DNA from: Sphingomonas parva (ex Maeng et al. 2020) | Lineage (GTDB): Bacteria > Pseudomonadota > Alphaproteobacteria > Sphingomonadales > Sphingomonadaceae | Length of the DNA: 64,000 nt | Assembly (NCBI RefSeq): GCF_004564275.1 | Contig: NZ_SPDV01000005.1 | Location: 1-64,000, forward strand | Reading direction: 5' to 3' | Part shown: piece after piece, positions 1 through 64,000 of the stretch | How the letters are laid out: the number at the start of each line of letters is the position of its first letter | Numbering within the stretch: position 1 is the stretch's first letter | The notes under the pieces: generated by a model | The model's input: the letters and a program-made list of their open reading frames with translations, nothing else | Database searches by the model: none | What the model was told of the DNA's origin: nothing | Program-made: the position numbers and the translations under genes

Positions 1-3000
1 GGCGACCTTTCCAAGAAGATCACCGTCGACGTGAAGGGGGAGATTCTCGCCCTGAAGGACACGATCAACGTCATGGTGGACCAGCTCAACTCGTTCGCGT
101 CCGAGGTGACCCGCGTGGCCCGCGAGGTCGGTACCGAAGGAAAGCTGGGCGGCCAGGCGCAGGTGCCCGGCGTCGGCGGGACCTGGAAGGATCTCACGGA
201 CAACGTGAACCTGATGGCCACCAACCTCACCAACCAGGTGCGCGGTATCGCCGACGTGGTGACCGCGGTGGCGCAGGGCAACCTCAAGCGGAAGCTGACC
301 GTGGACGCGAAGGGCGAGATCGCCGCCCTCGCCGAGACGATCAACTTCATGATCGAGACGCTGTCGACCTTCGGCGATCAGGTGACCAACATGGCCCGCG
401 AGGTCGGCATCGAGGGCCGCCTCGGCGGCCAGGCGCGCGTCCCGGGCGCCGCCGGCCTGTGGCGCGACCTCACCGACAACGTGAACCAGCTCGCCGCCAA
501 CCTCACCAACCAGGTGCGATCGATCGCCGACGTGGCGACCGCCGTGACCAAGGGCGACCTTACCCGCTCGATCGCCGTGGAGGCATCGGGCGAGATGGCG
601 GCGCTCAAGGACACGATCAACGAGATGATCCGCAACCTCAAGGATCAGACGCTGAAGAACGCCGAGCAGGACTGGCTGAAGACCAACCTCGCCCGCTTCT
701 CGCGCATGCTCCAGGGCGAGCGCGACCTCACCACCGTCTCGAACCTGATCATGTCCGAGCTCGCGCCGCTGGTGAACGCGCAATATGGCGTTTTCTATGT
801 GACGAAGCGCGAGGAGGAGGAGACCAAGCTGGAGCTGGTCGCCAGCTACGGCGCGGAGAATGCCGATGAGCTCAAGCGCGAGTTCAAGCTGCGCGAGGGT
901 CTGGTCGGCCAGGCGGCGGCCGACAAGCGGCCGATCCTGCTCCAGGACGTGCCAGGCGAGTTCATCCGCATCGGCTCGGGCCTCGGCCACGCCAAGCCGG
1001 CCAGCGTCAACATCCTGCCCGCTTTGTTCGAGGACGACGTCAAGGCAGTGATCGAGCTCGCCTCGTTCAGCGAGTTCAACGAGACTCACCAGAGCTTCCT
1101 CGATCAGCTGATGGAATCGGTCGGCATCGTGCTCAACACGATCGCCGCGACGATGCGTACCGAGGGCCTGCTCAAGCAGTCCCAGCTGCTCACCCAGGAG
1201 CTGCAGGCGCGTCAGACCGAACTGACCACCAAGCAGGAAGAGCTCCACGCGACCAACGAAGAGCTGCAGGAGAAGGCGCAGCTTCTCGAGAACGAAAAGA
1301 AGCAGGTCGAGGCGAAGAACATCGAGATCGAGATGGCGCGCCGCGCGGTCGAAGAGAAGGCCGAGCAGCTCGCCCTCACCTCCAAGTACAAGTCCGAGTT
1401 CCTCGCCAACATGTCGCACGAGCTTCGGACGCCGCTCAATTCGCTGCTGATTCTCTCGAAGCTGCTGGCGGACAATCCGCAGGGCAACCTCAACGAGAAG
1501 CAGACCGACTTCGCCCGTACGATCCACTCCGCGGGCTCCGACCTGCTGAGCCTGATCAACGACATCCTCGATCTCTCCAAGATCGAATCGGGCACGGTGT
1601 CGATCGAGGTCGGCGAGATGCCGATGAGCGGTCTCAAGCAGCATATGGAGCGGACCTTCCGCCAGCTGGCGGCCGACAAGAACCTCGATTTCAACGTCGA
1701 GTTCGACCCCAATCTGCCGGGCGCGATCCGCACCGACGAGAAGCGTCTCCAGCAGATCGTGCTCAACCTGCTGTCCAACGCCTTCAAGTTCACCTCGCAT
1801 GGCGGAGTGACCCTGTCGGTGAGCACCGCGCGCAGCGGCTGGAGCCCGAGCCACCCGGTCCTTCGCGGCGTCGATCAGGCGATCGCGATCGCGGTCACCG
1901 ACACCGGCATCGGCATTCCCGAGGACAAGCAGAAGCTCATCTTCGAAGCCTTCCAGCAGGCGGACGGCACGACGAGCCGCAAGTACGGCGGCACCGGCCT
2001 CGGCCTCTCGATCAGCCGCGAGATTGCACGGCTGCTCGGCGGCGAGCTGCAGGTGACCTCGAAGGTCGGCGAGGGCTCGACCTTCACCCTGTACGTGCCG
2101 CTGCAGGCCGCCGCCCCGAGCGCGGCCGCCGGCGGCAGCACGGCACGTTATGACAACACGGGCGCGATGGTGCCTTCGGCGCTGCCGACCGGCTTCGAGG
2201 TCAGCGACGACCGGGATGATCTCGGTGACGATCCGTTCGTGCTGATCGTCGAGGACGATCCCACCTTCGCCTCGATCCTGCTCGACCTGGCGCATGGCGC
2301 CGGCCTGAAGGGCGTCGTCTCCACGGCCGGAGCCGGTACGCTGGCGATGGCGCGCAAGCTCCAGCCGCACGCCATTACGCTCGATCTCGGCCTCGCCGAC
2401 ATCGACGGCTTCGTGCTGCTCGATCTGCTGAAGCACGATGCCCAGACCAGCCACGTTCCGATCCACGTCATCTCGGGTGCGGACAAGCTCGCCTCGGTGA
2501 TGAACATGGGTGCGTTCGGCGTGACCGAGAAACCGGCCGATCAGGAAGTGCTCGCCCGCGTGTTCCGTGATCTCGCCAACCACATCAGGACCTCGGCACC
2601 GTTGCTCGAGATCGTCAGCGATCCGGAGGAAGCGCCGGCGCTGCCGACGACCAGCCTGCGCGCGGTGCCCGAGCTCGCCGGCGCGAAGATCCTGATCGTC
2701 GACGACGACATCCGGAACATCTACTCTCTGACCAGCGTGCTCGAGAGCTACGACGTCGAGGTGCTTCATGCCGAAGGCGGCAAGGACGGCATTGCCATCC
2801 TTGAGCAGCATTCGGGCATCGAGATCGCCCTGATCGACATCATGATGCCGGAAATGGACGGCTATGAGACGATGCAGGAGATCCGCAAGCGTCCCCAGAT
2901 CGCCGAGGTGCCGCTGATCGCGGTCACCGCCAAGGCGATGAAGGGAGACCGCCAGAAGTGCCTCGATGCCGGCGCCTCCGATTACATCGCGAAGCCGGTT

Positions 3001-3099
3001 GACATCGACCTGTTGCTGGCGCTCCTGCGCGTCTGGATTGCCCGTGCGCGCGACGACGTGCGCTCGGCGCAGGGTGACAGCCTCAACGCGGCGGAATGA
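1..3099 (+). CDS. Hybrid histidine kinase with HAMP repeats, GAF and two receiver domains (5' end outside window)
   Basis: The reading frame is open from base 1, so the start lies upstream. The visible protein opens with at least three HAMP-type repeats of about 92 residues (recurring LGGQA and LTDNVN motifs). A GAF domain follows (about residues 215-385), then a long coiled coil, a HisKA domain with the phospho-accepting His in [10 protein letters not shown] (near residue 473), a HATPase with GTGLGLSIS, and two C-terminal receivers (LIVEDD and LIVDDD starts; Asp in ITLDLG and ALIDIM). Multi-HAMP hybrid kinases of this kind are cytosolic sensors in the fungal Nik1 style; the stimulus is unknown. 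Its stop codon overlaps the next gene in an ATGA, so the two are probably co-translated and work in one phosphorelay (inference). Confidence 0.93.
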
Positions 3100-5216
3100 G
3101 CAAGAGCGGAATGCGTATCAGTCCCCGAATTGCCCGCGATGGTGCGGCTCTGCCCGAGGCTTCGGGCGCGGCCTCGGACGAGGCTGCGGAGCGCCCGCGC
3201 GTCTTGGTCGTCGACGACGACGAGCGCAACCTGCTCGCGATCCGCACCGTGCTGGAGGACGTGGGCGACATCGTCGAGGCACGGTCCGGCGAGGAGGCGC
3301 TGCGCCACCTGCTGAAGGGCGATTTCGCGGTGATCCTGCTCGACGTCTACATGCCGGGGATCGACGGCTACGAGACGGCTCAGATCATCCGCAGCCGGGA
3401 GCAGACCAAGCGCATCCCGATCGTTTTCCTCTCGGCGGTCAACAAGGAGGCCGAGCACCTGATCCGCGGCTATTCGATGGGCGCGGTCGATTACGTGTTC
3501 AAGCCGGTCGATCCGGTGGTGCTGCGCTCGAAGGTCGCGGTCTTCGTGGACTTGTTCGCGATGCGCCGGGAGATCCAGCGCAAGGCGCTCCAGGAGCAGG
3601 CGCTGCTCGACGCCAACCTTCGCGCCAACGCGGAACGCCTCCGGGTGGAGCAGGAGCTGCGTCTCGCCGAGCAGCGGCAGGCGGCAATCATCCAGTCGCT
3701 GCCGATCGTCCTCTATCTGGAGGCGCTCGACGCCGCCCCGCGCGTCCCCAAGTTCGTCAGCGGCAATTTCGGGGCGCTGACCGGCTATGCGTTCGAAGAG
3801 ATCCAGAAGACTCCGACCCTGTGGGCCGACCGGCTCCACCCGGACGACCGCGAGCGGGTCGGGACTGCGCTGGCCGGGCGCCCGCACGGCCGTTCGATGG
3901 CCGTCGAATACCGCTGGCAGCATGCCGACGGCCAGTATCGGCATTTCCTCGATCAGGCGGTCCTGCTTCGGGATGCCGACGGCAAGCCGATCGAATTCGC
4001 CGGCACCCTGCTCGACGTCACCGATCGCAAGGATCTCGAGAGCCAGCTCGTCCAGGCGCGCAAGATGGACGCGATCGGCAAGCTCACCGGCGGCATCGCG
4101 CACGACTTTAACAACCTGCTTGCCGCCGTTCTCGGCGGATTGGGCCTGATCGAGCGGCGGGCCGAGCTGCCCGAGGAGCAGCTCAAGATCCTGCACATGA
4201 CCAAGCGCGCGGCCGAGCAGGGTTCGGATCTCGTCGGCCGCCTGCTCGCCTTCGCACGCCGCCAGCAGCTCGAGCCTGCGTGTATCGAGATCCCGGCGCT
4301 GGCGACGGCGGTCACCGACCTGCTCGCCCATACCCTCGGCGGCCTTGTCGAGCTCGACTGGCAGATGGACGATGGCCTCTGGTGCGCCTTCGCCGATCAG
4401 GCCCAGCTCGAGCTCGCCTTGATGAACCTGATCATCAATGCCCGCGATGCCATGCCGGATGGCGGCACGATCTCTGTCTCGGCGGAGAATCGCGACGTCG
4501 GCGAGGCGGGTGAGGACGGGGTGACCGGCGGCCGCTACGTGGTGCTGACCGTCGCGGACAGCGGCTGCGGCATCTCCCCCGAGCTCCTCGAGCAGGTGAT
4601 GGAACCCTTCTTCACCACCAAGGAAGTGGGCAAGGGTACCGGCCTCGGCCTGTCGATGGTCTACGGCTTCGCGAAGCAATCGGGCGGCGCCTTCCGGCTG
4701 AACAGCATCGTCGGCGAGGGGACCCGCGCCGAGATCTGGTTGCCGCGCGCGGCCGAGAACGTCACGGCGCGAGCCGACGATCCGGAACGTCGGCGGCTCG
4801 GCGATGCGCAGGCGACGCCGCTTCGTATCCTGCTGGTCGACGATCATGACGGCGTTCGGGCGACAACCGCAGCGCTTCTCGCCGACCTGGGTCACGAGGT
4901 CCTCGAGGCTTCGGACGGTCGCGAGGTGCTCGGCATGATCGGCGACACGGCGGACGGAATCGACCTGCTGATTACCGATTACGCGATGCCGCACGTCTCC
5001 GGCGCCGAGGTGATCCGGCAGGCCCGCGAGCTTCGTCCGACCCTCCCCGCGATCATCATCACCGGCTATGCCGACGCCCAGTCGATCGCCCGGCGGCCGG
5101 ACAACGTGCAGGTCCTGGCGAAGCCGTTCACGCCCCACCAGCTGAACGCCGCGATCGTGGGCGCCGCCGAGGCCGGCGCGGCCGCTTCCCAACCCCTCAA
5201 GGCTGCCGCCTCCTGA
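3096..5216 (+). CDS. Receiver-PAS-histidine kinase-receiver hybrid sensor protein
   Basis: A 706-residue protein that starts at an ATG overlapping the previous stop by four bases. Domains in order: receiver (about 36-155, VVDDDE, acceptor in LLDVYMP, Lys in VFKPVD), a coiled coil (about 160-200), PAS (about 200-320), HisKA with [11 protein letters not shown], HATPase with GTGLGLS, and a second receiver (about 575-690, LLVDDHD, acceptor in ITDYAMP). There is no membrane segment. The N-terminal receiver suggests it takes phosphate from or is controlled by the kinase upstream, then passes signal by its own kinase core and C-terminal receiver. A minus-strand small RNA candidate converges on its 3' end. 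Confidence 0.93.
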
Positions 5217-5269
5217 TCACGTCCACCCGGTCCATCCGGGCCGACGGTCGAAGCCTGTCTGGGCCTGAA

Positions 5270-5353
5270 ATGAAAAGCCCCCAGCCCTTTCGGGCCGGGG
5301 GCTGGGTGGTGATCAGTGGGGTGGGGGGGGGATCCTGATCACCGCGGGGGGAC
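5270..5353 (-). ncRNA. Candidate stress-regulated small RNA with C-rich loop
   Basis: No protein gene explains this stretch, but the minus strand shows a complete small transcription unit of about 84 nt. It has an EcfG-type promoter ending at 5360, then a stem of nine perfect base pairs (GGTGATCAG at 5308-5316 with CTGATCACC at 5335-5343). The stem's 18-nt loop (5317-5334) reads on the RNA as a run of nine C followed by ACCCC. A GC-rich terminator hairpin with U-tract follows on the same strand. The architecture resembles GsrN of Caulobacter and other alphaproteobacterial C-loop RNAs, which are general-stress regulated and pair with G-rich ribosome-binding regions. The 5' end is estimated from the promoter spacing. 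Identity as a GsrN homologue is inference. Confidence 0.6.
5273..5303 (-). terminator. Rho-independent terminator, minus strand
   Basis: Stem AGCCCCC-x-GCCC pairs with GGGC-x-GGGGGCT around a four-base loop at 5288-5291. On the minus strand the stem is followed by TTTTCATTT, while the plus-strand side has no T-tract. It therefore serves a leftward transcript, the candidate small RNA, not the kinase gene ending at 5216. Confidence 0.72.
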
Positions 5354-5359
5354 TGCCTG

Positions 5360-5384
5360 AACGTCCTTCCTTGAGAGCGGTTCC
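5360..5384 (-). promoter_or_regulatory. EcfG (general stress sigma factor) promoter
   Basis: Read on the minus strand, GGAAC (5384-5380) and CGTT (5363-5360) are separated by exactly 16 bases. That matches the EcfG consensus GGAAC-N16/17-CGTT of the alphaproteobacterial general stress response without mismatch. Transcription would start near 5353 and run left into the small RNA. Confidence 0.72.
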
Positions 5385-5457
5385 AACGTAACACGCATTC
5401 GTCTTCCGAATCTTCATCGCCCAAGGTAAACCTCGACCGATTCGGACCAACAGAGCC

Positions 5458-5625
5458 ATGACCGTGGACAAAGAAACCCGGGAAGAGCGGCGCGAACGGC
5501 AATCGCGCGAGGTGGAGGAGAGCCAGCAGGCTCTGCGTCAGAGCATCGAGAAGACCCAGAAGCTTCTCGACGAATCCGAAAACATGCTGAAGCGCCACCG
5601 TCGGGAGCGGGAAACCGACGACTGA
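5458..5625 (+). CDS. Small highly charged coiled-coil protein, 55 residues
   Basis: A short frame from ATG 5458 to TGA 5625 encodes 55 residues rich in Glu, Arg and Lys (it begins MTVDKETREERRERQ and ends ERETDD). The pattern is one amphipathic helix with heptad-like Leu spacing (ALRQSIEKTQKLLDESENML). There is no signal or membrane segment. I do not recognise a function. It is transcribed away from the EcfG promoter at 5360-5384; no clear promoter of its own was found. The ribosome-binding site is weak (cagag). The opposite-strand frame over this stretch reads like a mirror artefact. Confidence comes from amino-acid character only. Confidence 0.55.
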   Translation: MTVDKETREERRERQSREVEESQQALRQSIEKTQKLLDESENMLKRHRRERETDD

Positions 5626-5637
5626 AGCGGCGTCTGA

Positions 5638-5868
5638 CTAATAGGCCGCGGAGCGCAGCGGCACCTTCAATACCGTTCGATGGCTCTCGTCCTCGACCTC
5701 GATCCAGCCATGTTGTGGAAGATCATCGGCGAGCAACTGCTTGCGCACGATGGCACGGGCGGCGCGCAGCGCCTCGGCATGAGCCGCCGTCTCGTCCCGG
5801 CAATGCTCCCCGACCACATCAGTGGCCTCGAAACGATCGCAGCAGACGTTGAAGTAGAAACGCGGCAC
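5638..5868 (-). CDS. DUF6894 family protein
   Basis: A 76-residue protein beginning MPRFYFNV, the typical opening of DUF6894 proteins, with the family's central AHAEALRAARAI helix and the closing IEVEDESHRTVLKVPL strand pair. The start is a GTG at 5868-5866. These proteins are small, cytosolic, frequent in sphingomonads and rhizobia, and have no proven function. It lies tail-to-tail with the 55-residue gene and 62 bp downstream of pncA on the same strand, so it may be read through from pncA. Family assignment is by recognised sequence pattern. Confidence 0.8.
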   Translation of the reverse strand: MPRFYFNVCCDRFEATDVVGEHCRDETAAHAEALRAARAIVRKQLLADDLPQHGWIEVEDESHRTVLKVPLRSAAY

Positions 5869-5930
5869 GAGGCGTCAACGCGCATCCGGCGCAAGCTTTC
5901 CCTCGTCCGCGGATGCCGGCGCGGCTTTGC

Positions 5931-6569
5931 TCACAGAACAGTGACCCCGGCCCGCGCGAAGCGGTCCTCGGCTTCGTCGCTCGTGGTGCGACCCTCGGCG
6001 GCAGGCATCGCGATGGCGCGGGTGAGATCCTTCACCACCACCGCCTCGAAGCCCTCGCGAACCGCATCGAGCGCCGAATAGGCAACGCAGAAATCGTAGG
6101 CGAGACCGACCAGGACACAGCGTCGCGCGCCCTTCTCGCGCAGATAGCCGGCGAGGCCCGTGGAGGTGATTTGGTCGTTCTCGTAGAAAGCAGAATAGGA
6201 ATCGACGGCCGGGTTCGTGCCCTTGCGCAGGATCAGGTCCGCCCGGTCGGCTGCGGCGACGAGCCGCGGATGGAGGGCTGCGCCGGGCGTGCCCCGAACG
6301 CAGTGGTCGGGCCAGAGCACCTGCGCCCCATACGGCATCTCGGCGGTCGCGAACGGCACCCCGCCAGGATGATTGCCGGCGAAGGACGCGTGCTCCGGCG
6401 AGTGCCAGTCCTGGGTAATGACGACGAGGGGGAAACGCTGCGCCAGCGCAGCGATACCGGGCATGATCTCGTCGCCGCCCGCCACGGGAAGGGCGCCGCC
6501 AGGGCAGAAATCCTTCTGCGGATCGATGATCACGAGGACATCATCCGGACGGACTTCAAAATCGGTCAT
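5931..6569 (-). CDS. pncA: Nicotinamidase / pyrazinamidase
   Basis: A 212-residue isochorismatase-fold amidase that hydrolyses nicotinamide to nicotinate in NAD salvage in the cytosol. The catalytic triad is visible: Asp in VIIDPQKDF (D16), Lys in LILRKGT and the nucleophile Cys in YDFCVAYSALD. The metal site is TQDWHSPEHASF. The start ATG at 6569 is preceded by GAGGAA at a good distance; the longer upstream frame lacks such a site. It reads away from the CtrA-like regulator gene, with which it shares a divergent 196-bp intergenic region. Confidence 0.93.
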   Translation of the reverse strand: MTDFEVRPDDVLVIIDPQKDFCPGGALPVAGGDEIMPGIAALAQRFPLVVITQDWHSPEHASFAGNHPGGVPFATAEMPYGAQVLWPDHCVRGTPGAALHPRLVAAADRADLILRKGTNPAVDSYSAFYENDQITSTGLAGYLREKGARRCVLVGLAYDFCVAYSALDAVREGFEAVVVKDLTRAIAMPAAEGRTTSDEAEDRFARAGVTVL

Positions 6570-6668
6570 GCTGCAGTTCCTCGACGGTGCCGACCCACCT
6601 AGCCCAGGCCGCGGCCGCCTGCCAGTAAGGCTACGCACTTCCACCTAAGGTAGATTCCCGCGCTTCCC

Positions 6669-6676
6669 GGTTAACC
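6669..6676. promoter_or_regulatory. TTAACC half-site in the pncA / ctrA-like intergenic region
   Basis: GGTTAACC is palindromic and contains TTAACC, the half-site bound by CtrA in Caulobacter. It lies 90 bases upstream of the CtrA-like gene. No second TTAA stands at the canonical seven-base spacing, so a full CtrA box is not present. Confidence 0.25.
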
Positions 6677-6765
6677 TTTCCCGGGGCATCAGGATCTCGT
6701 CAGGGTGAAGGGCGACCCTTGGGACGAAATCGCCCGAATCGGTCAATCAATTCGGGGGTCTTGTG

Positions 6766-7467
<702 letters not shown>

Positions 7468-7563
7468 TCTGCGGACCCGCCGCCGGGCGCCAGGGCGGCG
7501 CCGGCCTCTTCATCGACGAATAATCAGAACGGCCCGGATAGGGGCCAGAACGGGGACACTCCT

Positions 7564-9030
7564 ATGTTCGATCTCGACCCACGTCCGAACCCCGAGCTTC
7601 GTCCGCGCATCTGCGTGGTCGGCGTCGGCGGCGCCGGCGGCAATGCCGTCGCCAACATGATCCGCGGCGGCGTCCATGGCGTCGAGTTCATCGTCGCCAA
7701 CACCGATGCGCAGGCGCTGAACGCCTCGCCCGCGGAGGTCCGGATCCAGCTCGGGCGGGGCGCGACGCAGGGCCTGGGCGCCGGCGCCCAGGCGATGGTC
7801 GGCAAGGCTGCCGCAGAGGAATCGATCGAGGAGATCGACCGCGCGCTCGAGGGAGCACATATGTGCTTCGTCGCCGCCGGCATGGGCGGCGGCACCGGCA
7901 CCGGCGCGGCGCCCGTCGTCGCCGCCGCCGCCCGCGCCAAGGGCATCCTGACGGTGGGCGTGGTCACCAAGCCGTTCGCGTTCGAGGGCCGCAAGCGCAG
8001 CGCCTCCGCCGAGGACGGCCTCGCCGAGCTCAAGTCCTGCGTCGATACGCTGATCGTCATTCCGAACCAGAACCTGTTCCGCGTCGCCAGCCCGGACACG
8101 ACGTTCCGCCAGGCCTTCCAGATGGCCGACGAGGTTCTGGAGCACGGCGTGCGCAGCATCACCGACCTGATCATGATGCCCGGCGTCATCAACCTCGATT
8201 TCGCCGATATCCGCGCGATCATGGGCTGGATGGGCAACGCGATGCTCGGCACCGGCGAGGCAAGCGGCGACGACCGCGCCGTCCAGGCGGCCGAGGCGGC
8301 GATCCGCAATCCGCTGCTCGACGGCGCAATCGACGGCGCCAAGGGCCTGATCATCTCGATCACCGGCGGCGACGATCTCCGCCTGATGGAGATCGATGAA
8401 GCTGCGAACCACATCAAGAGCGTGGTCGATCCGGATGCCGACATTATCTGGGGCTCGTCCTTCCTCCCGGAACTCGAGGGACGCATCCGCGTCTCGGTCG
8501 TGGCGACCGGCATCGACAGCGAAGCGGAAGCCGTCCCGGCGGCACGCCAGGATCCGCTCACGCCGTGTCTTCCGATCGCGCGCAAGCCCGCGACTCCGGC
8601 TCCCGCTCCCGCCGCAGCGCCGGCGGCCGCTCCGATCTCGCAGCCGCGCGTCCAGGCGGCCGCCGCCGAGGAGACTCCGCCGCCGGTTTCGCCCGTCGAG
8701 ACCCGTCGCCAGGCCGTTGCCCCTGTCATGCAGCCCGTCTCGGTTCCGGTGCTCACCGCCGAGGCTCGCCTGATCGCCCCGACCATTGCCGGCAGCGACA
8801 TGCCCACCGACGGCCAGCGGATCTGGGTGACGCCCGGCAAGATCGCCGCGCCCTCGCCGGTTCCGGTCCCGGAATCGAACGACGAGGCGCCGGCCGAAGT
8901 CCGTGCGGCAAGTCTGTTCGAGCGCATGGCCGGCCTCGCCCGCGGTGGCCGTCGCATCGCCGCCGAAGCGCCGAGCGTTCCCGAGGAAGCCGGAGTCTAC
9001 CGCCGGCGCCCCCTGGTCCGCACCGCCTGA
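7564..9030 (+). CDS. ftsZ: FtsZ paralogue lacking the conserved C-terminal peptide
   Basis: A 488-residue tubulin-like GTPase. The GTP-binding signature [12 protein letters not shown] (about residues 104-115) and the catalytic T7 loop INLDFADIR (about 208-216) are intact, so polymerisation and GTP hydrolysis are expected. After about residue 315 comes a Pro/Ala-rich linker and a [12 protein letters not shown] segment like that of alphaproteobacterial FtsZ. The protein ends [11 protein letters not shown]; the usual IPxFLR peptide that binds FtsA, ZipA-like and Min partners is missing. No ftsA, ftsQ or mur gene is near, so this is not the division cluster copy. It probably shares an operon with the CtrA-like gene. 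It could be a second FtsZ, or the only one if the organism has a divergent tail. Confidence 0.9.
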
Positions 9031-9041
9031 TCGGCGCGCCA

Positions 9042-9086
9042 CCGCAGCGTCTTCCCCGAACCATGCCAACCTTTGCAACGCTGCGG
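9042..9086 (+). terminator. Weak inverted repeat after ftsZ
   Basis: CCGCAGCGT (9042-9050) and ACGCTGCGG (9078-9086) are perfect nine-base complements with a 27-base loop. The long loop and lack of a T-tract make termination uncertain; it may be chance in GC-rich sequence. Confidence 0.25.
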
Positions 9087-9158
9087 CCGAGCGCGCCTAG
9101 TGCATTGGACTGGCGACCCTTTTAAGGTGCGACGAATCGCCGACGAGCAGGGGAAGTC

Positions 9159-10796
9159 GTGCCGTATCTCGACCGTGCTGATGCACCCCCTCAATTGAAC
9201 AACGCCCTGCGCATCCTCGAAGATGCGCAGGGCGCTCCCCTGTGTTCCGAAGATCTCAGTGCCTTGATCGCCGCCGCGCTGGCCGAACTCCAAAGCTATG
9301 AGCAGGCGAGGCGCCGCCGCGAGCATCATCTCACCTGCCTCTGGGCCTGCAGCCCGCAGCTCCATTGGATCGCGGACAGGGAGAACGATCTCGTCTGGGT
9401 GAGCAGGGCATGGACCGAGCTGACCGGCCGGCCCATCCAGGAGGCGCTCGGCCACGGCTGGCGGCAGTTCGTTCATCCCGACGATGCCGATCAATATTTC
9501 GCCGCCGCGCGCGAGGCCCGGTTCGCCAGCGGCAGCTACGACCTGCGCTTCCGCGGCCTTACCGCCGACGGCAGCTACCGCTGGCTACGGACGCGCGCCG
9601 TCGGCCGGGACGATGAGACGGCCGGTGCGGCGTTCGTCTACGGCGTGACGGAGGATGTGCACGACCAAGTGGTTGCCGAAGCCGCTCTCGAGCGGTTGGT
9701 GGAGCGATCGGAGCTGGTCGGGCTCGCCACCAACGACATCATCTGGGATCGCGATTTCGATGCGAACCAGCTCACGTGGAGTCGCGCGATCGGCGCCTTC
9801 TGCGAAGACCCCGCCGAGGCAACCTGGACCTGGTGGGAGAACAACATCCACCCAGCGGATCGGGAGCCGACGCTCGCGAGTCTCCGCGCCTTCCTTGCCG
9901 ACAGTGCCGCGCCGAGATGGCAGCTGGAGTATCGCTTCCGACGTCCGGACGGGAGCTACGCCACGTTTCTCGATCGCTGCTACGTTCTTCGCCGGGACGA
10001 CGGCAGCCCGCGACGGATGATCGGCGCGATGACCGATCTCAGCGCACGGGTGGAGGCGGACGCGAAGATCAAGCAGCTCCAGTCGGAGCTGATTCACGTC
10101 TCGCGCCTCAGCGCCATGGGCGCGATGGCTGCCACCCTGGCTCACGAGCTGAACCAGCCGCTCGCTGCCGCGACCAACTGGGTCGGGGTCGCGAGCGTCC
10201 TCGTCCAGCGATCCGCCGATGTGCCGGAGCAGGCTGGATCGGCGCTCGATCAGGCGCGCGCCTCGATCGCCCGCGCCGGGGAGATCATCAGGCGGATCCG
10301 CACCATGCTCTGGCGCGGCAACAACAATCGGGAGGTGCACGACATACGCGCGCTGATCGACGAGAGCCTGAGGCTGGCGCTGATCGGAGCCACCGCATCC
10401 GGGATCGCATGCCGCGTCGTTGCCCATAGCATCGACATATTCGTCGATCGCGTGCAGATCGAACAGGTGCTGCTCAACCTCGTGCGCAATGCGATCGAGG
10501 CGATGGCGTCGCAGAGCCGGCGCGAGCTTCTGATCACCGCGCGGCCGAACGGGGAGTTCGCCGAGGTGACGGTCGCCGACACCGGGCCGGGCCTCGACGA
10601 GGAGCTTCAGGCGCGGCTCTTCACGCCTTTCGTCACCACCAAGGATCAGGGCCTCGGCGTCGGCCTCTCCATTTCGCGGACGATCATCGAGGAGCACGGA
10701 GGATCGATTCGTGCCATCGTCAACCCGGACGGGGGCACGACCTTCGTCTTCACGCTGCCGCGGGCCCGGCAGGTGTCGGAGGACGGTGCTAGGTAG
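9159..10796 (+). CDS. Soluble tandem-PAS sensor histidine kinase
   Basis: A 545-residue kinase with no membrane segment. Two PAS/PAC domains (about 65-170 and 185-300; LHWIADRENDLVWVS, REPTLASLRAFL) precede a FixL/DctB-like core with the acceptor His in LAHELNQPLAAATNW and a HATPase with NLVRNAIEAM, DTGPGLD and GLGVGLSISRTI. The GTG start at 9159 has a GCAGGGGA ribosome-binding site. There is no response regulator next to it, so its partner is unknown. The paralogue at 12664-13875 shares the kinase core and is broken by a stop codon at the Trp that is intact here (ATNW), which makes this copy the probable functional one. Confidence 0.9.
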   Translation: MPYLDRADAPPQLNNALRILEDAQGAPLCSEDLSALIAAALAELQSYEQARRRREHHLTCLWACSPQLHWIADRENDLVWVSRAWTELTGRPIQEALGHGWRQFVHPDDADQYFAAAREARFASGSYDLRFRGLTADGSYRWLRTRAVGRDDETAGAAFVYGVTEDVHDQVVAEAALERLVERSELVGLATNDIIWDRDFDANQLTWSRAIGAFCEDPAEATWTWWENNIHPADREPTLASLRAFLADSAAPRWQLEYRFRRPDGSYATFLDRCYVLRRDDGSPRRMIGAMTDLSARVEADAKIKQLQSELIHVSRLSAMGAMAATLAHELNQPLAAATNWVGVASVLVQRSADVPEQAGSALDQARASIARAGEIIRRIRTMLWRGNNNREVHDIRALIDESLRLALIGATASGIACRVVAHSIDIFVDRVQIEQVLLNLVRNAIEAMASQSRRELLITARPNGEFAEVTVADTGPGLDEELQARLFTPFVTTKDQGLGVGLSISRTIIEEHGGSIRAIVNPDGGTTFVFTLPRARQVSEDGAR

Positions 10797-10920
10797 CATT
10801 ACCTAACGTGATTTCCCGCAATCGAAGCGGTGCGACGGTCGCCCTAATTAGCCGGCGGCCCCTGAGACGCGGACAGCGGCGGCGGCCTCTCTCCAATCGC
10901 TAAAGCAGTTCCATCTCTCC

Positions 10921-12495
10921 ATGAGACTTACCCATGTGCAGGGCTCGGTGAGCCCCGAAGAGCTCCATCGCGGCGTCAATCGGCTGATGGCGGATGCCGC
11001 GTTCGCGACGATCGTCGGCACGCTGAACAGCGGTGTCGTCCTCGTTGCCTACGCCCTGTTCCTGGGCGCCTCACCGACCGTGATCGGCATCCTCGCCGCC
11101 GTACCCTTCCTGTGCCAGCTCCTGCAGGCGCCGGCGATCCTCCTTGTCGAGCGCGTCCGCTCGCGCCGGCTGATCTCGATCTGCGCCTTGTTCACCGCGC
11201 GCCTCGCCCTGCCGCTGATGGCCGCCCTCGCCTTCCTGCCGAACAAGAATGTGGCGCTCGCCCTTCTCGTCATCGGAGAGATCGTCCACTGCGCCTTCAA
11301 CTCGGTCGCAGGCTGCTCGTGGAACAGCTGGATCCGCGATCTCGTCCCGTCCGACACACTCGGCAAGTTCTTCGCTCGCCGCACCGTCTGGGCCACGCTC
11401 CTCGGGGCGGCCGGCACCGCCTCGGCCGCCGGCGCGCTGGAGCTCTCCAACCGCGGCTATGCGGGCGCCGGCATCGTCTTCTTCACCCTTTACGCGGCTG
11501 GATTTGCCGCAAGCCTCGTCAGCACCTGGCAGCTTGCCCATGTGCCGGAGACCGAGATGGTCCGCCCGGCGCACCGGCGCAGCCTGAACGGCCTGCTCAA
11601 GAAGCCGCTCAAGGACCGTAACTTCCTCACCATCGTCCGCTTCCTGGCCTCGTGGCAGTTCGCCGTGAATTTCGCCCTGCCCTTCTTCACCGTCTTTCTG
11701 GTGCAGCAGGCGGGCTATTCTGCCGGCTTCGTGCTGTTCCTCAGCATCATCAGCCAGCTCTCCAACCTGCTGGTCCTGCGCGGCTGGGGCGAGCTTTCGG
11801 ATCGCTTCGCCAACAAGACCGTGCTCGCCGTGGCGGCCCCCGGCTTCATTGCGTGCATCGCCGCGATGGCGATCGTGCCGGAGCTCGGATCGAGCCGCTC
11901 CGCCTATCTGATCACCCTGCACATCCTGATGGGAATGGCATCGGCCGGCGTCGCGCTCGCCTCGAACGCGATCACCATGAAGGCGGCGCCGGAGGGCGAG
12001 GCGCACGTCTACATGGCGACGAGCTCGCTGATCACGTCGACGGCGGCGGGCGTGGCTCCGCTGATCGGGGGCCTATTCGCCAGCTATTTCGCACATCGCC
12101 AGCTGAGCTTCGATCTCACCTGGACCAGCCCGGAAGGCGTGGCCGAGGTCGTCGCTTTGTCGTTCAACTGGTGGCAGTTCTATTTCCTGATTTCGGCTGC
12201 GATGGGCGTGATTGCCCTGATGCGACTGTCTGCGGTCACCGAGCAGGGCGCCGTCCAGCCGCGCGAGATGATCGTCCATGTGCTGAACAGCGCCCGCCGC
12301 GGCATCCGCAACGCCTCGCCGGTGGCGGGACTTCGCGCCAGCGTCGCCTTCCCGGCCGCCGCCCTCATCGAGGCCCGGGGGCGCAGCGGCGCGCAACCGT
12401 GGCGCACGCCGCGCCATGCCGTGACGGCCGTGGCGCGAAGCCTGCTGAGGCCGCGTCGCGCCGGGGGCGGACTCCCGGCGGCCGCCCAGCTCTAG
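10921..12495 (+). CDS. MFS transporter
   Basis: A 524-residue inner-membrane protein with about twelve hydrophobic segments, for example VVLVAYALFLGASPTVIGIL, IGILAAVPFLCQL and YLITLHILMGMASAGVAL. The loop LLKKPLKDRNF lies between the two halves. The extra 70 residues at the C-terminus are basic and Arg-rich and look cytoplasmic. The substrate cannot be told from sequence. The gene sits alone on the plus strand between two kinase paralogues, 124 bp after the first and 168 bp before the second. One might sense a compound moved by it, but that is only context. The ATG at 10921 is the first in frame. Confidence 0.8.
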   Translation: MRLTHVQGSVSPEELHRGVNRLMADAAFATIVGTLNSGVVLVAYALFLGASPTVIGILAAVPFLCQLLQAPAILLVERVRSRRLISICALFTARLALPLMAALAFLPNKNVALALLVIGEIVHCAFNSVAGCSWNSWIRDLVPSDTLGKFFARRTVWATLLGAAGTASAAGALELSNRGYAGAGIVFFTLYAAGFAASLVSTWQLAHVPETEMVRPAHRRSLNGLLKKPLKDRNFLTIVRFLASWQFAVNFALPFFTVFLVQQAGYSAGFVLFLSIISQLSNLLVLRGWGELSDRFANKTVLAVAAPGFIACIAAMAIVPELGSSRSAYLITLHILMGMASAGVALASNAITMKAAPEGEAHVYMATSSLITSTAAGVAPLIGGLFASYFAHRQLSFDLTWTSPEGVAEVVALSFNWWQFYFLISAAMGVIALMRLSAVTEQGAVQPREMIVHVLNSARRGIRNASPVAGLRASVAFPAAALIEARGRSGAQPWRTPRHAVTAVARSLLRPRRAGGGLPAAAQL

Positions 12496-12663
12496 GCGCG
12501 CTGGCACGACCCGCTCCCGCAGGGGCAAGGTTGAGTCTCGACACTCTCGAAAATGCCTCTATCCTCAATCACGTGCCCGCCTCGGGCATGCCGATGCGAG
12601 CCGTAAACGCGGGGACCAGCTGCGTTCCGTCGACGCATCGCTTGAGCGGATCGGAGCGTGACC

Positions 12664-13875
12664 ATGTCCTCGGAGCGGCGCGTGACAGCGGGCGGCCTGC
12701 GGGGCTGGGGCGGGCTCGGCGCTCTCCTCAAGCAGGAGTTCGATGATCCCGAGGCTCTCCTCGAAGCGGTCGAGCGAGCCGCCGATCGAGAGGAACTGCT
12801 GCTGGAGGCGCTGCGAATCGCGGGCGTCGGTGCCTGGGAGTTCGATCCGGCGAGCCAAACGCTCAGCTGGTCCGACGAGACGTTCCGCATCTTCGGCCTG
12901 GACCCGGGGTCGACCGTCCCCTCCAACGAGCTGTTCTACAGCTTCGTGGAGGAAAGTGATCGCGAGAGGATGTTGAGCCGGCAGGCGCTCTCCTACGAGA
13001 CCGGAGCCATCTTCGACGAGGAATATCGGATCATTCGCGCCGACGGCGAGCTGCGCTACCTGAACAGCCGAGCCCAGATCGTCCCGCGCGGCAAGGATCG
13101 CAACAACCGCTTCCTTGGAGTCGTTCGGGACGTCACCGAGCGCCGCATTTTCGAGCAGAAGCTCGAGGCCGAGCGCGCGGTGGCGCAGAAGCTCCAGTCC
13201 GATCTGATCCACATCTCCCGGGTCAGCGCGATGGACACGATGTCATCGGCGATGGCCCACGAGCTGAACCAGCCGCTGACGAGCATCACCAACTAGTCCT
13301 CGGCGATCGACGGGCTGCTCAACAGAGGCGCCGATCCGGCCACCCTCGGCGAAGTGCTCGCGCACCTGCGGGAGAGCGTTCACCGGGCGGCGACCATCGT
13401 CCGGCGCCTGCGTGAGATGACCATGCGGGGCGAGGTGAAGCGGGATTCCGTCTCTCTGGGTGATTGCGTCCGGGAGGCGACCGCCCTCGCTTTGACCGGC
13501 TCGACGGTGACCGTCAGCTACGATGTTCCGGCGAAAATGGTTGTCCTGGCCGACCGGATCCAACTTCAGCAGGTGCTCGTCAATCTGGTCCGCAATGCGA
13601 TCGAGGCAATCGGCGACCGCAGCGACGGCCGGATCGACATCGCCGCCAAGGAAGAAAAGGGCGTCGTACGCTTGCGGGTGCACGACAACGGCCCGGGAAT
13701 CCCCGCGGATGTTCTGCCGACGATCTTCGACTCCTTCGTCTCCACCAAAGCGCAGGGGATGGGCGTCGGCTTGGCGATCAGTCGCACGATCATAGAATCC
13801 CACGGTGGAGAGCTGACGGCACGCTCGAGTCCAGGGGAAGGCGCCACCTTCGACATAGTACTGCCGACGGCCTGA
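12664..13875 (+). pseudogene. PAS sensor histidine kinase interrupted by an in-frame TAG
   Basis: One frame runs from ATG 12664 (CGGAG upstream) to TGA 13875, but TAG at 13294-13296 cuts it after residue 210. The first part has a PAS domain (LEALRIAGVGAWEF to VVRDVTERR) and the acceptor His in MAHELNQPLTSITN. The second part resumes at once with SSAIDGLL and has a full HATPase (NLVRNAIEAI, DNGPGIP, GMGVGLAISRTI). The stop falls where the paralogue at 9159 and this kinase subfamily carry Trp (ATNW), so a single TGG-to-TAG change explains it. No other damage is seen, so it is recent, a sequencing error, or suppressed. A GTG at 13354 could start a separate ATPase fragment. Confidence 0.82.
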
Positions 13876-13966
13876 CGCCGGGCGCAGCGGCCTACAGCTG
13901 TGCGGCAAAACGCGAAGGGCCGACGACATTTCTGCCGCCGGCCCTCCGCTTCGCCTTCGTCGAGGC

Positions 13967-15349
13967 TCAGAAGTCGAACGTCAGGTCGACGCCCGCGTAG
14001 CGCGTATCACCCCTGTCCGGGGCGTTCGGCGCGTCCTCGAGGAAGCTGCCCTTGTCGAGATACGCGAGGGTGGCGTCGAGCCGCGCGACCTTCGGGATCA
14101 GCCAATAGCGGCCGCGGACCTCGAACAGCTGGCCCGCATGCCGCCCGCTCGTTCCGGCGCGATCGCGCACGCCGGTCGCACCGAAGCTGTCGGTCGGAGA
14201 ATCGAGCCAGAGCCCGCGCGCCGTCAGGATCGTGTCGAAACGCTTCGACGGCGCGGCCTCGAGGCGGACGCCGCCGGAGACGACGTTAGCGCGGCTGACC
14301 GGTCCGAACAGGCTGACCGGACCGAAATCGGTGCGGCGCGATCCGAACAGGGCGTCGAAGCGATTGTAGGTGGCGGCGTTCGCCTTGTCGCCGCTTGCCT
14401 GATCGAACAGGAAGGACAGGCGCGGTTTCCAAGCGCCGGTGAAGGTCCGGCCGGCTTCTGCGTGAATGAACCAGGCCGAGACGTCCAGATCCCTGGTATC
14501 GGTCGCCGCCTTGGAAGCGCGGACCGCGCCGAACTGATAGGCGGCCTCGAGCTCGTAATCGAGCATCGCCGCGGCCGGAGCGCGGAAGATGCGGAAGCCG
14601 GGGGTGAACAGGCGGCGGTTCGTGGTCGGCCGCTCGGCGCTGTCCTTCTCCTTCAGGGCATAAGCGTAGACTTCGACGCTGCCGCCGAGCACCTTCGCCT
14701 TGGTGAAGCTGGCGCCCGAAAACTGCAGATCGGTCGTCTCCGGGTCCCACTGGACCTCATTGTCGAGCAGGCTCTCGACATCGTCCGGCTCACGCAGGTG
14801 CGGCATCGCCCAGAAGGCGACCAGGCGATCGCCGCCCGCGCTCTTCCAGTCGAGGTTGACGCCGGTATAAGCCGGGATGCGGTTGCTGGAACCGGCCGCG
14901 TCGAGCAGCCGCTTGGAGCCGATCGGCAGGGTGAAGCGGCCGGCGGTCAGCAGAGCGCTGGAGCCTTCGGCAAAGGCATCGCCGAGCTCGAGCGCGACAT
15001 AGGCCTGGGTGAGCTCGACGGGATTGATATCGCTGGTGCCGGCGGAGCTGTTCCGCTTCTGGCCGTACCCGCGCGAGTCGGTCACTTCCGCACCGATGCG
15101 CAGCGGACCAGCATCATATTCGGCGAGAAGGGTGGAGCGGAACGACTGCAGAAAGTCGCTCTCCGGGGCGCCCGGGCGAAACTGTCCGTCGATCGCTTCG
15201 GTGCGGCTGCGCACCGAAGCCTTGATGCGCCACGCGTCTCCCGCGCCGATCGCGTCCTGGAGCGGCGCCGCCGCTGCGGGCGCGTGGGAGAGGAAACAGG
15301 CGAGGCCGGACACGGCCGCGACGAGGCAGGCTTTTCTCACTTCGGTCAT
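13967..15349 (-). CDS. Alginate-export family outer-membrane channel
   Basis: A 460-residue protein with a signal peptide (about 1-28, ending ASHAPAAAA-like) and a beta-barrel that closes with the C-terminal Phe of ...DLTFDF. The alternating-strand pattern and the WRIKASVRSRTEAIDGQF, RFTLPIGSKR and FRIFRAP motifs fit the alginate_exp (AlgE-like) family. Such porins move polysaccharides or small anionic organics over the outer membrane; they are widespread in sphingomonads and do not by themselves imply alginate production. A CCTATAA -10 box lies on the minus strand at 15377-15371, only 22 bases before the ATG. The gene is tail-to-tail with the broken kinase. Confidence 0.82.
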   Translation of the reverse strand: MTEVRKACLVAAVSGLACFLSHAPAAAAPLQDAIGAGDAWRIKASVRSRTEAIDGQFRPGAPESDFLQSFRSTLLAEYDAGPLRIGAEVTDSRGYGQKRNSSAGTSDINPVELTQAYVALELGDAFAEGSSALLTAGRFTLPIGSKRLLDAAGSSNRIPAYTGVNLDWKSAGGDRLVAFWAMPHLREPDDVESLLDNEVQWDPETTDLQFSGASFTKAKVLGGSVEVYAYALKEKDSAERPTTNRRLFTPGFRIFRAPAAAMLDYELEAAYQFGAVRASKAATDTRDLDVSAWFIHAEAGRTFTGAWKPRLSFLFDQASGDKANAATYNRFDALFGSRRTDFGPVSLFGPVSRANVVSGGVRLEAAPSKRFDTILTARGLWLDSPTDSFGATGVRDRAGTSGRHAGQLFEVRGRYWLIPKVARLDATLAYLDKGSFLEDAPNAPDRGDTRYAGVDLTFDF

Positions 15350-15436
15350 CCTTGATTGAAGTTGACCGAATTATAGGAGCGCCTGCCGCCTCGTTCCGGG
15401 TGCGGGCCGGGTTTTGGCCCGACCCCGTATTTTACC

Positions 15437-15799
15437 TCAGGCTGCCTGCAGATTCTCGTTGGCGAGACCGTCGATGATCGCGCGATTGACGGTGATCAGG
15501 TCTTCGATGCTGTCACGGCCCGCAACGACTTCGCTGGTATAGCGATCGACCCACAGAGCGATCGAGATGATGCTGGCGCGAAGCTCGTTCGGCAGCTGGT
15601 TGCCCGGCGCGGCGCAGGTCGAGGAGAAGGCGCTCCACACCTCACGGTTGCGATGCAGCGCAGGAACCAGGGCAATCCCGCTGAGGCCGCTGTCGCGCGC
15701 GTGGATCATCTCGCCGGTGATCTGGCTCATCAGGCGGTATTCCGTGGCGCGGGGGGATTCCGCAATGGTGCGCACACGGCGGTATGCGTCGAGCGACAT
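15437..15799 (-). CDS. flaF: FlaF, flagellin secretion/assembly regulator
   Basis: A 120-residue protein of the FlaF family: SLDAYRRVRTIAESPRATEYRLMSQITGEM, NREVWSAFSSTC and LRASIISIALWVDRYTSEV are typical. In Caulobacter FlaF is needed for flagellin production and export and works opposite to the translational repressor FlbT. The start at 15799 has a strong GAGGAGT eight bases upstream; the longer upstream frame has none. A minus-strand CCTATGAT at 15835-15828 is a likely -10 element. No flbT or flagellin gene is beside it here, unlike in Caulobacter. Confidence 0.88.
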   Translation of the reverse strand: MSLDAYRRVRTIAESPRATEYRLMSQITGEMIHARDSGLSGIALVPALHRNREVWSAFSSTCAAPGNQLPNELRASIISIALWVDRYTSEVVAGRDSIEDLITVNRAIIDGLANENLQAA

Positions 15800-16113
15800 T
15801 GAATACTCCTCGTGTCGTTTCCCACTCATCATAGGACGGCGCGCGGCCCGCTTGGCGCGGCCCGGCAACTTTTTCCCGGGCGCTCCGCCGCTCGCGAAGC
15901 GCCGACGCCTATAATGCGGAAGCGCTGCCGAGCCGCGGCCGCGCCCGCTTTCCCGATGAGGACACGATGGCAGACCCTTACCTCCGCGCGCGTCCGCGAC
16001 AGGCTGAATCGATCCGCCGGACCGGGCCAGCAACATTTCGCGGGCGCACCGGCCACGGCCACTGCCCGGCCTCTCTATAAGTCAGATTAGTCAAGCTCCT
16101 GATCGGATCTACC
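15800..16113. promoter_or_regulatory. Divergent promoter region between flaF and motA
   Basis: No gene is supported in these 314 bases. A minus-strand CCTATGAT at 15835-15828 suits flaF, and CTATAA at 16075-16080 stands 34 bases before motA. A further plus-strand CCTATAAT lies near 15908. No TTGACA-like -35 hexamer stands 16-18 bases upstream of the motA box, so an activator or another sigma factor is likely. Confidence 0.4.
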
Positions 16114-16998
16114 ATGCTGAACGGTATCGGTTTCGTCGTCATTCTCGTGTGCGTGTTCGGGAGCTTCCTGATCTCGGGCGGCAAGCTCGAGATCGTGCTC
16201 CACGCCCTGCCGCACGAAATGATGGCGATCGCGGGCGCGTCGATCGGCGCCTTCATCGTCGCCAATTCCGGCGGCACGGCGAAGAGCGCGCTCAAGGGCA
16301 TCGCCCGCTCGTTCAAGGGGCCGCGCTGGAAGGACAGCGATTATCGCGACCTTCTCGCCCTGCTGTTCGGACTGTTGACCACCTTCAAGAAAGGCGGCGC
16401 GACCGGCATCGAGAAGCATCTCGACGCGCCGGGCGAAAGCGCTTTGTTCGAGCGCTATCCGCGCCTCCTCGCCGATCATCACCTGATCGACTTCATCTGC
16501 GACTATTTGCGGATGATGACGGTCAACTTCGAGGATCCGCATCAGATCGCCGAGGCGATGGAAAACGACATCGACAAGCACCATCACGAGGAGCTGCTGC
16601 CGCAGCATGCCCTCCAGACGATGGCCGACGGCCTGCCGGCGATCGGCATCGTCGCCGCGGTGCTCGGCGTGATCAAGACGATGGGCTCGATCGATCAGCC
16701 GACCGAGATCCTCGGCGCGATGATCGGCGGCGCCCTGGTCGGTACCTTCCTCGGCGTGCTCCTTTCCTACTGCTTCGTCGGCCCTCTCGCCTCGAAGCTC
16801 AAGGAGACGATCGACGCCGATTGCCACCCCTTCCAGCTCGTGAAGACGGCGATCGTCGGATACGCCCAGGGCATTCCGACACAGGTCGCGATCGAGATCG
16901 CGCGTCGCATGACCCCGTCTCACTACGCGCCCACTTTCCAGCAGCTCGAGACCGCTCTCGACGAGGCCAAGGATGAACTCAATGCAATCCCAATTTGA
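16114..16998 (+). CDS. motA: Flagellar motor stator protein MotA
   Basis: A 294-residue inner-membrane protein with four hydrophobic segments (about 3-22, 34-52, 170-192, 205-226) and a large cytoplasmic loop that contacts FliG. The loop carries the conserved LFGLLTTFKKGG and HALQTMADGLPAIGIVAAVLGVIKTM stretches, and the Pro pair near the pore is present. It forms the proton-driven stator with MotB. It is the first gene of a long chemotaxis operon; its partner motB lies 6.5 kb downstream after the che genes. The STAS gene that follows overlaps its 3' end by 17 bases. Confidence 0.95.
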   Translation: MLNGIGFVVILVCVFGSFLISGGKLEIVLHALPHEMMAIAGASIGAFIVANSGGTAKSALKGIARSFKGPRWKDSDYRDLLALLFGLLTTFKKGGATGIEKHLDAPGESALFERYPRLLADHHLIDFICDYLRMMTVNFEDPHQIAEAMENDIDKHHHEELLPQHALQTMADGLPAIGIVAAVLGVIKTMGSIDQPTEILGAMIGGALVGTFLGVLLSYCFVGPLASKLKETIDADCHPFQLVKTAIVGYAQGIPTQVAIEIARRMTPSHYAPTFQQLETALDEAKDELNAIPI

Positions 16999-17296
16999 TG
17001 CCGAACCGGCAGGACCCCTGGTCCTTCCGCCGCACGGTTCCACCGTCGTCGCCGAGGACCTGCGCGTGCGCCTCGTTTTGGCTTCGGATGTGGACGGCGA
17101 CATTGTCGTCGACGGATCGGACGTGGAGAGCATCGGCCAGGCCGTGCTCCAGCTGCTGATCGCCGGCCGCGAGGAAGCCGAGCGCAACGGCCACGGCTTC
17201 ACCATCGCAAATCCGAGCGCACCGCTCCGCAGCAGGCTCGAGGCCTGCGGTCTGGCCACGCTGTTCGGGCTCGAAGAAGAGGACCAGGTTCAATGA
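16982..17296 (+). CDS. STAS-domain protein of the chemotaxis operon
   Basis: A 104-residue STAS-fold protein. STAS folds bind anti-sigma factors or receptor/kinase partners; several che operons carry one (CheS-like) that tunes CheA or a phosphatase. Visible: the LVLPPHGSTVVAEDLRVRLVLA strand region, VVDGSDVESIGQAVLQLLIAG around the usual Ser site, and the C-terminal LRSRLEACGLATLF helix. ATG 16982 is preferred over 16973 because AAGGA at 16968-16972 then has nine bases of spacing. It overlaps motA at its 5' end and cheY by four bases at its 3' end. Its partner is not known. Confidence 0.75.
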   Translation: MQSQFDAEPAGPLVLPPHGSTVVAEDLRVRLVLASDVDGDIVVDGSDVESIGQAVLQLLIAGREEAERNGHGFTIANPSAPLRSRLEACGLATLFGLEEEDQVQ

Positions 17297-17658
17297 GCAA
17301 ACTCATTCTGACGGTGGACGACAGCGCGAGCATGCGGATGCTGCTCAAGACGTCGCTGACCGCGCAGGGCTTCACGATTGAGGGTGCCAATGACGGCGTC
17401 CACGGGCTCGAGCGCATCCAGGAGGTCAACCCCGATCTCCTGATCACCGACATCAACATGCCGAAGATGGACGGCTTCGGGCTGATCGAGGAAGTGCGCA
17501 AGCTTCCCCAGTTCCGCGGCCTGCCGATCCTCGTCCTCTCGACCGAATTCTCCGACGAGAAGAAGGCCCGTGCGCGCGAGGCCGGCGCCACCGGCTGGAT
17601 CACCAAGCCGTTCGACGCAACCAAGCTGGGAGCGGCGATCCGCCGGGTGTGCCCGTGA
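17293..17658 (+). CDS. cheY: Chemotaxis response regulator CheY (first copy)
   Basis: A single-domain receiver of 121 residues: LTVDDSASMR acid pocket, acceptor Asp in LLITDINMPKMDGF, Thr/Ser in VLSTEF and Lys in WITKPF. It receives phosphate from CheA and binds the flagellar switch or acts as a phosphate sink. ATGA overlap with the STAS gene and GTGA overlap with cheA show translational coupling. The TITE-like loop (FSDEKKARAREAGATGWI) is the form commonly found beside CheA in alphaproteobacteria. A second cheY lies at 22235, and no cheZ is seen. Confidence 0.93.
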   Translation: MSKLILTVDDSASMRMLLKTSLTAQGFTIEGANDGVHGLERIQEVNPDLLITDINMPKMDGFGLIEEVRKLPQFRGLPILVLSTEFSDEKKARAREAGATGWITKPFDATKLGAAIRRVCP

Positions 17659-19814
17659 ACGACGAACTCGACGAAATCCAGGCGATCTTCTTCGAGGAAT
17701 GCGCCGAGGGCCTCGCGACGGCCGAGGAAGGACTTTCCGCAATGGCCGCGGGCGATCACTCGTCCGAGACCATCGCCGGCGTGTTCCGCGCCGTTCACTC
17801 GATCAAGGGCGGCTCGGGCGCCTTCGGTCACGCCGCGCTGCTGGCGTTCTCGCACCGTTTCGAAAACGTGCTGGACGAGGTTCGCGGCGGCAAGATCCCG
17901 CCGACGGCCGAAGTCACCAAGACGATGCTCGCGGCGTTCGACATCCTGTCCGACCACGTTGCCGCCGCGCAGGGCCAGGGCGCCCTGCCGGCCGACGAGG
18001 AGATGCTGGCCGAGCTCGATCGGATCCTCGAAACCAAGGGCACCGGCGGCGCCGCCGCGGAGCCCGCAGCCGCCGCTCCCGCAGCCGCGCCCGCGGCCGA
18101 CGAGATGGGCTTCGTGCCGGTGACGGTGGAACTGGAGGAGTTCGCGGATCCGTTCGGCTTCGAGCCGGTCGGAGTCTCGCTCGACGACCTCGACTCGCCG
18201 CCCCCCGCGTCCGGTGACTGGCAGATCCGTTTCCGTCCGTCGCGTGCGGCCATGGCCAACGGCGCCGAGCCGATGTTCGTGATCCGGGAGCTCGAGGAAC
18301 TGGGCGGTCGCGTCACCGGCGTCGACAGTGCCGCGCTGCCCGATCTGCGCGATCTCGACCCCGAGGAGAGCTATCTCGTCTGGACGCTGTCGCTCCCCGG
18401 CAGCGTCGAGGAAAGCGCGATTTCCGATTGCTTCGACTTCGTGGCGCCCGATTCCGAGATCGAGATCCTCCGCGAAGCGCCGATCGAGCCGGAGCCGTCG
18501 AAGACCGAGGTCCCGGAGCCGACCGCCGAGGCCGCCCCGGCCGCGTCCGGCGCGCCGCCGGCCCCGGCGCCCCGTGTTGCTGCTGCGCCTCGCGCAGAGG
18601 GCGGCGAGGCCAAGACTCACGAAGCCGCCCAGACCATCCGCGTCGATCTTTCCAAGCTCGACATGCTGCTCAACCTCGTCGGTGAGCTGGTGATCCGCGG
18701 CTCGATCCTGTCCGACCGGCTCTCGCCGCGCGATCAGGAGCGGGTCGAGCTTCCGGAGCTCGCGCGTCTCACCCGGGAGATCCAGGACAATGTGATGTCG
18801 CTGCGCGCGCAGCCGATCCGCCAGGCCTTCTCGCGGGTGCCGCGGATGCTTCGCGATCTCTCCGCGGAGACGGGCAAGCAGGTGCAGCTCGAGACCATCG
18901 GCGAGATGACCGAAGTCGACAAGGGCGTGATCGAGAAGATCGGCGATCCGCTGACCCACATGATCCGCAATGCCGTCGACCATGGCATCGAAAGCCCGGC
19001 CGATCGCATCGCCGCCGGCAAGTCGCCGGAAGGCACGATCCGCCTCTCGGCCGAGCAGAAGGGCGCGCGCATCTTCGTGCGCGTGGCCGATGACGGCCGC
19101 GGCATCGATCGCGAACGGGTCCGCGCCAAGGCCGTGGAAAAGGGCATCATCTCGGCCGACGCGGTCCTCTCGAACGAGGAGATCGATCAGCTGATCTGCG
19201 CCCCCGGCTTCTCGACTGCCGAGACGATCTCGAACATCTCGGGTCGCGGCGTCGGCATGGACGTGGTGCGCAGCAACGTCGAGGCGCTCGGCGGGCGCGT
19301 CGAGATCCAGTCGGTGCCCGGCGAAGGCACCACCTTCACCATGGCCCTGCCGCTCACCCTGGCGATCCTCGACGGCATGATCGTCCGGTTCGCAGAGCAG
19401 CGGTTCGTCCTCCCGCTCGCCAACGTCGTCGAGGCGGTGCGGCCGGAGCCGGGCCAGGTGCAGCCGATGACTCCGACCTCGGAGGTGATCGAGCTGCGCG
19501 GTTCCTACCTGCCGGTGAAGCGCCTCAGCGACATGTTCGGTCTGGCCGCCAACGATCCCCGCACGCCGGAGGAATCCCTGGTGATCATCGTCGACAGCGA
19601 AGCCGGCAACATCGGGCTGATGGTCGATTCGATCGACGATCGCCGCGAGGTCGTGATCAAGAGCCTCGACGAGAACCTGCACCCGATCCGCGGCATCGGC
19701 GGCGCCACCATTCTCGGTGACGGCTCGATCGCCCTGATCCTCGACATCGACGCACTGCTCGCCGGCGCGAGCCACAGCAACGCCAAATATTCCCCGAAAG
19801 GAATTGCAGCATGA
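17655..19814 (+). CDS. cheA: Chemotaxis histidine kinase CheA
   Basis: A 719-residue kinase that phosphorylates CheY and CheB when receptors signal. P1 has the acceptor His48 in VFRAVHSIKGGSGAF. A Pro/Ala linker and a P2-like region (about 150-285) follow, then P3 dimerisation (IRVDLSKLDMLLNLVGELVI, from about 327). P4 is the ATPase with HMIRNAVDHGIE, DDGRGID and GRGVGMDVV, and P5 is a CheW-like domain (from about 575). The GTG at 17655 is chosen because it overlaps the cheY stop by four bases; a GTG six bases upstream is also possible. It overlaps cheW by four bases. Confidence 0.95.
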   Translation: MNDELDEIQAIFFEECAEGLATAEEGLSAMAAGDHSSETIAGVFRAVHSIKGGSGAFGHAALLAFSHRFENVLDEVRGGKIPPTAEVTKTMLAAFDILSDHVAAAQGQGALPADEEMLAELDRILETKGTGGAAAEPAAAAPAAAPAADEMGFVPVTVELEEFADPFGFEPVGVSLDDLDSPPPASGDWQIRFRPSRAAMANGAEPMFVIRELEELGGRVTGVDSAALPDLRDLDPEESYLVWTLSLPGSVEESAISDCFDFVAPDSEIEILREAPIEPEPSKTEVPEPTAEAAPAASGAPPAPAPRVAAAPRAEGGEAKTHEAAQTIRVDLSKLDMLLNLVGELVIRGSILSDRLSPRDQERVELPELARLTREIQDNVMSLRAQPIRQAFSRVPRMLRDLSAETGKQVQLETIGEMTEVDKGVIEKIGDPLTHMIRNAVDHGIESPADRIAAGKSPEGTIRLSAEQKGARIFVRVADDGRGIDRERVRAKAVEKGIISADAVLSNEEIDQLICAPGFSTAETISNISGRGVGMDVVRSNVEALGGRVEIQSVPGEGTTFTMALPLTLAILDGMIVRFAEQRFVLPLANVVEAVRPEPGQVQPMTPTSEVIELRGSYLPVKRLSDMFGLAANDPRTPEESLVIIVDSEAGNIGLMVDSIDDRREVVIKSLDENLHPIRGIGGATILGDGSIALILDIDALLAGASHSNAKYSPKGIAA

Positions 19815-20320
19815 CCACCGCCAACGTTGAAACCATCGCCGCGGCCGATCGCAAGATCGTGACCTTCACTCTCGGCAAACAGGTCTTCGGCATCGACATG
19901 AAGTCGCTGATCGAGATCCGCGAGTGGGAAGAGCCGACGCCGCTGCCGAGCGTCCCGGCCTACATCCGCGGCGTCACCAACCTGCGCGGCACGGTCGTGC
20001 CCGTGGTCGGCCTCTCCGAGCGTCTCGGCTGGGAGCCGAGCGTGCTCCACTCCCGCTCGTGCATCCTCGTCGTCAATATCGACGGCAAGCGGGCCGGCTT
20101 CCTGGTCGATCACGTTGCCGACATCATTCCGATCAGCGACAGCGACATCCAGCCCGCCCCCGACGTCGAGATCGGCGAGCAGGGGATCATCTCCGGCCTG
20201 GTTCAGGTCCCGAACAAGATTCAGGGCGGCGAGGACGCGGTCAACGACAGCGGCACGATGGTGCTGCTGCTCGACCTCGAGGCGCTGAACGTCACCCGTC
20301 ACCTGGAAATGGCCGCGTGA
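19811..20320 (+). CDS. cheW: Chemotaxis adaptor CheW
   Basis: A 169-residue two-SH3-like adaptor that links receptors to CheA. FTLGKQVFGIDMKSLIEI, YIRGVTNLRGTVVPVV and GKRAGFLVDHVADII are the standard CheW motifs, including the Arg in NLRG that contacts CheA P5 and receptor tips. It starts at an ATG that overlaps the cheA stop by four bases and ends in a GTGA overlap with cheR, so its level should follow theirs. The last 20 residues (LLLDLEALNVTRHLEMAA) extend slightly past the usual end. Confidence 0.95.
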   Translation: MTTANVETIAAADRKIVTFTLGKQVFGIDMKSLIEIREWEEPTPLPSVPAYIRGVTNLRGTVVPVVGLSERLGWEPSVLHSRSCILVVNIDGKRAGFLVDHVADIIPISDSDIQPAPDVEIGEQGIISGLVQVPNKIQGGEDAVNDSGTMVLLLDLEALNVTRHLEMAA

Positions 20321-21201
20321 GTCTCGCCGGAGCCAAGGCGGTCGGTCGTCCAACGGCTCCGGAGGCCGCGGGCGCGAACGGTGCCGAGCTCGGATCGACC
20401 GAGTTCGCCGCCATCGCCGCGATCATGCAGAGCGACGCGCGCATCCACCTCGCCCCGGGCAAGGTGACGCTCGTCCAGTCGCGCCTGAACCGGCGAGTCC
20501 GCAAGCACGGCCTGGACAGCTTCAAGGACTATGTGAAGCTGGTCCAGAGCAACGCCGAGGAGCGGCGGGCGATGGTGGTCGCGCTGACCACCAATCACAC
20601 CCACTTCTTCCGCGAAGGCCATCATTTCGATCACCTGCGCGAGACGGCCATGCCGTGGCTGAAGAAGCAGGCGGAGCACAAGCCGGTGCGTATCTGGTCG
20701 GCCGGCTGCTCGAGCGGCGAGGAAGTCTATTCGATCGCGATGTGCCTGCGCGGCCCCGACCGCGGCACCGCGAGCTGGCTCGATCGTGCCGACGTGAAGC
20801 TGCTCGCCACCGATCTCAGCCCGATCGTCGTCGATACCGCGCGCAGCGGCGTCTACCCCGCCAATGCGGTGCAGCCGATTCCCGCGCCCTATCGTGCGAG
20901 CTGGCTGCGCCCCGAGGGCGCCGACTTCGCCGTGGTCGACGAGGTGCGCAAGATGGTGACGGCCCGCGTGCTCAATCTGTTCGAGGCCTGGCCGATGCGC
21001 CAGAAGTACGACGTCATCTTCTGCCGCAACGTCATGATCTATTTCGACGACGCAGCGAAGGCCGAGCTCGAGGCGCGCTTCGTCGATCTGCTCGTCCCCG
21101 GCGGCTATCTCTACATCGGCCACTCCGAGCGCCTGATCGGCGCCGCGGCGACCCAGATGAAGCCGGCGGGCCACACGATCTACGTCAAGGAGGGGCGCTG
21201 A
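20317..21201 (+). CDS. cheR: Chemoreceptor methyltransferase CheR
   Basis: A 294-residue S-adenosylmethionine-dependent methyltransferase that methylates receptor glutamates for adaptation. The N-terminal helical domain (LNRRVRKHGLDSFKDYVKLV, TTNHTHFFRE) precedes the Rossmann domain with IWSAGCSSGEEVYSIAM and LLATDLS; the IFCRNVMIYFD motif and the closing YLYIGHSE strand are also present. The GTG start at 20317 overlaps the cheW stop by four bases and gives the normal CheR length, whereas the longer open frame runs back into cheW. All three receptors in the window end in DDWNEF, a tether that CheR can bind. Confidence 0.94.
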   Translation: MSLAGAKAVGRPTAPEAAGANGAELGSTEFAAIAAIMQSDARIHLAPGKVTLVQSRLNRRVRKHGLDSFKDYVKLVQSNAEERRAMVVALTTNHTHFFREGHHFDHLRETAMPWLKKQAEHKPVRIWSAGCSSGEEVYSIAMCLRGPDRGTASWLDRADVKLLATDLSPIVVDTARSGVYPANAVQPIPAPYRASWLRPEGADFAVVDEVRKMVTARVLNLFEAWPMRQKYDVIFCRNVMIYFDDAAKAELEARFVDLLVPGGYLYIGHSERLIGAAATQMKPAGHTIYVKEGR

Positions 21202-21202
21202 C

Positions 21203-22222
21203 ATGGCGATCCGCGTGCTCATCGTCGACGACAGCCCGTCGATGCGGGCGGCGCTCGACCGGATCATCAGCCGCGATCCCGACATCGAGGTGATCGGGCA
21301 TGCGCCCGAGCCCCACGCTGCGCGCCAGATGATCAAGGAGCTGAACCCAGACGTCATCACTCTCGACATCGAGATGCCCGGCATGGACGGGCTCTCGTTC
21401 CTCGAGAAGATCATGCGCCTCCGGCCAATGCCGGTGGTGATGTGTTCGACGCTCACCGCCCGCGGCGCCGACGCCACGATCGAAGCGCTTCGTCTCGGCG
21501 CCGTCGACTGCATCCAGAAGCCGAGCGGCAACGCGCAGGAGATGGCGCAGAATGCCGAGCTGCTCTGCTCGACGATCAAGACCGCGGCGCGCTCGACCGT
21601 GCGTCCGCTCACCGCGCCGCCGGCGCGTGCGGCCGCGACGGGGGCCAGCTTCCAGCGCGACATGGTCGTTGCGATCGGCTCCTCGACCGGCGGGGTCGAA
21701 GCGCTGTTCACCGTGATCGCCGCGCTCCCGGTCGATGCCCCCCCGGTGCTCGTCGTCCAGCACATGCCGGCGGCGTTCACCGGCGGCTTCGCCGCAAGGC
21801 TGAACCGCGAGTGCCAAATTAACGTGGTCGAGGCGCGCGACGGCATGCCGGTGGAGCGTGGGACCGTCTATATTGCTCCTGGGGGCGAGAGCCACATGGA
21901 GGTGATCGGAGCGTCGGAGCGCAGGATAAGGCTCCGCCGGTCCGATCCGGTCGCCGGGCATCGCCCGTCGGTGGACGTGCTGTTCCATTCCGTCGCCAAA
22001 CTGGGGCCGGCGGCAGTGGGAGTCATCCTCACCGGGATGGGAAGCGACGGCGCTGCCGGTCTGCTCGCGATGCGCCACGCAGGCGCCCGCACGCTGGGCC
22101 AGAACGAAGCGACTTGCGTCGTCTACGGAATGCCGAGGGCCGCCTTCGAGAAAGGCGCCGTCGAGCGCGAATTGAGTCTGTCAGCCATGCCCGAGGCGAT
22201 CCTCGCGGCCTGTCGAAAGTAA
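21203..22222 (+). CDS. cheB: Chemotaxis methylesterase / deamidase CheB
   Basis: A 339-residue two-domain enzyme that removes methyl groups from receptors. The receiver (1-120) has IVDDSPSMR and the acceptor Asp in ITLDIEMPGMDG. The methylesterase domain (about 148-335) shows the Ser in AIGSSTGG, His in VVQHMP and Asp in TGMGSDGA. The gene starts one base after the cheR stop. CheA phosphorylation of the receiver relieves inhibition, giving negative feedback. Length and motifs are standard. Confidence 0.96.
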   Translation: MAIRVLIVDDSPSMRAALDRIISRDPDIEVIGHAPEPHAARQMIKELNPDVITLDIEMPGMDGLSFLEKIMRLRPMPVVMCSTLTARGADATIEALRLGAVDCIQKPSGNAQEMAQNAELLCSTIKTAARSTVRPLTAPPARAAATGASFQRDMVVAIGSSTGGVEALFTVIAALPVDAPPVLVVQHMPAAFTGGFAARLNRECQINVVEARDGMPVERGTVYIAPGGESHMEVIGASERRIRLRRSDPVAGHRPSVDVLFHSVAKLGPAAVGVILTGMGSDGAAGLLAMRHAGARTLGQNEATCVVYGMPRAAFEKGAVERELSLSAMPEAILAACRK

Positions 22223-22234
22223 GGTTGGAGTAAA

Positions 22235-22624
22235 ATGCCAGCAGCGTCAGCAATTAAGGTTATGGTGGTCGACGATCAGGCCAGCATGCGCGCGATGATC
22301 CGGCGGGCATTGCAGGATCTCGGATTCAAGGATGTCCGCGACAAGGCAGGGCCGGTCGAGGCGCTCGCCGCGGTGCGCAGCGACCGCGTCCACCTGATCA
22401 TCTCGGATTACAACATGCCGGACATGGACGGTCTCCAGTTCCTGGAGCAGGTCCGCCAGGATCCGGTCATCGGCAAGACGGTCTTCATCATGCTGACCGG
22501 CTCGGCCGACAAGGAGATCGTCCAGAAGGCGGCCGCCCTCGGCGTCAACAATTACGTGGTCAAGCCGTTCGCCCCCGCCGCGCTCAAGGAGAAGATCGAG
22601 CGCGTCTTCGGCGAGCTCACCTGA
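22235..22624 (+). CDS. cheY: Chemotaxis response regulator CheY (second copy)
   Basis: A 129-residue receiver with MVVDDQASMRAMIRRAL, acceptor Asp in LIISDYNMPDMDGLQFL, Thr in IMLTGSAD and Lys in YVVKPFAP. The FKDVRDKAGPVEAL helix resembles motor-binding CheY. With the first copy it makes a two-CheY system. In Sinorhizobium one CheY binds the motor and the other is a phosphate sink in place of CheZ; the same split may hold here (inference). The start follows GGTTGGAG at a suitable distance, in a small gap after cheB. Confidence 0.93.
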   Translation: MPAASAIKVMVVDDQASMRAMIRRALQDLGFKDVRDKAGPVEALAAVRSDRVHLIISDYNMPDMDGLQFLEQVRQDPVIGKTVFIMLTGSADKEIVQKAAALGVNNYVVKPFAPAALKEKIERVFGELT

Positions 22625-22628
22625 CGTC

Positions 22629-23150
22629 ATGAAACGCTTTCCCATCGTGCAGGGCGAATACAAGGTGATCGCCGAGCCGGATGTGATGATCACGACCCTG
22701 CTCGGCTCGTGCATCGCCGTCTGCCTGCAGGATCGTGTCGCCCGCGTGGGCGGCATGAATCACTTCCTGCTTGCGGAACCGTCCGGCGACCGCGTCCTCA
22801 GCGACGCGGACATGCAATGCTACGGCGTCCACGCGATGGAATTGCTGATCAACGAGATGATGAAGAAGGGCGCGATCCGCTCCCGCATGACGGCGCAGCT
22901 TTATGGCGGTGCCAACGTGGTGAGCGGGCTCGGAACGATCGGCCACAGCAACGCGGCGTTCGCGCAGCGCTTCCTCGAAGTCGAAGGAATTTCGGTGCGC
23001 CATTCCGACGTCGGCGGGCGCCGCGCCCGCAAGGTGGAGTTCCTGCCCTGGGAGGGAAAGGCGCGCTGCACCTTCGTCCAGGACAGTGTTCCGACCGTCC
23101 CCGTGAAGATCCCCGCCGCCGAGGTTGGCGGGGAACTCGAACTGTTTTGA
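22629..23150 (+). CDS. cheD: Chemoreceptor glutamine deamidase CheD
   Basis: A 173-residue enzyme that deamidates receptor Gln residues to Glu. The nucleophile Cys is in TTLLGSCIAVCL and the catalytic His in VGGMNHFLLAE; AQLYGGANVV and SDVGGRRARKVEF are also conserved. No cheC partner is seen. The three receptors of the window are probable substrates. Its stop codon overlaps a possible ATG of the next frame by one base. Confidence 0.94.
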   Translation: MKRFPIVQGEYKVIAEPDVMITTLLGSCIAVCLQDRVARVGGMNHFLLAEPSGDRVLSDADMQCYGVHAMELLINEMMKKGAIRSRMTAQLYGGANVVSGLGTIGHSNAAFAQRFLEVEGISVRHSDVGGRRARKVEFLPWEGKARCTFVQDSVPTVPVKIPAAEVGGELELF

Positions 23151-23182
23151 TGCGCCAGGCCGCCTTGCCTGAGGAGCTCGTG

Positions 23183-23479
23183 ATGAAGGTTGAAGACATT
23201 GAGCACCTGCGGATCCTGAAGGCCGCTCTGGCCGAGGAAATCCGCGACGTGCGCAGGCTGATCGAGCAGATCGCCGAAGTGATCGTCTCCGACGAGGATT
23301 TCGCGCTCGCCAATGTCGATCAGCTGCAGGCGTTCGACCTCGCGATCCAGCGCGCCGACGAGAGCGCCGACATGCTCGAGCGCCTGTCGAGCGGCTCCTC
23401 GCCGCACTCCGCGGTCGACGCGGTGCGGCTGTCCTGCGTCCAGGATCGCCTGCGCGCGGCCCTCAAGTCCGCGGCCTGA
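23183..23479 (+). CDS. Small helical protein of unknown function in the che-mot operon
   Basis: I do not recognise this 98-residue protein. It is mostly helical and acidic (MKVEDIEHLRILKAALAEEIRDVRRLIEQIAEVI, then VDQLQAFDLAIQRADESADMLERL), with Cys in RLSCVQDRL and no signal or membrane segment. ATG 23183 has GAGGAG at 23171-23176; an earlier ATG at 23150 overlaps the cheD stop but lacks a site. It lies between cheD and motB, 8 bases before motB. The position suggests a role in receptor adaptation or motor control, possibly as a CheZ-like or chaperone-like helical bundle. That is a guess; no DxxxQ CheZ motif is seen. Confidence 0.7.
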   Translation: MKVEDIEHLRILKAALAEEIRDVRRLIEQIAEVIVSDEDFALANVDQLQAFDLAIQRADESADMLERLSSGSSPHSAVDAVRLSCVQDRLRAALKSAA

Positions 23480-23487
23480 GACGCGCC

Positions 23488-24333
23488 ATGGCCAGCCGCC
23501 GCAACGAGCCCACGATCGTCATCCGCAAGGTGAAGAAGAAGGGCGGAGAAGGACACCACGGTGGTGCGTGGAAGGTCGCTTATGCCGACTTCGTGACGGC
23601 GATGATGGCCTTCTTCATGCTGCTCTGGCTGATCTCCACGCCCGACAAGGAAAAGCTGAAGGGTCTGGCCGAATATTTCACGCCGGAGGAACCGCATGCC
23701 ACCGGGTCGACCGGCGAGGCGGCGGGACTCGGCGGGCGCGCCAGCCGCGCCCAGGCCGATTCTCCCGAGACCGCCGGCCAGCCGACGCCGCAGCCGGCGA
23801 CGTCCGGCACGGCGCGCGGCGGAACGTCGGACGTGCCGGATTCGTCGATGCGGGTCGTCGCCGCCGAGATGCGCATCGCGCTCGAGGCGATTCCGCAGAG
23901 CCGCGAGCTGATGGAAAACCTGAAGATGCAGGCCAGCCGCGAAGGCCTGCGCATCAATCTCACCGACACCGCCCAGCGGCCCATGTTCAGGGGCGGCACC
24001 GCCGTGCTCAACGATTATGCGCGCAACATGCTGACCAGCATCGCCCGCAAGCTGGTGAAATCCGGATCGCGCATCGCGATCGAAGGCCATACCGACGCGG
24101 TCGGCGGCCAGAGCGACGCCAATTGGCGCCTGTCCGGCGATCGGGCCCAGGCGGCCCGCGCGGCGATGATCGCCGCCGGTCTGACCCCCGACCGCTTCTC
24201 CGAAGTCGTCGCGCTCGCCGGCTCTCAGCCGATCTACGCGGATCAACCCGACCGGCCGGAGAACCGACGGATCACGATCGTCGTCCTCGCCGAAGCGCCG
24301 GCCCTGCCGCGCGACGTCAACTTCCAATTCTAG
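23488..24333 (+). CDS. motB: Flagellar motor stator protein MotB
   Basis: A 281-residue protein with a short basic cytoplasmic head, one membrane segment with the proton-carrying Asp (D34 in VAYADFVTAMMAFFMLLWLI), a Pro/Thr-rich periplasmic linker (65-120) and an OmpA-like peptidoglycan-binding domain (SRIAIEGHTDAVGG, NWRLSGDRAQAARAAM, RPENRRITIVV). It anchors MotA to the cell wall. The motA gene is at 16114, so the stator pair flanks the che genes, an uncommon order. Its start has a GAGACGC region upstream and an 8-base gap after the unknown gene. Confidence 0.94.
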   Translation: MASRRNEPTIVIRKVKKKGGEGHHGGAWKVAYADFVTAMMAFFMLLWLISTPDKEKLKGLAEYFTPEEPHATGSTGEAAGLGGRASRAQADSPETAGQPTPQPATSGTARGGTSDVPDSSMRVVAAEMRIALEAIPQSRELMENLKMQASREGLRINLTDTAQRPMFRGGTAVLNDYARNMLTSIARKLVKSGSRIAIEGHTDAVGGQSDANWRLSGDRAQAARAAMIAAGLTPDRFSEVVALAGSQPIYADQPDRPENRRITIVVLAEAPALPRDVNFQF

Positions 24334-24342
24334 GATCCGGCG

Positions 24343-24771
24343 ATGCGCAAGTTCCTCCTCCTGCTCTCGGTCTCGATCATTGGTCTCGGCGTCGGCGGCG
24401 GCGCCGCCTGGGGCACCTCGATGCTGCTCGGGCCGCCCGCGCCGGCCGAACCTTCCGGCGAGGCCGCCTTTGTTCCGGCCGGGAAGGTGCTCGCCCCGCT
24501 CGTCTTCGCAGACGGGCGGCTGTCCGGTTACGTCTCGTTCAACCTCGAGCTCGAGGTGGAGGCGGACAGCGCCGAGATGGTGCAGACGCGCCTGCCGTTG
24601 CTGCTCAACGCGATCAACATGCGCACCTACAAGACACCGATGGCAGCCGGACCGGACGGCATGCTGGCGGATCTCGGCGTGTTCCGGAAAGTGGTGATGG
24701 ACGCTGCCGAGGAGTCGCTCGGCAAGGGTGTCATCCGCCGCGCGGCCATCACCCAGGCGACGCCGGTCTGA
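24343..24771 (+). CDS. FliL-like membrane protein
   Basis: A 142-residue protein with one N-terminal membrane segment (MRKFLLLLSVSIIGLGVGGGAAWGTSML) and a periplasmic domain. Topology, length and position after motB fit FliL, the stator-associated basal-body protein. The body (VLAPLVFADGRLSGYVSFNLELEVEADSAEMVQTRLPLLLNAI) has the strand-helix layout of FliL with the usual two-strand start. Sequence identity to classical FliL is not obvious, so the call rests on topology and context. Its stop overlaps the start of the PilZ gene by one base. Confidence 0.55.
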   Translation: MRKFLLLLSVSIIGLGVGGGAAWGTSMLLGPPAPAEPSGEAAFVPAGKVLAPLVFADGRLSGYVSFNLELEVEADSAEMVQTRLPLLLNAINMRTYKTPMAAGPDGMLADLGVFRKVVMDAAEESLGKGVIRRAAITQATPV

Positions 24772-25391
24772 TGCTGAACCTGACGCCCCCCGCGGATGAG
24801 CCGTCGGACGACCGGCGCCAGCACGCCCGTCGCGAGGCGCGGGTCGCCACGGTCATGCTGGTCGCTCGCCTGATCAGCGCCCGGGGCGACCAGCTCTGCC
24901 GCGTCCGCAACCTTTCGACGAACGGCCTGAAGGTGAACACCCCCTTCCCGCTCGTCGTCGGCGAGGAGATCCGGATCGAGCTGCGCAACGGCCGCAGCGT
25001 CGAAGGAACCATCGTCTGGTCCTCCCCGCCGTTCGCCGGCATGCAGTTCCACAAACTGGAGAATGTCGAGGACCTGCTGTCGACGACGCCGATCGGCGGC
25101 GAGGCGCAGGTCGCGCGGCTTCCGCGGGTCCAGGTAAACCAGCCGGTGCTGGTCCATGCCGGCACCCGCATGCTCGGCGCCTCGATGATCGATCTCTCGC
25201 AGGGCGGCGCCAAGCTGCGCGTCCGCTCCTCCGTGGAGCCCGGATCGATGGTGTCGCTCAGCGTCACCGGTCTCGGATCGCTGAAGGCGGTGGTCCGCTG
25301 GAGCCGGGACGAGGAGATCGGCGTCGCCTTTCACGAGACGATCCCGTTCGACACGCTCTCGCAGTGGCTGACCTCGCGCGAGAGCCAGTGA
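24771..25391 (+). CDS. Tandem PilZ-domain protein
   Basis: A 206-residue protein with two PilZ folds. The first has RREAR and NLSTNGLKV (RxxxR and N/DxSxxG, about residues 18-57); the second has RLPRVQV and DLSQGGAKL (about 118-150). PilZ domains bind cyclic di-GMP, and in motile bacteria a PilZ protein such as YcgR brakes the motor. As the last gene of the motA-che-motB operon it is a good candidate for a motor brake (inference). It lacks the YcgR N-terminal domain. Its ATG overlaps the previous stop by one base, and a strong terminator follows. Confidence 0.82.
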   Translation: MLNLTPPADEPSDDRRQHARREARVATVMLVARLISARGDQLCRVRNLSTNGLKVNTPFPLVVGEEIRIELRNGRSVEGTIVWSSPPFAGMQFHKLENVEDLLSTTPIGGEAQVARLPRVQVNQPVLVHAGTRMLGASMIDLSQGGAKLRVRSSVEPGSMVSLSVTGLGSLKAVVRWSRDEEIGVAFHETIPFDTLSQWLTSRESQ

Positions 25392-25434
25392 TCCGGCCCG
25401 CCTCGCCGCGGCCGACACGCTTCTCACGACGCAG

Positions 25435-25467
25435 AAAAGCCGGAGCGGCGGGACCGCTCCGGCTTTT
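25435..25467. terminator. Bidirectional terminator between the che operon and fliP
   Basis: AAAAGCCGGAGCGG and CCGCTCCGGCTTTT form a perfect 14-base stem around a five-base loop (CGGGA). The A and T runs give T-tracts on both strands, so it ends the rightward mot-che operon and the leftward fliN-fliO-fliP unit. Confidence 0.85.
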
Positions 25468-25492
25468 CCCGGACTGCGCTTTGGAAGGGGGC

Positions 25493-26227
25493 TCAGCCCC
25501 CGCCGGCGAAGCTCTTGACCAGCGATCCGGCGACGAGCGCCCAGCCGTCGACGAGGACGAAGAAGATGATTTTCATCGGCAACGAAATGCTGGTCGGCGG
25601 AAGCATCATCATGCCCATCGCCATCAGCACGGCCGCGACCGCGAGGTCGATGATCAGGAACGGGAGCAGGAGCATGAAGCCGATCTCGAAGGCGCGGCGC
25701 AGCTCGGAGATCATGAACGCCGGCATCAGGGTGGTGAGCGGGAGATCGGCCCGCTTCGCCACCGGCTTTCCGGAGAGATCGATGAACAGCTGCACGTCGT
25801 CGTCGCGAACGTGCTTCAGCATGAACTGCTTGAACGGCGCCGACGTCCGCTCGAACGCCTGGGTCTCGTTGATCCGCCCCTCGTTATAGGGCGTGACGCC
25901 GTTCTTCCAGGCCACCTCCATGGTCGGCGCCATGACGAAGAAGGACAGGAACAGCGCGAGGCTGATGATCACCGGGTTCGGGGGCACGCCGGGCGCGCCG
26001 AGGCCGGTGCGCAGCAGCGAGAGCGCCACCACGATCCGGGTGAAGGAGGTGACCGTCATCAGAATGCCGGGCGCGAGGCTCAGCACGGTCAGCATCAGCA
26101 CGAGCTGGATGGCGCGGCCGGAGACGCTTCCGCCCTCCCCCAGGCTCACCGTCGCCGATTGCGCATAGAGCGCGGCAGGAGCGGCCAGCGCGGCGGCGAA
26201 CGCCGCCACTCTCAGGAACTTTCGCAT
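25493..26227 (-). CDS. fliP: Flagellar export gate protein FliP
   Basis: A 244-residue membrane protein of the type III export gate. It has an N-terminal signal-like segment (MRKFLRVAAFAAALAAPAAL), RIVVALSLLRTGLG, PPNPVIISLALFLSFFVM and the hallmark TTLMPAFMISELRRAFEIGF, then VLMAMGMMMLPP and LPMKIIFFVLVDGW. FliP, FliQ and FliR form the pore through which rod, hook and filament subunits pass. The ATG at 26227 gives the family length; the longer frame upstream runs into fliO. It is the last gene of a leftward fliN-fliO-fliP set, while fliQ and fliR are on the other strand, 2 kb away. Confidence 0.95.
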   Translation of the reverse strand: MRKFLRVAAFAAALAAPAALYAQSATVSLGEGGSVSGRAIQLVLMLTVLSLAPGILMTVTSFTRIVVALSLLRTGLGAPGVPPNPVIISLALFLSFFVMAPTMEVAWKNGVTPYNEGRINETQAFERTSAPFKQFMLKHVRDDDVQLFIDLSGKPVAKRADLPLTTLMPAFMISELRRAFEIGFMLLLPFLIIDLAVAAVLMAMGMMMLPPTSISLPMKIIFFVLVDGWALVAGSLVKSFAGGG

Positions 26228-26243
26228 GGATCTGGTCTCGGGT

Positions 26244-26915
26244 TCAGGCGGCCTGGGCCGCAGGCGTGCGGACGGCGGCGGAGATGGGTTCGACGACGGT
26301 GCGGCCGTCGGGTGCGGTGACCTTGAGGCGCACGGCGGGACGCTTCGGTTTCGCCGGCGGCGGCGGCGCCACGGCCTCGGCTGCAGCGGGCCGCGCCGCC
26401 TTGGCAAGCCTGGTCTGGGCTTTCGCGCCGACCTTCTCGACCAGGGTGGCGAAGCTCGGCTGCGGCTTCGGTGCGCGGGTGACGCCCAGCGCTTCGTCCA
26501 CCGGCGAAGCGGCCTCGCGGCGCTTGGCGAGGGCCTCCCTGGCCTTCCGACCCGCGGTGCCGACGAGATCGACGAGCGTCGCGAAATCCTGCTGAACCTT
26601 CGCCGCCGGCGCGTCGGCCGTGACGGCCTCGCCCTCGCCTTCCTGCGCTTGGTATACGATGCCGGTCTCGATCACCGTCTGGCCCTCGGGAGCGATCATG
26701 ATCAGATGCTCGCGGTCGTCGCGGCGGATCAGGACGACGGCGCGCTTGCCGTCGATGCCGACCTTCTCGACCAGCGCCAGGCGCCTGGCGGTCCGCGGCC
26801 CGGCCTGGCCGGGCAGCACGATGTTGTAGCGGCGGACCGCCCAGAGCGCGCCGACGAGCAGGCCAAGGACAGTGCCGAGCGCCGCGATCGTCCGGAGGAA
26901 GGAAAGCAGATCCAT
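26244..26915 (-). CDS. fliO: Flagellar biosynthesis protein FliO with extended tail
   Basis: FliO is a membrane protein that helps assemble the FliP ring. One N-terminal membrane helix (LRTIAALGTVLGLLVGALWAV) is followed by the FliO core (RLALVEKVGIDGKRAVVLIRRDDREHLIMI). At 223 residues it is longer than most FliO proteins. The extra tail is Ala/Pro-rich and has two related stretches, QDFATLVDLVGTAGRKA and PSFATLVEKVGAKAQ, suggesting an internal duplication. It lies one base after fliN and just before fliP, in the same leftward unit. Confidence 0.85.
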   Translation of the reverse strand: MDLLSFLRTIAALGTVLGLLVGALWAVRRYNIVLPGQAGPRTARRLALVEKVGIDGKRAVVLIRRDDREHLIMIAPEGQTVIETGIVYQAQEGEGEAVTADAPAAKVQQDFATLVDLVGTAGRKAREALAKRREAASPVDEALGVTRAPKPQPSFATLVEKVGAKAQTRLAKAARPAAAEAVAPPPPAKPKRPAVRLKVTAPDGRTVVEPISAAVRTPAAQAA

Positions 26916-26916
26916 C

Positions 26917-27153
26917 TCAGCGGGCCTTCTTCTTCACGACCTCGGTGATCTCGAGCGACATCTGGTCGCCGTCGACGATCACCTTGCCTTTGGCGACGAG
27001 CTGGTTGTTCACGTAGACGCGGGTGGGATCCTCGTGGCTCTGGCCGAGCGGGATCATCGCGCCGCGGCTCATCTTCAGGATCTGGCGGATGGGCAGCTTG
27101 GCCGATCCCAGCACGAACTCGAGCTCGACCTTGATACCCTCGACAGCGGACAT
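26917..27153 (-). CDS. fliN: Flagellar switch protein FliN
   Basis: A short (78-residue) SpoA-domain protein: KVELEFVLGSAKLPIRQILKMSRGAMIPLG and VNNQLVAKGKVIVDGDQMSLEITEV are the standard FliN fold. FliN forms the lower C-ring with FliM and helps deliver export cargo. No fliM is beside it, and the N-terminal extension of enterobacterial FliN is missing, as is common in alphaproteobacteria. The start has AAAGGAGA upstream. A TACAAT-like -10 lies on the minus strand about 20 bases before it. It is divergent from flgC. Confidence 0.93.
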   Translation of the reverse strand: MSAVEGIKVELEFVLGSAKLPIRQILKMSRGAMIPLGQSHEDPTRVYVNNQLVAKGKVIVDGDQMSLEITEVVKKKAR

Positions 27154-27211
27154 GGCGTCATTCTCCTTTGCCCATATTGTAGGAGAGGAGTCGCGGCCCT
27201 TCCGGTCCAGG

Positions 27212-27272
27212 TAGGAAAAATTTGCCTATCTGATTTTTCGCGGATCCGACGTCGCTAGGAAAATCTTGCCTA
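27212..27272. repeat. Two near-identical palindromic sites between fliN and flgC
   Basis: TAGGAAAAATTTGCCTA (27212-27228) and TAGGAAAATCTTGCCTA (27256-27272) differ at two bases and stand 44 bases apart, about four helical turns. Each is a near-palindrome: TAGG(A/C)AAA on one side and its complement on the other. The second overlaps the CTATAA -10 box of flgC (27270-27275). They lie in the divergent promoter region, so they are good candidates for a regulator that controls both flagellar units. No known consensus was recognised. Confidence 0.6.
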
Positions 27273-27318
27273 TAAGGTGATGGGAGGCCGCCAAGCGCCT
27301 CCCCGCCAGGAGACGTCA

Positions 27319-27726
27319 ATGGATTTGAAGAACAGCGTCGAGGTCTCGGCTTCCGGCTTGCGCGCCCAGTCGCTGCGCATGCGGGTGATCGCCGAGAACC
27401 TTGCCAATGCCGACAGCGTCGCGACCACCCCGGGCGGCCAGCCCTATCGCCGCAAGGTCGCCAGCTTCGAGTCCGAGGTCGATCGCGCTACCGGCGCCGA
27501 GGGCGTCCGCGTCCGCGGCATCGAGGCCGATCAGAGCGCCTTCCAGCGCGTCTACCAGCCGGGCAATCCGGCCGCCGACGCCGCCGGTTACGTGCTCAAG
27601 CCCAACGTCAACAGCCTGGTCGAGAGTGCGGACATGAAGGCCGCGCAGCGCGCCTACGAAGCCAATCTCAGCGCGATCGAGGCCGCCAAGGGCCTGACGA
27701 TGCGCACCATCGATCTTCTGAAATAA
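27319..27726 (+). CDS. flgC: Flagellar basal-body rod protein FlgC
   Basis: A 135-residue rod subunit: SVEVSASGLRAQSLRMRVIAENLANADS is the N-terminal flagellin-like helix motif with the ANxDS signature, and KPNVNSLVESADMKAAQRAYEANLSAIE is the C-terminal helix. FlgB, FlgC, FlgF and FliE make the proximal rod. The ATG at 27319 has CAGGAGA upstream and gives family length. It opens a rightward operon flgC-fliE-fliQ-fliR-flhB. flgB, often its neighbour, is at 53950 on the other strand. Confidence 0.95.
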   Translation: MDLKNSVEVSASGLRAQSLRMRVIAENLANADSVATTPGGQPYRRKVASFESEVDRATGAEGVRVRGIEADQSAFQRVYQPGNPAADAAGYVLKPNVNSLVESADMKAAQRAYEANLSAIEAAKGLTMRTIDLLK

Positions 27727-27738
27727 GGAACAAGCATC

Positions 27739-28071
27739 ATGTCCATCGGAGCGCTTGACGCGACCTCGGCCTATGGCCGTGTCCTCAGCGGCGGCAAGGC
27801 CGCCGGCACCGGCCTCGGCGGCCTCGGCGGCAGTGAAGAGGCGGGCGCGAGCGCCGGCGGCTTCGGCAGCATGGTCGAGACCATGATCACCGATGCCGCG
27901 GGCTCGATGCGTGCGGCGGAAACCGCCAGCGCCAAGCAGGTTGCCGGCAAGGGCGATCTGATCGACGTCGTCACCGCGATCGGTGCGGCCGAGATGGCGC
28001 TCGACACCGTAGTCGCCGTCCGCGATCGCGTGGTCGGCGCCTACACCGACATCATGCGCATGCAGATTTGA
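27739..28071 (+). CDS. fliE: Flagellar hook-basal body protein FliE
   Basis: A 110-residue adaptor between the MS ring and the rod. The C-terminal half (GDLIDVVTAIGAAEMALDTVVAVRDRVVGAYTDIMRMQI) is the conserved FliE domain ending in the DIMRMQI motif. The N-terminus is Gly/Ser-rich and variable, as usual. It is 12 bases after flgC and 3 bases before fliQ, within the operon. Confidence 0.93.
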   Translation: MSIGALDATSAYGRVLSGGKAAGTGLGGLGGSEEAGASAGGFGSMVETMITDAAGSMRAAETASAKQVAGKGDLIDVVTAIGAAEMALDTVVAVRDRVVGAYTDIMRMQI

Positions 28072-28074
28072 CCG

Positions 28075-28338
28075 ATGAACGCGCTCGATGCCATGGAGCT
28101 CGGCAAGGCGGCACTGATCCTGGTGCTGACCGTCTCCGGCCCTATGCTGATCGCGTCCCTGATCGTCGGCGTCGCGATCGGTCTCTTCCAGGCCCTCACC
28201 CAGGTCCAGGAAGCGACCCTGACCTTCGTGCCGAAGCTGCTCGTCACCGGGCTGGTCATGCTGGCGTCGATGCCGATGATCGGCCAGGCGCTTTCCAACT
28301 TCATGGCCGTCCTTTCGGCGCGGATCATCTCCGGCTGA
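28075..28338 (+). CDS. fliQ: Flagellar export gate protein FliQ
   Basis: An 87-residue protein with two membrane helices (LGKAALILVLTVSGPMLIASLIVGVAIGLF and FVPKLLVTGLVMLASMPMIG). The FQALTQVQEATLTFVPKLL loop is the FliQ hallmark. It is part of the FliP-FliQ-FliR pore. It is tightly packed between fliE and fliR and has the normal family length. Confidence 0.94.
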   Translation: MNALDAMELGKAALILVLTVSGPMLIASLIVGVAIGLFQALTQVQEATLTFVPKLLVTGLVMLASMPMIGQALSNFMAVLSARIISG

Positions 28339-28342
28339 GCCG

Positions 28343-29095
28343 ATGCAGAATTTCCCGGCCGAAGCGACGGCCTTCCTCATCCTGTTCGCCCGCGTCGGCG
28401 CGGTGCTGATGCTGCTTCCCGTCTTCTCGGAAGAAGCGGTGCCGCCGCGGGTGCGGCTGCTGATCGCCTTCGGCCTCTCGGCCGGCATGTGGCCGATCAT
28501 CGCGCCCAAGGTTTCGGCCGCGGCGCAACTCGATGCCGCCCTTCCCGCGATCATCGTCGCCGAGGTGATGGTCGGTCTCGCGATGGGCCTGATGGTCAAG
28601 ATCATGTTCAGCGCCGCGACGATGGCGGGCTCGATCGTCAGCCTTCAGGTCGGCCTGTCCTCGGTGCTGGTCGCCGATCCGGCGATGGGCGGCATGTCGC
28701 CGCTCCTCTCGCGCTTCGTCGCCGTCGCCGCGGCGGTCGTCTGCATGAGCCTTAACGTCCATCACATGTGGATCGGCTCGATCGTGCAGTCCTACGGCAC
28801 CTTCCCGGTCGGCGGCCTGCCGCCGGCCGAGGATTTCGCCCGCCTGGCGGTGCAGGTCACGACCGACGCGACGCGCCTTGCGCTCAGCCTCGCCGCACCG
28901 CTGATCGTCTACGGCATCCTGTTCAACGTCGCTTTGGGCCTCGCCGCCCGCGTCGCGCCGTCGATCCAGATCTTCTTCATCGCCCAGCCGCTGAACCTGC
29001 TGCTCGGCGTGGCGCTGTTCGCGACGGTGCTCGGCGTCGTCCTCTCGACGTTCGCCGAAACCATGGCGTCCTTCATGCGCGCGGCCTGGGGCTGA
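28343..29095 (+). CDS. fliR: Flagellar export gate protein FliR
   Basis: A 250-residue protein with about six membrane helices, for example FLILFARVGAVLMLLPVFSEEAVP and LLIAFGLSAGMWPII. The VGLSSVLVADPAMGGMSPLLSRFVAV stretch and the closing QPLNLLLGVALFATVLGVVLSTF helix are conserved. FliR is the single subunit that completes the FliP/FliQ pore and docks FlhB. It lies four bases after fliQ and three bases before flhB. Confidence 0.95.
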   Translation: MQNFPAEATAFLILFARVGAVLMLLPVFSEEAVPPRVRLLIAFGLSAGMWPIIAPKVSAAAQLDAALPAIIVAEVMVGLAMGLMVKIMFSAATMAGSIVSLQVGLSSVLVADPAMGGMSPLLSRFVAVAAAVVCMSLNVHHMWIGSIVQSYGTFPVGGLPPAEDFARLAVQVTTDATRLALSLAAPLIVYGILFNVALGLAARVAPSIQIFFIAQPLNLLLGVALFATVLGVVLSTFAETMASFMRAAWG

Positions 29096-29098
29096 TCG

Positions 29099-30169
29099 AT
29101 GGCCGACGACGCCGACAAGGATCAAAGAACACACGATCCGACCCAGAAGAAGCTGGACGACGCCCGCGCGCGCGGCGACGTCGCGATGGCGCCGGAGATG
29201 CGCCACGCGGCGATGGTCCTCGGCGGGGTCGCGATCCTCGGCGGGCTCGGCGCCACCGGCCTCTCGGCCGTGATGACGATGTGCAAGCGCATGTGGGGCG
29301 GCGCCGACGACCTGCGCCTCGAGCCCGAAGGCGCGCAGAACCTCTTCTCCGGCCTGTTGATCGATTTCGGCTGGGCCGTCGGCCCGGTCTTCGCGCTGCT
29401 GGTCGCGGCAGCGCTGCTCGGCGGGCTGACGCAGGGCCGTCCGACGATCGCCTGGTCGCGCATCTCCTTCAAATGGTCCAAGCTCAATCCGGCCGCGGGG
29501 CTCGGCCGCATGTTCGGCGTTCATGCCCTCGTCGAGTTCGCCAAGTCGCTCGCCAAGCTCGGCGCCGTCGGGATCGTCGCCTGGGTGATCCTGTGGCCCA
29601 AGGCGGTCGCGCTCGACCAGCTGGTCGGATCCGGCCCGGAGCGGATCGTCTCGACCGCGGCGGAGCTCAGCTTCGCGCTGGTGAAGACGATCGCCTTCCT
29701 GGTCGCGGTCATCGCCCTGTTCGACTTCGTCTGGCAGCGCCGCTCGTTCCTGCAGCGCATGCGCATGACGTTCCAGGAAGTGAAGGACGAGCACAAGCAG
29801 AGCGAGGGCGATCCGAAGATCAAGGGCAAGATCCGCCAGATCGCGCTGCAGCGTTCACGCCGCCGGATGATGGCGGCCGTTCCCACCGCGAGCGTGATCG
29901 TCACCAACCCGACCCATTATGCCGTCGCGCTGAAATACGATCATGGCGACATGGCTGCTCCCGTGGTGGTGGCGAAGGGGGTCGACGCGATCGCGCTCAA
30001 GATCCGTGCGATCGCCACCGAGGCGAAGGTGCCGATCGTCGAGAACGTGCCGCTTGCCCGCGCCCTCTACGCCTCGGTCGAGATCGACCACCCGATCCCG
30101 GCCGAGCATTATGCGGCGGTCGCGGAGATCATCAGCTTCGTGATGCGGCTGGCGCGCCGCGCGCGCTGA
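29099..30169 (+). CDS. flhB: Flagellar export switch protein FlhB
   Basis: A 356-residue protein with four membrane helices and a cytoplasmic domain. KDQRTHDPTQKKLDDARARGDVAM is the FlhB N-terminus. The autocleavage motif NPTHYAVAL is intact (about residue 264), with cleavage expected between Asn and Pro; this switches export from rod/hook to filament cargo. The AlaLeu-rich tail is typical. It ends the flgC-fliE-fliQ-fliR-flhB operon. flhA is not in the window. Confidence 0.95.
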   Translation: MADDADKDQRTHDPTQKKLDDARARGDVAMAPEMRHAAMVLGGVAILGGLGATGLSAVMTMCKRMWGGADDLRLEPEGAQNLFSGLLIDFGWAVGPVFALLVAAALLGGLTQGRPTIAWSRISFKWSKLNPAAGLGRMFGVHALVEFAKSLAKLGAVGIVAWVILWPKAVALDQLVGSGPERIVSTAAELSFALVKTIAFLVAVIALFDFVWQRRSFLQRMRMTFQEVKDEHKQSEGDPKIKGKIRQIALQRSRRRMMAAVPTASVIVTNPTHYAVALKYDHGDMAAPVVVAKGVDAIALKIRAIATEAKVPIVENVPLARALYASVEIDHPIPAEHYAAVAEIISFVMRLARRAR

Positions 30170-30239
30170 GCGCGCCCGATCCTTCCGCCAGGAGCTGGCT
30201 GCGCAGAGCCAAGCGCTGCCCAGGATCGCCGCCGAGCAA

Positions 30240-30259
30240 TACCGTACCGATTACGGTAC
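30240..30259. promoter_or_regulatory. Palindrome upstream of chemoreceptor 1
   Basis: GTACCG-ATTA-CGGTAC (30244-30259) is a perfect six-base dyad with a four-base centre, and TACCGTA / TACGGTA pair over nearly the same bases. It lies about 190 bases before the receptor and 56 bases before a CCTATAA -10 box (30315-30321). The TTACGGT half recurs in the palindrome at 34538-34563. Confidence 0.4.
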
Positions 30260-30443
30260 CCACTGAAATTACGGGATATTTACTGCCTGCCGACGGAATG
30301 GATCCCGTCGCGCTCCTATAAGGCTCCAGTACCGTCTTAATGTGCAGTCCCGAGTGGGGTCGGCGATTTCACATGCTTCTCGGGGTGGGCCTCAGGAGAC
30401 GCCGGTTGTTGTCCGAAATCGATGAGAACAGGAAAACGTTCGC

Positions 30444-32282
30444 ATGACCCTTCGCCAGAAACTGATCGCATGCCTGACTGGTCTCGCCGCCGCGATCGTC
30501 GCGATCTGCGGCATCGCCTTCTATTCCGTGCAGTCCGCCGACGCGAGCTTCGACGACATGATCGCCGCGCGGGTCCTGCCCCTCGACCAGCTCAAGGTCA
30601 CCCAGGACGCGTACAGTCTCGGCGTCGTCGAGGTCGGGCACAAGGTCCGCAACGAGGACATCAGCTTCGCCGAGGGCATCCGCACGGTCCACGAGAGCCG
30701 GATCCGCGGCAAGGCGGCGTTCAAGGAGTATCTCCAGAGCCGCATGGACGGTGAGGAGGCGGTCGTCGCCAAGGAAGCCGAGGCCGCCCTCGCCAATGCG
30801 AAGAAGGACCTCGACACGTTCGAGGCGATCCTCGAGCGGGGCAGCATGGACGAGCTGAACGGCTGGGAATCGGAGACGGCCGCCGCGGTCACCCCGATCA
30901 CCTCGGCGATCGGCAAGCTCACCCAGATCAACATCGACAATGCCCAGAAGGAGGCGAGCGCCGCCAAGGAATTCGCCGGCACGCTGCTCTGGCTGATGCT
31001 CGCCCTCGCGGTTGCCGCCTTCGGCGCGATCGCCGTCTCCTTCTTCGTCGTCGCCCGCAAGGTCGCGGCGCCGATCAAGTCGCTCGGCGAGACGATCCAC
31101 GGCCTCGCGAAGAATCCGGATGCGACCGTGCCCAACACCGAGCAGAAGGACGAGATCGGCGACATCTCCCGCGCGGTCGACGCCTTCCGCACCTCGGTGG
31201 TCGAGAAGGAGCGCGTCCGTGCCGCCGAGGCGGCTGCGGTGCAGGAGCGCGTCACCACCGCACTGGCCGACGGGCTGTCGGCGCTGGCCGGCGGTGACCT
31301 CACCTATCATCTCGATGTCGCCTTCCCGCCCGAGTTCGAGAAGCTGAAGACCGACTTCAACGCCGCCGTCCGCGAACTGCAGGGCGCGATGGAGACGATC
31401 GCCCGCTCGACCGCCAACATCCACGGCGGCTCGGGGGAGATCAGCCAGGCGTCCGACGATCTGTCGCGCCGCACGGAGCAGCAGGCCGCTTCTCTGGAAG
31501 AGACTGCCGCGGCGATGACGCAGATCACGACGACGGTGCAGAACAGCGCGGTCGGCGCGAACGAGGCCAACAGGCTCGTGCTCGCCACCCAGGCCGATGC
31601 GCAGGAGAGCAGCAAGGTCGTGGCCGACGCGGTCGAGGCGATGGCCGAGATCGAGAAGTCGAGCCAGGAGATCACCAAGATCATCGAGGTGATCGACAAG
31701 ATCGCGTTCCAGACGAACCTGCTGGCGCTCAACGCCTCGGTCGAGGCGGCGCATGCGGGCGAGGCGGGACGTGCCTTCGCGGTCGTCGCCAACGAGGTCC
31801 GGGCGCTCGCCCAGCGGTCCGCCGACGCGGCGCAGGAGATCGGCACTTTGATCTCCAACTCCTCGAAGCAGGTCGAGGGCGGCGTCGCCCTGGTCGGCGA
31901 GGCGGGCAAGGCGCTCGGGCGGATCATCGGCTCGGTCGACGAGGTCAGCGGCCTGGTGTCGCAGATCGCGATGGCCGCCGACCAGCAGTCGGCTGCGCTC
32001 GCCCAGGTCAACACCGCCATCACCGAGATGGACAAGGTGACCCAGCAGAACGCCGCGATGGTCGAGGAAAGCACCGCCGCCGCACGCAGCCTCTCGGACG
32101 AGGCGAACGGCCTCGCCCGACTGGTCGGACGCTTCGACACCGGCAAGGCCGATGATCGTATCGTTCAGATCCCGGCCCCGCGCGCGGCCGCCGCGCCGGC
32201 TCCGGCGCGCCGCAAGCCGCGCACCGTCGGCAACACCGCCCTCAAGGCGGAGACGGCGTCGGACGACTGGAACGAGTTCTAA
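30444..32282 (+). CDS. Methyl-accepting chemotaxis receptor 1
   Basis: A 612-residue receptor: membrane helix near 8-28, a periplasmic four-helix bundle (about 30-185), a second helix (about 188-208), HAMP, a second HAMP-like stretch ([15 protein letters not shown]) and the signalling hairpin with [40 protein letters not shown]. The bundle begins [16 protein letters not shown], like 4HB_MCP sensors of small ligands. The protein ends DDWNEF, a CheR/CheB tether pentapeptide. The signalling part is nearly identical to receptors 2 and 3. A terminator follows at 32304. Confidence 0.94.
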
Positions 32283-32303
32283 GCCCGACAGGGCAGGAAC
32301 CGG

Positions 32304-32336
32304 AAGGCCGGCGGCAGCGATGCCGCCGGCCTTTTT
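32304..32336 (+). terminator. Terminator after receptor 1
   Basis: AAGGCCGGCGGCA and its perfect complement pair around GCGA, then TTTTT. The same hairpin follows receptors 2 and 3, which suggests that the terminator was copied with the genes. Confidence 0.85.
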
Positions 32337-32432
32337 CGTCACCCCGTAATGGCCGCAGCGAGCGCTCTGCAGCGCAGGGTGAATTAACCGATCCTATAAT
32401 GAAACCGACTGACCTCTAGCCTGGAAGATCCC

Positions 32433-34271
32433 GTGAAAGTTCAGAACCTTGCCGTCTCGCGAAAGCTGATGCTCGGCTTCGCCGCCGTGATCCTGACGTC
32501 GTTGATTTGCAACTTCTTCGTCTACTCGAGCGCGACGGCGATCTCCGACGCGAGCACCTCCAACATCCGCGCCAACAAGCTGAAGATCATGGCTCAGGAG
32601 GCGATGACCGCGGCGGCGCATGAGCAGGGTGCACTGCAGGGCCTGGTGGCGACCGGCGACGAAGCCTATGCCGCCGAATATCGCGAGAAGCGCCAGCTTC
32701 TGGAGGAGCGAGTCCGCACCTTCCAGTCCACCACGACGGTCGACTCCCAGAAGGAGCGTGCCGGCAAGCTGCTGGAGGCGAGCGAGGCGTTCGGCGCGCG
32801 CGCCGATCGTCTGGTGGCGCTCGCCACCAATCCGGCGACCCGAGGCCAGGCCGCCGCCGAGGTCCGCAAGCTGGCGGATACCGCGGAGATCGAGTCGCTC
32901 GGCGACGAGCTGCTCGAAGCCTCGCAAGGCCGCATCGACATTCGCACCGCGGAGCAGGAAGACGCCTATCGCATGACGATCATCATGCTGATCGTCGGCA
33001 CGATCGGATCCGTGGCGATCGCCGCCCTCGCCAATGTCGCCCTCGCCAGGATGATCACCAGCCCGATCGCCAGCATGATCGAGGTGATGAAGCGGCTTGC
33101 CGGCGGCGACACCAGCGTCGCGGTGCCCTCCACCGACCGCGGCGACGAGATCGGGGCGATGGCCAAGGCCGTGCAGGTCTTCCGCGAAGGCGCGATCACG
33201 CAGCAAAGGTCGGCCGCGGAAAAGGCCGAGGCCGACGCCGCCCAGCAGCAGGTCGTCGCCGATCTGGGCCAGGCGCTCGGCCGGCTTGCGGAAGGCGACC
33301 TCACCGTCAGCCTCGCCGATTTCCCTGGCGACTATCGCAAGCTCGAGCAGGACTTCAACGCCGCGGTGAGTGAGCTGCGCGACGCGCTGGAGACGATCGC
33401 GCGCTCGACCGCCAACATCCACGGCGGCTCGGGCGAGATCAGCCAGGCGTCCGACGATCTGTCGCGCCGGACCGAGCAGCAGGCGGCGAGCCTCGAGGAA
33501 ACCGCTGCGGCGATGACACAGATCACGACGACGGTGCAGAACAGCGCCGTCGGTGCGAACGAGGCGAACAAGCTGGTCCAGGCGACCCAGGCCGACGCCC
33601 AGGCGAGCAGCAAGACCGTCTCCGACGCGGTCGCCGCGATGGCCGATATCGAGAAGAGCTCGCAGGAGATCACCAAGATCATCAAGGTGATCGACAAGAT
33701 CGCGTTCCAGACGAACCTGCTGGCGCTGAACGCCTCGGTCGAGGCGGCGCAGGCCGGCGAGGCGGGCCGTGCCTTCGCCGTCGTCGCCAACGAGGTCCGT
33801 GCGCTCGCCCAGCGTTCCGCCGACGCGGCGCAGGAGATCGGCGCGCTGATCTCCAACTCGTCGAAGCAGGTGGACGGCGGCGTGGCGCTGGTCGGCGAGG
33901 CCGGCAAGGCGCTCGGCCGGATCATCGGCTCGGTCGACGAGATCAGCGGCCTGGTGTCGCAGATCGCGTTGGCGGCCGACCAGCAGTCGGCTGCGCTCGC
34001 CCAGGTCAACACCGCCATCACCGAGATGGACAAGGTGACGCAGCAGAATGCGGCGATGGTCGAGGAGAGCAACGCCGCCGCCCGCAGCCTGACCGACGAG
34101 GCGACCGGCCTCGCCCGGCTGGTCGGACGGTTCAACACCGGCGCCCCCGCCGGGGTCCCGACCGCCGGCGCGCGGCCGAAGCGCCAGCCGGCGCCGCGGG
34201 CGCGGGGCAACAACGCTCTCGCTCTCCAGTCCAGCCTCGCCGCAGCGGTGGACGACTGGAACGAATTCTGA
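32433..34271 (+). CDS. Methyl-accepting chemotaxis receptor 2
   Basis: A 612-residue receptor with a GTG start (GGAAG upstream). A membrane helix (about 10-32) is followed by a periplasmic helical sensor (33-190) that differs from receptor 1, with [23 protein letters not shown] at its base. A second helix (about 182-206) and HAMP follow, then a HAMP-like [18 protein letters not shown] segment and the signalling hairpin. The hairpin differs from receptor 1 at few positions ([16 protein letters not shown]). It ends DDWNEF. CCTATAAT at 32393-32400 is the likely -10, 33 bases before the start, and a TTAACC lies just upstream of it. Confidence 0.93.
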
Positions 34272-34293
34272 CGCCGAGATCCTCGGCTTCAGC

Positions 34294-34326
34294 AAGGCCG
34301 GCGGCAGCGATGCCGCCGGCCTTTTT
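34294..34326 (+). terminator. Terminator after receptor 2
   Basis: Same 13-base stem as after receptor 1 (AAGGCCGGCGGCA with loop GCGA) followed by TTTTT. The stem and loop are base-for-base identical to 32304-32336. Confidence 0.85.
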
Positions 34327-34842
34327 CGTGGCCGCGGCATCAGCCAGGCCGCGGCCGGACGCCGATCCTGGCGCCTCGGCGGCGCCCCGCCGGAGCCTCA
34401 TTGTAGATACGGTGCAAAGATATGGTGGAATGGCGCGGCTGGACCGCGATGTTTCCCGCGATTGCTGCATCCACCTGGCCGCTCGGCAATTGCGTTTGCG
34501 ATAGCATCCGCCCCCGCCACTTCTGCTGCAGCGCACCACCGTAAATCGACCGTTGTTTACGGTCGGACCGACCATTTTCTTGTGCAGCGCAGCAACGCGC
34601 CCGACCGGTCGGCTTGGGTCGAACGGCCTCGCCGGCCGGCCGCTCCGGGTTGTTGCTGACGCCTGGCCTGGAAAGAACGGCATCTGCCGCGATGGCGCAG
34701 GCCCCGGGATTGCCGGAGTTGAGAACATATCATGAACATCACTGGATGTCAATCCGCACCTGGGGACGGTGTCGGTAGCACAGGACATGTCCGGGTTTCG
34801 TTCAAAACGATCCGTCCGTGGGCCGCGCAAGACCCAAAGGCC
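34327..34842. promoter_or_regulatory. 516-base non-coding stretch with clustered palindromes
   Basis: No convincing gene is seen. Three dyads cluster here: ACCGTAAA (34538-34545) with TTTACGGT (34556-34563) around a ten-base centre; GGTCGG-A-CCGACC (34561-34573), sharing bases with the first; and the perfect 12-base palindrome CCGACCGGTCGG (34601-34612). The neighbouring genes point away from or end at this region, so what the sites control is unclear. A small RNA or a lost gene is possible. Confidence 0.45.
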
Positions 34843-34872
34843 AAGGCCGTCGGCATCGCTGCCGACGGCCTT
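34843..34872 (-). terminator. Terminator for the OprB porin gene
   Basis: AAGGCCGTCGGCA pairs perfectly with TGCCGACGGCCTT around TCGC. On the minus strand it follows the porin stop at 34905. The T-tract is poor. The stem is a variant of the receptor terminators (GTCGGC for GGCGGC). Confidence 0.55.
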
Positions 34873-34904
34873 GCCGTGTACCTGCAGGTGGATATCCTGC
34901 CGGT

Positions 34905-36089
34905 TCAGCTACCCGGCACGGTCACGGTGAACCGCGCGCCGACGATCACCGCATCCCGAATGCTCGGATCGGCCGACGGATTGAGGATGTACTGCACGTC
35001 GGGCTGCACCGTCAGATAGGGGCTCAGCGGATGCGAGTAGGTCAGCTCGAAGCCGGTTTCGGCATGGCCCCACGGCGTCCCCGCGTCGCGGCCGTTGAGC
35101 CGGTACTTGCGCGACAGATAGGCCTGGTTGACGCCGAAGGAGAGCTGGGTGCCCTCGCGGCCGGCGAAGACGCCGTCGACCAGGATTCCGGCCTGCCAAC
35201 CGGCGCGGTACGGCGTGGTGTCTCCGTCCGACAGGCCGAGGCGGACGAAGCCATTGACCTGCCGTCCCGCCTCCCCGCTTCCGGCGAGCCGCTTCTCGGC
35301 GAGCAGATAGACGCCCTGCGCGACGTCGCGGCGCGGATCGCCGGCGGCATCCACCAGCCGGATGTCGGGCTGGCGCTCCGTATAGCGCCAATAGCCGAGC
35401 GCGAGCTTGCCGTCCGCCGCGATCCCCGCCTCGGCGATGGCGAGCGCGCCGTCGCGCATCTTCAGGTCCACGCCGCCGCGATCTCCGAGCACGCCGGCCT
35501 TGGCGTTGAACAGCGCCGCCTTCACGTAGCTGTTCTCCGACGGGCTGACGCGCAGCCGCGCCGCGAGCGCCGTGGAGGGGAAGATCGAGGGGCCGTTCGG
35601 GCCGGTCGAGGCAAGCTCGGAGCCGATGCCGAAGGCCGGCGCGATCAGCAGCCCGGCCGCGTCGTTCTGGTAGAAATCGGCGTTGAGATCGGCCATTCCG
35701 ACGAGCAGCGCGGCGCGGTCCCCGGCGAAGCTCTGCTCCAGCCAGATCTCGTACACCTTGGTGCGGTCGGGCGCCGCCTCGATATTGTCGATGCCCTGCA
35801 TCGTACCGGCAAGGTTGTTCGGATCACCGCCGTGGACGCTCAGCAGATGGAGCTTCGCATGCGCGCCGGTCCAGCCGAAGCGGGCGAGATCGGCTTCCGC
35901 CGTCAGCTCGCCATTGCCGAGCAGGCGGGCACCACGATCGAGACCGCCGCTGACCACGGCGACCGCATCGCCCTTGTACAGGCCTTCGATCTGGATCCAC
36001 CCCGACGCCTCTTCGGCCTCCTGTGCGCACAGCGGCGCGGCGAATGCCAGAGCCGCGGCGGCCCCGGTCACGCGTACAAAATTGCTCAC
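34905..36089 (-). CDS. OprB-family carbohydrate porin
   Basis: A 394-residue outer-membrane protein with a signal peptide (about 1-22, ending APLCAQ). The body follows the OprB pattern: VYEIWLEQSFAGDRAALLVGMADLNADFYQN, SIFPSTALAARLRVSP, GFVRLGLSDGD and YLTVQPDVQYILNPSADP. OprB porins let glucose and other sugars through the outer membrane. A CTATAA-like element lies on the minus strand near 36170. The gene is wedged between receptors 2 and 3; a link between sugar uptake and chemotaxis is possible but not shown. Confidence 0.85.
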   Translation of the reverse strand: MSNFVRVTGAAAALAFAAPLCAQEAEEASGWIQIEGLYKGDAVAVVSGGLDRGARLLGNGELTAEADLARFGWTGAHAKLHLLSVHGGDPNNLAGTMQGIDNIEAAPDRTKVYEIWLEQSFAGDRAALLVGMADLNADFYQNDAAGLLIAPAFGIGSELASTGPNGPSIFPSTALAARLRVSPSENSYVKAALFNAKAGVLGDRGGVDLKMRDGALAIAEAGIAADGKLALGYWRYTERQPDIRLVDAAGDPRRDVAQGVYLLAEKRLAGSGEAGRQVNGFVRLGLSDGDTTPYRAGWQAGILVDGVFAGREGTQLSFGVNQAYLSRKYRLNGRDAGTPWGHAETGFELTYSHPLSPYLTVQPDVQYILNPSADPSIRDAVIVGARFTVTVPGS

Positions 36090-36471
36090 CCACTATCCCC
36101 GTCTCTGCGGTGCGCGTGCGCACCTCCCCGCCGCACCCGATCGGAGCGGCCTCGTCGGTTTATAGAGGCGGCCGCGGCAGCAAGTCGTTGCGGCGGAAAC
36201 TAAATGCATTTCAAACAAAACCCGACGCTCTACAAGCATAAGTAGTTGTACTTACGTAAATGTTTTCGAAGCATGAGAGCGCCCCTGTTCAGCGAAAAAC
36301 CATCGCCATGCTGCATCCCCGCCGTTGTTTCGTCCTAGAAACAGGGTGAAGCAGTGGATCGCGTCTCGTGGCGCGCGGCGTGGCGATGGGCGCCCGCCGC
36401 GCGAAGGAGCGATCCGGTGCCGATCCTGCGGGACTCGCCCGCGGATCCGTCCAGGCCGGAGGCAGGAAGAG
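36090..36471. promoter_or_regulatory. Divergent region between oprB-type porin and receptor 3
   Basis: No gene is supported here. Two inverted repeats stand out in an AT-rich patch: TAAGTA-GTTG-TACTTA (36239-36254, next to TTACGTAA at 36252-36259) and TGTTTC-GTCCTA-GAAACA (36326-36343). Both are perfect six-base dyads. They lie 130-230 bases before the receptor start and may bind regulators. A minus-strand CTATAAA near 36170 could serve the porin. Confidence 0.4.
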
Positions 36472-38337
36472 ATGACGTTTCTTCAGAACTACAAGATTTC
36501 GACCAAGGTGCTTGCCTTGCTCGCCATGCTCGGGGCGCTGTGCCTCGGCATCGCGGTCTATTCGAACTCCGTGCTTCATCAGACCGATGACAGATACACG
36601 GATCTGGTCCACAAGCGCATGGGCAGCACGGTCAAGCTGGTGCGCTTTCACCGGCTGACCACCGACATTTCCGCGTCGGGCTTCCGCGCCGTCACCTTCG
36701 CCGGCGACACCGCGCGCCTGCAGGCCAACCGTTCCGACGAGGCGGAGGACTTCGCCAGCGCCCGCAAGATCGTCGCCGAGGTTCGCGAGCTCCGACCGGA
36801 ACTCGCCGAGCGGCTGGACGAGATGACCGACGATCTCGTGCAGATCGACGGCGCCGCCCGGAATGCGATGACCAGCGTCGATCGTGGCGACATCGCAGGA
36901 GCGACTGGCATCCTGCGCGCGAACAAGGATCTGCTCGCCGAGCTGGAGGACGACCTCATCAAGATCAACGCCGAGGCCGTTGCCGAAGCCGACAAGCAGT
37001 CGGCGGAGCTTGCGGCGGGCGTCAATTCGACCGCCTGGGTCAATCTGGTCGTGTCGATCCTCGGCATCATCGGCGCTCTGGCGATCGGCTGGCTGGTCAG
37101 CCGCTTCGGCATCACCGGCCCGATCGCCCGACTGCAGGAGACGATGGTCAGCCTCGCCGGCGGAAACAACCGCGTCGAGGTGGATGGCGTCGCCCGCAAG
37201 GACGAGATCGGCGGAATGGCCAAGGCCGTGCTCGTCTTCCGTGACGCCGCCGTGGCGCAGGAGGAGGCGGCGGCCGAGAAGGCGCGTGCCGATGCCGCGC
37301 AGCAGCGGGTGGTCGCCGACCTCGGCCAGGCGCTCGGCCAGCTCTCGCAAGGCGACCTGACCGTCAGCCTGCACGATTTCCCGGGCGATTACCGGAAGCT
37401 CGAGGAGGATTTCAACGCGGCCGTCGACGAGCTCCGCGGCGCCATGGAGACGATCGCCCGCTCGACCGCCAACATCCACGGCGGCTCGGGCGAGATCAGC
37501 CAGGCGTCCGACGATCTCTCGCGCCGGACCGAGCAGCAGGCCGCCTCGCTCGAGGAGACCGCTGCCGCGATGACGCAGATCACGACGACCGTGCAGAACA
37601 GCGCGGTCGGCGCGAACGAGGCGAACAAGCTGGTCCAGGCGACGCAGGCCGACGCCCAGGCGAGCAGCAAGACCGTGTCCGATGCCGTCCGGGCGATGGC
37701 CGAGATCGAGACGTCGAGCCAGGAGATCACCAAGATCATCGAGGTGATCGACAAGATCGCGTTCCAGACCAACCTGCTGGCCCTCAACGCCTCGGTCGAG
37801 GCGGCGCATGCCGGCGAGGCGGGCCGCGCCTTCGCGGTCGTCGCCAACGAGGTCCGGGCGCTTGCCCAGCGTTCCGCCGACGCGGCGCAGGAGATCGGCC
37901 AGCTGATCTCCAACTCGTCCAAGCAGGTCGAGGGCGGCGTCGCCCTGGTCGGCGAGGCCGGCAAGGCGCTCGAGCGGATCATCGGCTCGGTCGACGAGAT
38001 CAGCGGCCTGGTGTCGCAGATCGCGATGGCCGCCGACCAGCAGAGCTCGGCTCTGTCGCAGGTCAACACCGCCATCACCGAGATGGACAAGGTGACCCAG
38101 CAGAATGCGGCGATGGTCGAGCAGAGCAACGCCGCCGCCCGCAGCCTGACCGACGAGGCGACCGGCCTCGCCCGACTGGTCGGCCGGTTCGACACCGGCT
38201 CGACGGCGGCCGCGGCCGCCGCGCCGGCGCCGGCCCGACCGGCGAAGGCTGCGGCCCGACCGGCCGTCCGCGGCAACACCGCCCTCGCCCTCCAGTCGAA
38301 CCTCGCCAGTGCGGTGGACGACTGGAACGAGTTCTAA
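36472..38337 (+). CDS. Methyl-accepting chemotaxis receptor 3
   Basis: A 621-residue receptor starting at ATG 36472, which has GGAGGCAGGAAGAG upstream; the longer frame before it has no site. A membrane helix (about 10-30, [20 protein letters not shown]) precedes a periplasmic helical sensor (31-190) unlike those of receptors 1 and 2. A second helix (about 186-208, [20 protein letters not shown]) follows, then HAMP, a HAMP-like [18 protein letters not shown] segment and the shared signalling hairpin. It ends DDWNEF. The signal part is nearly identical to the other two, so it was probably duplicated or homogenised while the sensors diverged. Confidence 0.93.
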
Positions 38338-38360
38338 GCCCGCTTTCCGGGGAGGAAGGG

Positions 38361-38392
38361 AAGGCCGGCGGCAGCAATGCCGCCGGCCTTTT
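38361..38392 (+). terminator. Terminator after receptor 3
   Basis: The same 13-base stem AAGGCCGGCGGCA with its complement, here around GCAA instead of GCGA, followed by TTTT. Confidence 0.85.
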
Positions 38393-38486
38393 CCGTTGCA
38401 GCGGCGGCGCTCACGATCGGCCGCCGCTTCGCGGCCGACCGCCCTCGGTCACGTCCTTCAATTCAGCAGCCAGGTAAGGAGGCGGC

Positions 38487-38879
38487 TCAGCGGTCGCGTT
38501 CGAATTTGGCGATCTCGATCAGGGCGCGCAGCTCGATCTGGGTCTGCAGCCGCGCAAGATCGGGATCCGACGGCGGCTCGGCCTTGCCCGCCCATTCGGC
38601 CACCGCCTGCGCCTTCTCCTGACGATCCTCCGGATCGGCCGCCTGATCGAGGGCCTCGAGGGCGTCGAGCCCGGCGGTCGCGGCCGCGGCCATCTGGCGG
38701 CGGCGCTCGGCTTCCTCGTCGACCGCGGCGATCGCGAGCAGCATGTCGACCGAGGTCAGCGGCTGGAGCGCGCCGGTCGCGCGCGAGCCTTCGTCGCTCG
38801 GCACGGAGAAGCGTGCCCGCGTCGCCTTGGCCGGACGCAGGTCCTTCGGGCGGATCGGTGGCAGGCCGGTGATGCGCAC
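38487..38879 (-). CDS. fliX: FliX, class II flagellar assembly regulator
   Basis: A 130-residue alphaproteobacterial FliX protein. In Caulobacter FliX couples early basal-body assembly to the sigma-54 activator FlbD. The family pattern is present: a basic N-terminus (MRITGLPPIRPKDLRPAKATRARFSV), GALQPLTSVDMLLAIAAVDE and a C-terminal acidic helix ending TQIELRALIEIAKFERDR. The start is GTG at 38879-38877. It is divergent from flgI, as in Caulobacter, which supports the call. No flbD is in the window. Confidence 0.88.
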   Translation of the reverse strand: MRITGLPPIRPKDLRPAKATRARFSVPSDEGSRATGALQPLTSVDMLLAIAAVDEEAERRRQMAAAATAGLDALEALDQAADPEDRQEKAQAVAEWAGKAEPPSDPDLARLQTQIELRALIEIAKFERDR

Positions 38880-38905
38880 GATATTTCCTTTCGATCGGGG
38901 CGAGC

Positions 38906-38926
38906 CCTTATCCTCATCCTATAAGG
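38906..38926. promoter_or_regulatory. Inverted repeat and -10 box in the fliX-flgI divergent region
   Basis: CCTTAT (38906-38911) and ATAAGG (38921-38926) are perfect complements with a nine-base centre. The right arm overlaps CCTATAAGG, a -10-like box at 38918-38926, 36 bases before flgI. No TTGACA-like -35 is seen. It may serve both fliX and flgI. Confidence 0.4.
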
Positions 38927-38961
38927 AGAAGAGCCACTCATCGCCATTGACGAAGAGAATA

Positions 38962-40056
38962 ATGCGCAAAGCCTTGCTCGCTGCCTCCCTGATCGCCGCT
39001 TTCGCGGCCGCCGCACCGGCCTCGGCCGGGCCGCGGGTGAAGGACATCGTCGACGTCGAGAACGTCCGGTCCAACCAGCTCGTCGGCTACGGCCTAGTGG
39101 TCGGCCTCGCCGGCACCGGAGACCGCACCCGCAACGCCCCCTTCACCGAGGAATCGCTGAAGGGGATGCTCGGCCGGATGGGCGTCAGCGTCGAAGGCAC
39201 GCAGATGCGCACCCAGAACGTCGCTGCGGTGATGGTCACCGCCACGCTGCCGCCGTTCGCGCGCAGCGGCAGCCAGGTCGACGTCCAGGTCTCCGCGATG
39301 GGCGACGCCTCGAGCCTGCAGGGCGGCACGCTGATCGTGACGCCGCTCAAGGCGCTCGACGGCGAGGTCTATGCCGTCGCCCAGGGTCCGCTCGCCGTCT
39401 CCGGCTTCAAGGCGCAGGGCGCCGGCGCCAGCGTCAGCCGCGGCGTCTCCACTTCGGCGCGCATCGCGGGCGGCGGGATCGTCGAGCGCGAGGTGCCGTT
39501 CGCGCTGAAATCCGCCCAGACCCTGAAGCTGGCGCTCAAGAACCCCGATTTCACCACCGCCCGCCGGATCGCCGCGGCGATCAACAACGAGGAGCCCGGC
39601 AGCGCCGAGGTGCTCGACCCGGCGACCGTGCAGCTGACCCCGCAGGGCGGTTCCGTCGTCGATCTCGTCGGCCGCATCGAGAATCTCGAGGTCGATGCCG
39701 ACCAGCCGGCCCGCGTCGTCATCAACGAGGCCGCCGGCACGGTGGTGATGAGCGCCGATGTGCGCATCAGCCCGGTGGCGATCGCCCAGGGCGGCCTGAC
39801 GATCAGCGTCACCGAGACTCCGGTCGCCTCGCAGCCGGCGCCGCTTTCCGAGGGCCAGACGGTGGTGCTGCCGCGCACCTCGATCGACGTCAACGACGGC
39901 AACGGCGCCTCGCTCGCCATGGTCGGCGGGGGCTCGTCGCTGAAGTCCCTCGTCGGCGGCCTCAACGCTCTGGGCGTCAGCCCGCGCGACCTGATCACCA
40001 TCCTCCAGGCCCTGAAGACCGCCGGCGCGCTCCAGGCCGAGATCCAGGTCCAGTAA
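38962..40056 (+). CDS. flgI: Flagellar P-ring protein FlgI
   Basis: A 364-residue periplasmic protein with signal peptide (1-22, ending AAPASAG). RVKDIVDVENVRSNQLVGYGLVVGLAGTGDR is the highly conserved FlgI start, followed by FTEESLKGMLGRMGV and the VAAVMVTATLPPFARSGSQVDVQVSAMGDASSLQGGTL block. The C-terminal LKSLVGGLNALGVSPRDLITILQALKTAGALQAEI is also canonical. It forms the rod bushing in the peptidoglycan layer. Start chosen by the signal peptide; the longer frame upstream overlaps fliX. flgJ-like and flgN-like genes follow at 10 bases and by overlap. Confidence 0.96.
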   Translation: MRKALLAASLIAAFAAAAPASAGPRVKDIVDVENVRSNQLVGYGLVVGLAGTGDRTRNAPFTEESLKGMLGRMGVSVEGTQMRTQNVAAVMVTATLPPFARSGSQVDVQVSAMGDASSLQGGTLIVTPLKALDGEVYAVAQGPLAVSGFKAQGAGASVSRGVSTSARIAGGGIVEREVPFALKSAQTLKLALKNPDFTTARRIAAAINNEEPGSAEVLDPATVQLTPQGGSVVDLVGRIENLEVDADQPARVVINEAAGTVVMSADVRISPVAIAQGGLTISVTETPVASQPAPLSEGQTVVLPRTSIDVNDGNGASLAMVGGGSSLKSLVGGLNALGVSPRDLITILQALKTAGALQAEIQVQ

Positions 40057-40066
40057 GGAACACGAT

Positions 40067-40369
40067 ATGGCCGACATCCAGCCGATCCCGACGAGCCCGC
40101 CCGCCGCGCCCGCGCCGAAGCGCGAGACGCCCGCCCAGGCGACCGCCCGCGAGTTCGAGGCCGTGTTCCTCGGCCAGATGGCGAAATTGATGATGGAGAG
40201 CGTCGAGGTCGGCGACGAATTTTCGGGCGGCCACGGCGAGGAGATGTTCCGCGGCGTGCTGGCCGAGACGCTCGGCGCCGAGATGGCGAAGGGCGGCGGC
40301 GTCGGCCTCGCGCCCGCCGTTCTCGATCAGATCATCCGCATGCAGGGAGGAGCCGACAATGGTCAGTGA
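40067..40369 (+). CDS. flgJ: Rod-binding protein FlgJ (N-terminal domain only)
   Basis: A 100-residue protein matching the rod-binding domain of FlgJ: AREFEAVFLGQMAKLMMESVEVG, GEEMFRGVLAETLGAEMAKGGGVGLAPAVLDQII. In enterobacteria FlgJ also has a muramidase domain; it is missing here, as in other alphaproteobacteria, so a separate peptidoglycan hydrolase must open the wall. It caps rod growth in the periplasm. It is 10 bases after flgI and overlaps the next gene by 11 bases. Confidence 0.88.
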   Translation: MADIQPIPTSPPAAPAPKRETPAQATAREFEAVFLGQMAKLMMESVEVGDEFSGGHGEEMFRGVLAETLGAEMAKGGGVGLAPAVLDQIIRMQGGADNGQ

Positions 40370-40775
40370 GCTTATCGACCTGGTGAAGTCGCTCTCCGCG
40401 CTGATGCGCGAGGAGACCCAGCTTCTCCAGAGCCGCTTCGGCGGCATCCAGGAAATCGCCGGCGCGAAGGCGCGGCTGGTCGCCTGCCTCGACACCAAGT
40501 CGGCCGAGCTCGGCCGTCACGATGCCGATTGGCTGGAGAAGCTCGAGGGACCGCAGAAGGACGAGCTGGTCGAGGCGCTGCGCGAGCTGAAGGAAGCCTC
40601 CGTGCCCAACGCCGAGGCGCTGTCGCGCCAGATCGATCTCTCGGTGGAGATGCTGGCGGCGGTGACCGCCGAGGCCAAGCGCCTGACCGGTACCCGCCAC
40701 GCCGTCTATGGCGCCGCCGGCGGCCTCTCGCGGATGGATCTCCCCACCCCGATCTCGCACAACTCGCATTATTGA
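40359..40775 (+). CDS. FlgN-like export chaperone
   Basis: A 138-residue helical protein: MVSELIDLVKSLSALMREETQLLQSRFGGIQEIAGAKARLVACLDTK fits FlgN-type chaperones that hold hook-associated proteins FlgK and FlgL before export. Sequence similarity between FlgN proteins is low, so the call rests on length, the first two long helices with LL.E...L and position after flgI-flgJ. The last 25 residues look disordered. A terminator follows. Confidence 0.68.
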   Translation: MVSELIDLVKSLSALMREETQLLQSRFGGIQEIAGAKARLVACLDTKSAELGRHDADWLEKLEGPQKDELVEALRELKEASVPNAEALSRQIDLSVEMLAAVTAEAKRLTGTRHAVYGAAGGLSRMDLPTPISHNSHY

Positions 40776-40780
40776 GCGCC

Positions 40781-40803
40781 GCCTCCCCCACGGGGGAGGC
40801 GCT
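40781..40803 (+). terminator. Terminator after the flgI operon
   Basis: GCCTCCCC (40781-40788) pairs with GGGGAGGC (40793-40800) around CACG, followed by GCTTTCT. The T-tract is short, but it lies right after the last gene, and the next gene converges from the right. Confidence 0.65.
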
Positions 40804-40810
40804 TTCTCCT

Positions 40811-42109
40811 TCATCCGCTCCGCCGGCGCAGCGGCGCACCGATCCACTCGACCGCAAAGGCGGCGAGGATGGTGAGGCCGGTCAGCGGATAGAGGATGCC
40901 GGCGACGATCATCGCCGCCGCGACCCTGCGCACCGCGCGTGCATCCTCGGCCGCGGGAGGCGCCCGCAACCGGCCGTCGCGCCGCCTTTTCCACCACATC
41001 ACCGGCGCGCTGACGGCGAGGAGCAGCAGCGCGAGGCATCCGGCCAGCATCACCATCCGGTTCGGCTCGCCATATTGCTGGCCCTGGTGGGTGTAGATTC
41101 CCCATTCGATCGCGCGCGCGCCGGCGCCGAAATCGCGCGCGGACACATCCTGCAGCACCTGGCCAGTGGCGGCATCGACGGTGACCACTCGCGCGTCGCC
41201 CGAGCGGGTGATCGTCCGGCTCAGCGAATAGGCCGCCCCCGGGGAGCGCGGCAGGTTCAGCGCGTAAGGCGGCGCGAGCCCCCGCGCCGCCACTGCGGCA
41301 ATCGCGGCGTCCGGGCCGACGTCGCGCATTCCGTGCGACATCGCCTCCGGCGCAGCCTGGAGCGACCAGGGCAGGCTCCGGCGATGCGCCGGATCCTCGT
41401 GATGCCCGCTGCCGGCGACGATCTCGGGCGGACGCGGCCGACCGAGGCCCTGCTCGGCCACGAAGGCCTGGAGCCTCGCGCCCCAGAACACCGACCAGGG
41501 CAGGCCGGTGACTGCGAGGAACAGGATCACCGCGCCGGCGATCGCCCCGGTCGAGGCGTGCAGATCGCGCCAGAACAGCCGCTGCGCCGGCCGCCCGCGC
41601 AGCGCCACCGCGCGTGTCCCGCCACGCGGCCACCACAGGATGAAGCCGGTGAGCACGAGGACGATCGCCCAGCCGGCGACGATCTCGATCAGCGCATTGC
41701 CGACGGGGCCAGCGATCACGAGGCTGTGGAGGTTGCGGACGGTCTGCATCAGGCCGCCCTCCGAGATAGTGCCCAGCACGCGCCCGATCGACGGATCGAC
41801 GAAGGCGGTCCGCCGGGCGCCGCCCGGCATCTCCAGCGTCATGCGCCAGCTTTCGCGGCTCTCCGCGGGGCGCAGGACCTGGACGACGCTGCCGCCGCTC
41901 GCCCTCTGCACGCGCTCTACCATCTCGGCGAAAGCGAGCGGCCGCGCCGGCGCGTCGAGCACGATCCAGTCGCGATAGAGGGCGTGCTCGATCTCCGGCT
42001 TGAAGAGATAGAGGCCGCCGGTGACGGCGAGCCAGGCGAGCACCGGAAGCACGACCAGCCCGGCGTAGAAGTGCCAGCGCCAGATCGCCCGATAGAAGGA
42101 TGTCGTCAT
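40811..42109 (-). CDS. PepSY-associated TM-helix membrane protein
   Basis: A 432-residue inner-membrane protein of the PepSY_TM family (PiuB/FhuF-reductase-like), often next to TonB receptors. RAIWRWHFYAGLVVLPVLAWLAVTGGLYLF at the N-terminus and VRNLHSLVIAGPVGNALIEIVAGWAIVLVLTGF are typical. A periplasmic PepSY part and a last helix pair (MVMLAGCLALLLLAVSAPVMWW) follow. Such proteins may reduce ferric siderophores or copper. The ATG at 42109 (RBS gaggggggcg) is preferred over the longer frame. It lies 10 bases after the TonB receptor gene on the same strand. Confidence 0.82.
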   Translation of the reverse strand: MTTSFYRAIWRWHFYAGLVVLPVLAWLAVTGGLYLFKPEIEHALYRDWIVLDAPARPLAFAEMVERVQRASGGSVVQVLRPAESRESWRMTLEMPGGARRTAFVDPSIGRVLGTISEGGLMQTVRNLHSLVIAGPVGNALIEIVAGWAIVLVLTGFILWWPRGGTRAVALRGRPAQRLFWRDLHASTGAIAGAVILFLAVTGLPWSVFWGARLQAFVAEQGLGRPRPPEIVAGSGHHEDPAHRRSLPWSLQAAPEAMSHGMRDVGPDAAIAAVAARGLAPPYALNLPRSPGAAYSLSRTITRSGDARVVTVDAATGQVLQDVSARDFGAGARAIEWGIYTHQGQQYGEPNRMVMLAGCLALLLLAVSAPVMWWKRRRDGRLRAPPAAEDARAVRRVAAAMIVAGILYPLTGLTILAAFAVEWIGAPLRRRSG

Positions 42110-42119
42110 CACGCCCCCC

Positions 42120-44090
42120 TCAGAAGCGCGCCCGCACGCCGGCGAAGGCGGCGCGGCGTTCGACCGGGTAGAAGATCGCGGCCGCCGCATCCGCCTTCAC
42201 GACGGCAGAGATGTCCCCTACCGCCTTGCGGTTCCCGAGGTTGCGGGCGTCGAGGAACAACGTCAGGCCGTCGCGCAGCGCCGCCTCGGCGGTGAGCCCG
42301 AGCAGCGCATCGCCGCCCAGCTTCAGCGTGTTGGCGTAATCGGCCCAGGGGCCTTCAGGTACCCATTCCAGGGTGGGCGCGACGTGGAAACCGTCGCCGC
42401 CCAGGCGAAGCTCGGCGCGGTACAGGTGCCGCGGGATCACCGGAAGCCGGTTCTCGCCGAATTGCCGGTCGTCGCGGAAGCGGAAGTCGTTCAGCTGATA
42501 GGCCTGACGGAGCCGCGCCCAGGATGCCAGATGGAGGGTCAGCGCCGCCTCGATGCCCTGATGAAGGGTGCGGTCCGCGTTGAAGGTCGAGGCGGGTATG
42601 TCCGGCCCAACGGTGAACTGCAGCATCTCGCCGCGCAGGCGCGCGCGGTAGAGGCTGAGATCGAACGTGGCGATCCCGATGCGGCCACGCCCGCCGACTT
42701 CGGCGGTATGCGCGCGCTGCGCCTCGACCGGCACGAAGCTCGCCACCTGGGCAAGCTCGATGAAGCCGGGCAGCTCGTGCGAACGGCTGTAATTGGCGTA
42801 GAATTGCAGATTCCCGCGCGGGTCCCAGAGCAGGCCGAGACGCGGCGAGAACTGGCCGAACTCGGCGCGTGCCCGAACGCCGGTGGGGACGAGCTGGTGC
42901 TGCGCACGCATGCCATCGGTGTAGATGCCGCCGGCGATCAGGCTCACCGCTCCGATGCGATAGCGCGCCTCGGCGTAGACGTCGATCGTGCGGGCCTCCT
43001 GATCGGCCTGGAAGGTGAGCGCGCCGCGCTTCCCGTTCAGATTGACGGAGCGGCGCGAATCGACGGTGCCGAACCGGGCCGTGCCGCCCGTGACGAGGGC
43101 GAGCGGCCCCAGCTCCCACGCGAGCCGCGAATAGGCCCCGTAATCGGTGGACTGCTGGTCGACGACCTGGAAGATCGGATGATGAAGCGCCTTGGCGTTG
43201 AGGAAGGCGCCGACATCGACGACCGTGCCGCCGATCGTGAACGTGGTCCGGTTCTGGAGCCGCAGCGACTCGATGTCCCGCGCCTGATCTCCGGCGAAAA
43301 TTCCCGTCTTCGGACGGGTGCGGACGACCGCGAGCGGCAAAGCGCCTGGCAGGGCCTGATCGATCGTCTGAGCACTGGCGTAGAAGCGTGTCTCCACCAA
43401 CGGCGTGAGCCTCAGCCCGACGTTCCCGTGAAAGCGCAGCGAGTGCCGCTGCGCATGCTCGCGCTCGCCGTCCGAACGATCGGCGCTCAGGGCGAACCAG
43501 GCGTCGCCACGCGAATCGGCATAGCCGGCGGAGGCAAGCGCCCGCACGGTATCGAAGCTGCCGCCATCGAGCCGGGCGGTCACGCCCGGGCTGCTCCGGC
43601 CGGTGGGCGTCACGCCGTTGATCGCGCCGCCGAGGGTGGAGCCGCCAAAGCGGAGGCCGCTGGCGCCGCGATACACCTCGATGTGGTGCAGCACGGCCGG
43701 ATCGAGCTCCTGGAAATCGCCGTTATCGTCGGCGAGATTGATCGGAATCCCATCCTGGAGGAGCGTCAGCCCACGCATGTGGAAACCGCGGCTGAGGCCG
43801 GACCCGCGGATCGAGAGCCGCACTTCCTGACCGAAACGCGGCTGAGCGTAGACGCCCGGCGAGAAAGCGAGCGCGTCGCGCAACGACACGGCGGCGCGGT
43901 CCCGATAGTCTTCGGCGGTGACGAGATCGGCACCGCCGGGGCGCTGCGCGACCTCCCTGTCGGCATCGACCATGCGTTCGCCGGTGACGAGAATGGGCTC
44001 GTCGTCCGGCGCGCGGGTCTGCGCTGCCGCCGGATGGCCGGCGGCGACAAGCGCGCCCAGAGACGCGCCTGCTGCAAAAATAAGCTTCAT
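42120..44090 (-). CDS. TonB-dependent outer-membrane receptor
   Basis: A 656-residue receptor with a signal peptide (about 1-23) and TonB box-like EPILVTGE. The plug domain carries VSLRDALAFSPGVYAQPRFGQEVRLSIRGSG and the barrel ends in F (VRARF). Paired with the PepSY gene and a copper operon, the substrate may be a metal chelate: iron siderophore or copper complex; sequence alone cannot decide. The gene start is ATG 44090. It is probably co-transcribed with the PepSY gene, DUF2946 lying upstream. Confidence 0.9.
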   Translation of the reverse strand: MKLIFAAGASLGALVAAGHPAAAQTRAPDDEPILVTGERMVDADREVAQRPGGADLVTAEDYRDRAAVSLRDALAFSPGVYAQPRFGQEVRLSIRGSGLSRGFHMRGLTLLQDGIPINLADDNGDFQELDPAVLHHIEVYRGASGLRFGGSTLGGAINGVTPTGRSSPGVTARLDGGSFDTVRALASAGYADSRGDAWFALSADRSDGEREHAQRHSLRFHGNVGLRLTPLVETRFYASAQTIDQALPGALPLAVVRTRPKTGIFAGDQARDIESLRLQNRTTFTIGGTVVDVGAFLNAKALHHPIFQVVDQQSTDYGAYSRLAWELGPLALVTGGTARFGTVDSRRSVNLNGKRGALTFQADQEARTIDVYAEARYRIGAVSLIAGGIYTDGMRAQHQLVPTGVRARAEFGQFSPRLGLLWDPRGNLQFYANYSRSHELPGFIELAQVASFVPVEAQRAHTAEVGGRGRIGIATFDLSLYRARLRGEMLQFTVGPDIPASTFNADRTLHQGIEAALTLHLASWARLRQAYQLNDFRFRDDRQFGENRLPVIPRHLYRAELRLGGDGFHVAPTLEWVPEGPWADYANTLKLGGDALLGLTAEAALRDGLTLFLDARNLGNRKAVGDISAVVKADAAAAIFYPVERRAAFAGVRARF

Positions 44091-44156
44091 GATGTCCTTC
44101 CCTGGATCGCATACGCCGCCGAGCGGCGGCGGGCGCCGCGCGAGCGGCGTCGAGGA

Positions 44157-44579
44157 TCAGGACAGGAGGGGCGGTCCAGTGGAGGGCGGCGGCGGCGCGG
44201 CAAGGCCGCGGCCGAGCGCTACGAAGGTTGCAGGCGAAATTGCGGCAAGCGCGAGGGCGGGCGGCGCGAGCGGCAGCGGAAGATCGGCACCCAGCCAGGG
44301 CGCGGCGACGGCGGCGAAAGCGCAGGGTTGATCGGGAGGCGGAGGATCCTTGCCCTTGTCGCCGCCATGGCCGGCATGGGCCGAGACGGCCTGGCCGTCG
44401 TGGTGGGGGAGTTCGAGCGCCGGCTGCGGTGCCCGACCGCCGCACAGCTCCAGCCGCACTCCGTGGGCGCCGAACACCGGCATCCAACCCGCGGGCACAA
44501 GCACCCTCAGCGCGATCGCGAGGCCGAGCAGCCAGACGAGCACGTGGCGATCACCGAGGTTGCGCGGGAGGGCGGGCAC
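44157..44579 (-). CDS. DUF2946-like membrane protein with His-rich loop
   Basis: About 140 residues: one hydrophobic segment near the start (VLVWLLGLAIALRVLVPAGWMPV), then LELCGG, a His-rich stretch (ELPHHDGQAVSAHAGHGGDKG) and CAFAAVAAPWLG, as in DUF2946 proteins near copper genes. It is likely a periplasmic or membrane metal-binding protein. The start is uncertain: GTG 44579 (no good site), TTG 44597 or a farther ATG. The gene sits upstream of the TonB receptor in the same direction, 66 bases away. Confidence 0.6.
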   Translation of the reverse strand: MPALPRNLGDRHVLVWLLGLAIALRVLVPAGWMPVFGAHGVRLELCGGRAPQPALELPHHDGQAVSAHAGHGGDKGKDPPPPDQPCAFAAVAAPWLGADLPLPLAPPALALAAISPATFVALGRGLAAPPPPSTGPPLLS

Positions 44580-44731
44580 GGCGCGATCATAGCGCAAGGC
44601 ACCCGAAGAATGAAGGCGAGCAAGCGGCTCAGCGCGTCCTGCCGATGAAGGGGCCTGATCGACACGGGTCCGGGGAACCGCCGCCGCCACCTTCTGTTGG
44701 CGGCGCATGCCCACGCCGCCGATCACCCGCC

Positions 44732-44892
44732 GGTACGGATGATGGCCTGGTCGAGGCGCGATCGTCGCGCCGGCCAGCGCGCGCGGGCTCGATGGCGAGG
44801 CCGACGAGCGCGTGGAGCTCCATTGCCGCCACAGCGAGATGGTCAACGATCCCGAAGCGCTCAGCGCGATCGTGCGGCTGCTCGGGCGCTGA
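44732..44892 (+). pseudogene. C-terminal remnant of an alpha/beta hydrolase, frame-shifted
   Basis: Frame 2 reads GTDDGLVEA from 44732. Frame 1 then reads VAPASARGLDGEADERVEL and HCRHSEMVNDPEALSAIVRLLGR to TGA 44892. The text looks like the end of an alpha/beta-hydrolase: Asp-containing DDG turn, then the His-containing HSEMVNDPEAL helix. The frame changes between about 44752 and 44764, and a stop (44740-44742) blocks the second frame upstream. No intact hydrolase core precedes it. It is probably a dead fragment in the gap between the DUF2946 gene and merR. Confidence 0.4.
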
Positions 44893-44906
44893 GCGGCGGC
44901 CGTCCT

Positions 44907-45311
44907 TCAGATCTCGAACGACGCGAGGATCGGGCACGGCCCTTTCGTCCCCGCGCGGCACTCGCGCGCCAGCCGCTCGAGCACGTCGCGGGCGCGCTGC
45001 AGCTCGGCGATCCGCTCGTCGAGCGCCTCGATGCGGCGGCGCGCCATCTCCCGGGCGCGGCTCCGATCCTCGCCCGCGTCGAGCGCGAGCAACTCGCGGA
45101 TCTCCTCGAGCGTGAAGCCGGCCGCCTGCGCCTGGCGGATGAAGCGCAGCCTTCGCAGGTCCTCCGAACCATAGCGGCGAATGCCGCCGTCGCGCGTTGG
45201 CGTATCGAGCAGGCCCTTGCGCTGGTAGAAACGGATCGTCTCCACGCCGACTCCGCCGGCTGCGGCAAGCCTGGCGATGGTCAGCGACTGGGCCTCTTGA
45301 CTCTGTACCAT
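44907..45311 (-). CDS. MerR-family metal-responsive regulator
   Basis: A 134-residue MerR-type regulator: LTIARLAAAGGVGVETIRFYQRKGLL (winged helix), RRYGSEDLRRLRFIRQAQAAGFTLEEIRELL and a coiled coil. Two Cys stand in ECRAGTKGPCPIL with seven residues between them, the spacing of the CueR copper loop rather than the eight of mercury MerR. The third MerR Cys (C82) is not present. The operator is mer-like (see 45297-45328). The ATG at 45311 lies inside that operator and has no ribosome-binding site, so translation may be leaderless. It is divergent from a glutaredoxin-MauE gene. Confidence 0.85.
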   Translation of the reverse strand: MVQSQEAQSLTIARLAAAGGVGVETIRFYQRKGLLDTPTRDGGIRRYGSEDLRRLRFIRQAQAAGFTLEEIRELLALDAGEDRSRAREMARRRIEALDERIAELQRARDVLERLARECRAGTKGPCPILASFEI

Positions 45312-45328
45312 GGTACGGAAGGTATAGG
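45297..45328 (+). promoter_or_regulatory. mer-type promoter/operator with long spacer
   Basis: TTGACT (45297-45302) and TATAGG (45323-45328) are 20 bases apart, the over-long spacing used by MerR-family activators. Between them is GTACCATGGTAC (45305-45316), a perfect 12-base palindrome flanked by CT and GGAAGG, very like merO. It drives the glutaredoxin-MauE operon rightward and overlaps the start codon of the MerR gene. Confidence 0.78.
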
Positions 45329-45358
45329 GGATCCGACTCGTTCACAAGGAGACGTGCA

Positions 45359-46141
45359 ATGTCGGACATCAGCCATCGTCCGCAGGTGCCGGGCAAAGCA
45401 TTGCTGTACCGCATGGTCATGCCGCACCACATCTGCCCCTACGGCCTCAAGGCGAAGGACCTGCTGAAGCGATCCGGCTACCAGGTCGAGGATCACCACC
45501 TCGCCACCCGCGAGGAGACCGACGCGTTCAAGGCGAAGCACGATGTCGCGACGACCCCGCAGATCTTCATCGCGAAGGAGCGGATCGGCGGCTATGACGA
45601 TCTCCGCCGCTTCCTCGGCAAGCGGGTGGCCGATCCGAAGGCGACCAGCTACCGGCCGGTGATCGCCTTGTTCGCGATGACGGCCCTGCTGGCCCTGGCC
45701 GCGAGCTACGCGGTCTCAGGCGACGCGCTGACCGTTCGCGCCGCCGAGTGGTTCATCAGCTTCTCGATGGTCGTGCTGGCGCTGCTCAAGCTCCAGAACG
45801 TCGAAACGTTCGCGACGATGTTCCTGAACTACGACCTGCTGGCGCGGCGCTGGGTGCCTTATGGCTATGTCTATCCGTTCGCCGAAGGCCTGGCGGGTGT
45901 GCTGATGACGGCCGGCGTCCTCACCTGGCTCTCGGTGCCGATCGCCCTCGTCATCGGCACGATCGGCGCGGTCTCGGTGTTCAAGGCCGTGTATCTCGAC
46001 AAGCGCGAGCTCAAATGCGCGTGCGTCGGCGGATCGAGCAACGTGCCGCTCGGCTTCGTCTCGCTGACCGAGAATCTGATGATGATCGCCATGGCCGTAT
46101 GGATGGCGCTCGGCCCCGTCGGCGCCGGCCATGCGCTCTAG
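45359..46141 (+). CDS. Glutaredoxin-MauE fusion membrane protein
   Basis: A 260-residue protein. Residues 1-82 form a glutaredoxin domain with a monothiol-like CPYG motif (HHICPYGLKAKDLL) and the TTPQIFI cis-Pro loop; residues 95-255 form four membrane helices of the MauE/DoxX redox family, with a Cys-x-Cys at LKCACVGG. It could move electrons across the membrane for disulfide or metal-thiol chemistry. AAGGAGA lies before the ATG. It is the first gene after the mer-type promoter, so metal-induced. The frame upstream of 45359 is not coding. Confidence 0.85.
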   Translation: MSDISHRPQVPGKALLYRMVMPHHICPYGLKAKDLLKRSGYQVEDHHLATREETDAFKAKHDVATTPQIFIAKERIGGYDDLRRFLGKRVADPKATSYRPVIALFAMTALLALAASYAVSGDALTVRAAEWFISFSMVVLALLKLQNVETFATMFLNYDLLARRWVPYGYVYPFAEGLAGVLMTAGVLTWLSVPIALVIGTIGAVSVFKAVYLDKRELKCACVGGSSNVPLGFVSLTENLMMIAMAVWMALGPVGAGHAL

Positions 46142-46535
46142 CCCGCTGGCGATCAGCGGCCGAAAGCCCTATCTGGCCGGAATGGCTGCTCTCCTGTCCC
46201 GGCTGCTGATCCTGCTGGCAGTGCTCGTCGCGCCGTTGACCATGGCCGGGCACGCGGCAGCGATGGCGTCCCCGCCTGCGCCGCAGGCGACCGTCGTGCA
46301 TCACCGCGCGGCGGAGATGGCGGCGGAGCATTGCGCCGGGGCGAGCGACGAGCGCCCGAAGGATCGGCCCGGGCAGGCTTTCGACTGCGCAATCGCCTGC
46401 GCCGCGCTGCCCGCGATGCCGGCGCGCGTCGCCGAGATCTCCCGCATGCCTGCGCCGCTCGACCCGCCGGCCCCCGCCTGCGCGCCCAGAGGCCTCCACC
46501 CCGAAGCGGCGACGCCCCCTCCCCGCATCTCCTGA
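46131..46535 (+). CDS. Small exported protein of the copper cluster
   Basis: A 134-residue protein with an N-terminal hydrophobic segment (LLSRLLILLAVLVAPLTMAGHAAA) that looks like a signal or anchor. The rest has His and Cys residues (VVHHRAAEMAAEHCAG, AFDCAIACAAL) and ends ALHPEAATPP-like, a pattern seen in short DUF2946-related proteins of sphingomonad copper clusters. Function unknown; metal binding in the periplasm is likely from the ligands. It overlaps the fusion gene by 11 bases and is 31 bases before the next small gene. Confidence 0.6.
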   Translation: MRSSPLAISGRKPYLAGMAALLSRLLILLAVLVAPLTMAGHAAAMASPPAPQATVVHHRAAEMAAEHCAGASDERPKDRPGQAFDCAIACAALPAMPARVAEISRMPAPLDPPAPACAPRGLHPEAATPPPRIS

Positions 46536-46566
46536 AGAAGAACCCCTTTCTTTCAGGAGACACGAC

Positions 46567-46806
46567 ATGAAGACGATGATGGCTGCGGTCGCGCTCGCGA
46601 TCGCTCTCCCCGCCGCTGCGCACGCCCAGCCGGCCAACCCCGGCGAGAAGCACGAGCATGCGGACGGCAAGGACTGCTGCTGCAAAAGCGAAAAGAAGAT
46701 GCCCTGCTGCGAGAAGATGCACGGCAAGCATGAGGAAGGCGCCGCCGATCCGCATGCCGGCCACGACATGAGCGGCCACCAGGGCCACCAGCAGCCCCAA
46801 AACTGA
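46567..46806 (+). CDS. Periplasmic Cys/His-rich metal-binding protein, 79 residues
   Basis: A 79-residue secreted protein: signal peptide (1-20, ending AHA), then a mature part with KDCCCKSEKKMPCCEKMHGKH and a C-terminal HAGHDMSGHQGHQQ. The four to five Cys and eight or more His residues point to metal sequestration, most likely copper. A clear AGGAGA is placed seven bases upstream of the ATG. It has no recognised family name for me. It sits between another small exported protein and copA, 79 bases before the latter. Confidence 0.7.
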   Translation: MKTMMAAVALAIALPAAAHAQPANPGEKHEHADGKDCCCKSEKKMPCCEKMHGKHEEGAADPHAGHDMSGHQGHQQPQN

Positions 46807-46885
46807 CACCGAGGGAGGCGGGGGACACGCTCCGCCTCCCGCTTCCGCCGCCGCGGGCCGAGACCCGGCGGCGCATGAGGACGAC

Positions 46886-48589
46886 ATGATTCACCAGCTC
46901 ATGCAGCGACGTACGCTGCTGCGCGGGGCGGGCCTGATCGGCGCCGCCGCCGGAATGAACGCGCTGTTGCCGGCCTGGGCCCGGAGCGGAAGCCCGGGCC
47001 TCGCGGCCAAGGGCTCCGCGACGCTCGGCGGCAACGACATCAGGCTGATCGTCGACCGCACCATGCTCGGCGTCGACGGCAGGGCAGGACACGCGGTGGC
47101 GATCAACGGCACCGTTCCCGCGCCGCTCCTGCGCCTGCGCGAGGGAGAGCGGGTCCGGCTGACGGTCGACAACCGCCTCGACGAGCCGACCTCGATCCAC
47201 TGGCACGGCCTGCTCGTCCCCTTCGAGATGGACGGCGTGCCGGGCGTCAGCTTCCCCGGCATCGCGCCACGGTCCAGCTTCAGCTACGAATTCGTGCTGA
47301 AGCAGGCCGGCACCTATTGGTACCACAGCCATTCGGGCCTGCAGGAGCAGATCGGCCATTACGGACCGCTGATCATCGATCCCGCGGGTGCCGATCCGAT
47401 CGCGTACGATCGCGAGCACGTCCTCGTCCTTTCGGACTGGACCTTCCTCCACCCGCACACGCTGTTCACGCGCCTCAAGCAGGAAGCGGGCTTCTGGAAT
47501 CGGCAGAAGACGACACTCGCCGGCCGTGACGGGACCGATCGGATGTCCGACGAGGACCGCCGCATGTTCGCCCGGATGCGGATGGACCCCACCGACATCG
47601 CCGACGTCACCGCCGCCGCCTATACCTACCTCCTCAACGGCCACAGCCCCGGAGAGAACTGGACCGGCCTGTTCCGGCCCGGCGAACGGGTTCGCCTCCG
47701 CATCGTCAATGCGGCGGCCCAGACGATCTTCAATCTGCGCGTCCCCGGCCTGCGCCTCACCGTGGTCGCCACCGACGGAATCCCGGTGCGTCCGGTCGAG
47801 GTCGACGAGCTGCAGATCGGCAATGCCGAGACCTACGATCTGATCGTCGCACCGGACGACCGCGCCTACAGCATCGTCGCCGAGACGATCGACCGCTCCG
47901 GCATGGCCGTCGCGACGCTCGCGCCGCGCCTCGGCCTGCGCGCCGCAGTGCCGCCGCTCCGTCCGCGGCCGACGCTGGGCATGAAGGACATGGGCATGGG
48001 CGGCATGGACCATGCGGCGAGGGGCCACGGCGCCATGGACATGCGCGACGAGGCTCGGGTCCAATTCCCCGTCGGCCCGGGAGTCGACATGATCGCGCCG
48101 ATGCCGGCGGACCGCACCGGCGATCCCGGTATCGGGCTCGACCAAGTCGGTCACCGGGTGCTCACCTATCGCGATCTGGTCGCCCTGGAGCCGCGACAGG
48201 ATCGTCGCGCGCCGACGCGCCGGATCGACATCCACCTGACCGGCAACATGGAGCGGTTCATGTGGTCGATGGACGGCGCGCAATTGAGCGAGAGCCCGGA
48301 ACCCTATCGCTTCGCCCGGAACGAGCGCGTGCGCCTGCGGCTGATCAACGACACGATGATGACTCACCCCATGCATCTGCACGGCCACTTCTTCGAGATC
48401 GTCAACGGCCAGGGCGACCTCCAGCCGCTGAAGCACACGATACGCGTCCTGCCCGGCGGCTATGTCGACCTCGATCTGACCGCCGATGCGCCGGGAGATT
48501 GGGCCTTCCACTGCCACCTTCTCTACCACATGCACGCCGGCATGATGCGGGTGGTGACGGTCCGGCCGCTCGACGGAGACGCCGCATGA
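46886..48589 (+). CDS. copA: Copper resistance multicopper oxidase CopA
   Basis: A 567-residue periplasmic oxidase. A twin-arginine signal is at the start (QRRTLLRGAGLIGAAAG). All copper motifs are visible: IHWHGLL, YWYHSHSG, HPMHLHGHFF and HCHLLYHMHAGMM. A Met/His-rich loop (GMKDMGMGGMDHAARGHGAMDM, about 363-385) may bind cuprous copper. It oxidises Cu(I) in the periplasm. Its stop overlaps the copB start in an ATGA. The start ATG at 46886 precedes the twin-Arg by seven residues; a second Met (MQRR) is also possible. Confidence 0.95.
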   Translation: MIHQLMQRRTLLRGAGLIGAAAGMNALLPAWARSGSPGLAAKGSATLGGNDIRLIVDRTMLGVDGRAGHAVAINGTVPAPLLRLREGERVRLTVDNRLDEPTSIHWHGLLVPFEMDGVPGVSFPGIAPRSSFSYEFVLKQAGTYWYHSHSGLQEQIGHYGPLIIDPAGADPIAYDREHVLVLSDWTFLHPHTLFTRLKQEAGFWNRQKTTLAGRDGTDRMSDEDRRMFARMRMDPTDIADVTAAAYTYLLNGHSPGENWTGLFRPGERVRLRIVNAAAQTIFNLRVPGLRLTVVATDGIPVRPVEVDELQIGNAETYDLIVAPDDRAYSIVAETIDRSGMAVATLAPRLGLRAAVPPLRPRPTLGMKDMGMGGMDHAARGHGAMDMRDEARVQFPVGPGVDMIAPMPADRTGDPGIGLDQVGHRVLTYRDLVALEPRQDRRAPTRRIDIHLTGNMERFMWSMDGAQLSESPEPYRFARNERVRLRLINDTMMTHPMHLHGHFFEIVNGQGDLQPLKHTIRVLPGGYVDLDLTADAPGDWAFHCHLLYHMHAGMMRVVTVRPLDGDAA

Positions 48590-49533
48590 CCCGCTTTCTG
48601 ATCGCGCTTCTCGCGGCGGGCGCCGCCGCGCCGGCGCTCGCCCAGCATGCCGGCCATTCGGCGGCCGCCGAGGCCCCGCCGGTCGAGGCGCATCAAGACC
48701 ACGCCGCAGCCGATCCGGCCTGCCCGCCCGAGCATGCCGCGATGGGCCATTGCACCCCCGCGACTCCCCACGGCGCCGCGACGCAGGCGCCGCCGATCGG
48801 CCCGGCCCCTGCAGAGGCGATGGCCGGACCCGAGCATGCCGCCGATGCCGTGTGGGACAGAGCGGCGATGGGCGCCTCCCGCGAGACCTTGCGGCGCGAG
48901 CACGGCGACATGCCGGTCTCCAAGGTGATGATCGACCGGCTCGAATGGCAGGGCCGGCGCGGCGAGAACGGCTATGCCTGGGACATGGATGCCTGGCATG
49001 GCGGCGACGTCGACAAATTGTGGCTGAAGAGCGAGGGGGAAGGCGGCTCCCGGCTCGAGCACGGCGAGGTGCAGGCGTTGTGGAGCCACGCGATCGATCC
49101 GTGGTTCGATCTGCAGCTCGGCCTCCGCCAGGATTTCGGCAGCGGACCCGACCGCAGCTGGCTGGCGGCCGGCGTCGAGGGTCTCGCGCCTTATTGGTTC
49201 GAGATCGACGCCGCCGTCTTCGTCTCGAGCAAGGGCGAGGTCGTGGCGCGGGCGGAAGCGGAATACGACCTGCGCATCACCCAGCGGCTGATCCTCCAGC
49301 CGCGCGCCGAGCTGAACCTTTCGGCGCAGGAGTCCGCGGCGCTGCGCCTCGGCGCCGGCCTCAGCAAGGCGGCGCTCGGCCTCCGCCTCCGCTACGAGCT
49401 GGACCGCCGCTTCGCCCCTTATGCCGGCGTCGAATATGAAAGGGCGTTCGGCGATACGGCGGATTTCCGCCGCGCGGCCGGAGAGAGACGGGGCGGGTGG
49501 AACGTCCTGATGGGCGTGCGGGCCTGGTTCTGA
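48586..49533 (+). CDS. copB: Copper resistance outer-membrane protein CopB
   Basis: A 315-residue protein with signal peptide (1-19, ending ALA) and a His/Pro-rich segment (QHAGHSAAAEAPPVEAHQDHAA, about 20-95). The CopB domain follows: SKVMIDRLEWQGRRGENGYAWDMDAWHGGDVDKLWLKSEGEG and EVQALWSHAIDPWFDLQLGLRQDFG, ending FAPYAGVEYERAFGDTADFRRAAGE and a final aromatic residue (VRAWF). It works with CopA in copper efflux or sequestration at the outer membrane. ATG 48586 overlaps the copA stop. Confidence 0.93.
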   Translation: MTRFLIALLAAGAAAPALAQHAGHSAAAEAPPVEAHQDHAAADPACPPEHAAMGHCTPATPHGAATQAPPIGPAPAEAMAGPEHAADAVWDRAAMGASRETLRREHGDMPVSKVMIDRLEWQGRRGENGYAWDMDAWHGGDVDKLWLKSEGEGGSRLEHGEVQALWSHAIDPWFDLQLGLRQDFGSGPDRSWLAAGVEGLAPYWFEIDAAVFVSSKGEVVARAEAEYDLRITQRLILQPRAELNLSAQESAALRLGAGLSKAALGLRLRYELDRRFAPYAGVEYERAFGDTADFRRAAGERRGGWNVLMGVRAWF

Positions 49534-49552
49534 CCGTCCCGCGCACCGGCCG

Positions 49553-50857
49553 TCAGCGCTCCGGCCGCGTCTCCGGCATCCGCCACAGCACCGGCAGCAC
49601 GGCCAGGGCGACCGCGGCAATCATCACGCCCGGAACAGCCGGCCAGCCGCTGTGGTCGAGCAGGCGCTGCGCGACATAGGGCGCGAGGCCGCCGAAGATC
49701 GCCGTCGCCGCGGTCGCCCCCAGGGCGAGTCCGCTGAGCCGTCCTTCGCCCGGGAATTGCTCGGCGGTCGCGACCGCGCCGACGGCGCTGACGCCGCCCC
49801 CGAGCGCGGCGAGGGCGAGGATGCCGAGCCAGATCTGCGCCGGCGATCCTGCGCCCATCCAGACGAACATCAGGATCGGCAGCGATGCCGCGGCGACGCA
49901 TAGGACGATCAGCACCGGCCTGCGGCCCACCCTGTCGGATAGGGCCCCGACCAGCGGCGTGATCGCGATCACCACCAGCGCCGCGACCGTCGAAAGCCAC
50001 AGGGCCTGTCCTTCGCCGAGGCCCCCGGCGGCGATCAGGAACGCCGGCGCGTAGGTGATGCCGACATAATAAGTGATCGATCCGAGCGCGGAGATGGCGA
50101 AGCCGCGCGCCACGGCCGTCCGGTAGCGCGCGGCGACATGGCGCAGCGGCGCGGCCGGCACCGTCCCGCGCGCCCGCTGGCGCTCGAACTCGGGCGATTC
50201 CTCCATGGTCGACCGGGCGATCCAGACGGCAGCCGCAAGCGCCGATCCGACCAGGAACGGGATCCGCCAGCCCCAGCTCTCGAGCGCGGCGCCGTCCAGC
50301 GCGGCCACGGTCGCGGCCGAGATACCGACGGCGAGCAGCGCGCCGAGCTCGCTCGCCATGGCCGCAAGCGAGGTCACCAGGCCGCGCCGCGCGGTCGGTG
50401 CACCCTCGAGCAGATAGGCGACGACGCCGGTATATTCGCCGCCGACCGAGAAGGCCATGAAGCAGCGGAGCAGGAGCAGCAAGCCGCCGGCGAGCGGACC
50501 GATGTCGGCGCGGGTCGGGAGCAGCGCCGTAGCGAGCATCGCCGCGCTCATCATCGCCATCGACAGGAGCATCACCCGTCGCCTTCCGAACCGGTCACCG
50601 AAGCTGCCGAACACGGCCGCTCCAAACGGGCGCATCAGATAGGCGGCGGCGAAGCCGGCCAGGGTCACCGCCACCGATCCCTCGCCCCCGCCGAAGAAGA
50701 TCCTGGCGAGCACGGTCACGAAATAGAGATAGAGGGTGAAATCGTACCATTCGACGATCGTCGAAAAGGCCGCGACGGCCATCGACGCCCGTGATAACCC
50801 GGCCTGGCGTGTGTCCTCGGTCAAGCCTCGCCCTCCCCTGCCGGCGCAGCCAAGCAT
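49553..50857 (-). CDS. MHS-family metabolite:H+ symporter (MFS)
   Basis: A 434-residue twelve-helix transporter. FSTIVEWYDFTLYLYFVTVLARIFF is the hallmark start of the MHS family (citrate, alpha-ketoglutarate, proline or shikimate carriers), followed by GSFGDRFGRRRVM and GGEYTGVVAYLLE. The substrate is not predictable. The start at 50857 is the first ATG; a TTG at 50824 has a better GGAGGGCGAGG site and gives MTEDTRQAG. It converges with copB (19 bases) and is divergent from the DoxX gene. Confidence 0.87.
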   Translation of the reverse strand: MLGCAGRGGRGLTEDTRQAGLSRASMAVAAFSTIVEWYDFTLYLYFVTVLARIFFGGGEGSVAVTLAGFAAAYLMRPFGAAVFGSFGDRFGRRRVMLLSMAMMSAAMLATALLPTRADIGPLAGGLLLLLRCFMAFSVGGEYTGVVAYLLEGAPTARRGLVTSLAAMASELGALLAVGISAATVAALDGAALESWGWRIPFLVGSALAAAVWIARSTMEESPEFERQRARGTVPAAPLRHVAARYRTAVARGFAISALGSITYYVGITYAPAFLIAAGGLGEGQALWLSTVAALVVIAITPLVGALSDRVGRRPVLIVLCVAAASLPILMFVWMGAGSPAQIWLGILALAALGGGVSAVGAVATAEQFPGEGRLSGLALGATAATAIFGGLAPYVAQRLLDHSGWPAVPGVMIAAVALAVLPVLWRMPETRPER

Positions 50858-50929
50858 GAAAGGGGACGCTCGGCCAGCGCCGATTGCCCGGCGCGGCTCC
50901 GGGCCCTCGCCGGCCCCTTTCGCGCGTCG

Positions 50930-50954
50930 GGAACCATTCCGGCAGCGACACGTC
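50930..50954 (+). promoter_or_regulatory. EcfG-like promoter before the DoxX gene
   Basis: GGAAC (50930-50934), 16 bases, CGTC (50951-50954): one mismatch to GGAAC-N16-CGTT. It stands 35 bases before the ATG at 50989, a fitting distance. Plausible general-stress promoter. Confidence 0.42.
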
Positions 50955-50988
50955 TACGGACCGGCGGCGACGCATTTCGGAGGTCCCA

Positions 50989-51414
50989 ATGCTCGACCAG
51001 GTGGGTATCGCGCGCAGGTCTCCCTACGCGCTGGCGCTGCTGCGCATCGTCTCGGGCCTGATCTTCCTCGAGCACGGCACCCAGAAGTTCCTCGGCTTTC
51101 CGGCCGGCAAGGCTTCGGGCGCCGGCTGGGCGCTCGACAATCCCGGCGCCTTCGCCGGGATCTTCGAGCTGACCTGCGGGCTGCTGATCACGATCGGGCT
51201 GTTCACCCGCCCGGCCGCCTTCCTCGCCTCCGGAACGATGGCGGTCGCTTATTGGTATGCGCACGCCCCGCAGACCTTCTTTCCGGTGAACAACGGCGGG
51301 GACGCCGCGATCCTCTACTGCTTCGTGTTCCTGTACCTCGTGTTCGCCGGACCGGGCGTGTGGAGCCTCGACGAGGTGCGGTCGCGGACGAGCGCCACGG
51401 GACCGGCGGCCTGA
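50989..51414 (+). CDS. DoxX family membrane protein
   Basis: A 141-residue protein with four membrane helices: RIVSGLIFLEHGTQKFLGFP is the DoxX signature, then FAGIFELTCGLLITIGLFTRPAAFLASGTM and LYCFVFLYLVFAGPGVWSLD. DoxX proteins are redox-linked inner-membrane proteins of poorly known function, often stress-induced. A clean GGAGGTCCCA site fixes the start at 50989 rather than at the earlier in-frame ATG. It lies downstream of an EcfG-like element. Confidence 0.87.
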   Translation: MLDQVGIARRSPYALALLRIVSGLIFLEHGTQKFLGFPAGKASGAGWALDNPGAFAGIFELTCGLLITIGLFTRPAAFLASGTMAVAYWYAHAPQTFFPVNNGGDAAILYCFVFLYLVFAGPGVWSLDEVRSRTSATGPAA

Positions 51415-51436
51415 CCGGCGCGCGCCACAATCTCCC

Positions 51437-52804
51437 TCAATAAGGGGTGGCGCTCGGGTGATCGCCCTCGGGGACCGGCGCGCCGGCCCGGGACGGCGCT
51501 TCCGCGACCGGCGCCTGGCGGGGCGGCGCGATCCGCCAGATGGTGTTCGAAAGATCGTCCGCGACGATCAGCGCGCCGCGCGGATCCACGGTGACGCCGA
51601 CCGGACGGCCGCGGGTCTTGCCGTCGCTGCCCCGGAAGCCGGTGACGAAATCGATCGGCTGGCCGGCCGGACGGCCGCCGCGGAACGGCACGAAGACCAC
51701 CTTGTAGCCGGACGGCTTGCTGCGGTTCCAGCTGCCGTGCTCGCCGACGAAGACGCCGTCGGCGAAGCGTGCGCCCATCACCGGGCTGGAGAAAGCGACG
51801 CCGAGGGCGGCGACGTGCGGCCCCAGGCTGTAGTCCGGCCGGATCGCCGACGCGACCTTGGCCGCATCCTGCGGCTGCGCCCGCGTATCGACGTGCTGGC
51901 CCCAATAGCTGAACGGCCAGCCGTAGAAGCCGCCGTCGCGCACCGAGGTGAGATAGTCGGGGACGAGGTTTGGGCCGAGCTCGTCGCGCTCGTTCACCAC
52001 CGCCCAGAGCCGGCCGGTGCCCGGCTGGATGGCGAGCGCGGTCGGATTGCGGATGCCGGTGGCGAACGGCCGGTGCGCGCCGGTCGCGGCATCGATCTGC
52101 CAGATCATCGCGCGATCGACCTCCGCGGCCATGCCGCGCTCGGTGATGTTGCTGTTCGAGCCGATGCCGACATAGAGGAAGCGGCCGTCGGGACTGGCGG
52201 CCAGCGACTTCGTCCAATGATGGTTGATCTGCGACGGCAGGTCGGTGACCTTGACCGGGGGACCGCTCGCCCGCGTTTGTCCGTCGGCATAAGCGAAGCG
52301 CACCAGCGCATCCTGGTTGGCGACGTAGAGCTGGCCGTTCACCAGCGCCAGTCCGTACGGAGCGTTGAGGTTTTCCGCGAAGACGGTGCGGCCCTCGTAG
52401 ACGCCGTCGCCGTTCGCGTCGCGCAGCAGGGTGAGGCGGTTGCCGCTCTTCACGGACGTGGTGCCCTTGGCCTTGATCACGCCGGCGATGAGATCCTTCG
52501 GCCGCAGCGGCGGCGCGCCGCCGCCGCGACCCTCGGCGACGAGGATGTCTCCGTTCGCGAGGACGAGGGTCTGGCGCGGGATGCCGAGCCCGGTGGCGAT
52601 GGCGGTGATCGTATAGCCTTGCGGCACGACCGGCCGCTGATCACCCCAGGGCGCGGGATCGGCGATCTTCATGCTCGGGACGAGGCCGCGCTCCTGCTCG
52701 GGGAGGTTCGGATTGGCGCCATATTGCTCGGGCGCGGGATCGCTGCCGCAGGCGGTGAGAAGGGCGGCCGCCGCAGCGGCGGAGAGGAGGACGGTCCGGT
52801 TCAT
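51437..52804 (-). CDS. PQQ-type sorbosone/sugar dehydrogenase lipoprotein
   Basis: A 455-residue protein with a lipoprotein signal (LLTACGSD, Cys near 20) and a beta-propeller: TGLGIPRQTLVLANGDILVAE, LNAPYGLALVNGQLYVAN, DGRFLYVGIGSNSNITERG and the RGRPVGVTVDPRGALIVADDLSNTIWRI end match L-sorbosone dehydrogenase-like proteins. They oxidise sugars or aldehydes in the periplasm with PQQ. The start at 52804 overlaps the stop of the DUF2231 gene upstream by four bases, so the two are translationally coupled. Confidence 0.87.
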   Translation of the reverse strand: MNRTVLLSAAAAAALLTACGSDPAPEQYGANPNLPEQERGLVPSMKIADPAPWGDQRPVVPQGYTITAIATGLGIPRQTLVLANGDILVAEGRGGGAPPLRPKDLIAGVIKAKGTTSVKSGNRLTLLRDANGDGVYEGRTVFAENLNAPYGLALVNGQLYVANQDALVRFAYADGQTRASGPPVKVTDLPSQINHHWTKSLAASPDGRFLYVGIGSNSNITERGMAAEVDRAMIWQIDAATGAHRPFATGIRNPTALAIQPGTGRLWAVVNERDELGPNLVPDYLTSVRDGGFYGWPFSYWGQHVDTRAQPQDAAKVASAIRPDYSLGPHVAALGVAFSSPVMGARFADGVFVGEHGSWNRSKPSGYKVVFVPFRGGRPAGQPIDFVTGFRGSDGKTRGRPVGVTVDPRGALIVADDLSNTIWRIAPPRQAPVAEAPSRAGAPVPEGDHPSATPY

Positions 52805-53229
52805 TTCGTCGCTCCCACGCGAAGGCTCGAGAAGCCGATCCAGACGATTGCGATCGCCAGGACGGTGACGATCACGGACAGGATCAGGCCCTGCGGCATC
52901 GTTCCGAAGGCGTCGCGCGCGTGAACGAACGAGTTGATCAGCCCGAGCACGAAGACGACCAGCAGGAGGAGGAAGGAGAGCAGCGGCCAGCCTCGCCGCG
53001 GCCGCGCGCGGACGAGGCCGATCAGCGCGCCGAGCAGCGCGAAGCCGGTGAAGACCATCGCCCCGGCGATCAGCCAGGCGGCGAAATTGATCCATTGGAT
53101 CTGATAGTTGGACGAATAGGCAAGGTCGCTGAGCAGCCCGCCGACGAACAGCGGCAATGCGCCGGCCGTGAGGAACGCCTGCAGCGGGTGGATCGGCCTG
53201 TGCGGTCTTCGTTCGGCTTGCGTGGCCAC
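52801..53229 (-). CDS. DUF2231 family membrane protein
   Basis: A 142-residue inner-membrane protein with four hydrophobic helices (HPLQAFLTAGALPLFVGGLLSDLAY, INFAAWLIAGAMVFTGFALLGALIGL, WPLLSFLLLLVVFVLGLINSFVHARDA, LILSVIVTVLAIAIVWIGFSSLRV). The HPxxxxF-start and the central NFAAWLIAGA are DUF2231-like. Family members are often paired with sorbosone dehydrogenase genes, as here (ATGA overlap). Function unknown; perhaps a haem or electron link to the dehydrogenase. Confidence 0.8.
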   Translation of the reverse strand: MATQAERRPHRPIHPLQAFLTAGALPLFVGGLLSDLAYSSNYQIQWINFAAWLIAGAMVFTGFALLGALIGLVRARPRRGWPLLSFLLLLVVFVLGLINSFVHARDAFGTMPQGLILSVIVTVLAIAIVWIGFSSLRVGATK

Positions 53230-53334
53230 GGCGCGTCCTTCCCTTGCCCGTGCGGCCGCCCGCCGCGATCCGGCCCGGCCGATCGCATCGAAGCGCCCGC
53301 GCCTGCCGCAAAAGCGCAGCAGTGCAGGCTGGAG

Positions 53335-53359
53335 AATGCGAGGGCGCGGGGCTTGTTCC
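53335..53359 (-). promoter_or_regulatory. EcfG-like element upstream of the DUF2231 gene
   Basis: On the minus strand GGAAC (53359-53355), 16 bases, CATT (53338-53335): one mismatch to the EcfG consensus. It is about 106 bases before the DUF2231 start. It overlaps the likely upstream region of the DUF3833 gene on the plus strand. Confidence 0.3.
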
Positions 53360-53447
53360 GAAGCGTTCGCGGCCGATCCGCGGCTTTGCTATAGGCTGGC
53401 TCGGGCCGGCGGACCTGCAGCCGCCGGCCGTTCCGGAGGTGCCTCTC

Positions 53448-53915
53448 GTGTCGGTTCCCGTTCTCCTCGCCCTGCTCCTCGCGGGGCCCGCCGCCGGATC
53501 GGCGCTCGAACGCTTCTTCACTGGGACCACCGAAGGCGCCGGAACGGTGGACGTGATCGCCTCGCGTCCGCACGCCATGCGCGACCGCGCCCGCGGCCGG
53601 ATCGACGCCGAGGGCGCGCTCGTCCTCGATCAGATCGTCGAAGAGGCGGGCAAGCCCGTCCGGCGGCGCGCGTGGCGGCTGCTGCGCTCCGGCGGCAACC
53701 GCATCACCGGCACGATCAGCGACGTGAACGGCCCGGTCAGCGGCGAAATCGCCGGCGACACCCTCCACCTGCGCTACCGCATGAAGGAGGGGCCGAGCGT
53801 CGAGCAGTGGATCACGCTGGATCCGGGGGGACGCAGCGCCCGCAACCGGATGACCTTCCGCCGTTTCGGGCTGAAGGTCGCGACCGTCCAATCGACGATC
53901 CGCAAGCTCGACTGA
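53448..53915 (+). CDS. DUF3833 family exported protein
   Basis: A 155-residue protein with a signal segment (MSVPVLLALLLAGPAAG) and the DUF3833 body: ALERFFTGTTEGAGTVDVI, RDRARGRIDAEGALVLDQ, ITGTISDVNGPVSGEIAGDTLHLRYRM and NRMTFRRFGLKVATVQSTIRKLD. Members are periplasmic or lipoproteins of unknown role. GTG 53448 is chosen because GGAGG at 53435-53439 is eight bases upstream; earlier in-frame starts give an Arg-rich leader without a site. It converges with flgB. Confidence 0.83.
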   Translation: MSVPVLLALLLAGPAAGSALERFFTGTTEGAGTVDVIASRPHAMRDRARGRIDAEGALVLDQIVEEAGKPVRRRAWRLLRSGGNRITGTISDVNGPVSGEIAGDTLHLRYRMKEGPSVEQWITLDPGGRSARNRMTFRRFGLKVATVQSTIRKLD

Positions 53916-53949
53916 CGCGTCGCGCGAGGGCGCGACGGCGCGGGGACGC

Positions 53950-54369
53950 TTAGCGCGTCGCCGTCTTCATCAGCAGCAGCTGCTTCTTGTAGAGGCTGGT
54001 CAGCGCCGTGAAATCGGCCTGGACCTGACCCATCTTGAGCAATTGCTCCTCGAGCGTGACGTTGTTGCCGTCCGGCTTCGTCTCCATCGTGTCCTTGTCC
54101 AGGATCACGCCGTTGGCACCGCTCGTCGGCCTGGCGCCGAGCGCGGCCATGCCGCCACTGATCGTCACGCGCGGACGCACGACGCGCGGGCCGCCCTCCA
54201 TCGCACCGAGCATCTGGCTGAAGTCCGGCGCCTCGACCTCCCGGGCCTTGAAGCCGGGAGTCTCGCTGTTGGCGATGTTCTGCGCGATCACCTTCTGGCG
54301 ACCGGACATGTGCTGCATCGCCTGCTCGATGCCCTTGAACAAATTCGGGGTTCCGCCGATTCCGCTCAC
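53950..54369 (-). CDS. flgB: Flagellar basal-body rod protein FlgB
   Basis: A 139-residue proximal rod protein: GIEQAMQHMSGRQKVIAQNIANSETPGFKAREVEAPDF is the canonical FlgB N-terminus and GNNVTLEEQLLKMGQVQADFTALTSLYKKQLLLMKTATR the C-terminus. It lies 11 bases downstream of the large FlaEY-like gene on the minus strand. flgC and fliE, its usual companions, are 26 kb away on the plus strand. Confidence 0.95.
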   Translation of the reverse strand: MSGIGGTPNLFKGIEQAMQHMSGRQKVIAQNIANSETPGFKAREVEAPDFSQMLGAMEGGPRVVRPRVTISGGMAALGARPTSGANGVILDKDTMETKPDGNNVTLEEQLLKMGQVQADFTALTSLYKKQLLLMKTATR

Positions 54370-54380
54370 GTCTATTCCCC

Positions 54381-57092
54381 TTAGAGACCGGTATAAGTGT
54401 TGGGACCGCTGAGGCGCGCCAGCGCGTCCTGGTACATGGCGAGCTGCTTCTGCTGATAAGGCGTTCCGCCGCTTCCCGAGGTCGCGCCGTCGACCATCGC
54501 GGCCTTGGCGTCGCTCCAGTAGAGCGAGCGGAAGGCGCTCTGCGTCATCGAGATCGCCGATTTGATCCGGGTCAGAGCGTGGCCCGCGTCGGTGCTGGAG
54601 GTGAGCTTCAGCGCATCGCTGAGCAGCAGGCTGAAATTGCCGCCCGGCTTAACCTTCGGCGCCTTCTCGTCGGGGATGACCGACGCGGCGAGCAGGCCTG
54701 GCTCGATGCCGAGCCTGGCGAGCGCATCCTTGCCCTCCGGGCCGGCGATCAGGCCGATCGAGTGGCCGGCCTTGGCCTCGATGCGGAGCAGCTTGCCGTC
54801 GCCGCTGATCGGATTGGTCACCGTCACATTGGTGCCGGCGAGCTTGCGGATGCGATCCGACAGGGTCACCAGCGTGTCCGTGGCGAGGATGGTGATCTTC
54901 TTCTCGGTGCCGCCATCGACCTTGAACGAGAATTCGTCGCCGGCACGAAGGCCGGTGGAGGCGACCAAGGTGGCCGAGCTCACCGGATTGAGCGTGCCGC
55001 GATGGAAGCCGAGCGCGCCGACGATGCCGGCGCCGCCCGTGGCCGCAGAGACCCGCACCGGCTCGGTGCGGAGCGTCGCATAGCCGAACTGGCGGACCGT
55101 TTCGATCGCGCCGCTGGCGCTGTCGATCCGCGCGACGAAGCCGTCGGTCGGCCCGCGCCGCGCCTGGCCGTCGAGCGAGCCGGTGGTGCGGCCGCCGGCA
55201 TAGATGTCGCCGCCCATGAAGGTGATGCTGTCGATCTCGTCGAGCGCACCGGTCGCGACGTAGGAGATGCTGGCGCCGGTGAGGCCGGCGTCGATCCGCG
55301 CCACGAAGCCGTCGCGGCTGCCGCCGACGGCGTTGACCTGGGTGCCGGTGAGCGCCGCGTTGGTGGCGCCGCCGACCGCGATCTCGCCCGTCGCGGAGAC
55401 GGCGAGCGCGCGGGCATCGGCCGAGCCGAGGCTGATCGCGCCGAGATCGGTGGCGAGCGCGGTGGAATCGAGCTTGCGCACCTTGGCGATGCCGCTCTCG
55501 CGCGTCAGGGCGAGCAATTCTCCGCCAGCGCCGAACGCCAGCGCGGTCACGCCGTCGGTGCCGCCGCTGTCGATCGTGCGCCGCTCCTGCAGCGCGCCGG
55601 TCGAGGAGAGGCGGGCGACGAACGCGTCGCCGCCGCCGGTGCTGCTCTTGCCGCCGACGAAGATCGATCCGTCGGCGCGGACGGCGACCGACGTCGCCTC
55701 CTGGTCGCCGAAGCTGCGCACGGTGGTGGCGAAGGTCTCGTCGCCGCTGGCATTGAACTTCATCACCACCATGTCGGAATCGGTGCCGGTGGTGCCGCCG
55801 AACGGCCCGGCGACGGTTCCCGCGACGACCACGTCGCCGTTCGCGGCGACCGTGACCGCGGCGCCCTGGGCCTCGGTCGCGGCGCCGAGCGTGCGCTGCC
55901 AGAGCAATTTGCCTTCGCTGTCCACCTTGGTGAGGAACAGGTCCTCGGAGCCGGACAGGCGGTTGTCGCCGAGATCGCCGGCGGCGGTGCCGACGACATA
56001 GCTGTTGCCCTGGGCATCGGTGGTGATCGCCCGCGCGACGGTGTTGCCGTAGACGGTGGCGACCTTGTCCGGCGTGGTCGAGGCGGCCTTGGCGAGCTCG
56101 GTCGCGTCGGTGTCGACGGCGGCGATCGTGCCGCCGGTCTTCTGGGTGATGGCGCCGGCGGGATCGTCGAAGCGCAGGATCCGGGTGGCGGACGGCGCAT
56201 CGAGCGCCGTGTGGCCGGTGGCGACCATCAGGGCGTCGGGCGCCCCGACCTGATCGAGCGCGACCTGCTCGAAGCTCGGCGCGCTCAGCGCCATGCGCCA
56301 TTTGTCGCCGCTCTTCTCGACCAGGAACTTGGCATTGTATTTCGGTATCGGATCGCCGTTCGCGTCGGTCGCGATGGTGCCGTCGGTGCGGCGCATCGGC
56401 ACGGTGGCGATCGCGGCGTTGAGCGCCTGCGTCACGCTGTCCAGCGTCGGCGGCTGCGGGGTCGAGGCGAGGTTGACCGTCACCGTATCGGTGACGCCGT
56501 ATTTGGTCAGCTTGATCTCGAGCGTCTCGCTGCCGGTGATGCCCGGAATGGCATCGGTCCGGGCCGCGACGAGGCCCGTCCCGGCCGTGCCGGTGGAGGC
56601 GGTGGCGGCGAGCTTCACGCTCTCGGCGCGGCGCGCCATCTCGCCGAACGCCAGCTTCACCTCTTTCGACGGCGCCTCGGCGAGGAAGCCCTGAAGGTCC
56701 TCGAGCCCCTTGGAGAAGGCGATCTGCAGCAGGTCGCGGCTCGCGTCGGTCGCGCCCTTGGCAGCGCCGGCCTCGGCCAGGATGCGCAGCCGATCGAGCG
56801 CCTTGTAGGCGAGGAAGGTCGTCTGGACGTCCTCGGGAAGCCTGGACTCCTTGAGCGTCGGCTTGTCGATGATCGTCGCCATGTTGCGGATGGCGGTCAC
56901 CTGGCTGCTGATCGGCAAACGCGACGGCTTCTCCTGCCACGGCGCGACCGCGGCAGGGGTGGTGAACTGCGCCTTGGCGCGGCGCACGGCGGCGGATTCG
57001 AAGGCGATTCCGGACGACATCAGGCCGAACACGCTCGTGTTCCCGCTGAGCACCGAAAGGCCGATCAGCCCGTTCGAAAAATTCAACGCCAT
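54381..57092 (-). CDS. FlaEY-like flagellar protein with beta-propeller core
   Basis: A 903-residue protein. The N-terminus (ALNFSNGLIGLSVLSGNTSVFGLM, then helical to about 170) and the C-terminus (FKVDGGTEKKITILATDTLVTLSDRI, a flagellin/hook-like domain, and the closing helices from about 835) are like secreted flagellar parts. The middle (about 345-690) has repeated GNSYVVGTAAGDLGDN / DLFLTKVDSEGKLLWQRTLG units, a SBBP-type beta-propeller. There is no Sec signal. It resembles Caulobacter FlaEY, which is needed for normal flagellin synthesis. I infer export by the flagellar system. It is upstream of flgB in the same operon and divergent from fliG. Confidence 0.7.
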   Translation of the reverse strand: MALNFSNGLIGLSVLSGNTSVFGLMSSGIAFESAAVRRAKAQFTTPAAVAPWQEKPSRLPISSQVTAIRNMATIIDKPTLKESRLPEDVQTTFLAYKALDRLRILAEAGAAKGATDASRDLLQIAFSKGLEDLQGFLAEAPSKEVKLAFGEMARRAESVKLAATASTGTAGTGLVAARTDAIPGITGSETLEIKLTKYGVTDTVTVNLASTPQPPTLDSVTQALNAAIATVPMRRTDGTIATDANGDPIPKYNAKFLVEKSGDKWRMALSAPSFEQVALDQVGAPDALMVATGHTALDAPSATRILRFDDPAGAITQKTGGTIAAVDTDATELAKAASTTPDKVATVYGNTVARAITTDAQGNSYVVGTAAGDLGDNRLSGSEDLFLTKVDSEGKLLWQRTLGAATEAQGAAVTVAANGDVVVAGTVAGPFGGTTGTDSDMVVMKFNASGDETFATTVRSFGDQEATSVAVRADGSIFVGGKSSTGGGDAFVARLSSTGALQERRTIDSGGTDGVTALAFGAGGELLALTRESGIAKVRKLDSTALATDLGAISLGSADARALAVSATGEIAVGGATNAALTGTQVNAVGGSRDGFVARIDAGLTGASISYVATGALDEIDSITFMGGDIYAGGRTTGSLDGQARRGPTDGFVARIDSASGAIETVRQFGYATLRTEPVRVSAATGGAGIVGALGFHRGTLNPVSSATLVASTGLRAGDEFSFKVDGGTEKKITILATDTLVTLSDRIRKLAGTNVTVTNPISGDGKLLRIEAKAGHSIGLIAGPEGKDALARLGIEPGLLAASVIPDEKAPKVKPGGNFSLLLSDALKLTSSTDAGHALTRIKSAISMTQSAFRSLYWSDAKAAMVDGATSGSGGTPYQQKQLAMYQDALARLSGPNTYTGL

Positions 57093-57188
57093 CTGTTTAC
57101 CAAACCCCGCGCATCCGCTGCACTCGTTCTATATTAGACGGGTGGAGAGCCGCCGACGCGCGCGGCCGGCCCTTTTTTGGAGTTAGCT

Positions 57189-58229
57189 GTGACCGCGATG
57201 ACCGCGATGCCCCTGGCCGAACCGCCCGAGCTCAAGAAATTCTCCGGCATCCAGCGTGCTGCGATGCTGATGCTCGCGCTGGGCAAGGAGCACGGCGCCG
57301 CGATCTGGGACCAGCTCAGCACCGACGAGATCAAGGAGCTTTCGGCGACGATCGCCCAGCTCGGCCGCGTCCCGGCCAACGTCGTCGAGCATCTCCTGAT
57401 CCAGTTTTCCGGCGAAGTCTCGTCGATGGCGTCGCTGCACGGCTCCTACGAGACGACCGAGCGCCTGCTGCAGGGCATCCTTCCCGACGACAAGGTGAAG
57501 GACATCATGCAGGACATCCGCGGCCCCTCCGGCCGCACGATGTGGGACAAATTGTCGAACGTGAACGAGACGGTGCTCGCCGCCTATCTCAAGAACGAAT
57601 ATCCGCAGACCGTCGCCGTGATCCTGAGCAAGCTCAGCTCCGACCATGCCGCGCGCGTGCTCTCCGAGCTTCCCCAGGAGCTCGGCACCGACGTGATCAT
57701 GCGCATGCTGCGCATGGACACCGTGCAGAAGGAGGTGATCCAGGAGGTCGAGCAGACCCTGCGCACCGAATTCATGTCGAACCTGTCGCGCTCGCAGCGG
57801 CGCGATCCGCACGAGAGCATGGCCGAGATCTTCAACGCGCTGGACCGTGCCAGCGAGGAAGCGATGCTGGCGGCGCTGGACGAGCGGGCGCCGGAATCGG
57901 CCGAGCGCATCCGCGCGCTGATGTTCACTTTCGACGATCTCGCCAACCTGCTGCCGGCGGCGATCTCCGCGATCGTCCGCAGCGCCGACAAGCGCGAGAT
58001 GGCGCTGGCGCTGAAGGGTGCGCCGGAGCCGATGAAGCAGCTCTTCTTCTCGACCATGACCGAGCGCGCCGCCAAGCTGCTGCGCGAGGAGATGGCCGCG
58101 ATGGGCCCTGTCCGCGCCCGCGACTGCGAGGAAGCGCAATCGGCGATGGTCCGCCTCGCCAAGTCGCTCGCCGATCGCGGCGAGATCATGCTCGTCGATC
58201 CGAAGAGCGACGACGGTCTGATCTATTAA
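57189..58229 (+). CDS. fliG: Flagellar motor switch protein FliG
   Basis: A 346-residue rotor protein that meets MotA. The N-terminal domain (FSGIQRAAMLMLALGKEHGAAIW), middle domain with EYPQTVAVILSKLSSDHAARVLSELP and C-terminal domain with LMFTFDDLANL and MALALKGAPEPMKQLFFSTMTERAAKLLREEM are intact, including the charged ridge that torque needs. GTG 57189 is preferred: GGAG at 57179-57182 is six bases upstream. It starts a rightward fliG-fliH pair. fliF, its usual upstream neighbour, is not here; the divergent gene is the FlaEY-like one. CTATAT at 57129-57134 is a weak -10. Confidence 0.95.
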   Translation: MTAMTAMPLAEPPELKKFSGIQRAAMLMLALGKEHGAAIWDQLSTDEIKELSATIAQLGRVPANVVEHLLIQFSGEVSSMASLHGSYETTERLLQGILPDDKVKDIMQDIRGPSGRTMWDKLSNVNETVLAAYLKNEYPQTVAVILSKLSSDHAARVLSELPQELGTDVIMRMLRMDTVQKEVIQEVEQTLRTEFMSNLSRSQRRDPHESMAEIFNALDRASEEAMLAALDERAPESAERIRALMFTFDDLANLLPAAISAIVRSADKREMALALKGAPEPMKQLFFSTMTERAAKLLREEMAAMGPVRARDCEEAQSAMVRLAKSLADRGEIMLVDPKSDDGLIY

Positions 58230-58248
58230 GCGCAGCACGGGGGAAGAG

Positions 58249-58905
58249 ATGGCCAGCGCGTCGCACATCAAGCCGTTCGCCTTCGAGCGCGTCTTCGCCC
58301 AGGCGCCGGCGATCGCCGACGCCCGGCCCGATCCGCTGCAGCTGCAGGCGGAGGCCGAGAGCCTTCGCGCGCAGATCGAGCGGCTGGAGCTGGAGCGCGA
58401 GATGGCGCTCTCCCAGGCGCGGCAGGACGGCTATGAGGCCGGCCTCGCCTTCGCCCGCAGCGAGCGCGAGGCGGCGATGCTCGCCGCGGTGGACGCGCTA
58501 CAGGCGGGTGTCGAGCAGATTGCCGAGGAGGTGGACGCCGCCGTCGCCAAGACCACGGCCGAGGCCGCCGAGCTCGCGCTGGCGGCGGCGGACCTGATCG
58601 CCGGGCGGGCGCTTGCCGCGGCACCGGTCGAGACGATCGACGCCGCGCTCGGCCGCGTGCTCGAGCAGCTCGGGCGCAATCCCAAGCTTCAGATCCGCGT
58701 CCACACCAGCCTGGTCGAGGAGATGGAGCGGATGATCGCGGCCCGCCAGGCCGGCGACCGCCGCCGGATGTTCCTTCACGTCGCCGGAGACGACACGCTG
58801 GCGCTCGGCGATACCTTGATCACCTGGGACGGCGGCGGACTGCGGCTCGAGGCCGAGGCGCGCCGCGACGCGGTGCGCGAGGAGCTCGACGGCCTGCTCG
58901 GCTGA
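58249..58905 (+). CDS. fliH: Flagellar assembly protein FliH
   Basis: A 218-residue coiled-coil regulator of the export ATPase. EAESLRAQIERLELEREMALSQARQDGYEAGLAFA is the typical helical N-terminus, and DLIAGRALAAAPVETIDAALGRVLEQL with GDTLITWDGGGLRLEAEARRDAVREEL the FliH C-terminal domain. It inhibits and docks FliI; no fliI follows here. It lies 19 bases after fliG and 80 bases before two glycosyltransferases. Confidence 0.85.
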   Translation: MASASHIKPFAFERVFAQAPAIADARPDPLQLQAEAESLRAQIERLELEREMALSQARQDGYEAGLAFARSEREAAMLAAVDALQAGVEQIAEEVDAAVAKTTAEAAELALAAADLIAGRALAAAPVETIDAALGRVLEQLGRNPKLQIRVHTSLVEEMERMIAARQAGDRRRMFLHVAGDDTLALGDTLITWDGGGLRLEAEARRDAVREELDGLLG

Positions 58906-58985
58906 GGCGACGCGCGGCGCCCCGCAGGGGCACCAGCATCCACAAGACCAACGGGCCGCCCGGCCTCGATCCTGGAGTGAGGCCG

Positions 58986-60047
58986 ATGACCCGACTGGCG
59001 CTGGTGATGATCGTCCGCAACGAGGCGCGCAGCCTCGCCCGCTGCCTGGAGAGCGTCCGGGGCGTCGTCGACAGGATCATCGTGCTCGACACCGGATCGA
59101 CCGATGCGACCGTCGAGATCGCCAGGAGCCTCGGCGCCGAGGTCCACCATGCCCCCTGGCCGAACGACTTCGCCGCCGCCCGCAATGCCGCGCTTGACCT
59201 GTCGGACGCCGACTGGAACCTGATCCTCGACGGCGACGAATGGCTGCAGGGCGGCGCGGAGGCGCTCGCCCTGCTGCCGCCCCTGGGCGGCGGCACCCCG
59301 GCCTTCGTCGGATGCGGGCGGATCGCCGAGGCCGACAGCTCCGGCGACATGCGAGTCTTTGCCGCGCGCCTGCTGCCGCGCGGCGTCCGCTTCGCCGGCC
59401 GCGTGCACGAGCAGCCGGCGACCGATCTGCCGCAAGCCCTGCTGCCGCTGACCATCGGCCATGACGGCTATGCGCCGGCGCAGCTCGCCGCCAAGCAGGG
59501 CCGCAACGAGGCCCTGCTCCGCGCCGGCATCGCCGAGAGGCCGGACGATCCGCTGCTCCATTATCACCTCGGGCGGCAGCATTATATCGAGGGGCGGCAT
59601 GGCGAGGCGGCGGACAGCTTCGTCGCCGCCAACCGGCTTGCCGCGCCCGATTTGCCGATCCGGCTCTCGCTGGTGGTCTATACGATCGTCGCGCTCCGCC
59701 TCGCCGGACGGTTCGAGGAGGCCCTCGCGCTGGTCGATGCCGAGCAGGACAATTGGGAGCACGCGCCGGACTTCTTCTACGCCGTCGCCGAGCTTTACCT
59801 CGAATGGGCCTATCGCAATCCCGAGACGGCACGCGACGAGCTGCTGCCGGTGGTCGAATGCGCCTGGCTGAAGTGCCTGCAGATCGGCGAGAAGCCGGAA
59901 CTGACCGGCTCGATCGAGGGCATCGGCAGCTGGCGCGCCGCCGAGAAGCTCGCCCATCTCTACGCGGCGCTCGGGCTTGACGGCGAGGCCGGCCGCTACG
60001 CCGCGATGAGCCGCGACATGCGCGCGGGCGCGAAGGTCGCCGCCTGA
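58986..60047 (+). CDS. GT2-family glycosyltransferase with TPR tail, first copy
   Basis: A 353-residue cytosolic protein. N-terminal GT-A domain (1-200): LALVMIVRNEARSLARCLESV, IVLDTGSTDATVEIA, the DGDEW metal motif in WNLILDGDEW, and VHEQP. The C-terminal half (205-350) is made of TPR-like helices. GT2 enzymes with this TPR tail are common in glycan loci and next to flagellar genes where they modify flagellin. GGAGTGAGG precedes the ATG at 58986. It has a paralogue right after it. A role in flagellin glycosylation is inferred from its place after fliH. Confidence 0.83.
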   Translation: MTRLALVMIVRNEARSLARCLESVRGVVDRIIVLDTGSTDATVEIARSLGAEVHHAPWPNDFAAARNAALDLSDADWNLILDGDEWLQGGAEALALLPPLGGGTPAFVGCGRIAEADSSGDMRVFAARLLPRGVRFAGRVHEQPATDLPQALLPLTIGHDGYAPAQLAAKQGRNEALLRAGIAERPDDPLLHYHLGRQHYIEGRHGEAADSFVAANRLAAPDLPIRLSLVVYTIVALRLAGRFEEALALVDAEQDNWEHAPDFFYAVAELYLEWAYRNPETARDELLPVVECAWLKCLQIGEKPELTGSIEGIGSWRAAEKLAHLYAALGLDGEAGRYAAMSRDMRAGAKVAA

Positions 60048-60218
60048 GCCGGACGAGACTGCGCGCGAGCCTTTGGACTCGCTCTTCTGCGCCCCCGCGA
60101 CGTCCCGCGACGGAACACCGTCTATAATGGGTAAAGAGGGCGGCCGTGACCTGCCGCACCGCTTGGCGACGTGCCGCGGCGGACCGCGCCTCGGGCAGAG
60201 TTTGGGAGTGTGGGTTCG

Positions 60219-61295
60219 ATGACTCGATTGGCGCTGGTGATGATCGTCAAGAACGAGGAACGCAGCCTGGCGCGGTGCCTCGAGAGCGTTCGCAAGCACG
60301 TCGACAAGATCATCATCCTCGACACCGGTTCGACCGATCGGACGATCGAGATCGCGCAGAGCTTCGGCGCCGAGATCCATCATTGGGAATGGCAGGACGA
60401 TTTCGCGGCCGCGCGCAACGCGGCGCTCGCCCATTCCGACGCGACCTGGAACCTGATCCTCGACGCCGACGAGTGGCTCGAGTCCGGCGCCGAGGCGCTT
60501 TCCGCCAAGAACCTGCCGCCGCTCCGCGTGCGCGTCCCGAACTTCGTCGGCTGCGTCCGCCTGACCAATGCCCGTCGCTCGGAAGACGATCCCGACAAGC
60601 GCATCTTCCTGCCGCGCGTCCTGCCGCGCGGCGTCCGCTACGAGGGCCGCATCCACGAGCAGCCGGTGAGCGGCCTCCCGCGCCTGCTGCTGCCGATCGT
60701 CTTCGGTCATGACGGCTACACGGCCGAGCAGATCGAGCGCAAGAAGGGGCGCAACGAAGCGCTGCTCCGCGCCGAGCTCGAGATCAACCCCGAGGATTCC
60801 TACCTCTGGTACCAGCTCGGCCGCGAGCTCTACGTGCACGGCGAGCCCCAGGACGCGGCGGACTGCATGGTCCGCGCCTACAATCTCTGCCCGCTCGACA
60901 GCGCGGTGCGGCTGGCGATCGTCGTCTATGCCATCCTGCTGCTGCGCCGCGCCGACCGCTACCACGAGGCGCTCGCCCTGGTCGACGCCGAGCAGGACAA
61001 TTGGGAGGAAGCGCCCGACTTCTTCTTCGCGGTCGCCGAGCTCTATCTCGAATGGTCGTACCTCAATCCCGAGATCGCCCGTGACCAGCTGCTGCCGGTG
61101 GTCGAGGCCGCCTGGCTCAAGTGCCTGCAGATCGGCGAGCGGCCCGGTCTCAACAGCTCGATCGAAGGCAGCGGCGGCTACCGCGCCGCCTACAATCTCG
61201 CCAATCTCTACAAGGGCCTCAGCCTCCACGAGGAGGCCGCCAAATTCGAGCAGATGAGCCTGGACCTGCGCCAGGCGATGAAGCTCGCCGCCTGA
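60219..61295 (+). CDS. GT2-family glycosyltransferase with TPR tail, second copy
   Basis: A 358-residue paralogue of the preceding gene with the same layout: LALVMIVKNEERSLARCLESV, IILDTGSTDRTIEIA, WNLILDADEWL and IHEQP, then TPR-like helices (from about 205). The identity to copy one is high through the whole length (for example ALVDAEQDNWEEAPDFFFAVAELYLEW). Tandem duplication followed by divergence of acceptor or donor use is likely. A CTATAATGG -10 box lies at 60122-60130. GGGAG at 60204-60208 marks the ATG at 60219. Confidence 0.83.
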   Translation: MTRLALVMIVKNEERSLARCLESVRKHVDKIIILDTGSTDRTIEIAQSFGAEIHHWEWQDDFAAARNAALAHSDATWNLILDADEWLESGAEALSAKNLPPLRVRVPNFVGCVRLTNARRSEDDPDKRIFLPRVLPRGVRYEGRIHEQPVSGLPRLLLPIVFGHDGYTAEQIERKKGRNEALLRAELEINPEDSYLWYQLGRELYVHGEPQDAADCMVRAYNLCPLDSAVRLAIVVYAILLLRRADRYHEALALVDAEQDNWEEAPDFFFAVAELYLEWSYLNPEIARDQLLPVVEAAWLKCLQIGERPGLNSSIEGSGGYRAAYNLANLYKGLSLHEEAAKFEQMSLDLRQAMKLAA

Positions 61296-61309
61296 TCTTC
61301 CTCTTCGGA

Positions 61310-61327
61310 CCGCCTGATCCCAGGCGG
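61310..61327 (+). terminator. Short hairpin after the second glycosyltransferase
   Basis: CCGCCTG (61310-61316) and CAGGCGG (61321-61327) form a perfect seven-base stem around ATCC. No T-tract follows, so it may only weaken transcription. Confidence 0.3.
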
Positions 61328-61405
61328 ATCGCGGGTCGCCACGTGCCGACACCCTCGCGCGCGACGACCCCCCGAGCCCCCCAACGTTAACCATGGAATG
61401 ACGCG

Positions 61406-62446
61406 ATGATGAGAATTGGTCTCTGCGGTCTGGGATATTGGGGGAAGAACCTCTTCCGCACCCTTTCCAGCAACCCGAACATCGAGCTGGCTGCCGTCGC
61501 CGACGCTAATCCGCAGACCCGCGAGAGGCTGGCGGCGTCGCACCCGACGCTGAAGCTGTTTCCCGACGCGATGGATCTGATCGCCGATCCGGACATCGAC
61601 GCCGTCGTCATCGCCACCCCGGTCTCCTTCCACTACCCGCAGGCGAAGGCGGCGCTCGACCGCGGCAAGCATGTGCTGGTGGAGAAGCCGATGTGCACGA
61701 CCAGCGCCGAGGCCGACGACCTGATCGCACGCGCCAAGCTCCACGGCCTGACGCTGATGACCGACCACACGTTCCTGTTCCATCCGGCGGTCCGCAAGCT
61801 GGGCGAGCTGGTCCGCTCGGGCGCGCTCGGCCAGATCAGCTATTTCGACTCCCAGCGGATCAACCTCGGGCTCTTCCAGCCGGACGTGAACGTGCTGTGG
61901 GACCTCGCGCCGCACGATCTGTCGATCATCGACTATCTGTTCGGCGAAGAGCCGGTGCACGTCGAGGCGTCGGGCTATTGCCACGTCAATCCGGGCTCTC
62001 CCGACATCGCCTATCTGACCTTCCACTACCCGAATTCGATGGTCGCGCACCTCAACCTCAGCTGGATGTCGCCGGTGAAGGTGCGGCGCATCGCGGTCGG
62101 CGGCAGCGACAAGATGGTCGTCTGGGACGATCTCGACCGCGACGAGCCGCTGAAGATCTACGACAGCGGCATCACCGCCCAGCCGCGCCAGGATCGCGAG
62201 ATGATCCTGCCGAGCTACCGGATCGGAGACGTGACGTCGCCGCGCCTGGCCGGCAACGAGCCGCTCGTCGACGTGATCGAGCACTTCCGCAAGGTGATTC
62301 TCGGCGAGGCCGCTCCGATCTCCGACGGTCACCGCGGCCGCCGCGTCCTGCGCACTCTCGAGCGCGCCCAGGCCGCGCTCGACCTCAGCCTCGGGCAGGT
62401 CCAGGCGGCCATGCCCGCCGACCACTACACCATAGCCGCGGAATAA
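61406..62446 (+). CDS. Gfo/Idh/MocA-family nucleotide-sugar oxidoreductase
   Basis: A 346-residue NAD(P)-dependent enzyme: GLCGLGYWGKNLFRTL is the Rossmann motif, VLVEKPMCTTSAEAD the EKP catalytic loop, and DLAPHDLSIIDYLFG the HD-type helix of Gfo/Idh/MocA. Such enzymes oxidise the 3-hydroxyl of UDP-sugars in the WlbA/WbpB style. It starts an operon with an epimerase and an aminotransferase, so an amino-sugar is probably made. A second Met follows the first (MMRIG); either may be used. A TTAACCATGG lies upstream. Confidence 0.87.
   Translation: MMRIGLCGLGYWGKNLFRTLSSNPNIELAAVADANPQTRERLAASHPTLKLFPDAMDLIADPDIDAVVIATPVSFHYPQAKAALDRGKHVLVEKPMCTTSAEADDLIARAKLHGLTLMTDHTFLFHPAVRKLGELVRSGALGQISYFDSQRINLGLFQPDVNVLWDLAPHDLSIIDYLFGEEPVHVEASGYCHVNPGSPDIAYLTFHYPNSMVAHLNLSWMSPVKVRRIAVGGSDKMVVWDDLDRDEPLKIYDSGITAQPRQDREMILPSYRIGDVTSPRLAGNEPLVDVIEHFRKVILGEAAPISDGHRGRRVLRTLERAQAALDLSLGQVQAAMPADHYTIAAE

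Positions 62447-64000
<1,554 letters not shown>

Follow-up and report, generated by a model that had tools for sequence, protein, structure and literature searches.

A probable C-tract small RNA gene with an EcfG-type promoter represents a multi-copy family in Allosphingosinicella-type sphingomonads

Introduction

To our knowledge, GsrN is the main source of what is known about small RNAs (sRNAs) in the alphaproteobacterial general stress response. The bacteria considered here are sphingomonads, to which Erythrobacter litoralis belongs. GsrN is a sigT/EcfG-dependent sRNA of Caulobacter crescentus that activates katG, and its recognition of G-rich sites is attributed to the six tandem C of the 5' loop; pairing through this C-rich 5' loop was predicted for 32 of the 67 GsrN-enriched RNAs (excerpts of PMC5869019). 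According to the same excerpts, gsrN typically lies near ecfG, nepR and phyR, C. crescentus being an exception, BLASTn matches of GsrN were obtained in Caulobacteraceae only, and a figure legend gives no apparent gsrN-like gene for E. litoralis (PMC5869019).

Other described systems serve for comparison. The alpha-r14/NfeR1 (RF02344) or 'cuckoo' anti-Shine-Dalgarno sRNAs carry three hairpins, each with CCUCCUCCC (excerpts of PMC10746234 and PMC3927594), and the anti-Shine-Dalgarno motifs of NfeR1 silence ntrB (PMC10746234). In Rhodobacter, an RpoHI/HII promoter drives CcsR1-4/CcaF1 together with a DUF1127 gene, and RNase E carries out the processing (excerpts of PMC10253847). Excerpts of PMC13414033 name the FnrS sRNA in Sphingopyxis granuli and contain neither GsrN nor EcfG. 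Here we describe an sRNA gene in a 64,000-nucleotide stretch of Sphingomonas parva DNA (the window, on contig C5), for which an original prediction from the sequence had proposed a GsrN-like RNA driven by EcfG.

Results

Architecture of the sRNA locus

The gene lies on the minus strand between two plus-strand genes, a location that the original prediction had given correctly. The features of the locus are as follows.

5384-5380, minus strand: -35 element GGAAC of the EcfG-type promoter, read from the sequence; identical in 21/21 members of the family described below (family A)
5363-5360, minus strand: -10 element CGTT, separated from the -35 element by a 16-nt spacer, read from the sequence; [CT]GTT in 20/21 family A members
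5353-5270, minus strand: putative transcript of about 84 nt, deduced from promoter and terminator; fold z -5.9
5351-5346, minus strand: single-stranded C6 tract at the putative 5' end, read from the sequence; a 5' C tract occurs in 21/21 members
5343-5308, minus strand: stem-loop with a 9-bp stem (GGUGAUCAG/CUGAUCACC) and an 18-nt C-rich loop, from sequence, fold and double changes of pairs
5303-5273, minus strand: intrinsic terminator with a 12-bp GC-rich stem including GU, a GAAA loop and a U run, from sequence and fold; the stem is retained in the family with pair changes
3096-5216, plus strand: gene of a hybrid histidine kinase (REC-PAS-HisKA-HATPase-REC, by Pfam), convergent to the sRNA
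5458-5625, plus strand: 55-aa ORF, read from the sequence, of unassigned family and without a Pfam match, divergent from the sRNA

The promoter GGAAC-N16-CGTT (5384-5360) can be read directly, as can the nine perfect stem pairs and the loop of C9 followed by ACCCC, all of which had been claimed. The arms GGTGATCAG (5343-5335) and CTGATCACC (5316-5308) form nine Watson-Crick pairs and enclose the loop GATCCCCCCCCCACCCCA (5334-5317), with the composition GAU-C9-A-C4-A. We placed the putative 5' end 7 nt past the -10 box, near 5353, and the 3' end in the T-rich stretch. The stem had been put within 10 bases of the promoter; this distance holds when counted from the putative 5' end (about 10 nt), but not from the -10 box, from which the stem is 16 nt away. 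The second C tract, C6 at 5351-5346, had been overlooked. The terminator with its U-tract was found as predicted, with a stem at 5303-5292/5287-5276 and a T run at 5276-5273. Fold prediction for the RNA from 5354 to 5266 returned exactly these two hairpins at -43.6 kcal/mol (z -5.9), and 0/200 dinucleotide shuffles were equally stable. Rfam 15 gave 0 matches at the gathering cut-off in the window. A 9-codon GTG-to-TGA frame within the sRNA was considered as a product and rejected, because C-run lengths vary among family members; by eye, the frame is not preserved.

Members and distribution of family A

A 131-base query including the promoter was compared by BLASTN with 98 genomes, its own among them, and yielded four homologs from the same genus (E <= 1.1e-4). 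All four carry GGAAC-N16-[CT]GTT, and one (L005) has three compensatory changes within the nine-pair stem. A covariance model (R1) was built from the window copy and these homologs, with the promoter excluded, and searched in 26 genomes of the genus and 397 of the family. Subsequently, 71 R1 matches from the upper part of the genus and family lists were read with their surroundings. Among the best 17 of these 71 (at least 45.9 bits), 16 have GGAAC-N16-[CT]GTT ending 3-7 nt ahead of the model start and one (L094) has GGAAC-N16-AGTT. The four lowest members (L096, L097, L045 and L098; 43.5 to 33.9 bits) were accepted on C loop, terminator and promoter, and R1 ranks some non-members higher: one outscores L096 and L097, four outscore L045 and thirteen outscore L098. 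Overall, GGAAC-N16-[CT]GTT stands at a fixed place in 20/21 members of family A against 0/50 of the other R1 matches; the 20/21 are not independent events since members share descent, although spacer and stem have widely diverged. Among the 16 members outside the R1 training set, 15 have the promoter. A refitted model (R2) scored the same 21 members at 52 bits or more and the next genus match at 37.4, a gap that is expected because the 21 sequences trained R2. In sum, comparison strongly supports the predicted sRNA with a C loop and, by sequence, makes its transcription and dependence on EcfG probable.

The 21 members occur in 11 of the 26 genus genomes, with one to four copies each. In the remaining 15 genus genomes the family is missing or undetected, and hence it is no core part of the stress response. 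The S. parva genome holds two copies, the window copy (A) and a paralog (B) at contig C55:10404-10485. A 428-aa ORF is found no more than a few kb from the B-type copies of three genomes (G000, G014 and G015); it is citrate synthase in S. parva and reads similarly in G014 and G015. Another family A copy sits between two ORFs that look by eye like lexA and a competence gene. Scanning of named genomes for the exact pattern returned four matches, of which L033 (Sphingomonas deserti) and L034 (a metagenome-assembled genome, MAG) are copies already in the family and the remaining two are both in MAGs. No Rfam family reached its gathering score in 20 of the 21 member loci (L098 left out), and the sub-threshold matches were judged to be chance or likeness. 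Family A belongs to Allosphingosinicella-type sphingomonads.

A check put forward with the original prediction, whether relatives conserve the promoter, the stem and the C loop, was passed within the genus; family A was not found outside it. R1 and a family A model including the promoter (R3) gave nothing convincing outside the genus in the 397 family genomes, nor did R2 in 396 genomes of the order, an absence that is unproven because searches of more than 40 genomes scored only 8-11 first-pass candidates per genome. Among the 33 R2 matches listed (26 from the order, 7 from the genus), only L136 has GGAAC-N16-CGTT, located 47 nt before the match, L132 has a promoter-like site with a 15-nt spacer, and many are, by eye, C-rich hairpins and terminators just past reading frames. 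A simpler pattern of promoter, C4 and C4 matched 62 of the 397 family genomes compared with 74 for a reversed control, and hence showed no excess outside the genus.

Two kinds of C-loop hairpin were noted in passing during these searches. At L131-L134, L142 and L148, from several genera, a hairpin with a C-rich loop and a terminator follow shortly past reading-frame ends (by eye), and these are candidate 3'UTR-derived sRNAs. In genus g94, intergenic C-loop hairpins were seen at L071 (G131), L136 (G199) and L137 (G253). At L071 a second such hairpin lies directly upstream of the match; the g94 hairpins are perhaps a cuckoo-like array.

Promoter, pairing and C-richness are retained

The promoter motif alone is not enriched: GGAACN16-17CGTT occurs 53 times in the 4.49-Mb genome, and the reversed motif 47 times. 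The case rests on conservation. Over the 21 members, the -35 element is identical in all and the -10 element has a mean pairwise identity of 0.90, whereas the spacer and the 20 nt upstream reach 0.38 and 0.35. In the model-fitted alignment, which is biased towards the structure, double changes were found in 17/21 pairs (78 cells), a level reached by 0/500 shuffles, and 96.5% of cells were paired compared with at most 51.7% when the alignment was slid; 8/9 stem pairs of the C-loop hairpin show double changes. An unfitted MAFFT alignment gave double changes in 12/22 predicted pairs, four of the 22 falling in promoter DNA and being uninformative on RNA, and in 7/7 predicted stem pairs.

In all 21 members there is a 5' C tract, with a longest run of 3-9, and the 11-23-nt loop is C-rich (58-92% C), with a longest run of 4-18. 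The members differ in the sequence of the stem and in how long their C runs are. Thus promoter, pairing and C-richness are retained, and sequence is not. On these comparisons, the sRNA gene of the window is very probably real.

The general stress locus and two further C-rich RNAs

The genome encodes NepR, PhyR, an EcfG-type sigma factor and a HisKA_2/HWE kinase at one locus on contig C20, where EcfG-type sites precede nepR and the ORFs holding ecfG. Hence, the factor expected to read the promoter of the window gene seems to be present.

Within this phyR-nepR-ecfG locus, a further GGAAC-N16-CGTT site was found on the minus strand from 9546 of contig C20 (L158:3547 minus). It is followed by GGATAGTGACCTTTTGCCCCCCCGCTCTCGCTATCC and then by a second hairpin whose loop contains a C10 run; we call the putative product RNA X. 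A pattern for RNA X allowing up to 3 mismatches matched 44 places (15 exact) in 37 of 127 family genomes, and part of the inexact matches must be chance, as the reversed control gave 17 places in 16 genomes. Reading of 30 X loci identified the first stem in 23 by a mechanical test. In 22 of these 23, GGAAC-N16/17-[CGT]GTT lies 9-12 nt before the motif (L231 is the one without), and the seven loci lacking the stem lack the promoter as well. Compensatory changes were found in 16/28 predicted pairs (16 sequences). RNA X lies beside matches to PhyR, EcfG, NepR and the kinase in 18/18 loci examined (L158, L286-L299 and L221-L223), comprising 14 chosen with at most 2 mismatches, three of genus g70 and the S. 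parva locus. The likeness to GsrN that the original prediction saw in the window RNA holds for its design; by genome position RNA X is the better match, and is a likely GsrN counterpart of sphingomonads. In one genome of the same genus (G007) X is present and family A undetected, which makes family A look like an addition and not core.

A third type, RNA Y, consists of CACCGCCGAGACCCCCCCTCCCGTCCAAGCGGCTGGTGATACGATCCC and a terminator, has a C-rich loop, and was found in 39/127 genomes with 0 control matches. At 30 Y loci the promoter-like site is GGAAC-N16/17-CATT in 28 (27 with N16), with GGTT in one and CTTT in one. The Y loci (L256-L285, L300-L305, L171, L172, L179 and L183) come from other sphingomonad genera, and their promoter-like site with CATT is unusual and conserved. 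In six loci read in longer stretches, PhyR is 170-320 nt away in 6/6, EcfG was found in 4/6 and NepR in 0/6. Motif searches within 1.5 kb for PhyR, NepR or a sigma factor had at first been negative at all 60 X and Y loci read; the later positive neighbour calls come from tblastn with the S. parva proteins in 12-kb stretches. Neither X (S. parva copy) nor Y (one copy, 22 bits with ar14) scored above the cut-off of any Rfam family. C runs apart, X, Y and family A have no sequence in common when compared by eye.

Discussion

Proposed function and alternatives

The window gene probably encodes a trans-acting sRNA of the multi-copy family A, transcribed by EcfG, whose C tracts pair with G-rich mRNA starts. 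Under stress, PhyR would free EcfG from NepR, and EcfG RNA polymerase would then transcribe the gene into an RNA of about 84 nt that stops at its own terminator. Two C-rich tracts of this RNA would be left single-stranded, the first at its 5' end and the second in a loop whose stem is free to vary in sequence. Most likely, the tracts would pair with G-rich sequence in or close to the ribosome-binding sites of many mRNAs and alter their translation or stability under stress, like GsrN and the rhizobial anti-Shine-Dalgarno sRNAs. Transcription, EcfG dependence, target pairing, the sign of regulation and the identity of the targets are what we infer in this proposal. A rough target scan of 51 predicted window genes gave slightly stronger pairing at starts, with a mean of -10.6 kcal/mol versus -9.3 kcal/mol inside (p 0.02), a comparison that is biased because start sites were picked by Shine-Dalgarno strength, and we claim no target.

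The loops of family A are mostly C, variable in length and with little fixed sequence, which suggests that composition rather than exact sequence is kept. Such loops would also suit a real EcfG-dependent RNA whose C-rich strands titrate Rho, Hfq or a cold-shock protein under stress rather than pair with mRNAs. Rho prefers unstructured C-rich RNA. In each RNA of the family, only the 11-23 nt of the loop and a brief 5' tract are available, which is short for a Rho loading site. In design, moreover, the family is close to sRNAs for which pairing with mRNAs is established or predicted (excerpts of PMC5869019 and PMC10746234), and we regard protein titration as unlikely.

About half of the members have a G-rich neighbour that could itself be the main partner, acting as a sponge or antidote, so that a housekeeping G-rich RNA and a stress-induced C-rich RNA would form a switch. 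By pattern, 11 of the 21 loci (12 if L094, judged by eye, is counted) have a TATA-like stretch, CGGGGACGGGAGATAGTCGCC, a hairpin and a terminator in succession 4-125 nt upstream on the same strand. Paralog B has this element too, and the G-rich 5' end of the element can pair with the C loop (-9.6 to -23.9 kcal/mol). A run of G will pair with whatever run of C it meets, though, and against composition-matched shuffles loop pairing reached 0.05 in 4/13 tests and 5'-tract pairing in 0/13. The window copy, in addition, has no such neighbour within 700 nt; we regard a G-rich RNA as an improbable main partner. The G-rich element was seen at L062/L159 (contig C55 of S. parva), L039, L041-L044, L061, L063, L064 and L094-L096, and has no Rfam match.

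Very improbable is a cis-acting role, in which antisense or convergent transcription would control the neighbouring histidine kinase gene. The RNA does head towards the 3' end of that gene, and an ORF judged by eye as the same kinase adjoins the sRNA in two other genomes (G014 and G015). The putative transcript nevertheless ends about 50 nt short of the kinase stop codon, and other members lie in the other surroundings described above, near citrate synthase or between the lexA-like and competence-gene ORFs. That a random EcfG-like motif merely fell beside a terminator and a C run is scarcely credible, as 21 members share promoter, stem and terminator with compensatory changes, even if the promoter motif alone occurs at background frequency.

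Implications

Family A is a good lead on a layer of regulatory RNAs in the general stress response of sphingomonads. A covarying C-tract sRNA family with EcfG-type promoters is now defined in sphingomonads, and X and Y lie beside the stress locus itself. Speculatively, this layer may consist of several unrelated C-tract sRNAs with ECF-type promoters, either X or Y being fixed beside phyR-nepR-ecfG and A amplified, with A copies often sponged by a separately promoted G-rich RNA, giving a stress-released switch over G-rich mRNA starts; we give this whole picture a small chance of being right. Should the RNAs be confirmed, C-rich sRNAs acting post-transcriptionally would be a general trait of this stress response, one that has repeatedly arisen or been turned over, and the paralogs could serve as a system for studying how near-homopolymer seeds gain target specificity.

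Comparison with known sRNAs

Like GsrN, the window RNA has a general-stress promoter (by sequence, with [CT]GTT in 20/21 members of family A) and a 5' stem-loop that exposes a C-rich loop with a run of at least six C, its targets presumably being G-rich. Unlike GsrN, it comes in several copies and carries an additional C tract at the putative 5' end, and the window gene lies on contig C5 whereas NepR-PhyR-EcfG lie on contig C20, a position that RNA X fits instead. We propose, by analogy of design and not by sequence comparison, that the window RNA works like GsrN, and do not file it as GsrN because it lacks the typical locus.

With the alpha-r14/cuckoo sRNAs, family A shares hairpins with C/U-rich loops, freely diverging stems, a terminator hairpin and several motifs per RNA, and one member (L063) shows a weak Rfam similarity to alpha-r14 (27.8 bits, below the family cut-off of 58.8). 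The window RNA itself had no ar14 match up to E 10. It has one loop hairpin and a terminator instead of three hairpins, CCUCCUCCC is absent from the loops and 5' tracts of all 21 members, and NfeR1 has an RpoD-type promoter unlike the EcfG-type promoter of family A. The window RNA is thus not ar14/cuckoo. Nor is it CcsR: CcsR1-4/CcaF1 are likewise multi-copy homologous stress-related sRNAs of alphaproteobacteria (excerpts of PMC10253847), but family A consists of single genes with an EcfG-type promoter, and the adjacent 55-aa ORF, being free of Pfam matches, has none to DUF1127.

RNA X, from the same genome, has in common with family A the EcfG-type promoter and the C-rich hairpin loops, and differs from it in a conserved sequence (GGATAGYGACCTTTTGCCCCCCC), two C-loop hairpins, a fixed locus and a wide distribution. 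No description of RNAs of the A, X or Y type was found in a literature search limited to open-licence PMC articles and to excerpts of them. Apparently, family A is an undescribed family of a known kind.
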